In this document: piece by piece, positions 1 through 64,000 of the stretch
Layout: the number at the start of each line of letters is the position of its first letter
Numbering within the stretch: position 1 is the stretch's first letter
DNA from: Chitinophaga pinensis
Lineage (GTDB): Bacteria; Bacteroidota; Bacteroidia; NS11-12g; UBA955
Direction: 5' to 3'
Assembly: GCA_945871905.1 (NCBI GenBank)
Contig: CAMBXL010000007.1
Span: 1 to 64,000, forward strand
Length of the DNA stretch: 64,000 bases
Program-made: the position numbers and the translations under genes
The notes under the pieces: generated by a model
What the model saw: only the letters and a program-made list of their open reading frames with translations
The model's database searches: none
What the model was told of the DNA's origin: nothing

Positions 1-213
1 TAAGGCAAATATTCAAAATAAAAATCAGTTTCAAGGATAAGTTTTAATAATTATGTCACAATATCAATCATCTTTTCGACCGTTTTATCCAATGTTTCTA
101 AATTCATCAAGTATAAAACGCTTAATTTTTTAATGGCATTTTTTACGAAAAAAACCTTTAATTAAGTTCTTTATACTAATGTGAAATATTTTTTATAGAA
201 AGAATTTTGCAAG

Positions 214-3200
214 ATGAAAAATCTTCTCATAACTAAACTTAAATTTTTATTAATTTTATTCACTTTTATTTATTTAAATAATGTAAATGCTCAATCACAG
301 CAAGTATACTGGATTAGTGTATCAGATTTAGTTGGTGTTAGTACAGGATGTAGAACTGCTACCAATAGCGGAATAACAAGTACTGCATTTGGATTTAATT
401 GGACTGATGTTTTAGGCACAAATGCTACAATAAACAGTGTAAGCATTCAATTTATAATCGGAACAGAATGTGGTGGAACAACTCGTTCAACAACATTGAA
501 CGGAACAACTCAAGGCTCCATAACTACTACTGCACAGTGTACATGTACCCCAACAACTTTAACTACACAGAGCCCAACAATTAATGTTAGTAATTATGTT
601 AGAGGAGGTTCAAATCAATTTAGAATAACATCAGGTAATAATACAGGATTTGCAAGTAACTCTACACTTTTAAACGGTGGAACCAATTACTTTGCAAAAG
701 TAACAGTTGATTACAGCACATTCTCTGGACCAGTTCCAACTCTTACCTCTTTCTCTCCTAGCTCTGGTTCTTGTAATACTGTTGTAACTATTAATGGCAC
801 TAATTTCAATAATGGCACCCCTATTGTAAAATTCAATGACGTAACAGCAACGCATACTTACATTAGTTCTACTCAATTAACCGCAACTGTACCTTCTGGA
901 AATACCACAGGTGCAATAACAGTTCAAACAGGCGGAGGTATTGCAACATCCTCTTCAAATTTTACCCTTAATACCCCAACTATTACCTCTTTTTCCCCAA
1001 GTTCAGCGACTTGTAATACTCAGGTAACAATCAATGGAACCAATTTCAACAGTAGTTCTACTGTTGTTAAATTCAATGGAATTACGGCAAACCATACTTA
1101 TGTTAGTGCGACTCAATTAACAGCAACTGTACCTGCGGGAAATACTTCAGGTGTTATTACGGTTCTAACTTGTAGTGCTAATACTGCGAGTTCTTCTTCA
1201 AACTTTACGCTTAGTGGTTCAACACCTACTATTTCTTCAATTAGCTCTAGTTCAGGAACGAGAGGCACTATCATAACAATTACAGGTACCAATTTGACAT
1301 GCCCAACTGCTGTTTCATTTGGTGGCACAGCAGCTTACAGCTTTAACGGCACTTCTAGTACCTCCCTTACTGCAGAGGTTGGTTATGGAACATCCGGCAA
1401 CATTGTTGTAACGACTGGAAGTGGTTCAGCTACTTTTTCAAGTTTTACTTATACTGCACCTTCAGCGGCAAGTACAGCCAATATTACCGGTAACACCTCT
1501 ACAAACTCTATTACCAATAACTCTCCATCAATTGTTGACAACGGAGTAAGTGTTTCTTCAAATGGAATGATAAATGGCTTTATCGTTACCATAACAGACA
1601 GTTACCAAACGGGAGATGAACTAGCATACAATACCTCAACAGGTGGCTCATTACCTACAGGTATTTCTGTATTGAGTTTCAATACAACCACAAGAAGTTT
1701 GGTCTTTACAGGTTCAGCTATTGCTGCCGATTGGCAAAGCATATTAAGGAATGTAACATTGAAAACTACATCTGCAGTCTGTTCACCTGAATCTAGAAAA
1801 ATTTCGTTTATAGCAGGAGATGTGTATTATAATCCTTTGAACGGCCATTTTTACAAAGCTTCAACTTCAAGTACATCATGGACTTCTGCAAAAACAAATG
1901 CTGAAAACATGTCTTATTACGGCAAACAAGGATACTTAACAACAATCACTTCACAAGCTGAAAATAGTTTTATTAGTAAGTTATTAAGTATGAACTCTTG
2001 GATTGGTTGTTCTGATAATTACGCACAAATAAATACAGCATTAGGGTATACATTATTTGCTGCATCTAGCCCTACAAGTGTTACTATTAGTGGTACTACT
2101 TATGGTGGCACCAATAGTAATGGATATGGTGAAGGTCAATGGTACTGGGTAACAGGTCCAGAAAAAGGAACCCGTATGAGAACAGGAAATGCAACTAACT
2201 TGGGAGGTACAGGTAGCTTTAATACAGGTTCTGTTGTTTCAGGAGTTTATCAAAACTGGCAAGCCAACGAACCTAACGACTGGAGTGCAACTAATTTTGG
2301 TGATGAAGATTATGGGCATATCTATTCATCAGGAGGAGATTGGAATGATTTTCCTGACGGGTCCTCTATAGGAAGTGTTATTGAATTCGGCGACATGCCT
2401 GGAGATAATGTAAGCAGTAGTATTAATACAGTTTTTACAAGAACTATATATATTAATGGAGCTCCATCAGGTACCATTACTGGTGGTAATGTAAGTGTTT
2501 GCTCTGGTTCTAATTCTACAAGTTTAACTTTAACTGGATTAGCATCAGGTGGATCTGTAACAAGTTGGGAATATTCTTTAGATAACTTCCTAACGGCAGG
2601 CGTTTCAGTTACTTCAACTAGTACTTCATTAACTGTTTCAAATATTACTGAAACCAGATATTACAGAGCTGTAGTTAGTGCCTCTTCTTGCACTGGTTTA
2701 AATACCTCTTCAACTAAAATAGGTGTTGCTGCAACAACTGCAGGAAGTATCGTTTCCACCAAAAGTGCTATATGTACAGGTGGTTCAACAGAACTAACCT
2801 TATCAGGGAACATTGGTTCAGTAGTAAGATGGGAAAGAAGCACTTCAAGCACATTTGCTAGCAGTGTGACTTCAATTAGTAATACAACTATAACCTTAAC
2901 AGAAACACTAAATACTGCTGGAACATACTACTACAGAGCGGTGGTTCAACAATCTGGTTGTGGATCTGCAGTAAACACCAATGGATACCCTGTAACTGTA
3001 ACAGCTGGCACTCCTCCTGTTGGTGGAACTATCTCAAGTTCTTCTTCTTGTTCTGGCACCAATACTATTACCTTAACATTGAGTGGTCATTCAGGCAATA
3101 TTACAAAATGGCAGTTCTCTACTGATGGTGGCTATGTGTGGACCGATGTTGCAAATACTACTAACACTTTAACCGCAAATAATGTCACCAGCAACAGAAG

Positions 3201-4476
3201 GTACAGAGCAATTGTTTCTACTGCAACACAAGCTTGTGGAAACGAGTCCAGTTCGTCTGGAGAAGTAACTGTTTTTGGAACTACTGTTGTAAGATGGGAT
3301 GGAGGAACCTCTACAGATTGGGCCACTAGCTCCAACTGGTGTGGAGGAATTCCATCTGCTGGTCAGGATATTCTAATTAGTAATACTGCAAGTAGGGATT
3401 TATCTTTAGATCAAAACAGAACGGTTGGAAACATTGACTTTGGTTCATCTGATGATAAAATCATTTTAAATGGCTTCAATCTAATTTTCACTTCGGTTTC
3501 TAATCATAATAGTGCTAGGTATTTCAGAACCAATGGTTTAGGTAGATTAACAAATAATTTAAACCACAACACTCAGGTTACTTTTCCTGTAGGAAATTCA
3601 AATTACAATCCTATTACAATCAATAATAAAACAGGAAGTTCTGACAATTTTAGTGTAAGAGTTTCAGATGCTGTATTAACAGAAGGGACCTCTGGTTCAA
3701 ACCTAACATCACCTCATTTAGGCGTCACTTGGGATATCAATAAAACCAATGCAAATGCAGGTTCTGGTATTGATTTTACATTCCAATGGGAAAGCACTCA
3801 AGAAAGAAATAGCATTAATTCATATCGTTTAAATCATTATAATACTGCTCTCAATCCAGATGCTTGGGAGTTTGCTGCAGGGACTTCTGGCTCTGCGAGT
3901 GGGACTACAACCAAAACAATGACTCATACTGGCTACACGGGAACCTTCTCTCCTTTTGCTATCGGTCATGGAACTACGCCACTCCCAATTGATTTAGTCA
4001 GTTTTAATGCAAAACGTAATAACAACAGCGTGGATTTAACTTGGACCACATTTGGAGATAACAAAAATCCTTTCAATATTCTTAAATCAACTGATGGCGT
4101 TAATTGGAAATCTATTGGAACGCAAATACCAAGCGATAACAGTGCTCATTACTTATTTACTGACCAGCAACCTGCAACTTTAAACTACTACCAATTGAGT
4201 CAGATTGACAACAGCAACACTTTGCAGTACAGTGATATCAGAATAGTGAATTTCAATTCAAACAAACTTGTTATTTTCCCTAATCCTAACAATGGTGAAT
4301 TTACAATTCAATCAAATAATTTAGCACAATTTGAAATTAGCGACTATACAGGTAAAGTGATTTTAGAAGGGGACAATAACAATCCTTTGATTAAAACAAA
4401 CTTATTAAAAGGCATTTACTTTATTAAAATAAGCGATGGTGATACTATCACCTTTAATAAAATAACAGTACAATAA
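214..4476 (+). CDS. T9SS-secreted multidomain protein: IPT/TIG-like repeats, C-type-lectin-like domain, type A C-terminal sorting domain
   Basis: N-terminal signal peptide (MKNLLITKLKFLLILFTFIYLNNVNAQ); TIG-like repeats (PTITSFSPSSATCNTQVTINGTNF); lectin-like segment with EPND and WNDF motifs; C-terminal FPNPNNGEFTIQ...GIYFIKISDG, typical of T9SS type A sorting domains. Confidence 0.88.
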   Translation: MKNLLITKLKFLLILFTFIYLNNVNAQSQQVYWISVSDLVGVSTGCRTATNSGITSTAFGFNWTDVLGTNATINSVSIQFIIGTECGGTTRSTTLNGTTQGSITTTAQCTCTPTTLTTQSPTINVSNYVRGGSNQFRITSGNNTGFASNSTLLNGGTNYFAKVTVDYSTFSGPVPTLTSFSPSSGSCNTVVTINGTNFNNGTPIVKFNDVTATHTYISSTQLTATVPSGNTTGAITVQTGGGIATSSSNFTLNTPTITSFSPSSATCNTQVTINGTNFNSSSTVVKFNGITANHTYVSATQLTATVPAGNTSGVITVLTCSANTASSSSNFTLSGSTPTISSISSSSGTRGTIITITGTNLTCPTAVSFGGTAAYSFNGTSSTSLTAEVGYGTSGNIVVTTGSGSATFSSFTYTAPSAASTANITGNTSTNSITNNSPSIVDNGVSVSSNGMINGFIVTITDSYQTGDELAYNTSTGGSLPTGISVLSFNTTTRSLVFTGSAIAADWQSILRNVTLKTTSAVCSPESRKISFIAGDVYYNPLNGHFYKASTSSTSWTSAKTNAENMSYYGKQGYLTTITSQAENSFISKLLSMNSWIGCSDNYAQINTALGYTLFAASSPTSVTISGTTYGGTNSNGYGEGQWYWVTGPEKGTRMRTGNATNLGGTGSFNTGSVVSGVYQNWQANEPNDWSATNFGDEDYGHIYSSGGDWNDFPDGSSIGSVIEFGDMPGDNVSSSINTVFTRTIYINGAPSGTITGGNVSVCSGSNSTSLTLTGLASGGSVTSWEYSLDNFLTAGVSVTSTSTSLTVSNITETRYYRAVVSASSCTGLNTSSTKIGVAATTAGSIVSTKSAICTGGSTELTLSGNIGSVVRWERSTSSTFASSVTSISNTTITLTETLNTAGTYYYRAVVQQSGCGSAVNTNGYPVTVTAGTPPVGGTISSSSSCSGTNTITLTLSGHSGNITKWQFSTDGGYVWTDVANTTNTLTANNVTSNRRYRAIVSTATQACGNESSSSGEVTVFGTTVVRWDGGTSTDWATSSNWCGGIPSAGQDILISNTASRDLSLDQNRTVGNIDFGSSDDKIILNGFNLIFTSVSNHNSARYFRTNGLGRLTNNLNHNTQVTFPVGNSNYNPITINNKTGSSDNFSVRVSDAVLTEGTSGSNLTSPHLGVTWDINKTNANAGSGIDFTFQWESTQERNSINSYRLNHYNTALNPDAWEFAAGTSGSASGTTTKTMTHTGYTGTFSPFAIGHGTTPLPIDLVSFNAKRNNNSVDLTWTTFGDNKNPFNILKSTDGVNWKSIGTQIPSDNSAHYLFTDQQPATLNYYQLSQIDNSNTLQYSDIRIVNFNSNKLVIFPNPNNGEFTIQSNNLAQFEISDYTGKVILEGDNNNPLIKTNLLKGIYFIKISDGDTITFNKITVQ

Positions 4477-4513
4477 GTATTGAACCAACCATAAGTTAAA
4501 CTTTAAAAAAAAT
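3520..4513 (+). repeat. Direct repeat copy 1: 3' module of T9SS gene 1 plus downstream intergenic sequence
   Basis: Co-linear with 9120-10113 at a constant offset of 5600 bp; shared stretches such as aacaacagcgtggatttaacttggaccac and post-stop taagtattgaaccaac.ataag.taaactttaaaaaaaat. Confidence 0.85.
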
Positions 4514-4514
4514 A

Positions 4515-7500
4515 ATGCAAAACATGAATATATCTTTTTTAAAATCAAGCCTAAAATACAACTTGATTTTATTATTAACTGTTTTGATTTATATCAATTC
4601 AAATGCCCAAAATTTAACTATTTCAAGTACTGGACAAACAGGAACTTCTGGAACTAACTGGAGTTTGGCAAGCAATGTATTAACCATTACAGGCAATGCC
4701 GATGTCAATGCTAGTGTTTTCAGTAATCATTTGGCTTCAAATAATTTAAGTTTATCTGGGGTAGTAAATATTTCTGTAAATGCAGCTATCTCATGGAGTA
4801 GTAATACAACACTAACACTCAATGCCTCTGGAAATATCTTAATATACCGAGATATTACAGCAAGCGGCAGTTCGCCGCAGTTGTATATCTATCATGGTGG
4901 TTCTAATGCTTCTACTACCCCAAGCGGAAGTGCTATTTATGCTTTGTCACAAAGAAATCGAAATAAAATAAGTTTTTCTAGTTCCAGTGCAGTATTTAGA
5001 GTTGGAAACGAAACCTATACGGTTTGTACAACCTTATCGCAGCTTTCGCAAGCCATGAGCAATGCAACGAGCAGCACAAGGGTTGCCTTAGGTGCAAGTA
5101 TAAGTTTATCACAAACCTATACCAACAGTTTATTTCCCATCAACTTTTCAGGCAAATTTGATGGATTAGGTCAAGTCATAGATGGATTAAGAATTAGAAA
5201 TTCAGGCGGAACTTCTGTTAAGGCTGATTTAGGATTATTTTCACAATTGCAGGGTGCAACTGTTAGAAATATTGGTATCACCAATATTGATATCTTAACC
5301 AACTCAACTGAAGCTAATACCACTGGAAGTGAGTTCAGGATTGGTGCGTTAGCTGGTAATTTAGGCAACTCTTCTTTATCAACAACTGGATATTCAGCTT
5401 CTGCATATACAACAACAATTGAATCGGTTTGGTCAAGTGGTAATATTGGCACTGCCAATAATTATTCAACAGATGCTCAATCAAGTGGTGATAGACAAAA
5501 ATTCTTTTTTGCGGGCGGATTGGTTGGAAGTATCAACAATGGAACGGCAAATATTTCAAGATGTTACAGTTATTGCAATGTGAGTTCTAGTGGATCATAT
5601 ACTGACAATTTAGCAATTGGTGGACTCATTGGAGACATTGGCATAAACATTAATATACCTATAACGCATACAACATCAACAAATACAAGTATTGGATTTA
5701 ATTTAAGTAAATCCTTCACAACGGGCTCTATATTGTCAGGAACATATAATTTGTATTTTGGAACTGGTGGAATAATTGGAGTTTTGTTTGTTTCAGGAGC
5801 TAGTGTATCTGATTGCTATTCATGGGGAAGTGCCATTTCGACTAGTTCTTTTGGAGGTTTAATTGGATGGGTTTTAAGTGGTTCTGGTCCAATTACGAAT
5901 TTATACACTACCCAAAATTTAGCTGGAGGTAACTTTAATAACAATACGAACATTTACACTCTTGTAACTTCAACGTCTCCAACATCAGGCACAACACTTC
6001 CAACTGGGTTTAGTAACACTGTTTGGTCAAAAGCAAGTGGTGAACTTCCTGTATTATTAGATTTAGAATCACCACCTACCATTTTATATGTAAGAGTTAC
6101 CACAGGTCAATCTAGCACGTGTGGTAATGTAAGTATAAATTACACCATAACTAATGCCTCTGGATCTGCTGTTACACTCACTTCACTTGGATTAAACACT
6201 CCAACTGGCACCCCTATATTTACAATTAACAATTTAACCCCTCCTGGAACATATACTGCCGTTTCTTATTTATCTGGGCTAACGCTTACTGGCACAAATG
6301 CAGCAAATTATACTTTAAATCCATTTCCTGAAACTAGTGTCCAACACCAAATAACAGGCTCGTGTTCTAACTATCAAATCACTTTCAATGGAAATAGCAA
6401 TACCGGAGGCACCGCACCAGCAAATATTGTTTTTACTTCATCTACAACCATTTCGGACCAAGGAACCTTAGTAAATTCCGGATCGACTTTTTTAGGATGG
6501 AATACAGCTGCAAATGGAAGTGGAACAAGTTATGCTGCAGGCGCTACCTATTCAGGAACAAGCAATTTAACACTTTATGCCCAATGGATTACAGTTTCTT
6601 CTCTAGGCTGTGTTACTATCGTTGCTAGTGGTGGTGTAGCAGAAAATTCAGGATGGGTCGCTAGTTATAATACCATTAGACCGAGCTCTTCTACTGCAGT
6701 AAATATTAATGCCTCTGATATTGTTTCAAAATTAGGCAATGGCAATGTTAAAATTATGGGAAATTGCATTACCATTGGTTCGGCAATTTCTTATACAACC
6801 AACACAAAATCGCTTGAATTAGAAGCAAATACCACCATTATACAAAACGATGCCATTACCCTTTCTGGCCCAATAACTATGATTGGAGGAGGAAATTTTA
6901 CCATTAATGGAAATATCAATACATCCACAGGAAATGCGAATGGAGACATCTTATTTAAAAGTGCCGGCGATGTATCCATCTCTTCAAATAGGACAATAAC
7001 AACAAATGGTGGAGATGTAATTATTTGGGCAAACAGCGATGGAAATGCTACAAGCGGTGCAACTGATGGTTCTATAGTTATAAACCATTCATCTAGCATT
7101 TCAACAACAGGTGGACATTTATGGATGGGAGGCGGAAGTGCTAATGCTATTTGGAATGGCTTAACCGTTGGTAATGGATATGCAGTTGCGGGTTCGTTAG
7201 TTAGTGTCGGAGCTGGTTCAAATTTCACTTCAGGTGTATGTATTATGAGGTCTACTATCAATACAAATGGAGGAGATATTTTTATCGGAGGCCAAAACAA
7301 CAAAACGGGCTTTACTGCACCACTTGTAAATTATGGAACAACAATCATAGACGCTGGTGCTGGAAAGATAAAAATAGAAGGAAGGTCTTCAGTAGCTGCT
7401 ACATCTACTTTTGCTACAGGTATGCACAGTGGATTAGGTGGCGTTTCAACCGCAAATCTTACTATAAAATCTAGTCATAATACTTCTACCAACAATGCCA

Positions 7501-10076
7501 TTGAAATCGATTTAACTAATACAACGAATGTTACTACAGTAGTTGAAGGAAATACATTAATTCAATCTACTGGCGCCGGTAAAGTATCATTTACAGCAAC
7601 TTCAACTGGAACTGGAAAAGGAATAGAGTTAGGATATACAGGAACAAATAGTCCTGGTTTTTTAGATATATTGTCTGCAACTGGGGATATAACTCTCAAT
7701 ACTGGGGCATCTGGATTAGATATTACATCTACTTCACTTTCATCTACTCTAGGATTTAAAACAGGTACAAGCGTAACAAGCTCCTCAGCAAACATTAGAA
7801 TAATCTCAAACTTAATCAATACCGTTGGGATTCTCAACAACAATACAACAGGCACACTTAGAATTGAACCAGTAGCTGGCAGTTCCTTTTCAAGTGCATT
7901 AAATACCACTCAAATCAGATATAGTTCAGGAATTACAGGTTTAATTATAGGCCATACGAGCAATACTTCAAATATAACGATTGGCTCTGCTACAAGTATC
8001 AATGGTCCAATAGAAGTTTATGGCGGCACCATCAGTCTGAGTGGCAATTTGACTACTACAAATACGATCAATGGAGATATTGTAGTGAACTGTAATTCAA
8101 TTTCAGGCAACGGGAATATAGCGATCGCGAATGGAAGAACTGCTACATTAAGTATTGAAAACTCAGCAGAATACAATGGAATTATAAGTGGAACAGGGAG
8201 TAACTTTGTGAAACAAGGTGCAGGAAACCTTACCCTTACAGGTGCTAATAGCTACACAGGAACTACAACCATTAGTACAGGAAACATTCAAATTGGAAAT
8301 GGTGGCACTACTGGTACTATTGGAACGGGAAACATTACCAACAATACTTCTTTGATTTATAACCGTTCCAACGATTATACCATTCCTGGCTTAATTAGTG
8401 GATCGGGGTCATTAACAAAACAAGGTTCTGGAACGTTGACATTAACCCAAAACAACACCTACAGCGGAAGCAATACAATAAGTGCAGGCGTTCTCGTTTT
8501 ACAAAACAATGCACCGAATCCTTCCAACAGGGTTTTTAATGGCACCGGACAATTGAGAATAGAGCCTTCAAGTAATAGCTTTACATCCTCATTTTCAAAC
8601 TCGGGATGGACATTTAACTCGACATTAACTGGCTTAACAATTGGGAAAACTGATAATACAACAAATGTAACTATAGATGCTGCAAACACTATTGCAGGCC
8701 CTGTCACTATTTATGGAGGCACTATTGCTGTAAACGAAAATATTGCAAGCTCTAACGGAAGCACTATTTCTCTCTTTGGGAATGGCCTTAACTTTGGTTC
8801 TACCAGAACAGTAACCTCTTCTGGTCAACTCATTGTTGCTCCACAAACTGCTTCTAACACTATCGGCTTAGGGGGCGCAACAGGAACACTTTCTTTGCCT
8901 GCCACTTATTTCAGCACCAACTTTGCAGATGGATTTTCTAATATACAAATCGGTAGCAATTCTCAAACGGGAGCTATCTCTTCTAATGCCTTTACGCTTA
9001 GAGATCACATGACTTTCTTAACTTCTGGTTCACTTACTTTAGGTGGTATTCCTGTATTGGGAAGTAATAACGTAACCCTTGGTTCTGCTATTACTTCTAT
9101 CACGGCAAGTGCAAGTGCTTATTTCCAAACCAATGGAACCGGTGTGGTAAATAGAACCATAGCTAACGGAGCTAACCTCCTGTTCCCTATTGGAAATGCC
9201 GTTTATAACCCTGTGAGTATTGCCAATAATACAGGTACTTCAGATGTATTTACATCCAAAGTTCGTGATGAAGTGTTAGAAGATGGAACATCTGGAATAA
9301 CAATGAGAGCTCCACATGTGGATGTTACTTGGGATATCAATAAAACCAACGCAAATGCAGGCTCAGGCATCAACTTAACGCTTCAATGGAATAGCACTCA
9401 AGAAACCAGTGGAATTAGCAGTTATAGACTAAATCACTACAACACGGTTCCAAATCCTGATGCTTGGGAGTTCGCTGCAGGTACTTCTGGTTCTGTGAGT
9501 GGAAGTACCACCAAAACAATGACACATACCGGTTACACAGGCACTTTCTCTCCTTTTGCTATTGGAAGTAATCTGACACCACTCCCTGTTGACCTTGTCA
9601 GCTTTGATGCTACACCCAATAACAACAGCGTGGATTTAACTTGGACCACTTTCGGAGATAATAAAAATCCTTTCAATATCCTTAAATCTACTGATGGTGT
9701 TAATTGGAGATCTATCGGAACGCAAATTCCAAGCGATAACAGTGTTCACTACTTATTTACTGACCACCAACCTGCCCCTGTCAACTACTACCAATTGAGT
9801 CAAATTGACAACAGCAACACTTTGCAGTACAGTGACATCAGAATAGTGAATTTCAATTCCAACAAACTTGTTGTTTTCCCTAACCCTAACAATGGTGAAT
9901 TTACTATTCAGTCTAACAATTTAGTACTGTTTCAAATTAGCGACTATACTGGCAAAGTGATTTTAGAGGGAGACAACTCAAATCTATTAATTAAAACCAA
10001 CTTATCGAAAGGAATTTACTTGATTAAAATAAGTGAAGGCGATAAAATAACTTTCAGTAAAATGATAGTACAATAA
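4515..10076 (+). CDS. Giant T9SS-secreted adhesin-like beta-helix protein (GLUG-like, InlB B-repeat-like and autotransporter-associated beta-strand repeats; type A sorting domain)
   Basis: 1853 aa; GGLVGSINNGTANISRCYSY (GLUG-like); ITFNGNSNTGGTAP...FLGWNTAANGSGTSYAAGATY...LTLYAQW (Listeria-Bacteroides/InlB B repeat); VKQGAGNLTLTGANSYTGTTTISTG and LTKQGSGTLTLTQNNTYSGSNTISAG (PATR-like); C-terminal sorting domain. Confidence 0.87.
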   Translation: MQNMNISFLKSSLKYNLILLLTVLIYINSNAQNLTISSTGQTGTSGTNWSLASNVLTITGNADVNASVFSNHLASNNLSLSGVVNISVNAAISWSSNTTLTLNASGNILIYRDITASGSSPQLYIYHGGSNASTTPSGSAIYALSQRNRNKISFSSSSAVFRVGNETYTVCTTLSQLSQAMSNATSSTRVALGASISLSQTYTNSLFPINFSGKFDGLGQVIDGLRIRNSGGTSVKADLGLFSQLQGATVRNIGITNIDILTNSTEANTTGSEFRIGALAGNLGNSSLSTTGYSASAYTTTIESVWSSGNIGTANNYSTDAQSSGDRQKFFFAGGLVGSINNGTANISRCYSYCNVSSSGSYTDNLAIGGLIGDIGININIPITHTTSTNTSIGFNLSKSFTTGSILSGTYNLYFGTGGIIGVLFVSGASVSDCYSWGSAISTSSFGGLIGWVLSGSGPITNLYTTQNLAGGNFNNNTNIYTLVTSTSPTSGTTLPTGFSNTVWSKASGELPVLLDLESPPTILYVRVTTGQSSTCGNVSINYTITNASGSAVTLTSLGLNTPTGTPIFTINNLTPPGTYTAVSYLSGLTLTGTNAANYTLNPFPETSVQHQITGSCSNYQITFNGNSNTGGTAPANIVFTSSTTISDQGTLVNSGSTFLGWNTAANGSGTSYAAGATYSGTSNLTLYAQWITVSSLGCVTIVASGGVAENSGWVASYNTIRPSSSTAVNINASDIVSKLGNGNVKIMGNCITIGSAISYTTNTKSLELEANTTIIQNDAITLSGPITMIGGGNFTINGNINTSTGNANGDILFKSAGDVSISSNRTITTNGGDVIIWANSDGNATSGATDGSIVINHSSSISTTGGHLWMGGGSANAIWNGLTVGNGYAVAGSLVSVGAGSNFTSGVCIMRSTINTNGGDIFIGGQNNKTGFTAPLVNYGTTIIDAGAGKIKIEGRSSVAATSTFATGMHSGLGGVSTANLTIKSSHNTSTNNAIEIDLTNTTNVTTVVEGNTLIQSTGAGKVSFTATSTGTGKGIELGYTGTNSPGFLDILSATGDITLNTGASGLDITSTSLSSTLGFKTGTSVTSSSANIRIISNLINTVGILNNNTTGTLRIEPVAGSSFSSALNTTQIRYSSGITGLIIGHTSNTSNITIGSATSINGPIEVYGGTISLSGNLTTTNTINGDIVVNCNSISGNGNIAIANGRTATLSIENSAEYNGIISGTGSNFVKQGAGNLTLTGANSYTGTTTISTGNIQIGNGGTTGTIGTGNITNNTSLIYNRSNDYTIPGLISGSGSLTKQGSGTLTLTQNNTYSGSNTISAGVLVLQNNAPNPSNRVFNGTGQLRIEPSSNSFTSSFSNSGWTFNSTLTGLTIGKTDNTTNVTIDAANTIAGPVTIYGGTIAVNENIASSNGSTISLFGNGLNFGSTRTVTSSGQLIVAPQTASNTIGLGGATGTLSLPATYFSTNFADGFSNIQIGSNSQTGAISSNAFTLRDHMTFLTSGSLTLGGIPVLGSNNVTLGSAITSITASASAYFQTNGTGVVNRTIANGANLLFPIGNAVYNPVSIANNTGTSDVFTSKVRDEVLEDGTSGITMRAPHVDVTWDINKTNANAGSGINLTLQWNSTQETSGISSYRLNHYNTVPNPDAWEFAAGTSGSVSGSTTKTMTHTGYTGTFSPFAIGSNLTPLPVDLVSFDATPNNNSVDLTWTTFGDNKNPFNILKSTDGVNWRSIGTQIPSDNSVHYLFTDHQPAPVNYYQLSQIDNSNTLQYSDIRIVNFNSNKLVVFPNPNNGEFTIQSNNLVLFQISDYTGKVILEGDNSNLLIKTNLSKGIYLIKISEGDKITFSKMIVQ

Positions 10077-10113
10077 GTATTGAACCAACTATAAGATAAA
10101 CTTTAAAAAAAAT
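9120..10113 (+). repeat. Direct repeat copy 2: 3' module of T9SS gene 2 plus downstream intergenic sequence
   Basis: Constant 5600 bp offset to copy 1, no net indel through the stop codon. Confidence 0.85.
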
Positions 10114-10130
10114 TTAAAAAATAACGCAAA

Positions 10131-11918
10131 ATGAAAAAAATAAAAATAATATTAATTCTATTAACACTAAGTTTAAATTCAATATTTAGTCAAAGTAGTT
10201 ATAATGTAAATTCTAATCCATTAAGTTTTGTTACTGCAAGAAAAACTCATAAAGTAGGAACAAACGGTACAAGTGCAGGGGATATTACTTTATATACTAA
10301 CGTCATTACTATTGGAACACAAGTTATAGATTGTATTATTACAACAAAAAGTATTAATACAGGTAACTTTAATACAACATCATCTCTACTACCCTCATTT
10401 GACTATGACAATTCGGCTAGCACTAAACTTACAAGCAATTCAGATGCATTTTTTTCTCCATTATTTAGCTGGAATACAGGAGGTGGAAGTTGTGAATTTG
10501 AATTTCAATTTATATTAGGGGGGTCATACAACAATAGTACAAAAAAAGGCACAAACGTAATATTACAAAACGTTTTTGTTAATACATACGATATAGATGG
10601 GAATAGCACAAGTGGGGAGAACGGATCAAATCAGTTCAATGAATTTGGCGGTTTTTCTTCTTCACAATATCAAACTTCAACTGGCGGTAAAATACAATCT
10701 ATTTATAACTCAAGCACATCATTAACTAAGTTTAGGTCTTCAACAGGTATAAACGAAAATGTAGTTACAGCTGATATACACAGAATTCGTGTCTTTTATA
10801 ATACTTTAAGTTTATTTAGATTTGTAGTTGGAGCAGAAGGTTCAGGATCCGCATATTATTTTATAGATTTTAGTGCTGGCCCAAATTGGTCAACGACCCC
10901 TAATGTCCTTTCACCACCCTCATTAGACTTAAATACAACTTCAAGTGGCATTAATAACACAAATACATTAAGTGCATGCAATACCCCTGTTAATTTCACT
11001 ACAGGCACCACTAATATATCAGGTGTAAACAGTATAGTTGATAACATTTACGTTCAATTTGACAATACTAAAATTCTTGATGGCAGTAGTGAAGTTTTAA
11101 ATATAAATGGGGCAACAAGTGGTGCAAACATTTCACTTAATTTTGCAAATGGTGCTTCCATTACACAAGTAGTTCACAATTCGATTACTTACAATGTTAG
11201 TGCTAGTGCTAGCAATTTATCAGGAATAAGTAAACTTACATTTTCTAGACCATCATCAGGCACTTTAACATCCGCACAAGCCGAATCATTTATAGATGCA
11301 TTGAGATACACAAATACGGATTGTGGAACACTTAGTTATGGAGAGCGTTCATTTGATGTTAGTATAAAAGAAGTATCATTCGAAAGTGAAAAAGCTAATT
11401 TTTTAATCGATGTTGCAATTCCACTTCCAATAGATCTTATAAGTTATTTTGCTAAACCGAATAATGGCAGCATAGTTTTAACTTGGACCACTATCGGAAA
11501 TAACAAAAACCCTTTCAACATCCTTAAATCTACCGATGGGGTTAATTGGAGATCTATCGGAACGCAAATTCCAAGCAATAACAGCGTTCATTACTTATTT
11601 ACAGACCAGCAACCTGCTCCTGTTAACTACTACCAATTGAGTCAAATTGACAACAGCAATACTTTACAATTCAGTGACATCAGAATGGTGAATTTCAATT
11701 CCAACAAACTTATTATTTTCCCTAATCCTAACAATGGTGAATTTACCATTCAGTCTAACCACGTAGTTGAGTTCCAAGTAACTGATTACACTGGAAAAGT
11801 GATAATGGAAGGGGATAATTCAAATCCATTGATAAAATCAAACTTAACTAAAGGAATTTACTTTATTAAAATCAACGAAGGTGACAAAACCACTTTCAGT
11901 AAAATGATAGTTCAATAA
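10131..11918 (+). CDS. T9SS type A sorting domain-containing secreted protein
   Basis: Signal peptide MKKIKIILILLTLSLNSIFS; C-terminal about 150 aa nearly identical to the two upstream ORFs. Confidence 0.85.
   Translation: MKKIKIILILLTLSLNSIFSQSSYNVNSNPLSFVTARKTHKVGTNGTSAGDITLYTNVITIGTQVIDCIITTKSINTGNFNTTSSLLPSFDYDNSASTKLTSNSDAFFSPLFSWNTGGGSCEFEFQFILGGSYNNSTKKGTNVILQNVFVNTYDIDGNSTSGENGSNQFNEFGGFSSSQYQTSTGGKIQSIYNSSTSLTKFRSSTGINENVVTADIHRIRVFYNTLSLFRFVVGAEGSGSAYYFIDFSAGPNWSTTPNVLSPPSLDLNTTSSGINNTNTLSACNTPVNFTTGTTNISGVNSIVDNIYVQFDNTKILDGSSEVLNINGATSGANISLNFANGASITQVVHNSITYNVSASASNLSGISKLTFSRPSSGTLTSAQAESFIDALRYTNTDCGTLSYGERSFDVSIKEVSFESEKANFLIDVAIPLPIDLISYFAKPNNGSIVLTWTTIGNNKNPFNILKSTDGVNWRSIGTQIPSNNSVHYLFTDQQPAPVNYYQLSQIDNSNTLQFSDIRMVNFNSNKLIIFPNPNNGEFTIQSNHVVEFQVTDYTGKVIMEGDNSNPLIKSNLTKGIYFIKINEGDKTTFSKMIVQ
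11460..11918 (+). repeat. Direct repeat copy 3: 3' sorting-domain module of T9SS gene 3
   Basis: Constant offset 1842 bp to copy 2 from aataa.. to the stop codon. Confidence 0.82.
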
Positions 11919-11958
11919 AGTATATTTAATAACTAAATATTACATTCAACTAATTCAT

Positions 11959-11993
11959 AAAAGGCGCATAAGTTTAATACTTGTGCGCCTTTT
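11959..11993 (+). terminator. Rho-independent terminator after the T9SS gene array
   Basis: AAAAGGCGCA-t-AAGT-ttaat-ACTT-g-TGCGCCTTTT stem followed by a T-rich tail. Confidence 0.8.
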
Positions 11994-12220
11994 GTGTTTT
12001 AAAGCCTTTATTTTGTTTATATTTTACACTCTGTTGTGACTAAAGATAGGTTTTGGAATAAACTATTTGACTCAATCTAGTCACGTATATATCTCTTGCT
12101 GTCATGTCGACAAAGGAGACATCTTTTCCCAACAGCTTTTTTGCCGTTTTTGGTTTCGGCTTAATTAAATTCAATATTATTCGGTTCTACGACAAAATAT
12201 TCATTAACTTCTTGTCTTCT

Positions 12221-12250
12221 ACTTTCTTTTTACATTGCAAAAAAGAAAGT
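12221..12250. repeat. Intergenic inverted repeat (hairpin)
   Basis: ACTTTCTTTTT / AAAAAGAAAGT, 11-bp perfect arms, loop acattgca. Confidence 0.6.
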
Positions 12251-12342
12251 TGCAAAGAAAAAGCTAGTGCCACAATGAGGCTTTTATTTACAGAGCTAAA
12301 TAAATTTTTGAGTGTTTGCTTTTTTTGACCTCTACAGGTGAT

Positions 12343-12364
12343 TTCCTCGAGTCCACTCGAGGAA
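12343..12364. repeat. Intergenic inverted repeat (near-palindrome)
   Basis: TTCCTCGAGT-cc-ACTCGAGGAA, 10-bp perfect arms. Confidence 0.6.
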
Positions 12365-12643
12365 CTTCCTTTGAGGTAACCCAAAAAAATCTAAACCCTC
12401 AAAAACCACCGCATTGAATGGCACGTTGGAAACCCAAGAAAGATTTTTGATTTGTGGTTTTAGATTTTTATCATGGTGAGGCTATCGAACTATAGACAAA
12501 AAAGCTTTAATAAAACACACTCTCTTGCGGCTGTGTTCCGAAGCCTCGGAACAGCCAATGCGTGAAAATTCTCTTTTGGGGATAGGCAGCCTAGCCTGCA
12601 GCCACAAAAACAGAATTTTTGATTGGGTGGTGGTTTTTGTGCC

Positions 12644-12667
12644 GTTGTTGGTGTTATCACCAACAAC
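12644..12667. repeat. Intergenic inverted repeat (hairpin)
   Basis: GTTGTTGGTG-ttat-CACCAACAAC, 10-bp perfect arms. Confidence 0.65.
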
Positions 12668-12709
12668 CAATTTTTCAGCAATAAAACAATTCAACAATTA
12701 ATCAATGAA

Positions 12710-14194
12710 TTAATCAATCTTTAATCCAATCACATTATCGGAACCGTCTGCATTTTTTCCTTCTATCAATAATGCTCCTTCTGCTTTTTCTAATAGTGCT
12801 TTGGCTTGTTGTGGGCTACTGATGCTTTGTTTGTCAATTTTGGTGATAACAAATCCGATAGGTAATTTTCCTTTAAATGGACCTGCACCAATTTTATCTA
12901 CTTTTACACCATTGCTAATTCCCAATTGTGCTTTTTCTTCTTTGCTTAAAGCTGTTATTGTTAAACCTTTTACCGAATTAGATTCATTTTTGTCTGCCAA
13001 AGAAATGGTTTCTTTGCCATCTAAGCCTTTCAATATTGCTGTAATTTGTTTTACATCTCCTTTGCGATTAATCGTCATGTTTAATTTATCGCCAGGTCTG
13101 AATTTGCCTACAGCTTCTTGTAAATTCGAAACGGAATTGATTTCAATCTCATTGACTTTTAAAATAACGTCTCCTTTTTTAATGCCCGCTTTAAGTGCAG
13201 CACCACCTTCTGTTACGTCTTGAACCATTACCCCTTTTAGTTCTGACAAACCTTCTTTATTGGCCAATTCTTGTGTAATTTCTTGAATAGACACGCCCAA
13301 AACGCCACGTTGTACTTTGCCGAATTTTAGCAAATCATCCATTACTTTTTTAACCAAATTGACAGGAACAGCGAATCCGTATCCTGTGTAACTGCCTGTT
13401 TGTGAAGCAATGGCGGTATTAATACCAATTAATTCACCTTTGGTATTCACTAATGCACCTCCACTGTTCCCTGGATTGATAGCGGCATCGGTTTGAATGA
13501 AATTCTCAATGGCATACTGATTGTCTTGACTTCTTAACAAATCAATACTTCTGCCCTTAGCACTGATAATCCCTGCCGTTACGGTACTCGTTAAATTCAT
13601 CGGATTACCAACAGCCACAACCCATTGACCTACTTTGGTTTCATCACTGTTGCCAAATGACATGAAAAATAAATTTTTAGCTTCAATTTTTAATAAAGCC
13701 AAATCAGTCGTTTTATCGTTTCCTATTAATTCAGCAACATAAGTGCGTTTGTCGTTGAGGGTAACTTCAATTTTATTGGCGTTGTCAATAACGTGATTAT
13801 TGGTAACGATATAGCCGTCTTGTGAAATAATAACGCCACTTCCTGTTGCCATTCCGGGACCACGTGGCATGTCAAAGTCAAATCCGTGGTCACGGAAAAA
13901 TTCAAATGGGTCAACCCCTTTTTGAGTGCCTGAAGAGCGATTGCTTTCACCTGAATAGTGCGATTTAATGTGAACAACAGTGGGAGTGCTTACCTCTGCA
14001 ACTTTCACAAAGTCAAACCCATATTGTCCATTGTCTTTGTTTTCAAATAAACTAGCAAAACGCGCGTTCCTTTGTTGCATTTCCTCAAAGTTACTGCCTT
14101 GAGATTGCGTAAAAAATAATTGATTAATGCCTAGGGCAACAATTCCACCCAATACTGCAATTGCAAAAATTCCTAATACTTTTTTCATTTTCAT
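12710..14194 (-). CDS. Do/DegQ-family periplasmic serine endoprotease (HtrA) with PDZ domains
   Basis: Catalytic motifs TNNHVID, TTDLALL and NPGNSGGALVN; downstream PDZ-like segments; N-terminal membrane anchor or signal. Confidence 0.95.
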   Translation of the reverse strand: MKMKKVLGIFAIAVLGGIVALGINQLFFTQSQGSNFEEMQQRNARFASLFENKDNGQYGFDFVKVAEVSTPTVVHIKSHYSGESNRSSGTQKGVDPFEFFRDHGFDFDMPRGPGMATGSGVIISQDGYIVTNNHVIDNANKIEVTLNDKRTYVAELIGNDKTTDLALLKIEAKNLFFMSFGNSDETKVGQWVVAVGNPMNLTSTVTAGIISAKGRSIDLLRSQDNQYAIENFIQTDAAINPGNSGGALVNTKGELIGINTAIASQTGSYTGYGFAVPVNLVKKVMDDLLKFGKVQRGVLGVSIQEITQELANKEGLSELKGVMVQDVTEGGAALKAGIKKGDVILKVNEIEINSVSNLQEAVGKFRPGDKLNMTINRKGDVKQITAILKGLDGKETISLADKNESNSVKGLTITALSKEEKAQLGISNGVKVDKIGAGPFKGKLPIGFVITKIDKQSISSPQQAKALLEKAEGALLIEGKNADGSDNVIGLKID

Positions 14195-14328
14195 TTCTTA
14201 TTTCTTTATTAAAATTTTATATTTCAAATTGTGTTCCAAATTTAATTAACTTTGTAACGCAAAATAGACCATAAAAGTTGTACCCTCATTTACCTTTATC
14301 GACTAAATTGTATTAATCATCCACAAAG

Positions 14329-14901
14329 GTGCTAGGCAGAAAAAAACGAAACGATTTAGAGCTCATTGAAGCCATAAAAAGCGGAGATAGAAACGCCTTG
14401 ATTCAACTTTATAAGGATAATTTTATGTCAATTAGAACATACGTGATTAATAACAGTGGAACAAATGATGATGCAGAAGATATTTTGCAAGATGCAACTA
14501 TAGTAGTGTGGGAAAAAGTTAAAAATTCCGAATTTGTTTTACAATCTAAATTGAGTACTTATGTGTTTGCCATTTGTAAAAATTTATGGTTGAAACGTCT
14601 CAAAAAAAATAGTAGAATGTCAGTTATAGATGACAGTTTTTCTGAAAATTTGACAGAAGATTCTCAGCCATTCATGAACCAAAACCATCAAATAGTAATG
14701 AAAATGATGGATACTTTGGGAGAAAAATGCAGAGATATTTTGCATTTATTTTATTTTGAATCATTAGACATGGCAAGTATTGCCAAACAATTGAATTATA
14801 ACAATGCGGATACAGTTAAAGCGAAGAAACACCAATGTTTTAAGCAACTGCAAGCCGAATTTTTACTGCAATATAAAAAAAGTGATTTTTTAGGAAATTG
14901 A
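14329..14901 (+). CDS. ECF-type sigma-70 family RNA polymerase sigma factor (GTG start)
   Basis: 190 aa; DAEDILQDATIVVWEKV (region 2) and CRDILHLFYFESLDMASIAKQLNYNNADTVKAKKHQCFKQL (region 4). Confidence 0.9.
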   Translation: MLGRKKRNDLELIEAIKSGDRNALIQLYKDNFMSIRTYVINNSGTNDDAEDILQDATIVVWEKVKNSEFVLQSKLSTYVFAICKNLWLKRLKKNSRMSVIDDSFSENLTEDSQPFMNQNHQIVMKMMDTLGEKCRDILHLFYFESLDMASIAKQLNYNNADTVKAKKHQCFKQLQAEFLLQYKKSDFLGN

Positions 14902-15953
14902 AATCAAACGAAACACATATCGAATTATTTGATCAATATCTATTGAATCAGTTAAATGTGGAACAAAAAAGCGCTTTTGAAGAGCGCTTGTCTAAGGAAC
15001 CTGACTTGAAAGAGGAATTTGAAATACACCAAATATTGGTTCAAGGTATTCAGTTCCATGGCAAAGTGGAGTTAAAAAACTTTTTGAAAGAAAATGCAAC
15101 TGTTACTTTTTGGGGAGGGAATATTTGGCCCAAACAAATGAGAATTGCCTCTGTTGCTGTGTTTTTAGTATTTGCAGGACTGTATGCTTTGGTACATTTT
15201 TATTTACAGCCCCAAAGTCAATCGAATAACACAGCTATTGTTACAGAAGAATCTACAGAATCTGTTCAAAGTAACCCAACGTCAATTGATTCAATACAAG
15301 TTCCACCTGCTACTGAATTGCCCAATTTGCTTAGTGAAGAGGAGGTGATTAACAATGAAATTCCTGTAATTGAAGATGATTTTCAAAAACCTGTTGAAGC
15401 TTTAGAAGATGATGCAAAAGGAAATGAAATGGAATCAGAAGTTTCTACTAAAGAATCAATGGATTATCAAGTATTAAAGGAACGCAAATTTTCTGATACT
15501 GTATTGATGGCAGTGAATGTTCCTAATAATATCTACTACAAAGAAGATGTGTTGATTAAGTCTACAAGAAAAACAAAATCATCAACGATTCCAAGTAATA
15601 CTCAAAATTCTCCATTAAATAATAACTCTAGAGTTTTATATGCCGACACCTCATTGATAGCTAAAGCGCCAACTAATGAATCAAAAGTATTATCCAAAAA
15701 AACAGTTGGACCCGCGAAATACAATGTCGAGTTTTGGTCTTCTCCAATTAATTTCAAAGGGTACAAATTAATCAATCAGACCCTTCAATTGTATGGATTG
15801 AGCAATAATCAAGTGCAACTAAAAATGCTGAATAATCAATTGTATTTAATTCACAAACAAACCGTTTATGTATTAAATACTTGCGTAGATGGTTGTGCAT
15901 ACAAACCGTTGAATGATGAAGAAATAGAAATATTATTACTCAACAAAAATTAG
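14898..15953 (+). CDS. Putative anti-sigma factor-like membrane protein, translationally coupled to the sigma factor
   Basis: TTG start overlaps the sigma-factor TGA stop; N-terminal FDQYLLNQLNVEQKSAFEERLSKEPDLKEEF typical of Bacteroidota anti-sigma proteins; single TM segment (IASVAVFLVFAGLYALVHFYL). Confidence 0.7.
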   Translation: MKSNETHIELFDQYLLNQLNVEQKSAFEERLSKEPDLKEEFEIHQILVQGIQFHGKVELKNFLKENATVTFWGGNIWPKQMRIASVAVFLVFAGLYALVHFYLQPQSQSNNTAIVTEESTESVQSNPTSIDSIQVPPATELPNLLSEEEVINNEIPVIEDDFQKPVEALEDDAKGNEMESEVSTKESMDYQVLKERKFSDTVLMAVNVPNNIYYKEDVLIKSTRKTKSSTIPSNTQNSPLNNNSRVLYADTSLIAKAPTNESKVLSKKTVGPAKYNVEFWSSPINFKGYKLINQTLQLYGLSNNQVQLKMLNNQLYLIHKQTVYVLNTCVDGCAYKPLNDEEIEILLLNKN

Positions 15954-15966
15954 ACTAATATAAGAA

Positions 15967-16824
15967 ATGCATTTTGTAAAATACCATGGAACTGGGAATG
16001 ACTTCATATTAATAGACAATAGAGAATTAATAGACTATGAAGAACGAAGTTACGATGATTTTGACAATTTAATAAGAAAATACGATAATATTGATGTTAA
16101 AACATTGTGTCATCCTAAGTTTGGGATTGGAGCAGATGGTTTAATGTTGCTTCAGGATGTTGAGGGATATGATTTTGAAATGGTTTATTACAACAGTGAT
16201 GGAAATATTAGTACAATGTGTGGCAATGGAGGAAGATGTATTGTTGCCTTTGCAGGAGAGTTAGGTATATTAAAGTCAGAGAAAGTAAAGTTTTTAGCCA
16301 TCGATGGCCCACATGAAGCCTTGTATTTGCCAGATTTTTCTAAAGAAAAGGTCAATAAAATTGTTGAATTACAGTTAAAAAATGTGAAAGAAATTATAAG
16401 AGAGGGCAATGATTTCGTAATAGATACAGGTTCCCCGCATTACGTTCAGTTTGTTGAAAATGTAAATGAAATAGAAATTATAAAAGAAGCACATTTAATT
16501 AGATACGGTGAGAAATATAAAGCCGAAGGTATCAATGTGAATTTTGTTGAAATCATTGATCAACAAACCATTAATGTAAGAACTTATGAAAGAGGCGTTG
16601 AAAATGAAACATTAAGTTGCGGCACAGGCGTTACTGCTTCGTCAATTGCTTTTTTATCAAAACAAAATAAGTTGACAACAGGCATCCATTCAGTTAAAGT
16701 CAACACTCCCGGAGGGGCATTACAAGTGCGTTTTTTTTATTCTAGTTTAGATAATGAATTTCAAAATGTAACTCTCATAGGTCCTGCAGTAAAGGTTTTT
16801 GAAGGGGAGATTGAGATTGGATAA
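15967..16824 (+). CDS. dapF: Diaminopimelate epimerase
   Basis: KYHGTGNDFILIDNRE, FGIGADGLMLL, MCGNGGRCIVAFA and LSCGTGVTASSIA catalytic motifs. Confidence 0.95.
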   Translation: MHFVKYHGTGNDFILIDNRELIDYEERSYDDFDNLIRKYDNIDVKTLCHPKFGIGADGLMLLQDVEGYDFEMVYYNSDGNISTMCGNGGRCIVAFAGELGILKSEKVKFLAIDGPHEALYLPDFSKEKVNKIVELQLKNVKEIIREGNDFVIDTGSPHYVQFVENVNEIEIIKEAHLIRYGEKYKAEGINVNFVEIIDQQTINVRTYERGVENETLSCGTGVTASSIAFLSKQNKLTTGIHSVKVNTPGGALQVRFFYSSLDNEFQNVTLIGPAVKVFEGEIEIG

Positions 16825-16838
16825 GTCGTCGAACGTTA

Positions 16839-16949
16839 TTGTTTAGTTGTTTAGGTGTCACTCTGAGATCCTGTTCTGAGCTTGTCGAAGTGCACCAAAG
16901 AGTGTTTCACGCCGTGCAGCGTGATTGTTTAGTTGTTTATATGTCACTC
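16839..16949. repeat. Pair of about 25-nt direct repeats in intergenic DNA (16839-16863 and 16925-16949)
   Basis: ttgtttagttgtttaggtgtcactc vs ttgtttagttgtttatatgtcactc, two mismatches. Confidence 0.6.
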
Positions 16950-16966
16950 ACTAGGCTGAGCCTAGT
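16950..16966. repeat. Intergenic inverted repeat
   Basis: ACTAGGC-tga-GCCTAGT. Confidence 0.5.
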
Positions 16967-17149
16967 CACATGTGGTGGAAGTTTATACTGAGCTAGTTTA
17001 CCCAGAGTTAGTTTATACGTAGCATAGTTGAAGTAAAGGGAAGTAAAGCTTGTTTAAGCGGTTTTTATTGTCCTTTTGTCATCCTGAGTTATTCAGCTAT
17101 GCTCGATAGTACCGAAGGGTGTCAAAAGGTTTATTTGTTATCGGTAGAG

Positions 17150-17165
17150 ACGCCATGCTTGGCGT
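17150..17165. repeat. Intergenic inverted repeat in a gtagagacgcc... element
   Basis: ACGCCA-tgct-TGGCGT preceded by ggtagag. Confidence 0.45.
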
Positions 17166-17197
17166 TTGCTTATTATAATGTATAAAAATTTAAATAA

Positions 17198-17226
17198 AAA
17201 AAGCCCCGATTTAGTCGGGACTTTTT
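17198..17226 (-). terminator. Rho-independent terminator of gcvP
   Basis: On the minus strand: AGTCCCGA-ctaaa-TCGGGGCT (one G:U pair) followed by TTTTTT, 18 nt after the gcvP stop. Confidence 0.8.
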
Positions 17227-17243
17227 AATGAATTATTCTTTAT

Positions 17244-20141
17244 TTAAGCCTGAGCGCCTTCTTGAACATATGCTTCAATTGGTAAACAAGCACAAATTAA
17301 GTTTCTGTCTCCGTGGGTGTTATTAACACGCGCCACACTTGGCCAGAATTTTTTAGCGACAACAAACGGAAGTGGGAATGCCGCTTTTTCACGACTGTAT
17401 GAATGATCCCAAGTGTTATTGCAAATTTCTGTAGATGTATGTGGTGCATTTTTCAACACATTGTCTAATGTGTCAACGGTTCCATTTTCGATTTCGCTAA
17501 CTTCATTACGAATAGCAATCATGGTATCGCAGAATCTGTCTAACTCAGACAAGCTTTCACTTTCTGTAGGTTCTATCATCAACGTTCCTGCAACAGGGAA
17601 TGAAAGGGTAGGAGCGTGGTAGCCATAGTCCATTAATCTTTTCGCTAAATCTTCTGCTTCAATACCTGCACTGGTTTTTAGAGAACGGGTATCCAATATC
17701 ATTTCGTGCGCACAGAATCCATTTTCACCTGTGAACATAATTGGGTAATGTTGTTCTAATCTTGATTTGATATAGTTGGCATTTAAAATCGCAATCTCAG
17801 TTGCTCTTTTTAATCCATCTGCACCCATTAACTTAATGTAAACATACGAAATTAATAAAATACTAGCACTGCCATAAGGAGCCGCTGAAATAGCTGAAAT
17901 CGCTTTCTCTCCACCTGTTTTTACAACAGCATGTCCTGGTAAATAAGGTTTTAAGTGTTCTGCAACACCAATTGGCCCCATTCCAGGTCCACCTCCACCG
18001 TGTGGAATACAGAAAGTTTTGTGTAAGTTTAAGTGACAAACGTCTGCGCCAATTAGTCCAGGACTTGTTAATCCAACTTGGGCGTTCATGTTAGCACCGT
18101 CCATATAAACCTGACCACCATGTTGATGGATAATGTCAGTGATTGTTTTAATCCCCGATTCATATACACCATACGTTGAAGGGTAAGTAACCATAAAGGC
18201 AGCTAAATCGTTAGAGTATTGCGCTGCTTTTTCTTTTAGGTCTTCAATGTCAATATTTCCATTTTCAAGATTTTTTACAATCACAATTTTCATGCCCGCC
18301 ATTGCAGCACTTGCTGGATTTGTACCGTGAGCCGATTCAGGAATCAAAGCAATGTTACGATGACCTTGGCCAATATCTTGTAAATAAGCTCTAATAACCA
18401 TTAATCCAGCGTATTCACCTTGTGCCCCAGCATTTGGTTGAAGACTCATGCCAGCAAATCCTGTAATTTCTTGTAAGTCAGCAGAAAGTTCGTTGATCAT
18501 TTCCAAGTAACCATCGGTTTGATCGGCAGGTACAAATGGGTGAATTTGGTTAAACTCAGGCCATGTTACTGGAATCATTTCTGTCGTTGCATTCAATTTC
18601 ATGGTACAACTTCCCAAAGAAATCATGCTGTGACACAATGATAAATCTTTAGATTCTAATCCTTTGATATATCGTAACATTTCATGCTCACTTTGATATT
18701 TATTAAACACAGGGTGAGTCATGTAATTTGAAACTCTGATAAATTTTGAAGGCCAAGTTAATTCTTGACTGTTTGACCAATCGTTTAATTGTGATAATTG
18801 AATTTCTTTTTGATTAACACCTGCAAATATTTTAACGATTGCGGCAATATCATTCAAATCACTGGTTTCGTCTAACGAAATACCAATATGACCATTTTCA
18901 AAATATCTGAAATTGATTTCATGTTGTAATGCCAATGTTTTGATAGCTTCGGTATGTCCATTGCTGTCAATTAACAAAGTATCAAAGTAGTTAGAGTTTA
19001 ATTGTTTAAATCCTAAATGAGTAATGGCTTGTTCCAATGTTTTGGTTAAACCATGTATTTTAGAAGAGATACGTTTCAATCCATCTGGTCCGTGGTAAGT
19101 TCCGAACATACCTGCCATAATAGACAATAGCACTTGAGCTGTACAAATATTAGAAGTTGCATTTTGTCTACGAATGTGTTGTTCTCTGGTTTGTAAAGCC
19201 ATACGAAGTGCTCTGTTACCATGTCTGTCCACACTTACACCAATGATTCTACCTGGAATTTGTCTTTTGTATTCATCTTTGGTTGCAAAAAAACCTGCAT
19301 GTGGTCCACCAAATCCAAGAGGTACACCAAATCTTTGTGAGGTTCCAATGACACAATCTGCACCCCATTCACCTGGAGGGGTTAATAGAGTCAATGCCAT
19401 TAAATCAGTACCAACACATAATTTAATGCCCAATTGTTTTAATTGAGCAGCAAAGTTTGTATAATCTTCAATTTGACCTTCGTTATTTGGGTATTGAATG
19501 TATGCACCAAAGAAGGTTTCATCTAATTGAATAGTTTTGTAATCGCCTTTCACCAATTCTATTCCCATAGGTTCAGAACGGGTTAATAAAATATCGTATG
19601 TTTGAGGGAAAACACTATTGTCAACAAAGAATTTGGTGGCATGGTCGCTTTTATGAACGCTTCTAAGCATGGCCATTGCTTCCGCAGCAGCAGTTCCTTC
19701 GTCAAGTAAACTTGCATTAGCTATTGGTAAACCAGTTAAATCGATAATCATGGTTTGGTAATTCAACAAAGCTTCAAGTCTTCCTTGAGCAATTTCGGCT
19801 TGGTAAGGCGTATATTGCGTGTACCATCCTGGATTTTCCATTATGTTTCTAAGGATAACCCCTGGCGTGTAACAGTTGTAATAGCCCATACCGATAAAAG
19901 ATTTGTAACTTTTATTCTTAGAGGCAATTTTCTTTAAGTTTTTTAGTAGGACTTGCTCGCTTACGGCTTCACTCACTTTTAGGGAGTGTTGCATGCGTAT
20001 AACCGATGGAACCGTCTTGTTTATTAATTCATCAACAGAAGATGTACCAATGGTTTTAAGCATTTTTTCTAAATCTTCTTGCGCAACAATACCGTTGTGT
20101 CTGTTAGCAAATGGGTCAGTTTGACCTGTAAATAATTTCAT
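17244..20141 (-). CDS. gcvP: Glycine dehydrogenase (aminomethyl-transferring), P-protein; start moved to the internal Met ([11 protein letters not shown])
   Basis: Full-length fused P-protein; PLP site [36 protein letters not shown]. The first 24 codons of the track ORF contain a TAGATTTG promoter-like box. Confidence 0.95.
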
Positions 20142-20420
20142 TAAAATAGAGGTTATTAAATTGTGGTGCAAATCTAACAAAAAAATAAAGTAATTTGTTT
20201 CAGAATTTGGCATTTTAAAAAAGTTATTCCCAAAATATTCATAATCACTTGTTCTTCTTAAAATTGACTAATCAAAATAATGTTTACAGGGGCTTGTTTA
20301 TGATAGAGTTAACGGTTTTAAATGAAATTTTGATTGTTAATTTCATTGATTATGATGTGAAAAACTTTGAAACATAGGATAAAATGTAAATTAGCATTTT
20401 TTTGACACTAAAATAATACA

Positions 20421-20428
20421 TATTTTTG
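20421..20428 (+). promoter_or_regulatory. Putative Bacteroidota -7 box (TATTTTTG) upstream of the E2 gene
   Basis: Matches TAnnTTTG, 17 nt before the ATG; TTG 16 nt upstream. Confidence 0.5.
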
Positions 20429-20445
20429 CGGTTTACATAATAAAT

Positions 20446-21768
20446 ATGGCTCAATTTGAATTGATAATGCCTAAGATGGGCGAAAGTATTGCTGAAGCGA
20501 CAATAACAAAGTGGTTAAAAAATGAAGGAGATACCATAAAATTAGATGAACCTGTCGTTGAAATAGCCACAGACAAAGTGGATTCAGAAGTACCCTCTAC
20601 AAATGAAGGTATATTAGTTAAAAAGCTTTGGAATGAAGGTGATGTAGTGCCTGTGGGTGCTGCCATTGCTGTTATCAGTTCTGATGCAAGTCAATCTGTT
20701 GCTCCTGTTGCTCAAGCGCCAAAAGAATTGGTTCAAGAGGCTGTAAAACAAGTAGAACAAATGGTTCAAAATGCATCGTCAACAGTTGCGGTTCAATCTA
20801 TATCAAATAACGGTTCTAGATTCTATTCTCCATTGGTGTTAAACATTGCCAAAACAGAGGGAATTGGTATGGCTGAGTTGGAAAATATTCCCGGAAGTGG
20901 TAAAGACAATCGTTTGACCAAAGGTGATATAATTAAATACATAGAAGGTGGACGCTCTGCTGCAGTTCAAACGACAACCACTACAGTTGTTTCAACAGTT
21001 TCAGAAACGCCAAAAACTGAAGTTGCTAAACCAACGGCTTCTAAAGTGACCATGATGGCTGGTGATGAAATTATTGAAATGGACAGAATGCGTAAATTAA
21101 TTGCCGACCACATGGTAATGAGTAAAGCAACTAGTCCACACGTGACTTCATTTGTTGAAGTAGACGTAACCAATATGGTAATGTGGAGAGAAAAAATAAA
21201 ATCTAAGTTTGAGAAAAAAGAAGGTGAGAAAATTACATTTACGCCTATATTCATTGAAGCTGTTGTTAAAGCAATCAAAGATTTTCCAATGATAAATATT
21301 TCTTTAGATGGTCAAAATATCATTAAAAGAAAAAACATCAATATAGGTATGGCAGCAGCATTGCCATCAGGTAACTTAATTGTTCCTGTTATCAAAAATG
21401 CTGACACCAAAAACTTATTAGGTTTGGTTAAAAATGTAAACGATTTGGCAAAAAGAGCCCGTGAAAACAAATTGGCTCCAGATGACATTCAAGGAGGTAC
21501 TTACACCATTACTAACGTAGGAACCTTTGGAAACGTAATGGGAACTCCTATTATTAACCAACCTCAAGTCGCTATATTAGCCATTGGAACTATAAAGAAA
21601 AAACCTGCAGTTATTGAGACAGAATATGGTGATGTTATTGCAATAAGACACATGATGTTCTTAAGTCATAGTTATGACCACCGTGTGGTTGATGGAGCCT
21701 TAGGAGGTTCGTTTGTTCGTCGTGTTGCTGACTATTTGGAGCAATGGGATGTGAACAGAGAAATCTAA
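20446..21768 (+). CDS. 2-oxo acid dehydrogenase E2 component (dihydrolipoamide acyltransferase)
   Basis: Lipoyl domain (EIATDKVDSEVPS), peripheral-subunit-binding segment, catalytic SHSYDHRVVDGALGGSF. Confidence 0.93.
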   Translation: MAQFELIMPKMGESIAEATITKWLKNEGDTIKLDEPVVEIATDKVDSEVPSTNEGILVKKLWNEGDVVPVGAAIAVISSDASQSVAPVAQAPKELVQEAVKQVEQMVQNASSTVAVQSISNNGSRFYSPLVLNIAKTEGIGMAELENIPGSGKDNRLTKGDIIKYIEGGRSAAVQTTTTTVVSTVSETPKTEVAKPTASKVTMMAGDEIIEMDRMRKLIADHMVMSKATSPHVTSFVEVDVTNMVMWREKIKSKFEKKEGEKITFTPIFIEAVVKAIKDFPMINISLDGQNIIKRKNINIGMAAALPSGNLIVPVIKNADTKNLLGLVKNVNDLAKRARENKLAPDDIQGGTYTITNVGTFGNVMGTPIINQPQVAILAIGTIKKKPAVIETEYGDVIAIRHMMFLSHSYDHRVVDGALGGSFVRRVADYLEQWDVNREI

Positions 21769-21860
21769 GCAACTTTATAGTATTTTATAGATATTACAAT
21801 TATTTCTCAAATTAATTGTCATGAATAAGCAATTTTGTGACTAATATTGTATTATCGATT

Positions 21861-22244
21861 ATGAAAAGTAATATTGTAACATTTTCTTTGCTTAGTTTTT
21901 TTGTCTTAGTTTTGCTTTATTCATGTAAAAAAGACAGTGCTGATGTTATGTTTCCAGATAAAGGGGATTGTTTAACAACAAACATGAAGTTTTCATTGGA
22001 CATTAAACCAATATTAGCTAATTCATGTGCATTTGCGGGTTGTCATTCCACTACTTCAAAAGCGGGCGGTTATGCCTATGAAACATACGACGAAGTAATA
22101 CTTTCAGCTAATAATGGCTCGCTAATTGGGGCTATCAAACACCAATCAGGCTATAGCACTATGCCAAAAGGTGGGTCAAAACTAAGCAATTGCCAAATCA
22201 GTAAAATTGAATCTTGGATTAGCAATGGCGCTCCTAATAATTAA
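21861..22244 (+). CDS. Lipoprotein with a CX4CH cytochrome c-like haem-binding motif
   Basis: Lipobox-like LLYSCKKD; DIKPILANSCAFAGCHS; start moved from GTG 21837 to ATG 21861. Confidence 0.75.
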   Translation: MKSNIVTFSLLSFFVLVLLYSCKKDSADVMFPDKGDCLTTNMKFSLDIKPILANSCAFAGCHSTTSKAGGYAYETYDEVILSANNGSLIGAIKHQSGYSTMPKGGSKLSNCQISKIESWISNGAPNN

Positions 22245-22255
22245 TTAATAATAAA

Positions 22256-22684
22256 ATGAAAAAAACACTAATTGCCTTTGTTTTGCTTGTAATTGTAGGG
22301 GTCTCTGCATACTACTACAGTGAAGCCTCTAAACACCCTGACCCGTTAAAATCGGACGATTATATTGCCGTTTCTTCTGTTCAATTGTATGCTGATTTTG
22401 AAAAAGATGAAGTTGCAGCCACAAAGAAATATGCAGATAAAACCCTAAAAGTGGATGGTATAGTTACCAAAATTGAACTCAATGAAGAGCGTTATACGTT
22501 GTATTTAAACACAAACAATGAAATGGGAAATGTAATTTGTGAGATGAATGTGTCTGAAAATGAAAAATTATTGCCAATTATCAGTCAACCTAAGCAAATC
22601 GAAATTTATGGGACTTGTAATGGCTTTTTAATGGATGTCCAAATGAACAAATGTAAAGTTGGCAAAATTATTGATATAAAATAA
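22256..22684 (+). CDS. OB-fold (tRNA_anti-like) envelope protein
   Basis: N-terminal hydrophobic anchor; YADKTLKVDGIVTKIELNEERYTLYLNTNNEMGNVICEM resembles Bacteroidota tRNA_anti-like OB-fold proteins. Confidence 0.65.
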   Translation: MKKTLIAFVLLVIVGVSAYYYSEASKHPDPLKSDDYIAVSSVQLYADFEKDEVAATKKYADKTLKVDGIVTKIELNEERYTLYLNTNNEMGNVICEMNVSENEKLLPIISQPKQIEIYGTCNGFLMDVQMNKCKVGKIIDIK

Positions 22685-22689
22685 ACATC

Positions 22690-23244
22690 ATGAAACTAAA
22701 AATTGTATCCTTATTGCTTTTAAGCTTTGTATTGAATTTTTCCATAGAAGCACAAACTTATTTCACAAAAACTGGCACTATAAAATTTGAATCAAAAACA
22801 AAGTTAGAAGATATTAAAGCTGAAAACAGAAAAGTATTGAGTGTTTTAAATACCTCAACCGGAGCGCTATCTTTTACTCTTTTGATGAAGGCTTTTGATT
22901 TTCCTAATAAAATTATGCAAGACCATTTCAATGAGTCTTATGCAGAAAGTGACTTGTATCCGAAAGCTTCATTTGCAGGGTCTATTTCCAATATCAAACA
23001 AATTGATTTTACTAAAAATGGAACGTATACCGCTAATTTTACAGGTCAATTAACCATTAAAAATGTCACTAAAACTATAAGCGACCAAGCCACTATTGTT
23101 GTAAAAGACGGTAAGATTTCTGCCACTTCAAAAATTAAAGTAAAACCAGCTGATTATAATTTTAAAATACCTGCACCTGTTGTTGGTAAAATCGCTGATG
23201 AATTGGATGTTTTTATTCAGTTAAATTACGAACAAAAAAAGTAA
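22690..23244 (+). CDS. YceI family periplasmic protein
   Basis: Signal peptide; DLYPKASFAGSISNIKQIDFTKNGTYTANFTGQLTIKNVTKTI typical of YceI. Confidence 0.85.
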   Translation: MKLKIVSLLLLSFVLNFSIEAQTYFTKTGTIKFESKTKLEDIKAENRKVLSVLNTSTGALSFTLLMKAFDFPNKIMQDHFNESYAESDLYPKASFAGSISNIKQIDFTKNGTYTANFTGQLTIKNVTKTISDQATIVVKDGKISATSKIKVKPADYNFKIPAPVVGKIADELDVFIQLNYEQKK

Positions 23245-23245
23245 A

Positions 23246-24184
23246 ATGAAACTAAATTTCACCCTTTTCTCTTTATTGATTTTAATAGCCTCACCTGTGT
23301 GGTCGCAAATTGATACTACTACGCTTAAATCAGTTTCTACAACGCCAGGTTTGGTTGGCGATACGTCATCATTGCTTCCTGATATTGATATTTTTGAATT
23401 TGATCAACCAGATTATGTCAATAGTACTTTCAAAGGAAATAGAATAATTAATTCGCAAAGTATTGAAATGATGGGTAAGCAAAATTTAGATTTCAGAATC
23501 AGTCACCGTTTTGGGGCTATCAATTCTGGCGCTTACGATTTGTTTGGCTTAGACCAAGCATACCAAAGAATGAGTTTTACTTATGGAATCAGTGATTTGG
23601 TGAATGTTGAAATTGGGCGTAGTTCTGTTAATAAAGTGTATGATGGTACCCTAAAGTTCAAATTAATGCGACAAGTAGTTAAAGATAAAAAACGCCCTGT
23701 TAGCATAGTTTTTTTATCCAATATTGCCGTTAATTCGATTAAAATTTCAGATCCCAATCAATCGCCTTATCCCTTTACAAATCGCTTGTTTTATACCCAT
23801 CAGTTGTTAATTGCCCGTAAGTTTAACAAACATTTTTCTTTGCAATTAATGCCGACAGTGCTTCACCGTAATTTTATTGAAAATTCACAATATAAAAATA
23901 CAACTTTTAATTTGGGAATAGGTGGACGAAATAAAATAAGTAAAAAGACCGCCATCACCTATGAATATTTTTATGTTTTACCCAATCAAATTAATGAGGT
24001 TAATAAGAACTCATTGTCTTTGGGGGTTGACATAGAAACAGGAGGACACGTGTTTCAATTGCACTTAACAAACAGTTTGGGTATGAACGAATTTTTGTTT
24101 CTCAACGAAACAAATGGCGATTGGCTGAAAGGTGGAATTCATTTTGGATTCAATATTTCAAGGGTGTTTTATATAGGTAGATAA
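23246..24184 (+). CDS. DUF5777-like outer-membrane beta-barrel protein
   Basis: Signal peptide; MMGKQNLDFRISHRFGAINSGAYDLFGLDQAYQRMSFTYGISDLVNVEIGRSS; aromatic C-terminal strand. Confidence 0.75.
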   Translation: MKLNFTLFSLLILIASPVWSQIDTTTLKSVSTTPGLVGDTSSLLPDIDIFEFDQPDYVNSTFKGNRIINSQSIEMMGKQNLDFRISHRFGAINSGAYDLFGLDQAYQRMSFTYGISDLVNVEIGRSSVNKVYDGTLKFKLMRQVVKDKKRPVSIVFLSNIAVNSIKISDPNQSPYPFTNRLFYTHQLLIARKFNKHFSLQLMPTVLHRNFIENSQYKNTTFNLGIGGRNKISKKTAITYEYFYVLPNQINEVNKNSLSLGVDIETGGHVFQLHLTNSLGMNEFLFLNETNGDWLKGGIHFGFNISRVFYIGR

Positions 24185-24258
24185 GCAAGTTGTTTTAAAT
24201 AATATACAGCAAGGTTCTCTTGTTTAAAACTCAAAATGCCTAATTGAGATACTTCACC

Positions 24259-24266
24259 TACCTTTG
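24259..24266 (+). promoter_or_regulatory. TAnnTTTG box (TACCTTTG) 4 nt before the ompA-like ATG
   Basis: TACCTTTG-atag-ATG. Confidence 0.5.
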
Positions 24267-24270
24267 ATAG

Positions 24271-25263
24271 ATGAATTATTTTTCAAAAGCCGTATTATTA
24301 AGTTTGACTTTGGTAGCCTGTGTGCCTCAAAGAAAGTTTGATGAATTGCAAGTCAAATTTGATGAATGTCAAGTTTCTAAAAAAGAATGTAAAGAACAGT
24401 TAATTTCCTCTCAATCTGCAAACGAAAATTGTAACGAAAATAATAAAGAGTTAAAAACCAGAGTTTTAAGTTTGCAAGCAGATTCATTAGAATGCTTTAA
24501 TGCTTTGGAACGAACTCAAAAGCTTTATCAACAATCTGAATCTACTTCTCAAAAAATTATAGACAATAACCGTTATGAAAACGAGAAATTAGCAAGAGAA
24601 TTAAATGCCAAAAATGAAGCATTAAAAAGCAAAGAAAGTGAATTGAATGACAAGGAATCAGCATTAATGTTGGTTCAAAATAAGAACAGAGATTTGTCAA
24701 GTACTTTGTCTCAAACTGAACAAGATTTGAAAAAGCGTGAATTGAGAGTTGCTGAATTGGAAGCAAAATTAAGAGCAAAAGACAGCGCAGTTAACGCACT
24801 AAAAGCAAACATACAAAAAGCATTATTAGGTTTTCAAAACCAAGGTTTGTCTATAGAAATAAGAAATGGAAAAGTGTATGTAAGTATGGAAGAAAAATTA
24901 TTATTCAAGTCTGGCAGTATCGAAGTTGACCCCAAAGGAGTTGCGGCATTATTAGAGCTTTCAAAAGCGCTCAACCAAAACGCTGATGTTTCTATCCTTG
25001 TTGAAGGTCACACCGATAATGTACCAATGAAATCGCCTACTATCAAAGATAATTTAGATTTAAGTGTTTTAAGAGCCACTTCAATTGCTAGAATTATTAC
25101 AAGTCAAGGTAGCGTAGATCCAACTAGAGTAATATCTGCCGGAAGAGGAGAACACTTTCCAATTGACACGGCAAATACCCCTGAAGCCAGAGCTAAAAAC
25201 AGAAGAACAGAAATTATTCTAACACCGAAATTAGATGAATTATTCTCTATTTTAGGGAATTAA
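24271..25263 (+). CDS. OmpA family lipoprotein with coiled coil
   Basis: Lipobox LVAC; long coiled coil; C-terminal SILVEGHTDNVPM...RAKNRRTEIILTP. Confidence 0.9.
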   Translation: MNYFSKAVLLSLTLVACVPQRKFDELQVKFDECQVSKKECKEQLISSQSANENCNENNKELKTRVLSLQADSLECFNALERTQKLYQQSESTSQKIIDNNRYENEKLARELNAKNEALKSKESELNDKESALMLVQNKNRDLSSTLSQTEQDLKKRELRVAELEAKLRAKDSAVNALKANIQKALLGFQNQGLSIEIRNGKVYVSMEEKLLFKSGSIEVDPKGVAALLELSKALNQNADVSILVEGHTDNVPMKSPTIKDNLDLSVLRATSIARIITSQGSVDPTRVISAGRGEHFPIDTANTPEARAKNRRTEIILTPKLDELFSILGN

Positions 25264-25269
25264 TCTACA

Positions 25270-25737
25270 ATGGTTCATGTGAAATTAATAGTCATTGGAA
25301 AAACCAATGAGAACTATGTGAAGGAAGCAATAGAAAAGTATAAATTGCTTTTAAGCAAGTATTGTAAGTTTGAATTAATTGAAATTCCTGATGTTAAGAA
25401 TGGAAATAAACTGCCGTCAGAGAAACTAAAAGTGGCGGAATCAGAATTGTTACAAACCTATATCAATCAAAAATCAATCACTGTTTTATTGGATGAAAAA
25501 GGCAAGAAAATGAGCTCAGAAGAGTTTGCTGCCTTTTACCAAAAACAAACAATATTGTCTTCAAAAATCAATTTTATTATAGGCGGTTCATACGGATTTA
25601 CTGAGCAATTAAAGCAAGAAAGTCTGTGTATCTCATTGTCATCTATGACCTTCAATCACCAAATGGTTCGCCCAATTTTAATGGAACAAGTGTTTAGAGC
25701 ATACACTATTATTCACCAAACGGGATATCACCACTAA
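25270..25737 (+). CDS. rlmH: 23S rRNA (pseudouridine(1915)-N(3))-methyltransferase RlmH
   Basis: VTVLLDEKGKKMSSEEFA-like region; FIIGGSYGFTEQL; SLSSMTFNHQMVRPILMEQVFRAYTIIHQTGYHH. Confidence 0.95.
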   Translation: MVHVKLIVIGKTNENYVKEAIEKYKLLLSKYCKFELIEIPDVKNGNKLPSEKLKVAESELLQTYINQKSITVLLDEKGKKMSSEEFAAFYQKQTILSSKINFIIGGSYGFTEQLKQESLCISLSSMTFNHQMVRPILMEQVFRAYTIIHQTGYHH

Positions 25738-25743
25738 CTATTA

Positions 25744-28371
25744 TTAAAAATTAAGGTTTTGAGCTGCTTCTATAGCGCTTGGAATACCTCTCAATAGTTT
25801 ACCACCCGCAGTTGCATAAAAAGCTTGTCCGCCACCACCACCTTGTATGTGTGTCGCTAAGTCTTTGATTATTTTTTGGCAGTTGATATTTTGAGATTGT
25901 ACTAAATCGTCGGAACAGAATGCTGCAAGATTAGGTTTACTGTTTTGTGTAAAGGCAACAATTCCCAAAATACTTTCATGTTCTTGGCGAAGTTGGAAAC
26001 AAATATTTTTAATTTGTTCACCACTGATTTCACCTACATTAGCAGCAACAAATGGAATGTTATTTTTAGTTACAATCAACTGTTTCAATTGGTTTTTTAT
26101 TTTTTGTCCTTTTTCAGCTTCCATAGATTCAACCTGATGAAGTAGTTCTTTTTTTTCTTCTATTAATTTGTTAATAGCAGATTCAATATCCTTAGGTTGA
26201 CCTAATTGCGCTTTTATTTTATTAATTAAAACCTCATTATGAAGGTTGAGTTCATCTACTTTTTCGGCACTAATAGCTTCTATTCTTCGAACTCCTGCCG
26301 CCACCGAGCTTTCTGATAATATTTTAAAAGAACGTATTTGTCCTGTATTTTTCACGTGAGTTCCACCACAAAGTTCAATTGAATATTGATTGTCAAAAGT
26401 AATAACTCTAACCGTGTCACCATATTTTTCGCCAAACAAAGCAGTTGCACCTAGTTGTTCTGTCGCAACTTTAATCGGAACCAACCTTTGTTCATTTAAG
26501 TCAATATTTTCTTGAATTTTGAAATTTACAATAGCTTCTATCTCCGTTAATTCCTTATCACTCACTTTGGTAAAATGGTTAAAGTCAAATCTTAGGTATT
26601 CGTCATTTACCAAACTGCCTTTCTGAGCAATGTGTGAACCCAAAACTTGTTTAAGTGCAGCGTGTAATAGGTGAGTAGCAGAGTGGTTATTGCTTGTAAG
26701 TTGTCGTTTTTTTAGGTCAACTTTCACACCAAAACTTTGCGTTTTGTTTTCAGGCAATTTATCACACAAATGAACAATAAGGTCATTTTCTTTTTGTGTG
26801 TCCAAAATCTGTATTAATTCATCATTGACAATTCCTGTCATTGTGCCTTTGTCACCAACCTGACCACCACTTTCGCCATAAAAAGGAGTTACATTAAAAA
26901 CCAACTGAAATTGTTCTTTGTTTTTAATGGTCATTGTTCTGTATTTTACAATTTTTACAGTAGCTTCAGTAAAGTCATAACCAATAAATTCTTCGTGGTC
27001 ATCGTCTAATAAATAATGCCAATCGCCGGTCGATTTTTCAGCATCTTTTTGACTTCTTTTTCTTTGTTCGTTTAATAAAATTTGAAAACCATCCAAATCA
27101 ACAGAGATGCCACTTTCTGAACAAATTAATTGGGTTAAATCGACAGGGAAACCAAAAGTATCATAAAGTTCAAAAGATGTTTCGGCATTAAGTTTTTCAG
27201 GTTGTTTAGTCAAATAAGTAGATATTTTTTCGAGTCCTATTGACAGGGTTTTCAAAAATGTATTTTCTTCCTCTTGAATCACTCTTGAAATAAAAGATTC
27301 TTGCGCTTTTAATTCTGGAAAAACAGTGCCAAATTCATGGTTCAAAACAGGTAACAGTTGGTAAACAAAAGGCGTTTTAATTCCTAAGTAACTGTATCCA
27401 TATCTGATGGCACGTCTTAAAATCCGTCTTATTACATAACCTGCGCCATTGTTTGAAGGAAGCTGACCATCGGCAATGGTAAATGCAACCGCTCTAACAT
27501 GGTCCGCTATTACTCTAAAGGCGATGTCTTTTTTGGTATCTAATCCTTCGTATTGATAGCCTGTTAGTTTTTCTATTTCTTTGATTATTGGGGCAAATAT
27601 ATCCGTGTCATAGTTGGATTTTTTGTCTTGTAATACACGGGTCAATCGTTCAAATCCCATTCCTGTATCTACATGTTGCGAAGGTAATTTTTCGAGAGAA
27701 CCGTCGGCTTTACGGTTAAACTCCATGAAAACATTGTTCCAAACTTCAATGACCTCAGGATGGTCGTTGTTTACTAATAATGCGCCATTTATAGCCTTTC
27801 TGTCTTCCTCAGAACGTAAGTCAACGTGTATTTCAGAACATGGTCCACACGGTCCTGTGTCGCCCATTTCCCAAAAATTGTCTTTTTTATTGCCTTTTAG
27901 TATTCTTGAAGGGTCAATTAATGCAGACCAATATTGGTAAGATTCATTGTCAAATTCTAATCCTTCGCTTGCATCGCCTTCAAAAACGCTAACATAAAGT
28001 CTGTTTTTGTCAATTTTGTAAACTTCAGTCAACAGCTCCCAACTCCATTCTATTGCTTCTTTTTTAAAGTAATCGCCAAAGCTCCAATTACCCAACATTT
28101 CAAACAAGGTATGGTGGTAATGGTCTACCCCAACTTCCTCTAAATCATTGTGTTTACCACTTACACGCAAGCACTTTTGAGTGTCCGCAATTCTGTTGTA
28201 TGGCGCTCTTTTGTTCCCTAGAAAATAATCTTTAAACTGATTCATTCCTGCGTTAGTAAACATTAAAGTTGGGTCGTTTTTTATAACAACAGGAGCAGAG
28301 GGAACAATGTGGTGATTCTTTCTCTCGAAAAACTCTAAAAAAGTGTGTCTTATTTCTTTGGCGCTTAACAT
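25744..28371 (-). CDS. alaS: Alanyl-tRNA synthetase; start moved to the internal Met (MLSAKEIRHTFLEFF)
   Basis: TNAGMNQFKDYFLG, FEMLGNWSFGDYFKKEA, CGGTHVKNTGQIRSFKI, GGGGGQAF. Confidence 0.96.
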   Translation of the reverse strand: MLSAKEIRHTFLEFFERKNHHIVPSAPVVIKNDPTLMFTNAGMNQFKDYFLGNKRAPYNRIADTQKCLRVSGKHNDLEEVGVDHYHHTLFEMLGNWSFGDYFKKEAIEWSWELLTEVYKIDKNRLYVSVFEGDASEGLEFDNESYQYWSALIDPSRILKGNKKDNFWEMGDTGPCGPCSEIHVDLRSEEDRKAINGALLVNNDHPEVIEVWNNVFMEFNRKADGSLEKLPSQHVDTGMGFERLTRVLQDKKSNYDTDIFAPIIKEIEKLTGYQYEGLDTKKDIAFRVIADHVRAVAFTIADGQLPSNNGAGYVIRRILRRAIRYGYSYLGIKTPFVYQLLPVLNHEFGTVFPELKAQESFISRVIQEEENTFLKTLSIGLEKISTYLTKQPEKLNAETSFELYDTFGFPVDLTQLICSESGISVDLDGFQILLNEQRKRSQKDAEKSTGDWHYLLDDDHEEFIGYDFTEATVKIVKYRTMTIKNKEQFQLVFNVTPFYGESGGQVGDKGTMTGIVNDELIQILDTQKENDLIVHLCDKLPENKTQSFGVKVDLKKRQLTSNNHSATHLLHAALKQVLGSHIAQKGSLVNDEYLRFDFNHFTKVSDKELTEIEAIVNFKIQENIDLNEQRLVPIKVATEQLGATALFGEKYGDTVRVITFDNQYSIELCGGTHVKNTGQIRSFKILSESSVAAGVRRIEAISAEKVDELNLHNEVLINKIKAQLGQPKDIESAINKLIEEKKELLHQVESMEAEKGQKIKNQLKQLIVTKNNIPFVAANVGEISGEQIKNICFQLRQEHESILGIVAFTQNSKPNLAAFCSDDLVQSQNINCQKIIKDLATHIQGGGGGQAFYATAGGKLLRGIPSAIEAAQNLNF

Positions 28372-28452
28372 ACAATTATTAAAATATTCTATTATTTTTG
28401 AAAATTCAATTTTAAGGTTGCAAAAGTACAAAATACATTACAGTAATTAAGC

Positions 28453-29427
28453 ATGGCAAAGACCAAATATTTCTTTAATCCCAAAACCCTCAGTTATGAG
28501 AAATATAAATTAAGCCGCTGGGTCTTGTTACTCCGTGGTATTGGTGTTTTTTCTTTTTCAATTATTTTGGGTTTTGTTTTCTTTTTATTATTCTCTCGCT
28601 TTGTGGACTCTCCGGGTGAAAAGAAACTAAAATCTGCAAACTATGATTTAGTAGCAGAGTTGGAAAGTATCAATTTGCAGTTAAATATGTTGAACAATGA
28701 GCTCAGCAAGTTAAAAGAAAAAGATGTCAATGTTTACCGTTCAATCTATGAAACGGAACCACCTGCGGAAAAAGGGTCTTATGCTGACAATGCAAAAATG
28801 CTCGAAAAATATTCAGCGTTAAGGAAATTACCCAATTCGGAATTGTTGATTGAATTGACCCAGAAATTGGATAAAATTCAGTCGTTATACGTACAACAAA
28901 ACAAAAGTTTCGACCAATTATTGATGTTGGCAAAAACCAAAAAAGATTTTTTGGCAAGAATTCCCGCCATCCAACCTGTTGCTAACAAAAAATTAGAAAG
29001 AATAGGTTCAGGTTTTGGATACCGTCAAGATCCTTTTTACCGAACCCAGCGTTTCCATGCAGGAATCGACTTTACAGCGGCCAGAGGAGTAGAGGTTTAT
29101 GCCACAGCAGATGGTGTAATCTCTTTGGTGCAATCAGATATTTGGGGATATGGCAAACACATTCGCATTAACCATGGCAATGGATATGAGACTTTGTATG
29201 CGCATTTAAGCAAGTTCAATGTGGCACGTGGGGCCAAAGTAAAACGCGGTCAGTTAATTGGTTTGGTGGGAAGCACAGGGAAGTCAACAGCGCCTCACTT
29301 GCATTACGAAGTACACAAAAACGGACAACCAATCAATCCAGCCTTTTTCTTTTACAACGATTTAACCAACGAGGAATACCAATTGATGTTGGAAAGAGCC
29401 TCAGCACCTAACCAATCATTCGACTAA
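28453..29427 (+). CDS. M23 family metallopeptidase (LytM domain)
   Basis: GFGYRQDPFYRTQRFHAGIDF, TLYAHLS, GSTGKSTAPHLHYEVHKNG. Confidence 0.93.
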   Translation: MAKTKYFFNPKTLSYEKYKLSRWVLLLRGIGVFSFSIILGFVFFLLFSRFVDSPGEKKLKSANYDLVAELESINLQLNMLNNELSKLKEKDVNVYRSIYETEPPAEKGSYADNAKMLEKYSALRKLPNSELLIELTQKLDKIQSLYVQQNKSFDQLLMLAKTKKDFLARIPAIQPVANKKLERIGSGFGYRQDPFYRTQRFHAGIDFTAARGVEVYATADGVISLVQSDIWGYGKHIRINHGNGYETLYAHLSKFNVARGAKVKRGQLIGLVGSTGKSTAPHLHYEVHKNGQPINPAFFFYNDLTNEEYQLMLERASAPNQSFD

Positions 29428-29771
29428 TGCCAAAACTAAAAGACGATACAATAACCGAGAAGTTATATTACAGAATGGGAGAGGTTTCCAAGCTGATTGG
29501 AGTGGCACCTTCTTTGCTTAGATTTTGGGAAAAAGAGTTTGATTGCCTTAAAAACATAGAGAAAAACAGAAAAGGTGACCGTTTGTACACTGCCAAAAAT
29601 ATCGAAGATTTAAAGATGATTTTTCATCTAGTTAAAGAGAAGGGATATACACTCAGTGGAGCGAATGAATACTTGGGTGGATATGTAAATGAGAAGGATA
29701 AAAAAATGGAAATCGTAAAAAGTTTAGAGGTTTTGAAAAAGTTTTTTGAAGAATTGAAACAAAATTTATAA
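29427..29771 (+). CDS. MerR family transcriptional regulator
   Basis: YRMGEVSKLIGVAPSLLRFWEKEF; overlaps the M23 stop codon (TAATG). Confidence 0.88.
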   Translation: MPKLKDDTITEKLYYRMGEVSKLIGVAPSLLRFWEKEFDCLKNIEKNRKGDRLYTAKNIEDLKMIFHLVKEKGYTLSGANEYLGGYVNEKDKKMEIVKSLEVLKKFFEELKQNL

Positions 29772-29809
29772 CTTTGTTGAATAAATAAATATTAATAATC
29801 AATCATAGT

Positions 29810-30727
29810 ATGGAAATAAAACAAAATGAAAAAGACAAAAAAAGTAAAAGGTATTTACTGATTTTGATTGGTATCTTGGCTGCATTGAATGTAGGTATTG
29901 GATACAATTTATGGAACAAGAACCAAAAACAAGAAGTTCAAATTACTGAATTAACTGCTGATAAAGTTCAGCTTGAAAAAGATTTACAAGAAGAAATTGC
30001 AAAATTTGAGCAATTAACTTCTGAAAATCAAGACCTAAATGGACAATTGCAAGAGCAAAATGCCGCTTTAAATGAAAAAATCAATCAAATTAAAGTTCTC
30101 CTTAGAAAAGGTAAATTATCTGAAGCTGATTACAAAAAAGCAAAATCAGAAATTGCTGAATTAAGAAGTCAAATTGACAATTACAAAGCAGAAATTGATG
30201 AATTAAAACGTCAAGTTCAACAGTTGACAGACGAAAATTCTGGCTTAAATCAAGAGTTAGGTAGTGAAAAGGCGAAATCAGCAGAACAAGCCAAAACAAT
30301 TGAATCCAAAAACAGAACAATCAGTTTAGCAAAACGATTAAATGCAGGTTCAATCTCAGCTATGGGAGTAAGAGAACGTAAAGTGTTTGGTAAAAAAGAA
30401 GTTGAAACCAACAAAGCAAACCGTACCGAAGAGGTAAGAGTGAAATTTATTTTGAATAAGAATGAAATTTCAGATTCAGGTGAAAAAGAAATTTATGTTA
30501 AAATAATAGGGCCAGACGGTGCTCCAATTGCTAACAAAGTTCAAACGACCAAAGTAGATGGTACCGAAACTTTATTCACTGAAAAGAAAATTGTTGACTA
30601 TCAAAACGAAAAGTTAGAAGCAACCGTTTATTGCAAAAAACAAGGTGATTATCCAAAAGGAACCTACACAATAGAAATATTTACAGAAGGTTACAAAATT
30701 GGAACTACTCAAATGATTTTAAAATAG
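29810..30727 (+). CDS. Membrane-anchored coiled-coil protein, function unknown
   Basis: N-terminal TM segment, long heptad coiled coil (aa ~40-165), C-terminal beta-rich domain. Confidence 0.7.
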   Translation: MEIKQNEKDKKSKRYLLILIGILAALNVGIGYNLWNKNQKQEVQITELTADKVQLEKDLQEEIAKFEQLTSENQDLNGQLQEQNAALNEKINQIKVLLRKGKLSEADYKKAKSEIAELRSQIDNYKAEIDELKRQVQQLTDENSGLNQELGSEKAKSAEQAKTIESKNRTISLAKRLNAGSISAMGVRERKVFGKKEVETNKANRTEEVRVKFILNKNEISDSGEKEIYVKIIGPDGAPIANKVQTTKVDGTETLFTEKKIVDYQNEKLEATVYCKKQGDYPKGTYTIEIFTEGYKIGTTQMILK

Positions 30728-30763
30728 TGACTTTTTAGTTCATAGCTGGATGATATCAAACGA

Positions 30764-31735
30764 ATGAATAAAATTGCAGTAATGACATCCGGTGGCGATT
30801 CGCCTGGAATGAATGCCTGTATAAGAGCAGTGGTGAGAACCGCTGCTTTTTACAATAAAGAGGTTGTAGGTATTAAAAGAGGCTACCAAGGGATGATTGA
30901 TAATGATATTATTCCACTTTCTGTAAAGGATGTAGCCAATATCATTCAATATGGTGGTACTATTTTAAAAACTGCTAGAAGCAAAGACTTTCATACCAAA
31001 GAAGGCCGACTTAAAGCTTTCCATAATTTACAAAGTGCTGGAGTTGAAGGTTTGGTTTGCATAGGAGGGAATGGAACATATACAGGTGCTGAAATTTTTT
31101 ACAATGAATTTGGTATTCCAAGTGTAGGGGCACCGGGAACAATAGACAATGATTTATATGGTACCGACTACACCATTGGTTTTGATACCGCAGCAAATAC
31201 AGCTTTAGATGCGATTGACAGAATAAGAGATACTGCCGATTCCCACAATAGAGTTTTTTTTATAGAAGTAATGGGCAGAGACAGCGGTTTTTTGGCTTTG
31301 TACGCAGGTATTGCTGGTGGTGCCGAAGGAATTTTAGTTCCCGAAATATTTACAGATTACGAAGGATTAAGGCAGCATTTTAATAATCCTGAACGCAGGA
31401 TAAAGGATTTTAGCATTATCGTAGTTGCCGAAGGTGACACCGAGGGTAACGCATTTGAAGTTGCAGATAAGTTTAAATTAGAATTCAATCAAGCCGATGT
31501 CAGAGTGTCTGTGTTAGGACATATTCAAAGGGGAGGTAAGCCAAGTGTAAACGATAGAATATTGGCAAGCAGACTTGGTAGTTCTGCTGTGGAATGTTTG
31601 TTAAATGGGGTTAAAAACAGTTGTGTTGGGGTGGTGAATAATGATATAATTATTACGCCATATAATGAAGCAATAAACAAATCAAAATCAATAGATAAAA
31701 ATTTATGGCGCTTGTCCCAAATATTAAGTAGTTAA
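30764..31735 (+). CDS. pfkA: 6-phosphofructokinase
   Basis: MTSGGDSPGMNACIRAVVR, GAPGTIDNDLYGTDYTIGFDTA, EVMGRDSGFLAL, LGHIQRGGKPS. Confidence 0.95.
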   Translation: MNKIAVMTSGGDSPGMNACIRAVVRTAAFYNKEVVGIKRGYQGMIDNDIIPLSVKDVANIIQYGGTILKTARSKDFHTKEGRLKAFHNLQSAGVEGLVCIGGNGTYTGAEIFYNEFGIPSVGAPGTIDNDLYGTDYTIGFDTAANTALDAIDRIRDTADSHNRVFFIEVMGRDSGFLALYAGIAGGAEGILVPEIFTDYEGLRQHFNNPERRIKDFSIIVVAEGDTEGNAFEVADKFKLEFNQADVRVSVLGHIQRGGKPSVNDRILASRLGSSAVECLLNGVKNSCVGVVNNDIIITPYNEAINKSKSIDKNLWRLSQILSS

Positions 31736-31738
31736 ATA

Positions 31739-33397
31739 ATGCTCAAAAGACTCTCTATTCATAATTTTGCTATTATTAAACAACTTCATGTCTCTTTTCA
31801 TGAAGGATATAATGTAATTACAGGTGAAACAGGTGCAGGAAAATCAATTTTAATTGATGCACTTGGACTTATTTTAGGCGATCGTGCTGATTTGAAATCG
31901 CAAATAGACGCCTCAGAAAAGTGCGTTATTGAAGGTGAGTTTTTAAATGAATCTTCATCTATTCAAAAATTATTCGAACAAATGGAGTTGGATTTTGAAT
32001 CTCCCATTATTATTCGAAGAGAATTCAGTAAACAAGGCAAGTCAAGGGCTTTTGTAAATGATACGCCTGTAACGGTAGTTCAACTTAAAAAAGTAACAGA
32101 AAATTTGGTTTCTATTCACTCACAACATGAAAATATGGTGCTGAGTGATGCCGATTTTCAATTTAATTTATTAGATACTTTTGCCCAAAATAAAGAGGTT
32201 TTATTCGCCTACCAAAAAGTGTTTACCTCATTCAAACAAGAGGAAAAAATGCTTATTGAATTGAAGAAAAAACAGTCTGAAATGCTCAAAGAAAAAGATT
32301 ATTTAACTTTTTTGGTCAATGAGTTTGATTCATTACAACTTAAATCGGGAGAAGAATCCGAGATTGATAAAGAATTACAATTGCTGAATCATGCTGAACA
32401 AATTAAACAGACGGCTGAATATGCGGGTGTTTCTATTTCAGATTCAGAACAATCTGTCATCGTTGTTTTAACGGCTGTTAAACAGAAGTTAAAAGGCATG
32501 ACAAGTTTTAGTGAGGTTTGTAACGCTTTATACGAAAGGGTTTCATCGGTTATTATTGAGTTGAAAGATATTGCAAATGAAGCCAATGATTTGTTGGAGA
32601 AAGTAGGGACAGACCAATCCCGATTGGAAGAGTTAAATGACAGGATGAACGCCATCTATCAGTTGAAACGCAAGCACAATGTAAATGATTATGAAGAGCT
32701 TTTAGCAGTGTATGAAACCATTGCAAATCAACTGAATGGAATTGGTTCAATAGAACAACAAATAGATGAAAGTCAAAAGAAAGTCAATGAAGCATTAAAG
32801 GAAATGTCAAAATTGGCTAAAAACTTACATCAATCTAGAACGAAGTCAGCTTCATTATTAAAACTGGAAATTGAACATTATTTGCATCAATTAGAGATGC
32901 CTAAATCTGTTGTAATGTTTGAATTGAGCGAAACAGAGTCCTTTAATGAGTTTGGGAACAGTAATTTAGCTATTAAATTTTCAGCCAATGTTGGTATAGC
33001 GCCTCAAGCGCTTGACAAGGTTGCTTCGGGAGGTGAATTGAGCCGTTTGGCATTGGCCATCAGAACCATTGAAGCCAAGTCGAACCAATTGGGAACTTTA
33101 ATATTCGATGAAATAGACACGGGCGTATCTGGAAAAGTAGCCGCTAATATTGGTTTTATGTTTAAATCGATAGCCCAACACCATCAGTTAATTGCAATTA
33201 CTCACTTGCCTCAAGTGGCCGCTTCGGGACAATACCATTATTTTGTTAGTAAGTCCGAGAAAGACAATAAAACCTACACGCAAATTCATCAATTAAGTGA
33301 AACAGAAAGGGTAGAACAATTAGCAAACATGTTAAGTGGTAATGCAATAAGTGAAAGTGCTATGCAGAATGCCAAAGAGTTATTAAGGCAAGCTTAA
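31739..33397 (+). CDS. recN: DNA repair protein RecN
   Basis: GETGAGKSILIDALGLILGDRAD, VASGGELSRLALAIRTI, LIFDEIDTGVSGKVA. Confidence 0.95.
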   Translation: MLKRLSIHNFAIIKQLHVSFHEGYNVITGETGAGKSILIDALGLILGDRADLKSQIDASEKCVIEGEFLNESSSIQKLFEQMELDFESPIIIRREFSKQGKSRAFVNDTPVTVVQLKKVTENLVSIHSQHENMVLSDADFQFNLLDTFAQNKEVLFAYQKVFTSFKQEEKMLIELKKKQSEMLKEKDYLTFLVNEFDSLQLKSGEESEIDKELQLLNHAEQIKQTAEYAGVSISDSEQSVIVVLTAVKQKLKGMTSFSEVCNALYERVSSVIIELKDIANEANDLLEKVGTDQSRLEELNDRMNAIYQLKRKHNVNDYEELLAVYETIANQLNGIGSIEQQIDESQKKVNEALKEMSKLAKNLHQSRTKSASLLKLEIEHYLHQLEMPKSVVMFELSETESFNEFGNSNLAIKFSANVGIAPQALDKVASGGELSRLALAIRTIEAKSNQLGTLIFDEIDTGVSGKVAANIGFMFKSIAQHHQLIAITHLPQVAASGQYHYFVSKSEKDNKTYTQIHQLSETERVEQLANMLSGNAISESAMQNAKELLRQA

Positions 33398-33398
33398 T

Positions 33399-34076
33399 TT
33401 ACCATTTTAGTTCAGGCATTGGACTTCGGAATTGGTCTATTTTCCCTTCATTTACATGCCAAAACAGGCTACCAAATTGTTGGGCAATCTCCAAATCATG
33501 GGTTGAAGCAATGATTAGTTTATTTTGATTTTTTGATATGTTTTTAAAGTTCTCAAAGAGTTGTATTTTTGAAGGATAATCCAAAAATGCACTAGGTTCA
33601 TCTAAAATGATGACAGATGTATTTTGAGCCAAAGCTCTTGCAATATTGGTTTTTTGCCATTCGCCATCACTGATTTTATTCAAGGTTTTTTTTCTAATAG
33701 GTTCAATCCCCATAGTAAAAATAGCTTCTTCAACAAAATGGTCATTTTCTATTTTGCCATTGTGATTATAACGCCCCATTTTTACCAAATCTTCGACAGT
33801 AATATAGGATTCTTCAATACGCTTGTTGTTAACAATAGCAATGTAGTCGGCACGTTTTTGAATAGATAACTTGGAGAGATTGGTGTTGTTTATTTCAATA
33901 ATACCATCAATAGGAGGAATAAAACCCGATAAGTGTTTTAATAATGTTGATTTTCCAACGCCATTTCTACCACTTAAAATAAGCAGTTCGCCCAAATTAA
34001 CCGAGGCATTTAATGGGGCAATGATAGGTTCTTTATACCCTACAACTAAGTCAATCAATTTTATAAATCCGCTCAT
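33399..34076 (-). CDS. ABC transporter ATP-binding protein (iron-siderophore/haem/B12 importer type)
   Basis: GRNGVGKSTLLKHLSG, ISDGEWQKTNIARALAQ, VIILDEPSAFLD. Confidence 0.9.
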   Translation of the reverse strand: MSGFIKLIDLVVGYKEPIIAPLNASVNLGELLILSGRNGVGKSTLLKHLSGFIPPIDGIIEINNTNLSKLSIQKRADYIAIVNNKRIEESYITVEDLVKMGRYNHNGKIENDHFVEEAIFTMGIEPIRKKTLNKISDGEWQKTNIARALAQNTSVIILDEPSAFLDYPSKIQLFENFKNISKNQNKLIIASTHDLEIAQQFGSLFWHVNEGKIDQFRSPMPELKW

Positions 34077-35041
34077 TTTTTGAAAGAATTAAAAAGGATA
34101 TAAAGTACAAAAGGTCCGCCTATTAATGAAGTAGTTACATTAATAGGGATTTGGAAACCCCAAATATCAAGGGAAGAGATGATGTCTCCAAGAATGGTCA
34201 TGATGCTGCCTAACAAGCAATTGGCAATCAATAAGGTTTTAAATTGCACGCTTTTAAACAGTATTTTCACCAAGTTTGGAACAGCAATTCCGACAAAGGC
34301 TATAGGGCCACAAAAGGCAGTGGCAACTCCTGTAATTAATCCCGTGCAGACCAAAAGTTGGAAGGAGGTTTTGCGAGTGTTAACACCCATAGAATTGGCA
34401 ACTTCATCGCCTAAAATCATCACAGACAAAGGATTCATTAGGAAATAGGCCCATGCCAAACCAATGACAACGGCAATAACTAATAGAACTAAGTCGGTTC
34501 CTATTACTTGATTAAAAGAACCCATACTCCAAAGGCTCAAATTTTTAATTTCCTCGGCAGAAGCTAACGAAACCAAGAGGGATTGAAAGGCACCCGTAAT
34601 CATGCTGATGATAACACCAAATAAAAGTATGATGGATCCATAACCATATTTAAGAGATAAACTTGAAATAAGGAGGAGGATAAGGGTAGCGCCTAAAATA
34701 CCTGCCAAAGACAAACTAATATGTCCCAAAAGAGGCCACGTATTGATGCCAAGAACTAAGACAATTGCAACCATTAAGGAGGCCCCTGAACTAACCCCCA
34801 ATATGTAAGGACCTGCAAGCTGATTTCTAAACAATTGTTGTAAAATAAAGCCAGACATGGATAATGCAGAACCAACCAAAAGAGCCGTTAGTGTTTTGGG
34901 GAAACGGTACATTTTTAAAATAAACCAATCGCTTTCAATGGCATTAAATGGATTGATAATTTGAGGTACAATGATTAAGCTAACAGCAGTAAGTGTTATT
35001 AAAACAAGTGTTAAAATTAAAAAATTGAGATTGATTTTCAA
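34073..35041 (-). CDS. FecCD-type iron ABC transporter permease
   Basis: Multi-TM; RFPKTLTALLVGSALSMSGFILQQLFRNQLAGPYILGVSSGAS; overlaps the ATPase ORF by 4 nt. Confidence 0.92.
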   Translation of the reverse strand: MKINLNFLILTLVLITLTAVSLIIVPQIINPFNAIESDWFILKMYRFPKTLTALLVGSALSMSGFILQQLFRNQLAGPYILGVSSGASLMVAIVLVLGINTWPLLGHISLSLAGILGATLILLLISSLSLKYGYGSIILLFGVIISMITGAFQSLLVSLASAEEIKNLSLWSMGSFNQVIGTDLVLLVIAVVIGLAWAYFLMNPLSVMILGDEVANSMGVNTRKTSFQLLVCTGLITGVATAFCGPIAFVGIAVPNLVKILFKSVQFKTLLIANCLLGSIMTILGDIISSLDIWGFQIPINVTTSLIGGPFVLYILFNSFKK

Positions 35042-35202
35042 TTGAATTTAAAAAAGAATACAAAACAAGTAAAAAAAAATTAAAAAAGTAGAATAAGTTA
35101 TGCGCAATAAATCAAAGACATAACAATATAGAAATGTGAGTAGATTACTATTCATGTTTTTTTTTTAGTTACTTTAAAGGTTAATTTGTTTTAAATTTTC
35201 GT

Positions 35203-35210
35203 TATTTTTG
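35203..35210 (+). promoter_or_regulatory. Putative -7 box (TATTTTTG) of pckA
   Basis: Matches TAnnTTTG 22 nt before the ATG. Confidence 0.45.
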
Positions 35211-35232
35211 CCAAAATTTTTTATACATATCA

Positions 35233-36837
35233 ATGAATAATCAAGACATCATATCACATGTTATCGATAAAGCTTCCAAAGCTTATTTGAATTTATCAAC
35301 AGACGAACTTGTTAAAGTAGCCTTAGAGAAAAAAGAAGGGATTTTAACTGACAAAGGCGCATTGGCTGCAGATACTGGTGAGTTTACAGGAAGATCTCCT
35401 AAAGATAAATTTACGGTTTGTGATGCCAAAACTGAAAACACAGTTTGGTGGGGACCAGTTAATACTAAATTTGATGAAGCTAAGTTTGATGCATTGTTGA
35501 ACAAAGTATTAACTCATTTTGAAGGAAAAGAACTGTTTGTTAGAGATGCATATGCTTGTGCTAACCCTTCATACAGATTAAACATTAAAGTGGTAACGGA
35601 ATCTGCGTATCAGAATTTATTTGCAAAGAATTTGTTCTTACGTCCACAAAACGAAGCGCAAGAAACAGAATGGATTATTTTAGCAGCCCCTTCTTTCAGG
35701 GCTAATCCTGATGAAGATGGAACCCGTCAACACAATTTTTCTATCATCAATTTTACCAAAAAAATCATTTTAATAGGTGGTTCAGGTTATACCGGCGAAA
35801 TAAAAAAAGGAATTTTTACAGTATTGAATTTTATTTTACCTCAAGAAAGAGGGGTATTGTCAATGCATTGTTCTGCAAACATAGGAAAAGAGGGTGATAC
35901 TGCTGTATTCTTTGGATTGTCTGGAACAGGTAAAACAACCTTAAGCGCTGACCCTGAAAGAAAATTAATAGGGGATGATGAACACGGTTGGGACAGTGAA
36001 ACTGTCTTTAATTTCGAAGGTGGATGCTATGCTAAGTGTATCGATTTGACCGAAGAGAAAGAACCACAAATATGGAACGCCATTAAACACGGTGCTTTGG
36101 TTGAAAACGTTAGATTTTTCCCAAATACCAATACACCAAATTATGAAGATGTATCGATAACAGAAAATACGCGTGTTGCATACCCTATTGAACATATTGA
36201 AGGAATAGCAGTGCCATCTATCGGCAATGCACCTAAAAATATTTTCTTTTTAACCTGCGATGCTTACGGTGTATTACCTCCAATTTCTAAATTAACTGCT
36301 GAACAAGCAATGTATCATTTTATTTCAGGTTATACGAGCAAAGTGGCTGGTACAGAAGCTGGAATTACTGAACCGCAAAGTACATTCTCTGCGTGTTTTG
36401 GTCAAGCTTTCTTGCCATTACACCCAACCAAGTATGCTGATTTATTAGGTAAAAAACTAAATGATAATAAAGATGTAAAAGTTTGGTTATTAAACACCGG
36501 ATGGAGTGGAGGAGGTTATGGCGTAGGAAGTAGAATGAAACTTTCATTAACCCGTGCCATGCTTACTGCGGCATTAAATGGTGAATTAGACCAAGTTGAA
36601 TTTGTTCAACATCCTGTTTTTGGTGTGCAAATGCCAACAGCTTGTCCTAATGTACCAAGTGAAATATTGAACCCAAGAAATACTTGGTCAGACAAAGCAG
36701 AATACGACAAAGCTGCCAATGCTTTAGCAGACAAGTTTAACGACAATTTCAAAAAATTTGAAGAAGGAGCCTCTGAGGCTATTTTAAGTGCAGCACCTAA
36801 AGCGGTGATGACCAATATTTTAAAAATAATTTTCTAA
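35233..36837 (+). CDS. pckA: Phosphoenolpyruvate carboxykinase (ATP)
   Basis: GLSGTGKTTLSADPERKLIGDDEHGW, FTGRSPKDKF, TGWSGGGYGVGSRMKLSLTRAML. Confidence 0.96.
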   Translation: MNNQDIISHVIDKASKAYLNLSTDELVKVALEKKEGILTDKGALAADTGEFTGRSPKDKFTVCDAKTENTVWWGPVNTKFDEAKFDALLNKVLTHFEGKELFVRDAYACANPSYRLNIKVVTESAYQNLFAKNLFLRPQNEAQETEWIILAAPSFRANPDEDGTRQHNFSIINFTKKIILIGGSGYTGEIKKGIFTVLNFILPQERGVLSMHCSANIGKEGDTAVFFGLSGTGKTTLSADPERKLIGDDEHGWDSETVFNFEGGCYAKCIDLTEEKEPQIWNAIKHGALVENVRFFPNTNTPNYEDVSITENTRVAYPIEHIEGIAVPSIGNAPKNIFFLTCDAYGVLPPISKLTAEQAMYHFISGYTSKVAGTEAGITEPQSTFSACFGQAFLPLHPTKYADLLGKKLNDNKDVKVWLLNTGWSGGGYGVGSRMKLSLTRAMLTAALNGELDQVEFVQHPVFGVQMPTACPNVPSEILNPRNTWSDKAEYDKAANALADKFNDNFKKFEEGASEAILSAAPKAVMTNILKIIF

Positions 36838-36840
36838 TAC

Positions 36841-36874
36841 AAAAGCCATTCGTATAAAACGGATGGCTTTTTTT
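36841..36874 (+). terminator. Rho-independent terminator after pckA
   Basis: AAAAGCCATtCGT..ACGgATGGCTTTTTTT hairpin with T tract. Confidence 0.8.
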
Positions 36875-36881
36875 ATGAATT

Positions 36882-36930
36882 CCCTGTGGTTGGTCTGAAG
36901 TTTAGCTCTTAGTGGAAGCGGCCACCCAAT
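36882..36930 (-). repeat. Putative REP hairpin copy C (minus orientation) downstream of the RAYT gene
   Basis: Reverse complement attgggtggccgcttccactaagagctaaacttcagaccaaccacaggg matches copies A and B. Confidence 0.7.
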
Positions 36931-36948
36931 GCAGCCTTTTCAAGGACT

Positions 36949-37470
36949 TTAAATTTCTCCATATCTATTCAAAAATTTAAAATCCTGAATCCCGTTTTTA
37001 TAAAATTTAGCTGAACTAAAAAAATATTCATCATTAAATTTACTCAGTTTCCAATGTTCTTGAATAGGATTATTATGTATATATTCAAGCTTTTGTCTAA
37101 GAATTAATTCGTTTTCTATCAAAATCCACTTTGGTCTACGCTCCCAAATTTGAAAATTTCTATCATTTTGTGTTGAAGTTAACTTTAATAACATTTCAGC
37201 ATTATTTTCTTTTTTTAAATTAAATAAAATTTGTTGTGCTGTGTGTTTTAAGAAATCTCTTTGAAACGCAATTTTATTTTTCTTTTCTAAAGACAATACA
37301 ATGTGAATGTGATTGGGCATTAAAACAAAACCATAGATTTTTATCCATTTATTTATTGTAATAAAATTAAAGCTTTCAATAATTATCTGACAATTTTCTT
37401 TATTCAAAATCTTTTGCCAAGAATTTATTGTCGATGTAAAAAACCATAGATTTTCAATTTTCTGGAACAT
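36949..37470 (-). CDS. REP-associated tyrosine transposase (RAYT; Y1/IS200-like HUH transposase)
   Basis: 173 aa; HUH motif FVLMPNHIHIVLSL; candidate catalytic Tyr in KLEYIHNNPIQEHW; flanked by REP-like hairpins. Confidence 0.87.
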   Translation of the reverse strand: MFQKIENLWFFTSTINSWQKILNKENCQIIIESFNFITINKWIKIYGFVLMPNHIHIVLSLEKKNKIAFQRDFLKHTAQQILFNLKKENNAEMLLKLTSTQNDRNFQIWERRPKWILIENELILRQKLEYIHNNPIQEHWKLSKFNDEYFFSSAKFYKNGIQDFKFLNRYGEI

Positions 37471-37560
37471 TAATACAATAATATGACATTCTTTTGTAGA
37501 TGAAAAAAATAGTGGTTGGTCGCTACCTCAAGGAGCTTGGCTTCAGTCCAACCACAGGGG
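37452..37560 (+). repeat. 109-bp direct repeat copy 1: RAYT 5' end, upstream region and REP hairpin A
   Basis: Repeats at 37571-37679 (119-bp period); hairpin arms gtggttgg / ccaaccac. Confidence 0.9.
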
Positions 37561-37570
37561 AAAGAAATCA

Positions 37571-37679
37571 TTTCAATTTTCTGGAACATTAATACAATAA
37601 TATGACATTCTTTTGTAGATGAAAAAAATAGTGGGTGGTCGCTTCCTCAAGGAGCTCGGCTTCAGACCAACCACAGGGG
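37571..37679 (+). repeat. 109-bp direct repeat copy 2: duplicated RAYT start region and REP hairpin B
   Basis: Identical to copy 1 except 4 substitutions, all inside the hairpin part. Confidence 0.9.
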
Positions 37680-37849
37680 GAATTTGTTTATCCCGAGACC
37701 AATAACGGCAAACTAAATAATGCTTGAAAATAGGAAATTTAAATTTCACTCTAAAACAATTATAAAAAAGGAATGTTATCTAACAGTTGATTGTGTTTTA
37801 TAAATTTTAACTACAGAAAGTCATTCATTCGTTTGAATGGCTTTCTTTT

Positions 37850-40126
37850 TTAGTCAATGTCTACTCTAAACCCAAAGAAAAAACGGATTCCTTGATTGGG
37901 CGCAAAGATATAGCCGGGGTCAAAAGTAAGTGCATATTGGTTGTTTGAATTGGCAATTACATTTCCATTAGTATCAAATTTTACTTGTTTGTCAAATGGG
38001 TCATTGGCACGGGCAATAATAAAAGGATTGCCTCTATTAGGGGTATAGTTTAGTAAATTTTTGATACCTCCATAAAGTTTTATTTTTTTGAATCCATTGT
38101 ATGAAATTTGAATGTTTTGGATACTCCACCAAGGTGATTCTGCTTTTCTAGGGTCTAATTCGTTTAACACTGGTAAACGCATAGGACTGTATAAATTTCC
38201 TGTGTAATCTATGGTTGTTTTTAATTTTTTAAAGGGGTAGGAAATAGACCAAGTTCCAGAAAAGTATTCTGTTAAAATAGGTCTGATTTTTTCATTTCCA
38301 TTCACTGTTTTAAGGTCAATAGCTGTCCAACCGATTTCGGAACGTAAGCCATTTTTCAATTGAATGGTTGAGTTAAAGCTCCATCCTGCGGTGTAAAAAT
38401 ATCCCAACATGTTGTCAATGATAATTTTGTTAGGGTCTTGGTCGTAGTCGGGTAATATTCTGTTGTAAAAGTGATTGTAAAATAAGCTTGTTTCGATATT
38501 CATTAAATTATATTTGGATAATCTAAATGACTTACTCAAACTTGCTGTTGAATTGATAGATTGCTCGGGTTTTATTTTATTGTTGATTTGAACAACTCTT
38601 GCACCTGTCATAAGCGCGTGTTCTTCTGTTAGTAAATTGACAACCCTAAATCCTGTTCCTGCATTCAACCTGAAAATGGTACTTGGATTGAAATTGTATT
38701 TATAAGCAAAACGAGGGGTAAAAATAGGGCCGTGAAGACGGTAATAATCAAATCTCATGCCTAATAAGAATTGGTGTCTTTCGTTTTGTTTTCTTTCATA
38801 TTGAATAAATAATCCGGGGATAGAACCCGATGGATTATTGATTAAGGAATCTGGTAGAGATTGACTTAATATATTGTCATTGTAGAGCATGTATTTGTAG
38901 GCAATACCTGCCAACCAATCATTTTTTCGAACCGATTTAGTCCAAATAGATTGCAAAAAGAATAGTTTTTGGTCTGCTACGTATTCAACATTGCCATAAA
39001 CGCTGTTTTGGTAGTGTGAAGTATAGCTTGACTGAATTTGAATGTTTTCTTTAATTGGAAGTTGGTAAGCGCCTATCCATTCAAACCTTTTGGTGATAAT
39101 ATTTTCGCCATAAATGCTGTCTCCTCCACGAAATTGTTTGGTCCATTGGGTTTCGCCTCCCCAGCGGTCTTCGTTTAATACCCTAAGCCCAATCGAAAAT
39201 AGTTTGTTTTTCTTGCGTTCAATATTGTATTTCTGGAAAACAGAGAGTCGGTTTTGTAGTGCAATGTCAGTGAAATTATCTTTGTTTTTGTCGAAAATTT
39301 TTGAGTTGTTGAAGTAATTGAAACCTGTTAAAACAGCTACTTTGGGTGAAAGTTTGAGTTTAATTGACAAATCATTGTTGATTTCATTCCATGAAGTAAT
39401 CATTGAATTAAAGGAGATTAATGGAGCATATTGTGGTCGTTTGGTTATCACATTGATTAATCCACCGATGGCCTCAGAACCATAAAGGGAAGACGCAGGT
39501 CCTTTTACTATTTCCACCCTTTCTATCATGGAATTGGGGATGCCACTCAATCCATAAACCGAAGCCAAACTGCTTACTATAGGCATTCCATCTATTAATA
39601 TCATGGTGTACGGACCTTCAAGTCCATTGATGTGAATATCGCCTGTATTGCACACACTGCAGTTTATTTGTGGTCGAACCCCATTCACATTTTGAAGCGC
39701 TTCAAACAAATTGGGACTTGGGTTTTTTTTCAAAAAAGCCTGATTGAATTGCTCAACAACTATAGGAGAGGAAGATTGCTTGGTGGTTCGCATCGTTCCC
39801 GTTACAACGAATTCTCCTATGGTTTCAACCTGTTCTTTGACTTGGAGAACAATTAAAGATTGATTGTATTTTTCAGTATTGATGGCTAATTCATGTTTGT
39901 AAAATCCTAGACAATTAAATGTGAGGGTAATGGTTTTGCTGTTGTTGTGTTCAATTTTAAAGTAACCCTGACTGTCGGTTAAAACATGTTTTTGCGTTTT
40001 TTTGATTGAAATACTAGCAGATGCTACGGGTAAACTGTCATTCATTACTCTACCATAAATAAACCGACTTTGTCCCAATAAGGTAAATGGAAGAAAAATC
40101 AATATTAAAGGAAGTAATGGTTTCAT
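37850..40126 (-). CDS. TonB-dependent outer-membrane receptor with N-terminal carboxypeptidase-like domain
   Basis: GRVMNDSLPVASASISIKKTQKHVLTDSQGYF; plug PYTMILIDGMPIVSSLASVYGLSGIPNSMIERVEIVKGPASSLYGSEAIGGLINVITKRP; long beta-barrel. Confidence 0.92.
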   Translation of the reverse strand: MKPLLPLILIFLPFTLLGQSRFIYGRVMNDSLPVASASISIKKTQKHVLTDSQGYFKIEHNNSKTITLTFNCLGFYKHELAINTEKYNQSLIVLQVKEQVETIGEFVVTGTMRTTKQSSSPIVVEQFNQAFLKKNPSPNLFEALQNVNGVRPQINCSVCNTGDIHINGLEGPYTMILIDGMPIVSSLASVYGLSGIPNSMIERVEIVKGPASSLYGSEAIGGLINVITKRPQYAPLISFNSMITSWNEINNDLSIKLKLSPKVAVLTGFNYFNNSKIFDKNKDNFTDIALQNRLSVFQKYNIERKKNKLFSIGLRVLNEDRWGGETQWTKQFRGGDSIYGENIITKRFEWIGAYQLPIKENIQIQSSYTSHYQNSVYGNVEYVADQKLFFLQSIWTKSVRKNDWLAGIAYKYMLYNDNILSQSLPDSLINNPSGSIPGLFIQYERKQNERHQFLLGMRFDYYRLHGPIFTPRFAYKYNFNPSTIFRLNAGTGFRVVNLLTEEHALMTGARVVQINNKIKPEQSINSTASLSKSFRLSKYNLMNIETSLFYNHFYNRILPDYDQDPNKIIIDNMLGYFYTAGWSFNSTIQLKNGLRSEIGWTAIDLKTVNGNEKIRPILTEYFSGTWSISYPFKKLKTTIDYTGNLYSPMRLPVLNELDPRKAESPWWSIQNIQISYNGFKKIKLYGGIKNLLNYTPNRGNPFIIARANDPFDKQVKFDTNGNVIANSNNQYALTFDPGYIFAPNQGIRFFFGFRVDID

Positions 40127-40135
40127 TTTACGTCA

Positions 40136-40167
40136 CAAAACTACAAAAGTTAGACTAATCTAACAAA
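40136..40167 (-). promoter_or_regulatory. Putative promoter of the TonB receptor
   Basis: On the minus strand TTTG (40167-40164), 20-nt spacer, TAGTTTTG (40143-40136). Confidence 0.6.
40149..40164. promoter_or_regulatory. DtxR/IdeR-like operator palindrome
   Basis: GTTAGA-ctaa-TCTAAC in the receptor/regulator intergenic region, within the receptor promoter spacer. Confidence 0.6.
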
Positions 40168-40186
40168 TTTAGTTTGATTTTTTTAT

Positions 40187-40194
40187 TATCTTTG
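40187..40194 (+). promoter_or_regulatory. TAnnTTTG box (TATCTTTG) 4 nt before the regulator ATG
   Basis: TATCTTTG-cagc-ATG. Confidence 0.5.
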
Positions 40195-40198
40195 CAGC

Positions 40199-40903
40199 AT
40201 GTTGTCATTCACCGAAGAAAATTATTTAAAAACATTGATTAGTATTACGCTTAAAGAGGAGTCGAGAGGAGAGGCGGGAACGAATGAATTGGCAGATAAA
40301 TTGGGTTTAAAACCTTCTACAGTCAATGACATGTTGAAAAAGTTGAAAGAGAAAAAGCTGATAGAATATGAGAAATACGGTAAAATAAAATTAACCGATG
40401 AAGGGTATAAAATTGGCATTTACATCTTAAGAAAGCACCGTTTATGGGAAACATTCTTATTTCAAAAGTTGAATTTTAAGTGGGATGAGGTTCATCCTAT
40501 TGCCGAACAATTAGAACACATTCAAAGTGATGTTTTGATAGATAAGTTAGACCAATTTTTGGGATACCCTGAATTTGATCCTCATGGAGATGTTATTCCG
40601 AATGCACAAGGGGAACTAAAATACAAATACAACAACACGTTATTTAACATAAAAACTGGAGAAAAATGCCGCATGGTTGCAGTTAAGGACAACAGTGTTG
40701 CTTTTTTGAAATACGTAATTGAAGTTGGTTTGGGGATAGATAATATCATCCACGTAGTTTCAATCAATCCTTATGATGAAATGATGGAAATAGAAGTAAA
40801 AGGAAAACACGTGTTTGTTAGCAAAAAATTTGCTGAAAACATATATGTTGTTTGTGAATCGTGTATGAACAATAAAGTTTGCAAGGTTCACTGCAAACTG
40901 TAA
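40199..40903 (+). CDS. DtxR/MntR family metal-dependent transcriptional regulator with Cys-rich C-terminus
   Basis: FTEENYLKTLISI, LADKLGLKPSTVNDMLKKLKEKKLIEYEKYGKIKLTDEG; FeoA-like C-terminal domain; VVCESCMNNKVCKVHCKL tail. Confidence 0.92.
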   Translation: MLSFTEENYLKTLISITLKEESRGEAGTNELADKLGLKPSTVNDMLKKLKEKKLIEYEKYGKIKLTDEGYKIGIYILRKHRLWETFLFQKLNFKWDEVHPIAEQLEHIQSDVLIDKLDQFLGYPEFDPHGDVIPNAQGELKYKYNNTLFNIKTGEKCRMVAVKDNSVAFLKYVIEVGLGIDNIIHVVSINPYDEMMEIEVKGKHVFVSKKFAENIYVVCESCMNNKVCKVHCKL

Positions 40904-40907
40904 TTGT

Positions 40908-42533
<1,626 letters not shown>

Positions 42534-42608
42534 TTATTTGATGCTGATTTATGTATAAAGTACATGGCACAGATGGAGCAGATAACCGGATGACAAAGGT
42601 AGTAGTTT

Positions 42609-43367
42609 TTAGTCTATCATTTCAGGATTGCTTTTCAAGAAATTTTCAACAGTTAATAAATCTTCAGGCGAATCTATAGCAGGACTTTGGAAGTCGGTTT
42701 CTAAGACATTGATTTTAAAACCATTGTCTAGCCATCTTAATTGTTCTAAACTTTCCATTTGCTCCAATACACTTACTTGTAAAGATTTTAATTCATGAAT
42801 TATTTCTGTGCGAAAGCCATACAATCCAATGTGTCTGAAATAGCTGTAATGACTCACCCAATCCTCACTTTCAATTCCTCTTAAATAGGGGATTACCTGA
42901 CGCGAGAAATACAAAGCATTGTTGTTTTTATCGGTTACCACTTTAACATGATTGGGATTCATTAAGTCTTCTCTTGATTGTATTCTTTTTTTTAAGGTTG
43001 TAATTTTAGTATCTACATTCATTAAACCTTTGGCTAATGTAGCAATTTGATTAGGTTGGATAAAAGGTTCATCGCCTTGTAAATTAATCAAGATGTCAAA
43101 TGATTCATTCAGCTTTTCTAAAACTTCAAAACAACGGTCTGTACCACTTTGATGGTGAACTCCTGTCATCATGCATTCGCCAAAAGTACTTACATGTTTG
43201 TGAATTCTTTCGTCGTCTGTTGCCACAATTACTCTGGCATTTAATTCATTTTTTTGAGCCTGTAAATAAGTTCTTTGAATTAAGGTTTTACCGGCAATTT
43301 CTATCAAAGGTTTGCCTTCAAATCGGGTGGACCCAAATCGGGATGGTATGACTATTAATGTTTTCAT
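42609..43367 (-). CDS. kdsB: 3-deoxy-manno-octulosonate cytidylyltransferase
   Basis: VIPSRFGSTRFEGKPLIEIAGKTLIQRTY; VIVATDDERI; NLQGDEPFI. Confidence 0.94.
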   Translation of the reverse strand: MKTLIVIPSRFGSTRFEGKPLIEIAGKTLIQRTYLQAQKNELNARVIVATDDERIHKHVSTFGECMMTGVHHQSGTDRCFEVLEKLNESFDILINLQGDEPFIQPNQIATLAKGLMNVDTKITTLKKRIQSREDLMNPNHVKVVTDKNNNALYFSRQVIPYLRGIESEDWVSHYSYFRHIGLYGFRTEIIHELKSLQVSVLEQMESLEQLRWLDNGFKINVLETDFQSPAIDSPEDLLTVENFLKSNPEMID

Positions 43368-43372
43368 TGTTT

Positions 43373-45880
43373 TTAAAAACTAACGCTTAATCCAACTTTA
43401 ATTGCAAATTTATTAACATTTGGATTGTCCAAGTGTGTTAATCTGTGAATGGCAACCACTTGCAATACTTTAAAGATGTTTTCTATTCCATAAGCGACTT
43501 CAATGTATGGTTCTCTGTTGATGGAATTCGTAATGGGTGTTACGGGATTGCCTTCATATTCTCTGCCGCCGGGTATGATGTCTATGTTTCTTTCACTTAG
43601 TTTTCCTATTACCATTCTACCTTCTGCAAACTCTCTCCACTTCAGTTTTTTCATTAAAGGAATTCGGTTGAAAATAGCGCCGTTAAAATGGTGTTCCATT
43701 TTGAAGAATAAACTTTGATCAGTTACGAATTCAAAAAAGTTCATCAAATTGTAGGCAGATGTGTTGTAAATAAAAGACTGATTTCCTCTGTGAACTTCTA
43801 ATAATGGATAAGGAAGTCTTTCAAATATTTTTGTTCCAGAAAGTGTAAAATCTGTGCGTCCCCAATATCCAAAACTCAAACCTTTTTCAATGGAGGCGGT
43901 TACTCTGTTGTAATTAAATCGACTGCCCATAAATCCTTTTAATCCCCTTGTATAGTTTACCGACAAGGCAAGACCGCCGGGTTTAGACTGTTTTACACGC
44001 TCATTATCGTTTTGTAAATAGTACTCTTTTGGCGCCCATCTTAGTCCTAAAACTAAAGCTGCATTGGTGAAATTGCTCGAAATATTATTGCTGTCACTCA
44101 GATTGGTTTCGTATGCAAAGTTGAAATTATTAACGGGTTGAAAAATGTATTCCTTGTGCGTAAAAAGAGCTTTAGCATGCCATCCTTTGGTAAATTCACT
44201 GTTAACCCAAATTTTTGATTCTTTGGTTCTGTTTAATTGACTGGCAGCAAAAATAGAAACAGCTGTAAATAAATTACTTGAACCATAATAGTCGTCATTA
44301 ACACCAATTTGTTCTATGTCATTTTTGTATGACAAGCCCGAAATGGTCCAATGTTTCCTGTGTAATACTCTTTCGTATTGTAATTTATATTTCCATAAAT
44401 CATCTCCCAATCCATAAGCAGCATAACCACTAATTATGTTTTTTTTGCTAAATTTGAAGTTGGTTTTTGCGCCTACTCTTACTCTATGTCCTTCCAATAC
44501 ATTGTATCCATACAGTAAAGCATAAGGTCCCCAATCTACTTTTCCAATTGTTTTGTATCCATTGAATAAAATATTAATCAATTCAACATAATTTTTAACG
44601 ACTTTAACATTGGTTAAGGTATCAATTTTTGACAATGCTCTTTTTTCATCAACCGACAGTTCTTCGTGGCGCATGGTGTCCCAATAAGCCTCACTTTGAT
44701 GAGTGGCACCCTCATTCATTGAAACAGAGGCATCAAAAAACTTTGGAGAACGGTCTTTGTTTACAATGATTTTTTCATAGGAGTTGGTAAACAAGGCAAT
44801 CATACCCGCTGATTTTTTTGAAATTTCAGCAATGTCAATCAAAATTCTGGTTTTGACAGGCACATAAGCTCCTGCTTCGGTGGATTCTAACTCTTGGGTA
44901 ATTTTTAGTTTTTCCACAAAGTTCAAGTTGGCCTTATTGGTAATACTCAACGTTAGTTTTTTGAGCGCAAAAGAGCTGTCTTCAATCCAAATATAACCAG
45001 TAAATACAAGGTCGAGCGGATTTTTAGGCGTTACTTCTATTTGGTAAATTTTGCGGTCAGAACCCGGTTCGTAAAAAGAGCCTTTAAGAAGGTAGTTGTA
45101 ATAATTGAATGAGGATTTACTGATAGGTGAAATAAAGTTCTTTTGTAATATCGGTAAAATATTGTCATTGAAATTGTACTGTTGAAATGTAGAACCCAAA
45201 AGTTGAGAAAGAAACGAACCATCATCCACCCCAATTCCTTTGATTCTTGAAGCGACAATAACTTCCTTAACTAATTTAGGATTTTTGTTAAAATAGAAAT
45301 TACTCAAATTTTCAGACAAAAAGATAGGCAAAACTTGTTTGTTTTTATCCTCACTAAGGTAGGAGAGAGTGTCAAAAATGCCTTCGACACTTTTTAATAG
45401 TTTTTTGTTTTTCAAATCTTCCGACACATTATTTACCGCAATTTGAACTTTGGTAAAACTTTCACATTCAAAAGAATTTAGTTTTTCGAAATTGTAATTG
45501 GCTTTGTTTTCTTGTGCTAGTTTAACAATTCTAAGAGCCCTGTTGATTTTAGTTGAAGTAGTTACACCCTTAAAAAGTAATTCTTCTTGTTCTAACTTAA
45601 CATTAATTGTCTGTGTGGTATAAGGTTTTATAGGGTAATACAACGTTTTGTAACCAACATAAGAAATGACAATAGTGTCAGAAAAAAGATTGGTTTTAAT
45701 AGAGTATAAACCATTGAAATTAGAATATCCACCTTCCTCAAGTTTATTAAATTGAATAGAGGCCCCTGTTACAAGCTCTCCTGTTTTGTAATCCGTAATT
45801 TTGCCCTTAACTACCGTTGTCTGTTGAGAAAATAAAGGAAGACAAGCGAGGCTGTAAATGAATAAAATTAAGCGATGCAT
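43373..45880 (-). CDS. DUF5686-like outer-membrane protein with carboxypeptidase-like regulatory domain; start moved to the second Met (MHRLILFIYSLACLPLFSQ)
   Basis: KGKITDYKTGELVTGASIQFNKLEEGGYSNFNGLYSI; SYVGYKTLYYPI; large barrel. The N-terminal MNTFAK of the track ORF spans a TACTTTTG box. Confidence 0.8.
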   Translation of the reverse strand: MHRLILFIYSLACLPLFSQQTTVVKGKITDYKTGELVTGASIQFNKLEEGGYSNFNGLYSIKTNLFSDTIVISYVGYKTLYYPIKPYTTQTINVKLEQEELLFKGVTTSTKINRALRIVKLAQENKANYNFEKLNSFECESFTKVQIAVNNVSEDLKNKKLLKSVEGIFDTLSYLSEDKNKQVLPIFLSENLSNFYFNKNPKLVKEVIVASRIKGIGVDDGSFLSQLLGSTFQQYNFNDNILPILQKNFISPISKSSFNYYNYLLKGSFYEPGSDRKIYQIEVTPKNPLDLVFTGYIWIEDSSFALKKLTLSITNKANLNFVEKLKITQELESTEAGAYVPVKTRILIDIAEISKKSAGMIALFTNSYEKIIVNKDRSPKFFDASVSMNEGATHQSEAYWDTMRHEELSVDEKRALSKIDTLTNVKVVKNYVELINILFNGYKTIGKVDWGPYALLYGYNVLEGHRVRVGAKTNFKFSKKNIISGYAAYGLGDDLWKYKLQYERVLHRKHWTISGLSYKNDIEQIGVNDDYYGSSNLFTAVSIFAASQLNRTKESKIWVNSEFTKGWHAKALFTHKEYIFQPVNNFNFAYETNLSDSNNISSNFTNAALVLGLRWAPKEYYLQNDNERVKQSKPGGLALSVNYTRGLKGFMGSRFNYNRVTASIEKGLSFGYWGRTDFTLSGTKIFERLPYPLLEVHRGNQSFIYNTSAYNLMNFFEFVTDQSLFFKMEHHFNGAIFNRIPLMKKLKWREFAEGRMVIGKLSERNIDIIPGGREYEGNPVTPITNSINREPYIEVAYGIENIFKVLQVVAIHRLTHLDNPNVNKFAIKVGLSVSF

Positions 45881-45885
45881 TTTTG

Positions 45886-45893
45886 CAAAAGTA
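45886..45893 (-). promoter_or_regulatory. TAnnTTTG box (minus-strand TACTTTTG) 5 nt before the revised DUF5686 start
   Basis: TACTTTTG-caaaa-ATG on the minus strand. Confidence 0.5.
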
Positions 45894-46057
45894 TTCATTT
45901 ATTTTAATAGATGAACAGACCGGTGTACACTTTTTTGCTCAGTTGTAAACATTTTTATTTTCTTATAATTAATAAATTCAATTGATTTGAGTGGATTAAG
46001 CGTCTATTTTTTGACTTTTTTTGTGCTTTATTATGTGTATTTTGTTTAAAACTCATT

Positions 46058-46089
46058 TTGCATAACAACTTTAAAACAACTTATTTTTG
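46058..46089 (+). promoter_or_regulatory. Putative promoter of the TPR gene (TTG-N21-TATTTTTG)
   Basis: TTG 46058-46060; TATTTTTG 46082-46089; revised ATG at 46097. Confidence 0.6.
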
Positions 46090-46096
46090 CCTAATA

Positions 46097-49000
46097 ATGC
46101 ATAAAACTACTTTTACTAATCATATTTATCTTTTACTGTTTGTTCTTTCAACGCCCTTTTTAAGCTTAGCTCAAAGGACAGCAGGTAATGAAGATCGCAT
46201 CAAATTGTATAACAATGCAATGGAGTTGTATGACAAACAACTCTACAATGCTGCTATTTCTATTTTTATGGATTATTTGCCTTATGCAAATGATGTAGTG
46301 AATTCTAGTGATGTGGAATATTATATTGCAAGTTGTAAACTCAAATTAATGCACCAAAATGGACTAGGGAATTTGCTTGATTTTATTCAAAGACATCCGC
46401 AAAGTCGAAAAGTTAACAATGCCAATTTGGAAGTTGGTGATTATTACTACAACACCACTAAATTTAGAACAGCACTAACTTACTTTAAAAAAGTAAATTC
46501 TATGGGATTGTCGGAAGAAGAGAAGCAAACATTGTCATATCGCAAGGGATATTGTTACTTTAAAACCGCTAAATTTAAAGAAGCCAAAGAGGAGTTTTAT
46601 CCCCTCACAACCTCTGAAAATCCCTATACCACTGAAGCAACTTACTATTTTGGTTATGTTAGCTACATGAATAAAGATTACAAGGAAGCCCTTAAAGCAT
46701 TCAAAAAAGTAGAGGATAAAAAAGAAGAAGTTAAACTTTATATCGCCGAAATTTACTATTTGCAAAACGAATATCAAAAAGCGGTTGAATATGCGGTAGG
46801 TAAAAACTTTGAAGGTCTTAATAAAAACAGAGACATGTTACTTGGCAAATGCTATTATCGCCTTAAAAATTACGACAAAGCTTTGGAGTTTTTTGAGAAA
46901 AGTAACTACAAACTTTCTGAATTAAACAATGCAGAAGCTTATGAAATTGGGTATACTTATTTTATTAATAAAAACTGTATTAAAAGCGCTGAATTGTTTG
47001 AGAAAATAGCCAATGCAGGAGATTTACTAGCGCAAAGTGCTAGTTACAACTTAGGCGAATGTTTTCTTAAAGTGGGAAAAAAACAAAATGCGTTTAATGC
47101 TTTTTATGAAGCTCAAAGAACTGATTTTGATAAAACGATTCAAGAGGAATCAATGTATGCTTATGCTAAATTAGCTCACGAATTGGATTACAACAATAAA
47201 GCCATTGCTGCCTATCAAAAATTCATTGAATCTTTTCCAAAATCGAACTACAGAAACGAAGCAAGAAAGAATTTAGCCAATATTCTTCTTTCTGCCAATG
47301 ATTACAAAGCTGCCATTAGTGTGTTAGATGACATGTCAATGACCGACCAAGCCACTCGTGAACTTTACCAAAAAGTGTTGTTTCTAAGAGCGCAAGAATT
47401 ATACCTCCAAAGAGATTTTGCCAATGCTGAATTGATGTTTAAGAAATCAATAGCCAATAAGGTGGACAATGACTTGGTTGGGGAGTCATACTTTTGGTTG
47501 GGTGAAATGGATTACAAGCAACGCAAAGAAGATGAGGCTAGATTTAATTATCAACGCTTTTTGGAAAATGCGGAGTCTAAAAAAACAAAGTATTATCCAG
47601 ATGCCCTTTATGCAATTGGATACACTTATTTTAACCAAAAGAAATACCAAGAAGCTGCCATTTATTTTAACAGATATAAAACAAGTGTTGGTTTTACATT
47701 GCCAGAAAATATGTTCCATGATGCTACTTTGCGTTTGGGTGATTGCTATTTCTCAATTTCTGATTATAACGCAGCATTGGATGCCTATTCTTACATAGTA
47801 AGCAACAAAAAAACAGGCGCTGATTATGCCATGTTTCAACAAGGAATGATTTATGGATTGCAAAATAAATCAGCAAATAAAATTGCCATCCTTAAGAAAA
47901 TTTCGAGAGATTTTCCCAACTCACCTTATATCCCCGAAGCCATTTACCAAACCGCTAGAGAATATTTTGATTTGGAAAATTACAAAGAGGCTGAGAGATA
48001 TTATCGCTATTTAATAGACGATTATCCCAATTCATCATTAGCAAAAAATTGTTACGAGTCTTTAGGAAGTATCTATTACATCCAAGGGGATTATAGCAAT
48101 GCTTTAATTCAATATAAATACATCGCCAAAACCTATCCAGGGACTCCCGAAGCTCAAAAAGCAATTAGAAACGCTGAATCGGTTTACAAAAAACAAGGAA
48201 ACATTAAAGAATATGTTGAATGGGTTAAATCTTTGCCAAACGTGAACATAAGCACTACTAAAGAAGATTCTCTATACTTTGATGCAGCCTACCGCTTGTT
48301 TCTGAACAAAGAATACAGCAAAGCTTCTGTTGATTTTGAAGATTATTTGAAAAACTTTAGCAGTGGATTCTTTATCTTTCAGTCAAATTACTACGCTGCA
48401 ATTTGTTATCTAAACCTATCGAATGAAGAAAAAGCAATTTCTAAATTAAAGTTCATAGCTGACAATCAAATCTCTGAATTTAAAGAAGATGCACTTGATA
48501 GATTGAGTGCTATCTACAAAAAGAATGAGGACTGTGCCAATGCGTTACCATATTTTGAACTGCTAGAAAGGTTCAGTACCAATAATGCCAATCTCAAAAA
48601 ATCGTTAATTGGTCAAATCAGTTGTAATAATTTATTGGGAAATAGAGAAAAAGCTAAAACAAAATCTGAATTATTACTCAAATATGACAGGTTAAGCAAT
48701 GTTGAATTTGGAGAAAGTAACAATACCATTGCGAAGTATTATTTACATGACAGTTTGTACAAATCAGCCAATGCTTATTTTGCTAAAACATTAAAGAACC
48801 AACAAGATGTTTATGCGGCAGAAGCCAAGTATTTCCAATCTTACATGTTCTACATGCAAGACAGTTTGGACAAGTGCAGAAAAAGCATCATGGAGTTTAA
48901 TAATCAATTCAATAATTATGATTTTTGGTTAGGAAAAACTTTTATTTTATTGTCTGATTTTTACATCAAAAAAGGAGATAAGTTCCAAGCAAAAGCAACA

Positions 49001-49114
49001 TTAAACAGTGTTTTGGAGAACTTTGATGATGCCGAAATCCTTAGAATTGCCAAATTGAAATTAGAAGCTTTAGAGCCTAAATCAAATAGCAACGAATTGT
49101 TGAACGAAGATTAG
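46097..49114 (+). CDS. Large tetratricopeptide repeat protein with signal peptide
   Basis: Signal peptide MHKTTFTNHIYLLLFVLSTPFLSLAQ; many TPR motifs; track start TTG 46058 overlaps the putative -33. Confidence 0.87.
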   Translation: MHKTTFTNHIYLLLFVLSTPFLSLAQRTAGNEDRIKLYNNAMELYDKQLYNAAISIFMDYLPYANDVVNSSDVEYYIASCKLKLMHQNGLGNLLDFIQRHPQSRKVNNANLEVGDYYYNTTKFRTALTYFKKVNSMGLSEEEKQTLSYRKGYCYFKTAKFKEAKEEFYPLTTSENPYTTEATYYFGYVSYMNKDYKEALKAFKKVEDKKEEVKLYIAEIYYLQNEYQKAVEYAVGKNFEGLNKNRDMLLGKCYYRLKNYDKALEFFEKSNYKLSELNNAEAYEIGYTYFINKNCIKSAELFEKIANAGDLLAQSASYNLGECFLKVGKKQNAFNAFYEAQRTDFDKTIQEESMYAYAKLAHELDYNNKAIAAYQKFIESFPKSNYRNEARKNLANILLSANDYKAAISVLDDMSMTDQATRELYQKVLFLRAQELYLQRDFANAELMFKKSIANKVDNDLVGESYFWLGEMDYKQRKEDEARFNYQRFLENAESKKTKYYPDALYAIGYTYFNQKKYQEAAIYFNRYKTSVGFTLPENMFHDATLRLGDCYFSISDYNAALDAYSYIVSNKKTGADYAMFQQGMIYGLQNKSANKIAILKKISRDFPNSPYIPEAIYQTAREYFDLENYKEAERYYRYLIDDYPNSSLAKNCYESLGSIYYIQGDYSNALIQYKYIAKTYPGTPEAQKAIRNAESVYKKQGNIKEYVEWVKSLPNVNISTTKEDSLYFDAAYRLFLNKEYSKASVDFEDYLKNFSSGFFIFQSNYYAAICYLNLSNEEKAISKLKFIADNQISEFKEDALDRLSAIYKKNEDCANALPYFELLERFSTNNANLKKSLIGQISCNNLLGNREKAKTKSELLLKYDRLSNVEFGESNNTIAKYYLHDSLYKSANAYFAKTLKNQQDVYAAEAKYFQSYMFYMQDSLDKCRKSIMEFNNQFNNYDFWLGKTFILLSDFYIKKGDKFQAKATLNSVLENFDDAEILRIAKLKLEALEPKSNSNELLNED

Positions 49115-49127
49115 CGGTTTAACAATT

Positions 49128-50678
49128 ATGCCTAAAGAAATAGACCTAAAACTATTGCCTGAGCATGCTTTTGATGAAACAATTATCATTGAAAGAGCTG
49201 CTGCTATGCTTCATGTTTCTGTTTCTGATATTTCTGCACTTCGCTATCTCAAACGCTCTATAGATGCCAGAAAAAAACCACATGTTTTTTATGTGCTCAA
49301 AATTCTGGTTTTTATAAATGAAGCGGTAACGGAAGATGATTTTGACAATGGTTTTGCAAAAGAGCCTTTTAAGGAAAATGAATCGATAGTAATTATTGGT
49401 TTTGGTCCAGCAGGGATGTTTGCCGCATTGCAACTTATAGAAAAAGGAATAAAACCAATTGTTTTTGAGAGAGGCAAATCGGTAAGGGACAGAAGACGAG
49501 ATTTGGCCCAATTGAACAAAAGCCTAAGTGTAAATCCCGAAAGTAACTATTGCTTTGGGGAAGGTGGTGCCGGAACCTATAGCGATGGTAAATTGTACAC
49601 GCGAAGTAAGAAAAGAGGAAACATTAAAAAAGTATTACATTGTTTGGTTAATCATGGGGCCTCACAAGATATTTTAATAAATGCTCATCCACACATTGGG
49701 ACTAATAAATTACCTCAAATAGTCGAAAATATTAGGGAAACTATTCTGACTGCTGGTGGTGAAGTGCATTTTAATTCCAAAATGACGGACATGCAAATTG
49801 TAAATGGGAAAATCACCTCCATTACCATTAATGCTCAAAAACAAGTGCCAGTTTCTCAATTAATTTTAGCTACTGGACACTCGGCACGCGATGTTTTCGA
49901 ATTGCTGAATGATAAGAAAATCAACATTGAGTCTAAGCCATTTGCACTTGGTGTGCGAATAGAACATCCTCAATCGGTGATTGACCAAATACAATATGGC
50001 AGGAACGACAGAGGGGAATATCTGCCGCCAGCCTCTTATACTTTGGTTACACAAGCGGCTGGAAATGGTGTGTTTTCTTTTTGTATGTGTCCAGGTGGTA
50101 TTATTGCACCTGCTGCTACGAATGCCAATGAAGTGGTTGTAAATGGATGGAGTCCAAGTAAAAGAAATGGTTTTTTTGCAAACAGTGGCATGGTCGTAAC
50201 TGTAAATCCTGAACATTGGCAAAAGCAGTTTGGTAACCATGCTTTGTCTGCACTGAATTTCCAAAAAGAGGTTGAACACAAAGCTTATCTTCAATCAAAC
50301 TCAATAGTTGCACCCGCCCAAAGGATGGACGATTTTATTAGGAATAGTGCATCACGTTCTTTGCCAGAATGTTCTTATTTGCCTGGATTGGTTACTGCTG
50401 ACTTGCGTTCCATTCTACCACCTTTTATTAGTCAATCATTGGCAGAAGGGTTGTCGCATTTTGGGCAATCATTGAAAGGGTATAGAACCAATGAGGCCGT
50501 TTTGGTAGGAGTAGAGAGTAGAACTTCATCGCCGGTAAGAATACCAAGAGACAAAGAAACGCTAAACCATGCCGAAATTTCCAATTTATTCCCTTGTGGA
50601 GAAGGCGCCGGTTATGCCGGTGGAATTATGAGCGCTGCTTTAGATGGAATGGCTTGTGCCTTGGCAACTATCGCATAA
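49128..50678 (+). CDS. FAD-dependent oxidoreductase (NAD(P)/FAD-binding protein)
   Basis: IVIIGFGPAGMFAALQLIEKGIKPIVFERG; CFGEGGAGTYSDGKLYTR; LFPCGEGAGYAGGIMSAALDG. Confidence 0.9.
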   Translation: MPKEIDLKLLPEHAFDETIIIERAAAMLHVSVSDISALRYLKRSIDARKKPHVFYVLKILVFINEAVTEDDFDNGFAKEPFKENESIVIIGFGPAGMFAALQLIEKGIKPIVFERGKSVRDRRRDLAQLNKSLSVNPESNYCFGEGGAGTYSDGKLYTRSKKRGNIKKVLHCLVNHGASQDILINAHPHIGTNKLPQIVENIRETILTAGGEVHFNSKMTDMQIVNGKITSITINAQKQVPVSQLILATGHSARDVFELLNDKKINIESKPFALGVRIEHPQSVIDQIQYGRNDRGEYLPPASYTLVTQAAGNGVFSFCMCPGGIIAPAATNANEVVVNGWSPSKRNGFFANSGMVVTVNPEHWQKQFGNHALSALNFQKEVEHKAYLQSNSIVAPAQRMDDFIRNSASRSLPECSYLPGLVTADLRSILPPFISQSLAEGLSHFGQSLKGYRTNEAVLVGVESRTSSPVRIPRDKETLNHAEISNLFPCGEGAGYAGGIMSAALDGMACALATIA

Positions 50679-50764
50679 ATAGTATTTCCACAAAACTATA
50701 TGTTTGATTCATTGTTTCATTAATACATTTTAAAATTATCTGTTAATAAGCTTAAAATTAATTG

Positions 50765-50772
50765 TAATTTTG
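50765..50772 (+). promoter_or_regulatory. Putative -7 box (TAATTTTG) of ribBA
   Basis: Matches TAnnTTTG 19 nt before the ATG. Confidence 0.45.
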
Positions 50773-50791
50773 CAAACCATTTCAAAAACGT

Positions 50792-52000
50792 ATGTCTGAA
50801 CAAATAAAATTAGATTCCATAGAATCAGCAATAGCCGATATAAAAGCAGGTAAATTAATAATCGTAGTGGACGATGAGGACAGAGAGAATGAGGGTGATT
50901 TTTTAACCGCTGCTGCAAATATTACTCCTGAAATGGTTAATTTTATGGCTAGAGAAGGTCGAGGTTTAATCTGCGTTCCATTGTTGCCTGAAAGATGTTC
51001 TGAATTGGAACTTGAAATGATGGTTAGTTCTAATGATTCTCTTTACGAAACGCCGTTCACTGTTTCTGTTGATTTGAAAGGTCATGGAACCACAACCGGA
51101 ATTTCAGCGTCTGACAGAAGTAAAACCATTCAAGCGTTGATTAATCCTGACACAAAAGTGAATGACTTAGCACGCCCTGGACATATTTTCCCATTGAAAG
51201 CACAAAAAGAAGGTGTTTTAAAAAGAGCAGGACACACCGAAGCCGCTATTGACTTTGCCCGTTTAGCTGGATTTGAACCAGCAGGATGTATCGTGGAAAT
51301 TTTGAAAGAAGATGGTGAAATGGCTCGCCTTCCTGAATTGATGGTCATCGCCAAAAAATTTGACTTGAAAATTGTTTCTATTGAAGATTTAATCAAATAC
51401 AGAATCAAAAATGAAAGTCATGTTAAACGTGAAATATCGGTTAGCCTTCCCACAGAAATTGGGGATTTTGATCTTATTGCCTTTTCTCAAGTAAACGATG
51501 GAACTCAACATTTAGCATTAACCAAAGGTGAATGGCACAAAGATGAACCTATTTTGGTTCGTGTTCATAGCAGTTGTATGACGGGTGATATTTTTGGTAG
51601 CTGCAGATGCGATTGTGGTGAACAATTACATGCTGCCATGAAAATGATAGAAAAAGAAGGAAAAGGGGTTATTTTATACATGAACCAAGAGGGTAGAGGG
51701 ATTGGTTTGCTCAACAAACTGAAAGCCTATAAATTACAAGAACAAGGCATGGATACCGTTGATGCCAACTTGGAACTCGGTTTTAAAATGGACGAAAGAG
51801 ATTATGGTATTGGTGCCCAAATTTTAAGAGATTTAGGCGTTTCAAAAATGAAACTAATGAGTAATAATCCAAAGAAAAGAACAGGTCTAATTGGATATGG
51901 ACTCGAAATTATTGAAAATATTCCCATTATCGCTCAACCTAATTTTCACAATACCGCTTATCTAAAAGCAAAGAAAGAGAAAATGGGACACGAAATTTAG
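50792..52000 (+). CDS. ribBA: Bifunctional 3,4-dihydroxy-2-butanone-4-phosphate synthase / GTP cyclohydrolase II
   Basis: [63 protein letters not shown]. Confidence 0.96.
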
Positions 52001-53634
52001 TTTTCGTTGTGCTTTATCTGACCTGCACTTATTGTCATTTTAACTTTAATATTTTTAAATTCAGATTGACTGGTTTTCAATAAATCTTTGTCTAAGATGG
52101 CAATGTCTGCATCTTTACCTTTACTTAAACTTCCTTTTCTATGTTCAAGTTTACAAGCTTTTGCTGCCCACAATGTGATGCCGTACAATGCCTCTAGGGG
52201 ACTTAAACTTTCGTCTTTCAAATAAACAGTTTGCTTAGGGTCATTGATATTAGCTCTAAACACTGCACTGAAATAGGTGTTTAAAGGAGCTATTCCTTCA
52301 ACAGGGAAATCGGTCCCCAATGGGATATAGCCATTCTGTTTAAGTAAAGTTTGGTAGGCATAAGCCCCTCTCAATCTGTGCGAACACAAACGGTGTTCCA
52401 TCCATGGTCCATCACTGGTTGCATGCGTTGGTTGAACTGAAGGGATAATAGAAAATTTATTAAATAGTTCGAAATCTTTTGGGTCTATGACTTGTGCGTG
52501 TTCTATGCGCCATCTTTCGTCGTTTTTACCTTTCAAATGCTTGCCATAAATTTCTAATAGTAATCGGTTTGCAGAATCGCCTATACAATGGGTGTTAACT
52601 TGATAGCCCGTTGGTAAAATCCATGAACACCATTGATTGAAATATTCAGGACTGTTCAGTAATAAGCCATTGTGTTGGTCTTGGTCGCAATAACTCTTTT
52701 TTAGTTTAGCACCTCTGCTTCCTAATGCACCATCGGCATACAATTTAAAGCTAGATATTTTTAAATGCTCATTTTCGAAAATCCCTTTTTCTTGAGCAAA
52801 TTTCAAACCATTAGGAGTGGGATTTAACATGATATACTGATAAATACTCAATTCTTTTTGTTGGTAAAGTGAGTCAAGAAACAAGGCCGTTTCAATATCA
52901 AGACCTGCATCTGCTAATGTCGTTAAACCCGTTTTGTAACAATGAGTTTCTGTCTCTTTTAAAGCATTAATCAATTGTTTTTGAGGGGAATTGGGAATAA
53001 AAAAACGAATGGAGTCAACGGCATTGTCTAAAATAACGCCAGTTAACTTATTGTTTGATTGTATTAATTCACCACCCATTATTTTAGTATCGATATTGAA
53101 TTTTGCTAAATCCAAAGCATATTGATTGCAAATGGCCGCATGTCCGTCAATACGTTGTAAGAATACACCTCTGTTGGGAAAAAGCTTGTTCAAAGCTTCG
53201 TTGATTGGAAACGATTTATTGTCCCAATCATTTTGGTCCCAACCTCTGCCTATCAACCAAGAATCAGGATTTTTTTTCGCAAAAACCTCAAGACGTTCTA
53301 ATACTTCTTGCCAACTTTTAGTGTCGGTTAAGTCGCAATTCATTAATGTTTTTGAATAGCCGTAAAAGTGACAATGGGCATCAATAAATCCAGGGTAAAC
53401 AAAAGATTGTTTTAAATCAATCAATTGGTTTGTAACACAAGTGTATTTGTCTCGAATTTCATCGTTACCTAATGCAAGGATTTTACCATTTTTGATAACA
53501 ATACAAGTGGCTGTTGTTAAACTGTCATCGAGTGTTAAAACTTGACCGTTATACAATATCATGTCAACCGTTTCTTTTTTATTTTGACAAGCAAATAAGC
53601 AAGAAACTAAGGTTAAAATTGCGATAAATTTCAT
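51997..53634 (-). CDS. YtcJ-like amidohydrolase lipoprotein
   Basis: Lipobox [51 protein letters not shown]; convergent 4-nt overlap with the ribBA 3' end. Confidence 0.9.
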
Positions 53635-53635
53635 G

Positions 53636-54772
53636 CTAAGGACTTACAAGATTGATACTTACATTGACGTAAGGTGCTAGTCCAACTTGGTTCAACATTA
53701 AATAAGATTGACTGCCAAAAAATCCTCTGAAAAAATCATTGCCACCATCTAGTGCATCCACATTATAACTTAAATCATAACGAATACCACCTTGAATAGC
53801 CAACCACACAAATCCCTTTAATTGTCTTTGGTAATCAAGTCTGAAACGCAACTCACTTCTACGGAGTTCATAGCTTGATTTTTTTACAAAAATATTTGGA
53901 TCCGCAGTTTGAACATTGTTTTCCATGTTATATAATCTGTAACTGGTGCCTTCCAATTCATAACCAGCTAGTAATAAACTTCTGGAATTGAATTTTCTAC
54001 GGTAAGAAGCACGTGCTGGAAATAAAATTTCTGTTCCCCATTTTCTGTTAACAGAAGTGTAATTGTACATCACAACAGGAATATAATTCATTTCCCCTGC
54101 ACGGTAAGTTCTGGATAATCCAACGGCCCATTGTTTACGGTCATGTGGTCGTTTGCCATAAAGCGCACTAACTGAACTGCGAATAGTCGTAAAATCAGGT
54201 TTATGCTTTTCATCAGAAAGATTGTAATTGCCATTTAATTCACCCATAGCCTGAATGATGATGAAATTTTTCTCGCCTGTTGGAACAAAAAAAGTAGAAT
54301 TTAAATTGGTACTTGTTAAACCGTAATTGGTTAATTGAGATGTAAATTCATTTATTACTAATTGAGTTATTTCATTATTTTCTTTGTACAAACTACGGAT
54401 ATAGCCACCACCCATTTGCCACAAAAACTTAGGTTTAGAAATAACAGGCACATTGGCATTAACTCTTAACCCATGTGTTGAGAATTTACTGGTTCTTGAG
54501 GTAAAATTCTTGTCTCCATCTTGATAAATAGCATAGGGTGACGTTGTCATTTTGCTATTGAAAATATAATCATAGCCAACCGATACAAATCGATTCGGGC
54601 TTAAATCAAATATTTTGGGGTTACAATAGATTTTAATTTTCCCTTCAGAACTTACATTTTCGTATTGACTGTAATCTTCTTCGGCATTCGTATCAATTTG
54701 AGAATATAAAGTGTACGATAAAGTAGCTAAAAGAATTAAAAGAGATTCTTTTAAGAATTTAGACATAAGCAT
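53636..54772 (-). CDS. Outer-membrane beta-barrel-like protein (DUF6268-like)
   Basis: Signal peptide; alternating aromatic beta-strand pattern, e.g. RKWGTEILFPARASYRRKFNSRSLLLAGYELEG. Confidence 0.6.
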   Translation of the reverse strand: MLMSKFLKESLLILLATLSYTLYSQIDTNAEEDYSQYENVSSEGKIKIYCNPKIFDLSPNRFVSVGYDYIFNSKMTTSPYAIYQDGDKNFTSRTSKFSTHGLRVNANVPVISKPKFLWQMGGGYIRSLYKENNEITQLVINEFTSQLTNYGLTSTNLNSTFFVPTGEKNFIIIQAMGELNGNYNLSDEKHKPDFTTIRSSVSALYGKRPHDRKQWAVGLSRTYRAGEMNYIPVVMYNYTSVNRKWGTEILFPARASYRRKFNSRSLLLAGYELEGTSYRLYNMENNVQTADPNIFVKKSSYELRRSELRFRLDYQRQLKGFVWLAIQGGIRYDLSYNVDALDGGNDFFRGFFGSQSYLMLNQVGLAPYVNVSINLVSP

Positions 54773-54789
54773 TTTATTTAAAAGAGAGT

Positions 54790-55245
54790 TTATTTAACAG
54801 TTAATCTTTTCCAATTATCTGTTCTTCCTAATGCTTTAATACCGATATAGCCACGAATATCCAAAACATTGTCATTTTTCATGTTAATGACACAGTTGTA
54901 TGTGCTTCCATTTTCAGGATCGTAAATAGAGCCTTCCGACCATTCATTTTTACCTTGATAAACAAAGTCTTTTAAAATTCTGTAGCCTTTCAAAGGGACA
55001 TTACGCATGGAAGTATCGGGATTATTTTTGTCAACTTTGTTTTTATTTGTATTGGGGTCAATTGGTTCTTTAAGCCAAACAATTTTGCCAAAATATTTTG
55101 CACCAATTTTTTCAATTTTAATTCTAGATCTTCCGTTACTAGGTTCCCAAACGCCAATTAATCTGTCACCTTTTGGGTCTTGTGTTGTAAATCCAAATGG
55201 AAGGATACTTATTAATACAAGGATAAGTAAATGTACTTTTTTCAT
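54790..55245 (-). CDS. DUF2147-like secreted protein
   Basis: Signal peptide; DRLIGVWEPSNGRSRIKIEKIGAKYFGKIVWLKEPIDPNT...LDIRGYIGIKALGRTDNWKR. Confidence 0.87.
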   Translation of the reverse strand: MKKVHLLILVLISILPFGFTTQDPKGDRLIGVWEPSNGRSRIKIEKIGAKYFGKIVWLKEPIDPNTNKNKVDKNNPDTSMRNVPLKGYRILKDFVYQGKNEWSEGSIYDPENGSTYNCVINMKNDNVLDIRGYIGIKALGRTDNWKRLTVK

Positions 55246-55268
55246 ATGTATGATATTTTTTATGGTTA

Positions 55269-55784
55269 TTATTTATGTGAAATTTTAAAATTGATTTTGC
55301 ACTTTATTTTAAGATTTGAATCCGAGTCTTGAGTTAATATAGCATCAGCAATGATATAAACGTTGTCTTGTTTTAAAACTTCGATTAGTTTTTCTTGCTC
55401 TTCAGCAATTTTTAAAGTTAAAGATTGACTATTTTTTTCAATTGGATTGATTAATCCTAGTTTAATCATGTCAGTTTGGTCAGATACTATCTGTAACGTT
55501 ATTGATTGAAATATGTCAAAATTAGTGCTGTCATCTGTTGATAGTATAATTTCACTAACCTTAGCACTGTTGAGTTGTTCATTGGTTAATTTGTGCTCAT
55601 TTAAAAAATCGGATAAGGGAGCTTCAATAAGAGCCTGCCCTGTGTTTGAACCCTCAAAAAGAGGACCTTCTGCCATTATTTCAATATTTTCAATAAGCAA
55701 ATCTTTTTCTGCAGATTCACTATTGCCACATCCCACTAATACAAATATTAGTGTGAAAATTAAAGGTAATTTTAAACGTCTCAT
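55269..55784 (-). CDS. Hypothetical lipoprotein
   Basis: Lipobox LVGCGNSES; no family recognised. Confidence 0.65.
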   Translation of the reverse strand: MRRLKLPLIFTLIFVLVGCGNSESAEKDLLIENIEIMAEGPLFEGSNTGQALIEAPLSDFLNEHKLTNEQLNSAKVSEIILSTDDSTNFDIFQSITLQIVSDQTDMIKLGLINPIEKNSQSLTLKIAEEQEKLIEVLKQDNVYIIADAILTQDSDSNLKIKCKINFKISHK

Positions 55785-55872
55785 ATCGCAATATTAATAA
55801 CACATTTTCGAACTACAAAATTTTTTTAAAAAGATACATGTAAATCAATTTTTTAAATTAATCGCATTAAGA

Positions 55873-55880
55873 TAGTTTTG
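55873..55880 (+). promoter_or_regulatory. TAnnTTTG box (TAGTTTTG) 4 nt before the CCA-enzyme ATG
   Basis: TAGTTTTG-caaa-ATG. Confidence 0.5.
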
Positions 55881-55884
55881 CAAA

Positions 55885-57306
55885 ATGTATCTTAATCAAT
55901 CGGAGTTATTTATCAAGCATTTGGATTTGTTTAAAAAAATTGGTGAATTGGCCGATAGACAGAATAAAGAAATTTATTTAATTGGAGGGTTTGTAAGGGA
56001 TATAATATTGCAAAGACCATCCAAGGATATTGATTTTGTTGTGATTGGAAAAGGAATCGATTTTGCTAAATCTTTGGCGCAGGTATTGGGAAATGCGAAG
56101 GTATCTTACTTTGAAAATTATGGTACAGCTCAAATTTCAATTGAAGATTTAATTATTGAATTTGTAGGTGCAAGAAAAGAAAGTTACCAAAGGGATAGTC
56201 GAAATCCTATAGTCGAAGATGGAACATTAAAAGACGATCAAGACAGAAGGGATTTAACCATCAATGCAATGGGAATTGGTTTGAATCGTTCTAATTTTGG
56301 ACAATTAATTGACCCATTCGATGGTTTAGGGGACATAGAAAGGCAAACCATAAGAACCCCTCTCGACCCAGATAAAACATTTAGCGATGACCCTTTAAGG
56401 ATGATGAGAGCCATCAGATTTGCAACTCAACTAGGTTTTAAAATTGAAGAAAATACATATGAGGGAATTGTTAAAAACAAAGAAAGAATAAGTATCATCT
56501 CTCAAGAGAGAATTACTGAGGAATTGAATAAAATAATAATGTCTCCTGTTCCTTCTATCGGTTTTGAATACCTTTATTATACAGGCCTTTTAGAGTTGGT
56601 GTTTCCTGAAATGCAGGACCTTCATGGTGTAGAAACGATTAACGGTTTTAGTCACAAAGATAATTTTTTCCATACTTTACAAGTGTTAGACAACCTGTGT
56701 CAATTGAGTGACGATATATGGCTGCGTTGGGCTGCTATATTACATGATATTGCAAAGCCTGCGACCAAAAGATTTGAACCCGGAATTGGATGGACTTTTC
56801 ATGGTCACGAAGATAAAGGAAGTAGAATGGTGAAACCTATTTTCAAAAAGCTAAAATTGCCTTTAAATGAGAAAATGAAGTTTGTAGAAAAGATGGTTCT
56901 TTTACACCTTCGCCCTATTGTTTTATCACAAGAAAAAGTAACAGATAGTGCAGTTAGACGTTTGATGATGGAAATTGGGGAGGATATAGACCAATTGATG
57001 AAACTGTGTAAAAGTGATATTACAAGTAAAAATGAAAAGAAAGTTGAACGTATTAAACAAAATTTTGCGGTAGTTGAAGAGAAAATAAAACAGGTTGCAG
57101 AAAAAGACTATCTCAGAAATTGGCAACCGCCCATATCAGGAACCGATATTATCAACAGGTATCAAATTATAAAAAAGGAACACATTGGACTGTTGAAAAA
57201 TGCCGTTAAACAAAGCATTTTGGATGGAACTGTGGCCGATGTTCAAACAGAAGCATTTGTTTTTTTAGATCAATTGGCAAATGAAATGGGGATTCAAAAG
57301 AAATAA
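55885..57306 (+). CDS. CCA tRNA nucleotidyltransferase / poly(A) polymerase family with HD domain
   Basis: IYLIGGFVRDIILQRPSKDIDFVV; RRDLTINAMGIGL; LRMMRAIRFATQLGF; AAILHDIAKPATKRF. Confidence 0.93.
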   Translation: MYLNQSELFIKHLDLFKKIGELADRQNKEIYLIGGFVRDIILQRPSKDIDFVVIGKGIDFAKSLAQVLGNAKVSYFENYGTAQISIEDLIIEFVGARKESYQRDSRNPIVEDGTLKDDQDRRDLTINAMGIGLNRSNFGQLIDPFDGLGDIERQTIRTPLDPDKTFSDDPLRMMRAIRFATQLGFKIEENTYEGIVKNKERISIISQERITEELNKIIMSPVPSIGFEYLYYTGLLELVFPEMQDLHGVETINGFSHKDNFFHTLQVLDNLCQLSDDIWLRWAAILHDIAKPATKRFEPGIGWTFHGHEDKGSRMVKPIFKKLKLPLNEKMKFVEKMVLLHLRPIVLSQEKVTDSAVRRLMMEIGEDIDQLMKLCKSDITSKNEKKVERIKQNFAVVEEKIKQVAEKDYLRNWQPPISGTDIINRYQIIKKEHIGLLKNAVKQSILDGTVADVQTEAFVFLDQLANEMGIQKK

Positions 57307-57360
57307 AATTTTAATTTCAAATTGATTAGATAAGAAATGAAGGAATCGTATTAATTTACT

Positions 57361-57390
57361 TTGACTTGTTTTTAATTTATTTTACATTTG
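57361..57390 (+). promoter_or_regulatory. Putative promoter TTG-N19-TACATTTG
   Basis: TTG 57361-57363, TACATTTG 57383-57390; ATG at 57397. Confidence 0.65.
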
Positions 57391-57396
57391 CAAAAT

Positions 57397-57978
57397 ATGA
57401 TCTATCGTTTTAAGGTTTGGTTCGAAGAAGATGAAGATATTTGCAGAGTCATCGACATATCACCAATTTCGAGTTTTGAAGTTTTTTTTAATGCAATTAT
57501 CGATGCAATCAGTTTTAATAAAAAACTAGATTCATCTTTCTATATCTCTGATGACAATTGGAGAAAGGGTAAAGAAATAAGCTTGAAAGATTCTGCTAAA
57601 CTTTTAATGAGTCAAGCCAAATTAAACACTCACATCAATGACCCTCATCAAAAATTCATATTAATAACAGATTTTAATGAAGAATGGACTTTGCTTATAG
57701 AATTACAAAGTATACAAAATGATGTAAAAGGAATTAATTATCCATTAGTATTCAAATCAATAGGAAAGGCACCTAAACAAAATGAAGGCGTTGGAAGATT
57801 CAAGATTGTTGATGAAAATGAATTTGATGAAATAGCAAATAAATTAGTCAGCAAGCATGCACCCTTAGTTGAGGATGGATTCGATGAAGAAGGATTTGGA
57901 GAAGAAGGTGAAGATATTGATGAAGAGGAGGATGAATTTGGTGAATCATTTGGCGAAGGTCCTGAGGAACTTTATTAA
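57397..57978 (+). CDS. Plasmid pRiA4b ORF-3-like domain protein with acidic C-terminal tail
   Basis: MIYRFKVWFEEDEDICRVIDISPISSFEVFFNAIIDAISFN; tail EEGFGEEGEDIDEEEDEFGESFGEGPEELY; track start TTG 57388 lies in the -7 box. Confidence 0.78.
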   Translation: MIYRFKVWFEEDEDICRVIDISPISSFEVFFNAIIDAISFNKKLDSSFYISDDNWRKGKEISLKDSAKLLMSQAKLNTHINDPHQKFILITDFNEEWTLLIELQSIQNDVKGINYPLVFKSIGKAPKQNEGVGRFKIVDENEFDEIANKLVSKHAPLVEDGFDEEGFGEEGEDIDEEEDEFGESFGEGPEELY

Positions 57979-58748
57979 TGAAAATTAAAGCTACTGTTTT
58001 AGGCTCAGGCACTTCTCAAGGTGTTCCATTGATTGCTTGTAATTGTTTGGTTTGTAACAGCAACAACGAGAAAGATAAAAGATTAAGAAGTAGTATTAAG
58101 ATAGAAGTTGAAAATAAAACGTTTGTAATAGACAGCGGTCCAGATTTTAGACAGCAAATGCTAAGATCCAAAACCAAACAACTCAATGCCTTAATTTTTA
58201 CCCACGAACACAAAGACCACATTGCAGGAATGGATGACATTAGGGCTTTTAATTATGTCAATAAATCTGCTATAGATGTCTATGCGACTGATAGGGTAGA
58301 AGATGCTTTGAAAAGAGAATACGCCTATATTTTTTCTGATGAAAAGTATCCTGGTATACCCGAAATTAATCTAATAAATATAGAAAATAAACCTTTTAGT
58401 GTTCAGGATATTGAGGTTATCCCAATTCAAGTCTATCACTATAAACTGCCAGTTTTGGGTTTTCGCTTTGGGGATTTTACCTACATAACTGATGCCAATT
58501 TCATAAATGATAATGAAAAGGAAAAAATAAAAGGTTCTAAAGTGTTAATCGTTAATGCACTTAGGCGTGAACAACACATAAGCCACTTTACTCTTGAGGA
58601 AGCGATTGCTTTGGGTCAGGAATTGCAAGTTCCACAAATTTACTTCACACACATCAGTCACCAACTTGGCTTGCATAATGAGGTTGAAAAGGAACTGCCT
58701 CCAGGATTTCATTTGGCCTACGACGGTCTAGAGATTGTAGTTGACTAA
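57978..58748 (+). CDS. MBL-fold metallo-hydrolase (PhnP-like)
   Basis: LGSGTSQGVPLIACNCLVC; FTHEHKDHIAGMDDIRAFN; YFTHISHQLGLH. Confidence 0.92.
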   Translation: MKIKATVLGSGTSQGVPLIACNCLVCNSNNEKDKRLRSSIKIEVENKTFVIDSGPDFRQQMLRSKTKQLNALIFTHEHKDHIAGMDDIRAFNYVNKSAIDVYATDRVEDALKREYAYIFSDEKYPGIPEINLINIENKPFSVQDIEVIPIQVYHYKLPVLGFRFGDFTYITDANFINDNEKEKIKGSKVLIVNALRREQHISHFTLEEAIALGQELQVPQIYFTHISHQLGLHNEVEKELPPGFHLAYDGLEIVVD

Positions 58749-58800
58749 AAATGTAAATTAACTTCTTTAAAAATAAGTTTTAAACGTACCTTAAATGGAT

Positions 58801-60009
58801 TTAGTAGTCATAATTTTTGATTACTTCTTTATAAAAACTAAGCCATTGTTTTGTTACACTTTGGTTGTCATAATTTGATAATGCCAATTGATAGCCATTT
58901 TCTGAAACAGTATCTCTTAATACAGGGTTTTGAATCAACTCAATTAAAGCATTTGCAAAAGCTTCGGCATTGTCAGCAATGTAACAATGTTTTTTGTCTA
59001 TCACATCAATTCCTTTTGCACCAATGCTAGTGCTAACTATTGCCTTTTTGCCAAACATGCCTTCAATCGTTTTTATTCTAATGCCACTTCCACTCATTAA
59101 TGGAACAACGAGGATGGATTTATCAGCAGTAAATTTTTTTAAATCATCGACTTGTCCGACAACATGAAAATTTTCAGTTTGTAATTTAGAAAACGCATCG
59201 GGCATGTTTTTTCCAGCCATATAAAAATGAGCGTCTGGTATTTTGTTAATGACTAACTTCCATACGTTTTCCGCAAACCATAGCATGGCTTGTTGATTGG
59301 GAATCCATTCCATAGATCCAATGTGGTAAACAAATTTTGAATTAATTTTGCTTTCAGGTGGATTGGTGTTATTAATAATACCTGCCGGAATAGTGGTCAG
59401 TGTATTGAGGTAATTATGCTGTGAAATGACAGATTCATCTGTTTTGGCAATGGTTGCAATGCCATCAAAAAGGTCTAAAACACGGGTTTCGAATTGCTTG
59501 ATCTGCTTAGCAAAAAACTTAAATATTATTTTTTTGTGAATGGCTTTGGTGTTTGATGCTAAGGTTTCCCAAATTTTATATTCAATATTGTGTTGCCTTA
59601 AAACCAAAGGCGAATTTGCCATTTGTGAAATGTTGTAAGCGTATTTTGCAACATACAAACCTTCAAAATGAATGATTTTGAAATTTTGTGATTGGATGTA
59701 TTGAATTAATTCATTTTCGAAATCTGAGTTGTAAAAACGGTCTAAATTGTATGAACCTCCCATGAAAAAACTTTTAAGTGCGGATTTTAACTTGATGTCG
59801 GTATCCAAATAAAAGGGTTTAATTTTTTTGAGAAATGAAAAATGATTATTTACAGTGTATTGATCTACAAAATGCTTTTTGGTATTTATAGAAAAATAGT
59901 GAACCTCAACACCAGCATCAGTCAAACCCTTAAGCATGTTGAAGGTAGCAATAGCCCCACCGTCATGAAGGGGATAAGGAATGCGACTGCCAATTACAAG
60001 GACTTTCAT
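58801..60009 (-). CDS. Glycosyltransferase (GT4-like)
   Basis: RIPYPLHDGGAIATFNMLKGL; VYHIGSMEWIPNQQAMLWF; LVVPLMSGSGIRIKTIEGMFGKKAIVSTSIGAKGI. Confidence 0.9.
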   Translation of the reverse strand: MKVLVIGSRIPYPLHDGGAIATFNMLKGLTDAGVEVHYFSINTKKHFVDQYTVNNHFSFLKKIKPFYLDTDIKLKSALKSFFMGGSYNLDRFYNSDFENELIQYIQSQNFKIIHFEGLYVAKYAYNISQMANSPLVLRQHNIEYKIWETLASNTKAIHKKIIFKFFAKQIKQFETRVLDLFDGIATIAKTDESVISQHNYLNTLTTIPAGIINNTNPPESKINSKFVYHIGSMEWIPNQQAMLWFAENVWKLVINKIPDAHFYMAGKNMPDAFSKLQTENFHVVGQVDDLKKFTADKSILVVPLMSGSGIRIKTIEGMFGKKAIVSTSIGAKGIDVIDKKHCYIADNAEAFANALIELIQNPVLRDTVSENGYQLALSNYDNQSVTKQWLSFYKEVIKNYDY

Positions 60010-60044
60010 TTAGAAAAGGGAATGAAAAAGGTTAGAAATTAATA

Positions 60045-60692
60045 TTATAAAGAAGCTAAAAGTGCAGCAATTAATATTAAAGCGATTATCATCAGTACAA
60101 AAAAAACAACAAAAACACTCCGCGCCAAACCATATCCTCTGTAGGCAAATCCTGATGTTTTAATAACACCTAAGGAGTATGCAGAAAATAATAATCCAGG
60201 AAGAGCCATAATGGCAAAAAAAATGGGAACTAATAAACCTAAAATCAATCCTCCGTAAAAAAATATACCACCCCACATGGCATTTCTTTCATAAGGTCTA
60301 TCATCGTTATTCAACTTGGGTTGATTCGGTTTTAAGTAGGATTTAAGGAATGCTTTTTTCTTTTCTATTTTGTCGAATAGAGGTTTTTTTGGGATTTGAT
60401 TGATTTCAAAATTTGACTTGTAAACTTCATTTTCTAGGTTTGAAAATGGTGTAATTGCGGTAACAACGTCAGAAGAAAAGAGTGTGGTTTCTTCAATTGG
60501 CGTTTGATTTTTTTGAAGAATTGGAGTTTGTTTTCTTTTTTCTTTAGGATGTTTTGTGGTTATTTTCTTTTCTGAATCTTTTCCAAAATCAAGATTGATT
60601 TTAAGTCCATTTCCATAACGCGCTTTTGAAATTACACCACAAGAAGAAAGGGTTATTAAAACAATTAATAATAAGGTTAATTTACTTTTCAT
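60045..60692 (-). CDS. Hypothetical lipoprotein/membrane protein with two C-terminal TM segments; start moved to MKSKLTLLLIVLITLSSCG
   Basis: Lipobox LSSCG after the revised start; hydrophobic segments near the C-terminus. Confidence 0.65.
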   Translation of the reverse strand: MKSKLTLLLIVLITLSSCGVISKARYGNGLKINLDFGKDSEKKITTKHPKEKRKQTPILQKNQTPIEETTLFSSDVVTAITPFSNLENEVYKSNFEINQIPKKPLFDKIEKKKAFLKSYLKPNQPKLNNDDRPYERNAMWGGIFFYGGLILGLLVPIFFAIMALPGLLFSAYSLGVIKTSGFAYRGYGLARSVFVVFFVLMIIALILIAALLASL

Positions 60693-60699
60693 AAGATAG

Positions 60700-60707
60700 C
60701 AAAAGTA
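60700..60707 (-). promoter_or_regulatory. TAnnTTTG box (minus-strand TACTTTTG) 7 nt before the revised ATG
   Basis: TACTTTTG-ctatctt-ATG on the minus strand. Confidence 0.5.
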
Positions 60708-60776
60708 ATAAAAAATATTTTTGTTTGTTGTCGTCATAAAAAAAACTAAAATAAATAGATTTTTTTTTAATAGGTA

Positions 60777-60806
60777 TTGTATTTTAAATATAAAGTGTTA
60801 CATTTG
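60777..60806 (+). promoter_or_regulatory. Putative rpsT promoter (TTG-N19-TACATTTG)
   Basis: TTG 60777-60779; TACATTTG 60799-60806. Confidence 0.65.
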
Positions 60807-60824
60807 CAGTCCTTTTTATAGAAA

Positions 60825-61079
60825 ATGGCAAATCATAAATCATCCATCAAAAGAATCAGACAAACTGAGGTTAAGAACGAAAGAAATCGTTACCAACATA
60901 AAACAGCACGTAACTTAATTAAGAAATTAAGATTATCAACTGACAAAAATGAGGCGATATCTTTATTAACTACTACAATCAGCAGTATTGATAAGTTAGC
61001 AAAACGCAACATTATCCACAAAAATAAAGCAGCTAACTTAAAGTCTAGCTTAACTTTACATGTTAATAATTTAGCGTAA
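60825..61079 (+). CDS. rpsT: 30S ribosomal protein S20
   Basis: MANHKSSIKRIRQTEVKNERNRYQHKTARNLIKKL. Confidence 0.96.
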   Translation: MANHKSSIKRIRQTEVKNERNRYQHKTARNLIKKLRLSTDKNEAISLLTTTISSIDKLAKRNIIHKNKAANLKSSLTLHVNNLA

Positions 61080-61103
61080 TAAACAATATTTGAAAAAAAA
61101 TTC

Positions 61104-61129
61104 AGCCTCCGGAAACGGGGGCTTTTTTT
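61104..61129 (+). terminator. Rho-independent terminator of rpsT
   Basis: AGCCTCCG-gaaa-CGGGGGCTTTTTTT. Confidence 0.85.
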
Positions 61130-61219
61130 ATTGTAAAAATCACATACATTTGCAATAAGTTTGTTAAGTCAAATAAAAGAGCATTAATTTTAAATAAATA
61201 AATAGAAAATTTTACATTT

Positions 61220-62476
61220 ATGTCAGATATATTCGAAAAAGTGATAAGAAATATGGGTCCTTTGGGTGCTCATATCAATGAAGCGCATGGTTATTTTACA
61301 TTTCCTAAATTAGAAGGTGAAATTGGACCTAAAATGAATTTCAATGGAAGAGAAAAATTAAATTGGAGTTTGAACAATTATTTAGGTTTAGCAAATCATC
61401 CTGAAGTAAGAAAAGCAGATGCAGATGCTGCAGCTCAATATGGTTTAGCATACCCTATGGGTGCAAGAATGATGAGTGGTAATAGTAATCCTCACGAACA
61501 ATTAGAAAGAGAATTAGCTACATTCATGGGTAAAGAGGATTCAATTTTGTTGAATTTTGGTTACCAAGGGGTTTTGTCGATTATTGATGCAATGGTTGAC
61601 CGTCACGATGTGATTGTATATGATGCAGAATCTCATGCTTGTATAGTTGATGGTGTTAGATTGCACCAAGGTCAACGTTTTATGTTCAAACACAATGATA
61701 TTGAAAGTTGTGAAAAACAATTGCAACGTGCACAAAGATTAGTTGAAAAGTCAGGTGGTGGAATCTTTGTAATCACAGAAGGTGTTTTTGGAATGAGTGG
61801 TAATCAAGGTAAACTTAAAGAAATAGTTGAATTGAAAAAATCATACAATTTCAGAATATTCGTTGATGATGCGCATGGTTTTGGAACTATGGGTAAAACA
61901 GGTTCAGGAACTGCAGAGGAACAAGGTGTAACAGATGAGATAGATTTGATTTTTTCAACATTTGCAAAATCAATGGCAAGTATTGGTGCTTTTGTTGCAG
62001 GACCGAAACTGGTTTTAAATTATTTACGATACAACTTACGTTCTCAAATTTATGCAAAATCACTTCCTATGCCTTTAGTAGTTGGTGCTTTGAAAAGATT
62101 AGATTTAATAAGAACACAACCACAACTTAAAGAAAAACTTTGGGAGAATGTTAATGCATTACAAAGCGGTTTGAAAGAAGCTGGATTTAATATTGGAACA
62201 ACATCAACTCCGGTAACACCAGTTGTTTTAAATGGTACTGTTGCAGAGTCTACACATTTGACTTATGATCTAAGAGAAAATTATGATATTTTCTGTTCAA
62301 TAGTAGTTTATCCTGTTATTCCAAAAGGATTGATTATTTTAAGGCTTATTCCAACTGCAGCTCACTCTTTAGCAGATGTTGAAAGAACAATTAAAGCTTT
62401 CAAAGAAATTAAAGAAAACTTAGAGGCTGGAAAATACCGCAAAGAAGAATTGATGAATGCGTCTATCAAATCTTAA
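61220..62476 (+). CDS. PLP-dependent alpha-oxoamine synthase family acyltransferase (KBL/SPT-like)
   Basis: NYLGLANHPEVRKA; DDAHGFGTMGKTG; FSTFAKSMASIGAFVAG (PLP lysine). Confidence 0.88.
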   Translation: MSDIFEKVIRNMGPLGAHINEAHGYFTFPKLEGEIGPKMNFNGREKLNWSLNNYLGLANHPEVRKADADAAAQYGLAYPMGARMMSGNSNPHEQLERELATFMGKEDSILLNFGYQGVLSIIDAMVDRHDVIVYDAESHACIVDGVRLHQGQRFMFKHNDIESCEKQLQRAQRLVEKSGGGIFVITEGVFGMSGNQGKLKEIVELKKSYNFRIFVDDAHGFGTMGKTGSGTAEEQGVTDEIDLIFSTFAKSMASIGAFVAGPKLVLNYLRYNLRSQIYAKSLPMPLVVGALKRLDLIRTQPQLKEKLWENVNALQSGLKEAGFNIGTTSTPVTPVVLNGTVAESTHLTYDLRENYDIFCSIVVYPVIPKGLIILRLIPTAAHSLADVERTIKAFKEIKENLEAGKYRKEELMNASIKS

Positions 62477-62501
62477 TTAATTTCTTTAAAAAAATAAATT
62501 T

Positions 62502-62539
62502 AAAATGTCCATTTAATTAATTTAAATGGACATTTTTTT
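62502..62539 (+). terminator. Strong intrinsic-terminator hairpin directly abutting the next start codon
   Basis: AAAATGTCCATTTAA-ttaat-TTAAATGGACATTTT, perfect 15-bp stem; T tract ends at 62539. Confidence 0.82.
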
Positions 62540-63451
62540 ATGAAAAAAGTACTTAAAAATTTATATAAATCTTACTTTTCTCTTTCAAAAGGTGAAAGAG
62601 TAGGGATGTTTGTGCTTATTGGTTTAATTCTTTTGTTAACGGTTTTTCCTTTTATTGAAATTAAAACAAACAAAGAGACTACAAATTTTGATTCGTTCGA
62701 TTCGCTGGTCAATCAATTAAACCAGAATTCAAAAGAGACAATTGTTGAACAAAGGGATAAAAATCAAAGCAATAAAAATCAAAATACCCGTTTTGAATTT
62801 AATCCTAATACAATAGAAGAGGCAGGACTCATTGAATTGGGTTTTACAAGTTATTTAGCAAAAAGGATAGTTAATTTTAGATCAAAAGGAGGTTCTTTTA
62901 GAAAAGCCGATGATTTGTACAAGATTTATGGAATAGACAGTGGTTTAGTATCCGGATTAATCTCTTATATAGTCATACCTTCTATTCATAAAGAAGAAAA
63001 CAAACCATTTGAAAAGTACGCTTATAATAACAAGAGTCAGAAGAAAGTTGAAATACCAACAGATATAAATATAGCAGACACTATAGAATTGAAGAAAATA
63101 TATGGAATTGGGAGTAAATTAGCCAACAGAATTGTTGTTTACAGAGAAAAGTTGGGAGGATTTTATAGTTATACTCAATTAAACGAAGTGTGGGGATTAA
63201 ATCCTAGTTTAGTTGAGTTGTTGCAAAAAAAATTTGTAGTCAACAAAGAAACAATAAAAAAAATAAACATCAACACGGTTGAGCAAAAAACGCTGGAACA
63301 GCATCCATATATAGGTTTTAAAACGGCCAAAAATATAATGGCATACAAGAAACAACATGGTAAGTTTAATAAGATTGAGGATATAAGGAAAATTATTTCA
63401 TTGAAAGACAGTGTTATTATTCGATTAAATAATTATTTAATAGTTGAATAG
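62540..63451 (+). CDS. Membrane-anchored helix-hairpin-helix (ComEA-like) protein
   Basis: N-terminal TM; repeated HhH segments (GLIELGFTSYLAKRIVNFRSKGGSFRKADDLYKIYGI; LKKIYGIGSKLANRIVVYREKLGGFYSYTQLNEVWG; LEQHPYIGFKTAKNIMAYKKQHGKF). Confidence 0.87.
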   Translation: MKKVLKNLYKSYFSLSKGERVGMFVLIGLILLLTVFPFIEIKTNKETTNFDSFDSLVNQLNQNSKETIVEQRDKNQSNKNQNTRFEFNPNTIEEAGLIELGFTSYLAKRIVNFRSKGGSFRKADDLYKIYGIDSGLVSGLISYIVIPSIHKEENKPFEKYAYNNKSQKKVEIPTDINIADTIELKKIYGIGSKLANRIVVYREKLGGFYSYTQLNEVWGLNPSLVELLQKKFVVNKETIKKININTVEQKTLEQHPYIGFKTAKNIMAYKKQHGKFNKIEDIRKIISLKDSVIIRLNNYLIVE

Positions 63452-63475
63452 GTTAATTATTAGAAGGATTTTTTT

Positions 63476-63483
63476 TAAATTTG
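63476..63483 (+). promoter_or_regulatory. TAnnTTTG box (TAAATTTG) 8 nt before the acyl-CoA dehydrogenase ATG
   Basis: TAAATTTG-cccgaatt-ATG. Confidence 0.45.
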
Positions 63484-63491
63484 CCCGAATT

Positions 63492-64000
63492 ATGAATTTT
63501 AATATTTCTGAAAGCCAATTAATGATTAGGCAAATGTGCAAAGATTTTGCAGATAAGAATATACGTCCATCAATGATGGATTGGGACGAAAGTCAAACAT
63601 TTCCAATCGAACTTTTCAAAGAGATGGGGGAAATGGGATTAATGGGTATTTTAGTTCCTGAGGAATATGGAGGATCAGGCTTGGGTTATTTTGAATATGC
63701 GGATGCCATAGTTGAAATAGCTAGAGTTTGCGGTTCTATAGGATTGAGTATGGCAGCGCACAATAGTTTGTGTACAGGTCATATTTTTCAGTTTGGAAAC
63801 GAAGAGCAAAAAAAGAAGTGGTTACCAAAGTTGGCTTCAGGACAATGGATAGGAGCATGGGGCTTAACCGAAGCAAATACAGGCAGCGATGCGATGCGTA
63901 TGCAAGTAACGGCAAAACAAGAGGGCGAATATTGGGTTTTGAATGGTGCTAAAAATTGGATTACACATGGTATTACAGGTGATGTGGCCGTTGTATTAGC
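63492..64000 (+). CDS. Acyl-CoA dehydrogenase (5' part, truncated by the window end)
   Basis: Hand translation from ATG 63492: MNFNISESQLMIRQMCKDFADKNIRPSMMDWDESQTFP...GAWGLTEANTGSDAMRMQVTAKQEGEYWVLNGAKNWITHG; open to the edge. Confidence 0.93.
   Translation, partial: MNFNISESQLMIRQMCKDFADKNIRPSMMDWDESQTFPIELFKEMGEMGLMGILVPEEYGGSGLGYFEYADAIVEIARVCGSIGLSMAAHNSLCTGHIFQFGNEEQKKKWLPKLASGQWIGAWGLTEANTGSDAMRMQVTAKQEGEYWVLNGAKNWITHGITGDVAVVL

Follow-up and report, generated by a model that had tools for sequence, protein, structure and literature searches.

A probable REPtron in a Bacteroidota genome: an apparently intact RAYT gene with low-copy REP-like hairpins

Experiments on REP-associated tyrosine transposases (RAYTs) have mostly been proteobacterial. 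In E. coli, TnpA-REP (PDB 4er8; subclass 2.2) and REP form a REPtron, an HUH-Tyr gene amid cognate palindromes that in their canonical form have a 5' GTAG foot and that are dispersed intergenically in more than 100 copies, as inverted BIME/REPIN pairs. TIRtrons, with their TIRYTs, combine a RAYT-like gene with long terminal inverted repeats from moderately abundant families, and flanking repeats that overlap the ends of RAYT genes have already been noted (Di Nocera et al., 2013; PMC3733652; in the part of that paper drawn on here). Closest to the present locus is TnpA-Y1 subclass 2.6, which occurs mostly in the Bacteroidetes. In the sections of Quentin et al. (2018; PMC6006769) used here, it is flanked by "atypical secondary structures" also present elsewhere in the genome, and it is defined by the motifs NH[LIV]H, YIH[QN]NP and WQ (the last being a MEME consensus and no strict criterion), by an SS in the C-terminal extension and by a length of about 179 aa.

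The locus described here lies within a 64,000-nt stretch of contig CAMBXL010000007.1, referred to as the window. Its features are the following:

35233 to 36837, plus strand: pckA (PEP carboxykinase), neighbour of the RAYT locus
36841 to 36871, plus strand: intrinsic-terminator-like inverted repeat of pckA with a T run, adjoining the REP-like hairpin and separate from it
36886 to 36929, minus strand: REP-like hairpin downstream of RAYT, in the orientation opposite to that of the two upstream copies (inverted-repeat pairs; covariance model R1, 67.0 bits, E = 4.8e-14, this copy having itself been in the set from which R1 was built)
36949 to 37470, minus strand: RAYT/TnpA-Y1 (HUH single-Tyr) gene, 173 aa (NCBIfam NF047646 match, invariant residues)
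37452 to 37563, plus strand: proximal unit of a tandem direct repeat, with RAYT codons 1 to 6, the 5' region and a hairpin (repeat search)
37512 to 37555, plus strand: proximal REP-like hairpin upstream of RAYT, with stem arms of 10 nt and a loop of 24 nt (BLAST, covariance model)
37571 to 37682, plus strand: distal unit of the same repeat, in which the RAYT start recurs out of frame (repeat search)
37631 to 37674, plus strand: distal REP-like hairpin upstream of RAYT (BLAST, covariance model)

We consider it probable, at roughly 85%, that this locus is a REPtron, consisting of a RAYT (TnpA-Y1, fitting subclass 2.6, or RAYT group 5) and its cognate low-copy REP-like hairpins. Subclass 2.6 is said to correspond to what Bertels et al. 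(2017) called RAYT group 5. As the preliminary description had it, the RAYT ORF stands between one minus and two plus hairpins and carries PNHIH and a candidate catalytic Tyr (Y130) in YIHNNP. Judged by its sequence, this is a small and apparently intact ssDNA transposase gene, present in one copy in its own genome: the frame contains no stop codon, the motifs PNHIH, IWERRP, YIHNNP and a C-terminal FFSSA are in place, and the enzyme appears intact because the HUH histidines (H54 and H56), W109, Y130, N134, P135 and S152 are invariant in an alignment with 15 homologues of 36-49% identity. The match to NF047646 (REP-associated tyrosine transposase; E = 1.7e-17, 129 of 146 positions) scores 63.7 bits, below the curated cut-off of 80 bits. 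A Pfam search with the protein gave no match, a PDB sequence search returned 4er8 alone at a non-significant E = 0.21, and a single-sequence AlphaFold model (pLDDT 37) was discarded. A second Y1 transposase of the same genome (L019, G000 C6:80578-81012) has GTAGGGGCAGAAAATATTCTGCC-type hairpins close by and a counterpart in G001 C16.

The motifs PNHIH, YIHNNP and FFSSA and the length of 173 aa agree with those given for subclass 2.6 in the sections of Quentin et al. (2018) cited above, and the window hairpins are likewise atypical, being weakly structured, present elsewhere in the genome and lacking a GT[AG]G foot, with GTGG inside the stem. The phylum also agrees, the nearest named relatives of the neighbouring pckA being Bacteroidetes records (74% and 71% identical). 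The RAYT differs from the subclass in having WE (IWERRP) rather than WQ, as do most of its close homologues, with WE or WK; WQ occurs only in L031 and L034. The assignment is thus one of fit by motifs, not of placement in a tree with reference members, and since motifs, length, C-terminal SS, phylum and hairpins all fit, the locus would belong to an already known RAYT/REP type. An initial remark that such elements are little characterised in Bacteroidota therefore needs qualification, a Bacteroidetes subclass having already been defined, and is otherwise partly right. The low-copy, head-to-tail and gene-edge-carrying layout detailed below was not seen described in the portions of Quentin et al. 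(2018) and Di Nocera et al. (2013) drawn on here.

The hairpin is not confined to the RAYT locus. Within the window its core matches twice, with 0.00 matches expected from shuffles, and across the 2.5-Mb genome BLAST with one unit and covariance models R1 and R2 found 10 copies at five loci (three at RAYT, three on contig C2, two on C14 and one each on C1 and C6). All 10 lie outside predicted genes, several of them between convergent genes, and the family thus passes the genome-wide check proposed in the preliminary description. The form they have in common runs GTGG(G/T)TGGTC, then a loop of ~24 nt whose 3' side has a conserved CTTCAGA, and then CCAACCACAGG, the fifth stem pair setting G opposite A in 7/10 copies; the GTGG/CCAC thus sits in the stem, in contrast to the 5' GTAG foot of canonical E. 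coli REPs. When single copies were folded as ssDNA, the plus copies were moderately better than shuffles (z about -1.7) and the minus copy no better (z +0.67).

The dispersed copies stand alone (C6), alone or in a degenerate direct pair (C1), or head to tail, as three on C2 (spacings of 127 and 154 nt) and two on C14 (64 nt). The second, degenerate hairpin on C1 (L012, about 2072-2119) was seen by local alignment only (0-2/1000 shuffles), the covariance model giving 3.8 bits (E = 5.1); C1 and C7 may share an ancestral tandem. The BIME/REPIN layout suggested at first is unsupported because the dispersed copies are single or head to tail, and the sole inverted arrangement of this family spans the RAYT gene itself. 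Besides the NCBIfam score below its cut-off and the weak folding of single copies, two observations count against a REPtron: the number of copies is low, 10 as against more than 100 for typical REPs, and covariation within the family is weak, two pairs being changed on both sides. Separately, a second and unrelated hairpin family, (GCC)GTTGTTGGTGTTATCACCAACAAC, is found in the same genome (window 12643-12668; G000 C3:197057/197098, C5:8318/8363 and C11:55879; L212, L213, L214), with two inverted pairs about 41-45 nt apart in a REPIN-like layout; no cognate RAYT was found for it in this genome, and in G009 its core is found flanking a RAYT.

Because covariation within the family is weak, the case for the hairpin rests on RAYT homologues, whose arms differ in sequence yet remain paired. 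A scan of the genome contigs with the window RAYT yielded no relatives, and the homologues come from another search in which 26 of 100 genomes gave RAYT matches. Both flanks were available for 15 close homologues, counting the window RAYT; in 12 of these the upstream and downstream flanks share an inverted repeat that scores more than 29, the level below which 99% of shuffles fall, so most carry inverted hairpins of their own on both sides. The arms are wholly different by locus (GTTGGTG/CACCAAC, GTCGGTG/CACCGAC, GTTCGTG/CACGAAC, GTTGTTGG/CCAACAAC), with pairing kept. In G025 the core of the cognate hairpin gave 17 matches with at most one mismatch and its reversed control none; as this core is palindromic, a site may have been counted on each strand, provided that it matches in reverse too. 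At two homologous loci (L026, L029), RAYT is bracketed by direct repeats that are about 115-160 nt long and contain a hairpin each, and recombination between them would therefore delete the gene and leave a hairpin.

The duplication of the upstream region together with the first six RAYT codons, at a period of 119 nt, was also borne out, the direct repeat measuring 112 nt (37452-37563 and 37571-37682) at 96% identity. Its distal unit contains an ATG and six RAYT codons that lie 119 nt away and off the RAYT frame, with a stop after 39 codons. The downstream hairpin forms inverted pairs with both units (36882-36928 with 37632-37678 at 85%, and with 37513-37559 at 79%). The preliminary description placed all four differences between the units in the hairpin; this holds for the first 109 nt, where 37516, 37525, 37538 and 37547 each fall inside the 45-nt hairpin (P = 0.027 by chance), but a fifth difference, at 37561, lies at the repeat edge. 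Contig C1 of the same genome, which has no RAYT there, carries a 129-nt stretch, 80% identical, in which a hairpin accompanies the region 5' of RAYT and some ten of the RAYT codons. Compared with the window, its spacer differs at 15/74 and 12/60 positions (20%) and its hairpin at 10/45 and 8/45 (18-22%). With so few differences in the window, and with spacer and hairpin diverging equally at C1, the proposal that divergence or exchange is confined to the hairpin is weak and not supported. The duplicated RAYT start itself is a recurrent feature, since units carrying a transposase edge are found not only at the RAYT-less C1 but also at L034, where tandem units reach 18 nt into the RAYT 3' end, at L025, where they reach 8 nt into RAYT, and at L026, where 86 nt of the RAYT 3' end is copied upstream.

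Comparison with related genomes, aimed at empty sites, produced one. The gap between dnaJ and pepT holds three hairpins in about 420 bp, whereas in G001, which is the closest relative and has a pckA 88% identical, the aligned flanks stand some 50 bp apart with no hairpin; this is the one clean empty site, and some other sites are rearranged. Elsewhere G001 carries some ten diverged members of the hairpin family, including one that follows pckA at a distance of about 430 bp, and no RAYT of the window clade was found in it, including at that pckA copy, which counts against a REPtron; either the gene was lost or it sits in an assembly gap. A decayed RAYT between two hairpins on G001 C10 was searched for and not found, and in the other 15 genomes of the genus covariance models found the hairpin family absent or very weak. 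Two other genes of G001 are recorded here: a Y1 transposase ORF with several in-frame GAGACGCCATGCATGGCGTCTC palindromes inside its coding sequence (L171, C20:98565-99125), which resemble REP insertions within subclass 2.4 genes, and a Y1 transposase-like gene (L169, C10:13504-13974) with what looks like a Cas2 gene on one side and the beginning of a Cas9-like gene (MKKTILGLDLGTNSIGWALIEI) on the other, both neighbours being named by eye.

We propose that the RAYT probably spreads these hairpin repeats around the genome, on a model drawn from E. coli TnpA-REP and IS200/IS605 (in the part of PMC6006769 used here). The HUH nuclease would bind the hairpin where the DNA is single-stranded, as at a replication fork, and Tyr130 would cut beside the hairpin foot; rejoining of the cut hairpin elsewhere would copy units into intergenic sites. 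Units would also multiply head to tail, at target sites as well as at the RAYT locus itself, and the copied stretch could start inside the RAYT gene edge, which would account both for the duplicated RAYT start seen in the window and for the piece of a RAYT start at C1. An extension of this model, in which the RAYT locus of the clade is a nursery where the enzyme amplifies head to tail the units that start in the coding edge and exports them with that edge, as at C1, with REP families arising anew from the REPtron time after time and not spreading as REPIN pairs, is in our opinion doubtful.

The head-to-tail multiplication may be the work of the enzyme or plain replication slippage at the hairpin. 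Hairpins stall replication, and the chances are about even that the tandem of hairpin and RAYT start arose by ordinary slippage, or by unequal crossover favoured by the hairpin, with the RAYT uninvolved: near-identical units in direct repeats of 63-185 bp are what slippage typically leaves, and tandems also occur on C2 and C14, away from any RAYT. Such a process leaves unexplained the dispersal over five loci, the empty site and the cognate hairpins of the homologues. It is compatible with a REPtron, and the tandems alone may be its share.

Two other explanations concern the locus as a whole. A single HUH-Tyr gene bracketed by inverted hairpins, with homologues that are patchy among relatives, could be read as an autonomous IS200/IS605-type insertion sequence with the hairpins as its ends. 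We regard this as quite improbable, given that several full-length copies of transposase plus ends would be expected where this genome has one gene copy, that the hairpins disperse without the gene, and that the protein matches the RAYT model, if below its curated cut-off, and has YIHNNP, not the IS200 Y---Q motif (motifs as in the part of PMC6006769 used here). The inverted flanking repeats also recall TIRtrons, from which the window repeats differ in being hairpins with a 24-nt loop. That the hairpins belong to the host, as terminators or RNA structures, and lie near RAYT by chance would suit the intergenic position of every copy, several between convergent genes, and their retention in G001 without a RAYT; it is nevertheless highly improbable, because separate terminator-like hairpins with T runs already adjoin the REP hairpins at C7, C1 and C14, the REP hairpins themselves have no T tract, and homologous RAYTs have different hairpins of their own.

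In summary, this probable REPtron provides a tractable low-copy system in the Bacteroidota, with an apparently intact enzyme, ten defined hairpin copies, one empty site and orphan hairpins in a sister species. It would permit tests of how REPs move, of why RAYTs are kept and of whether the enzyme also makes tandems.
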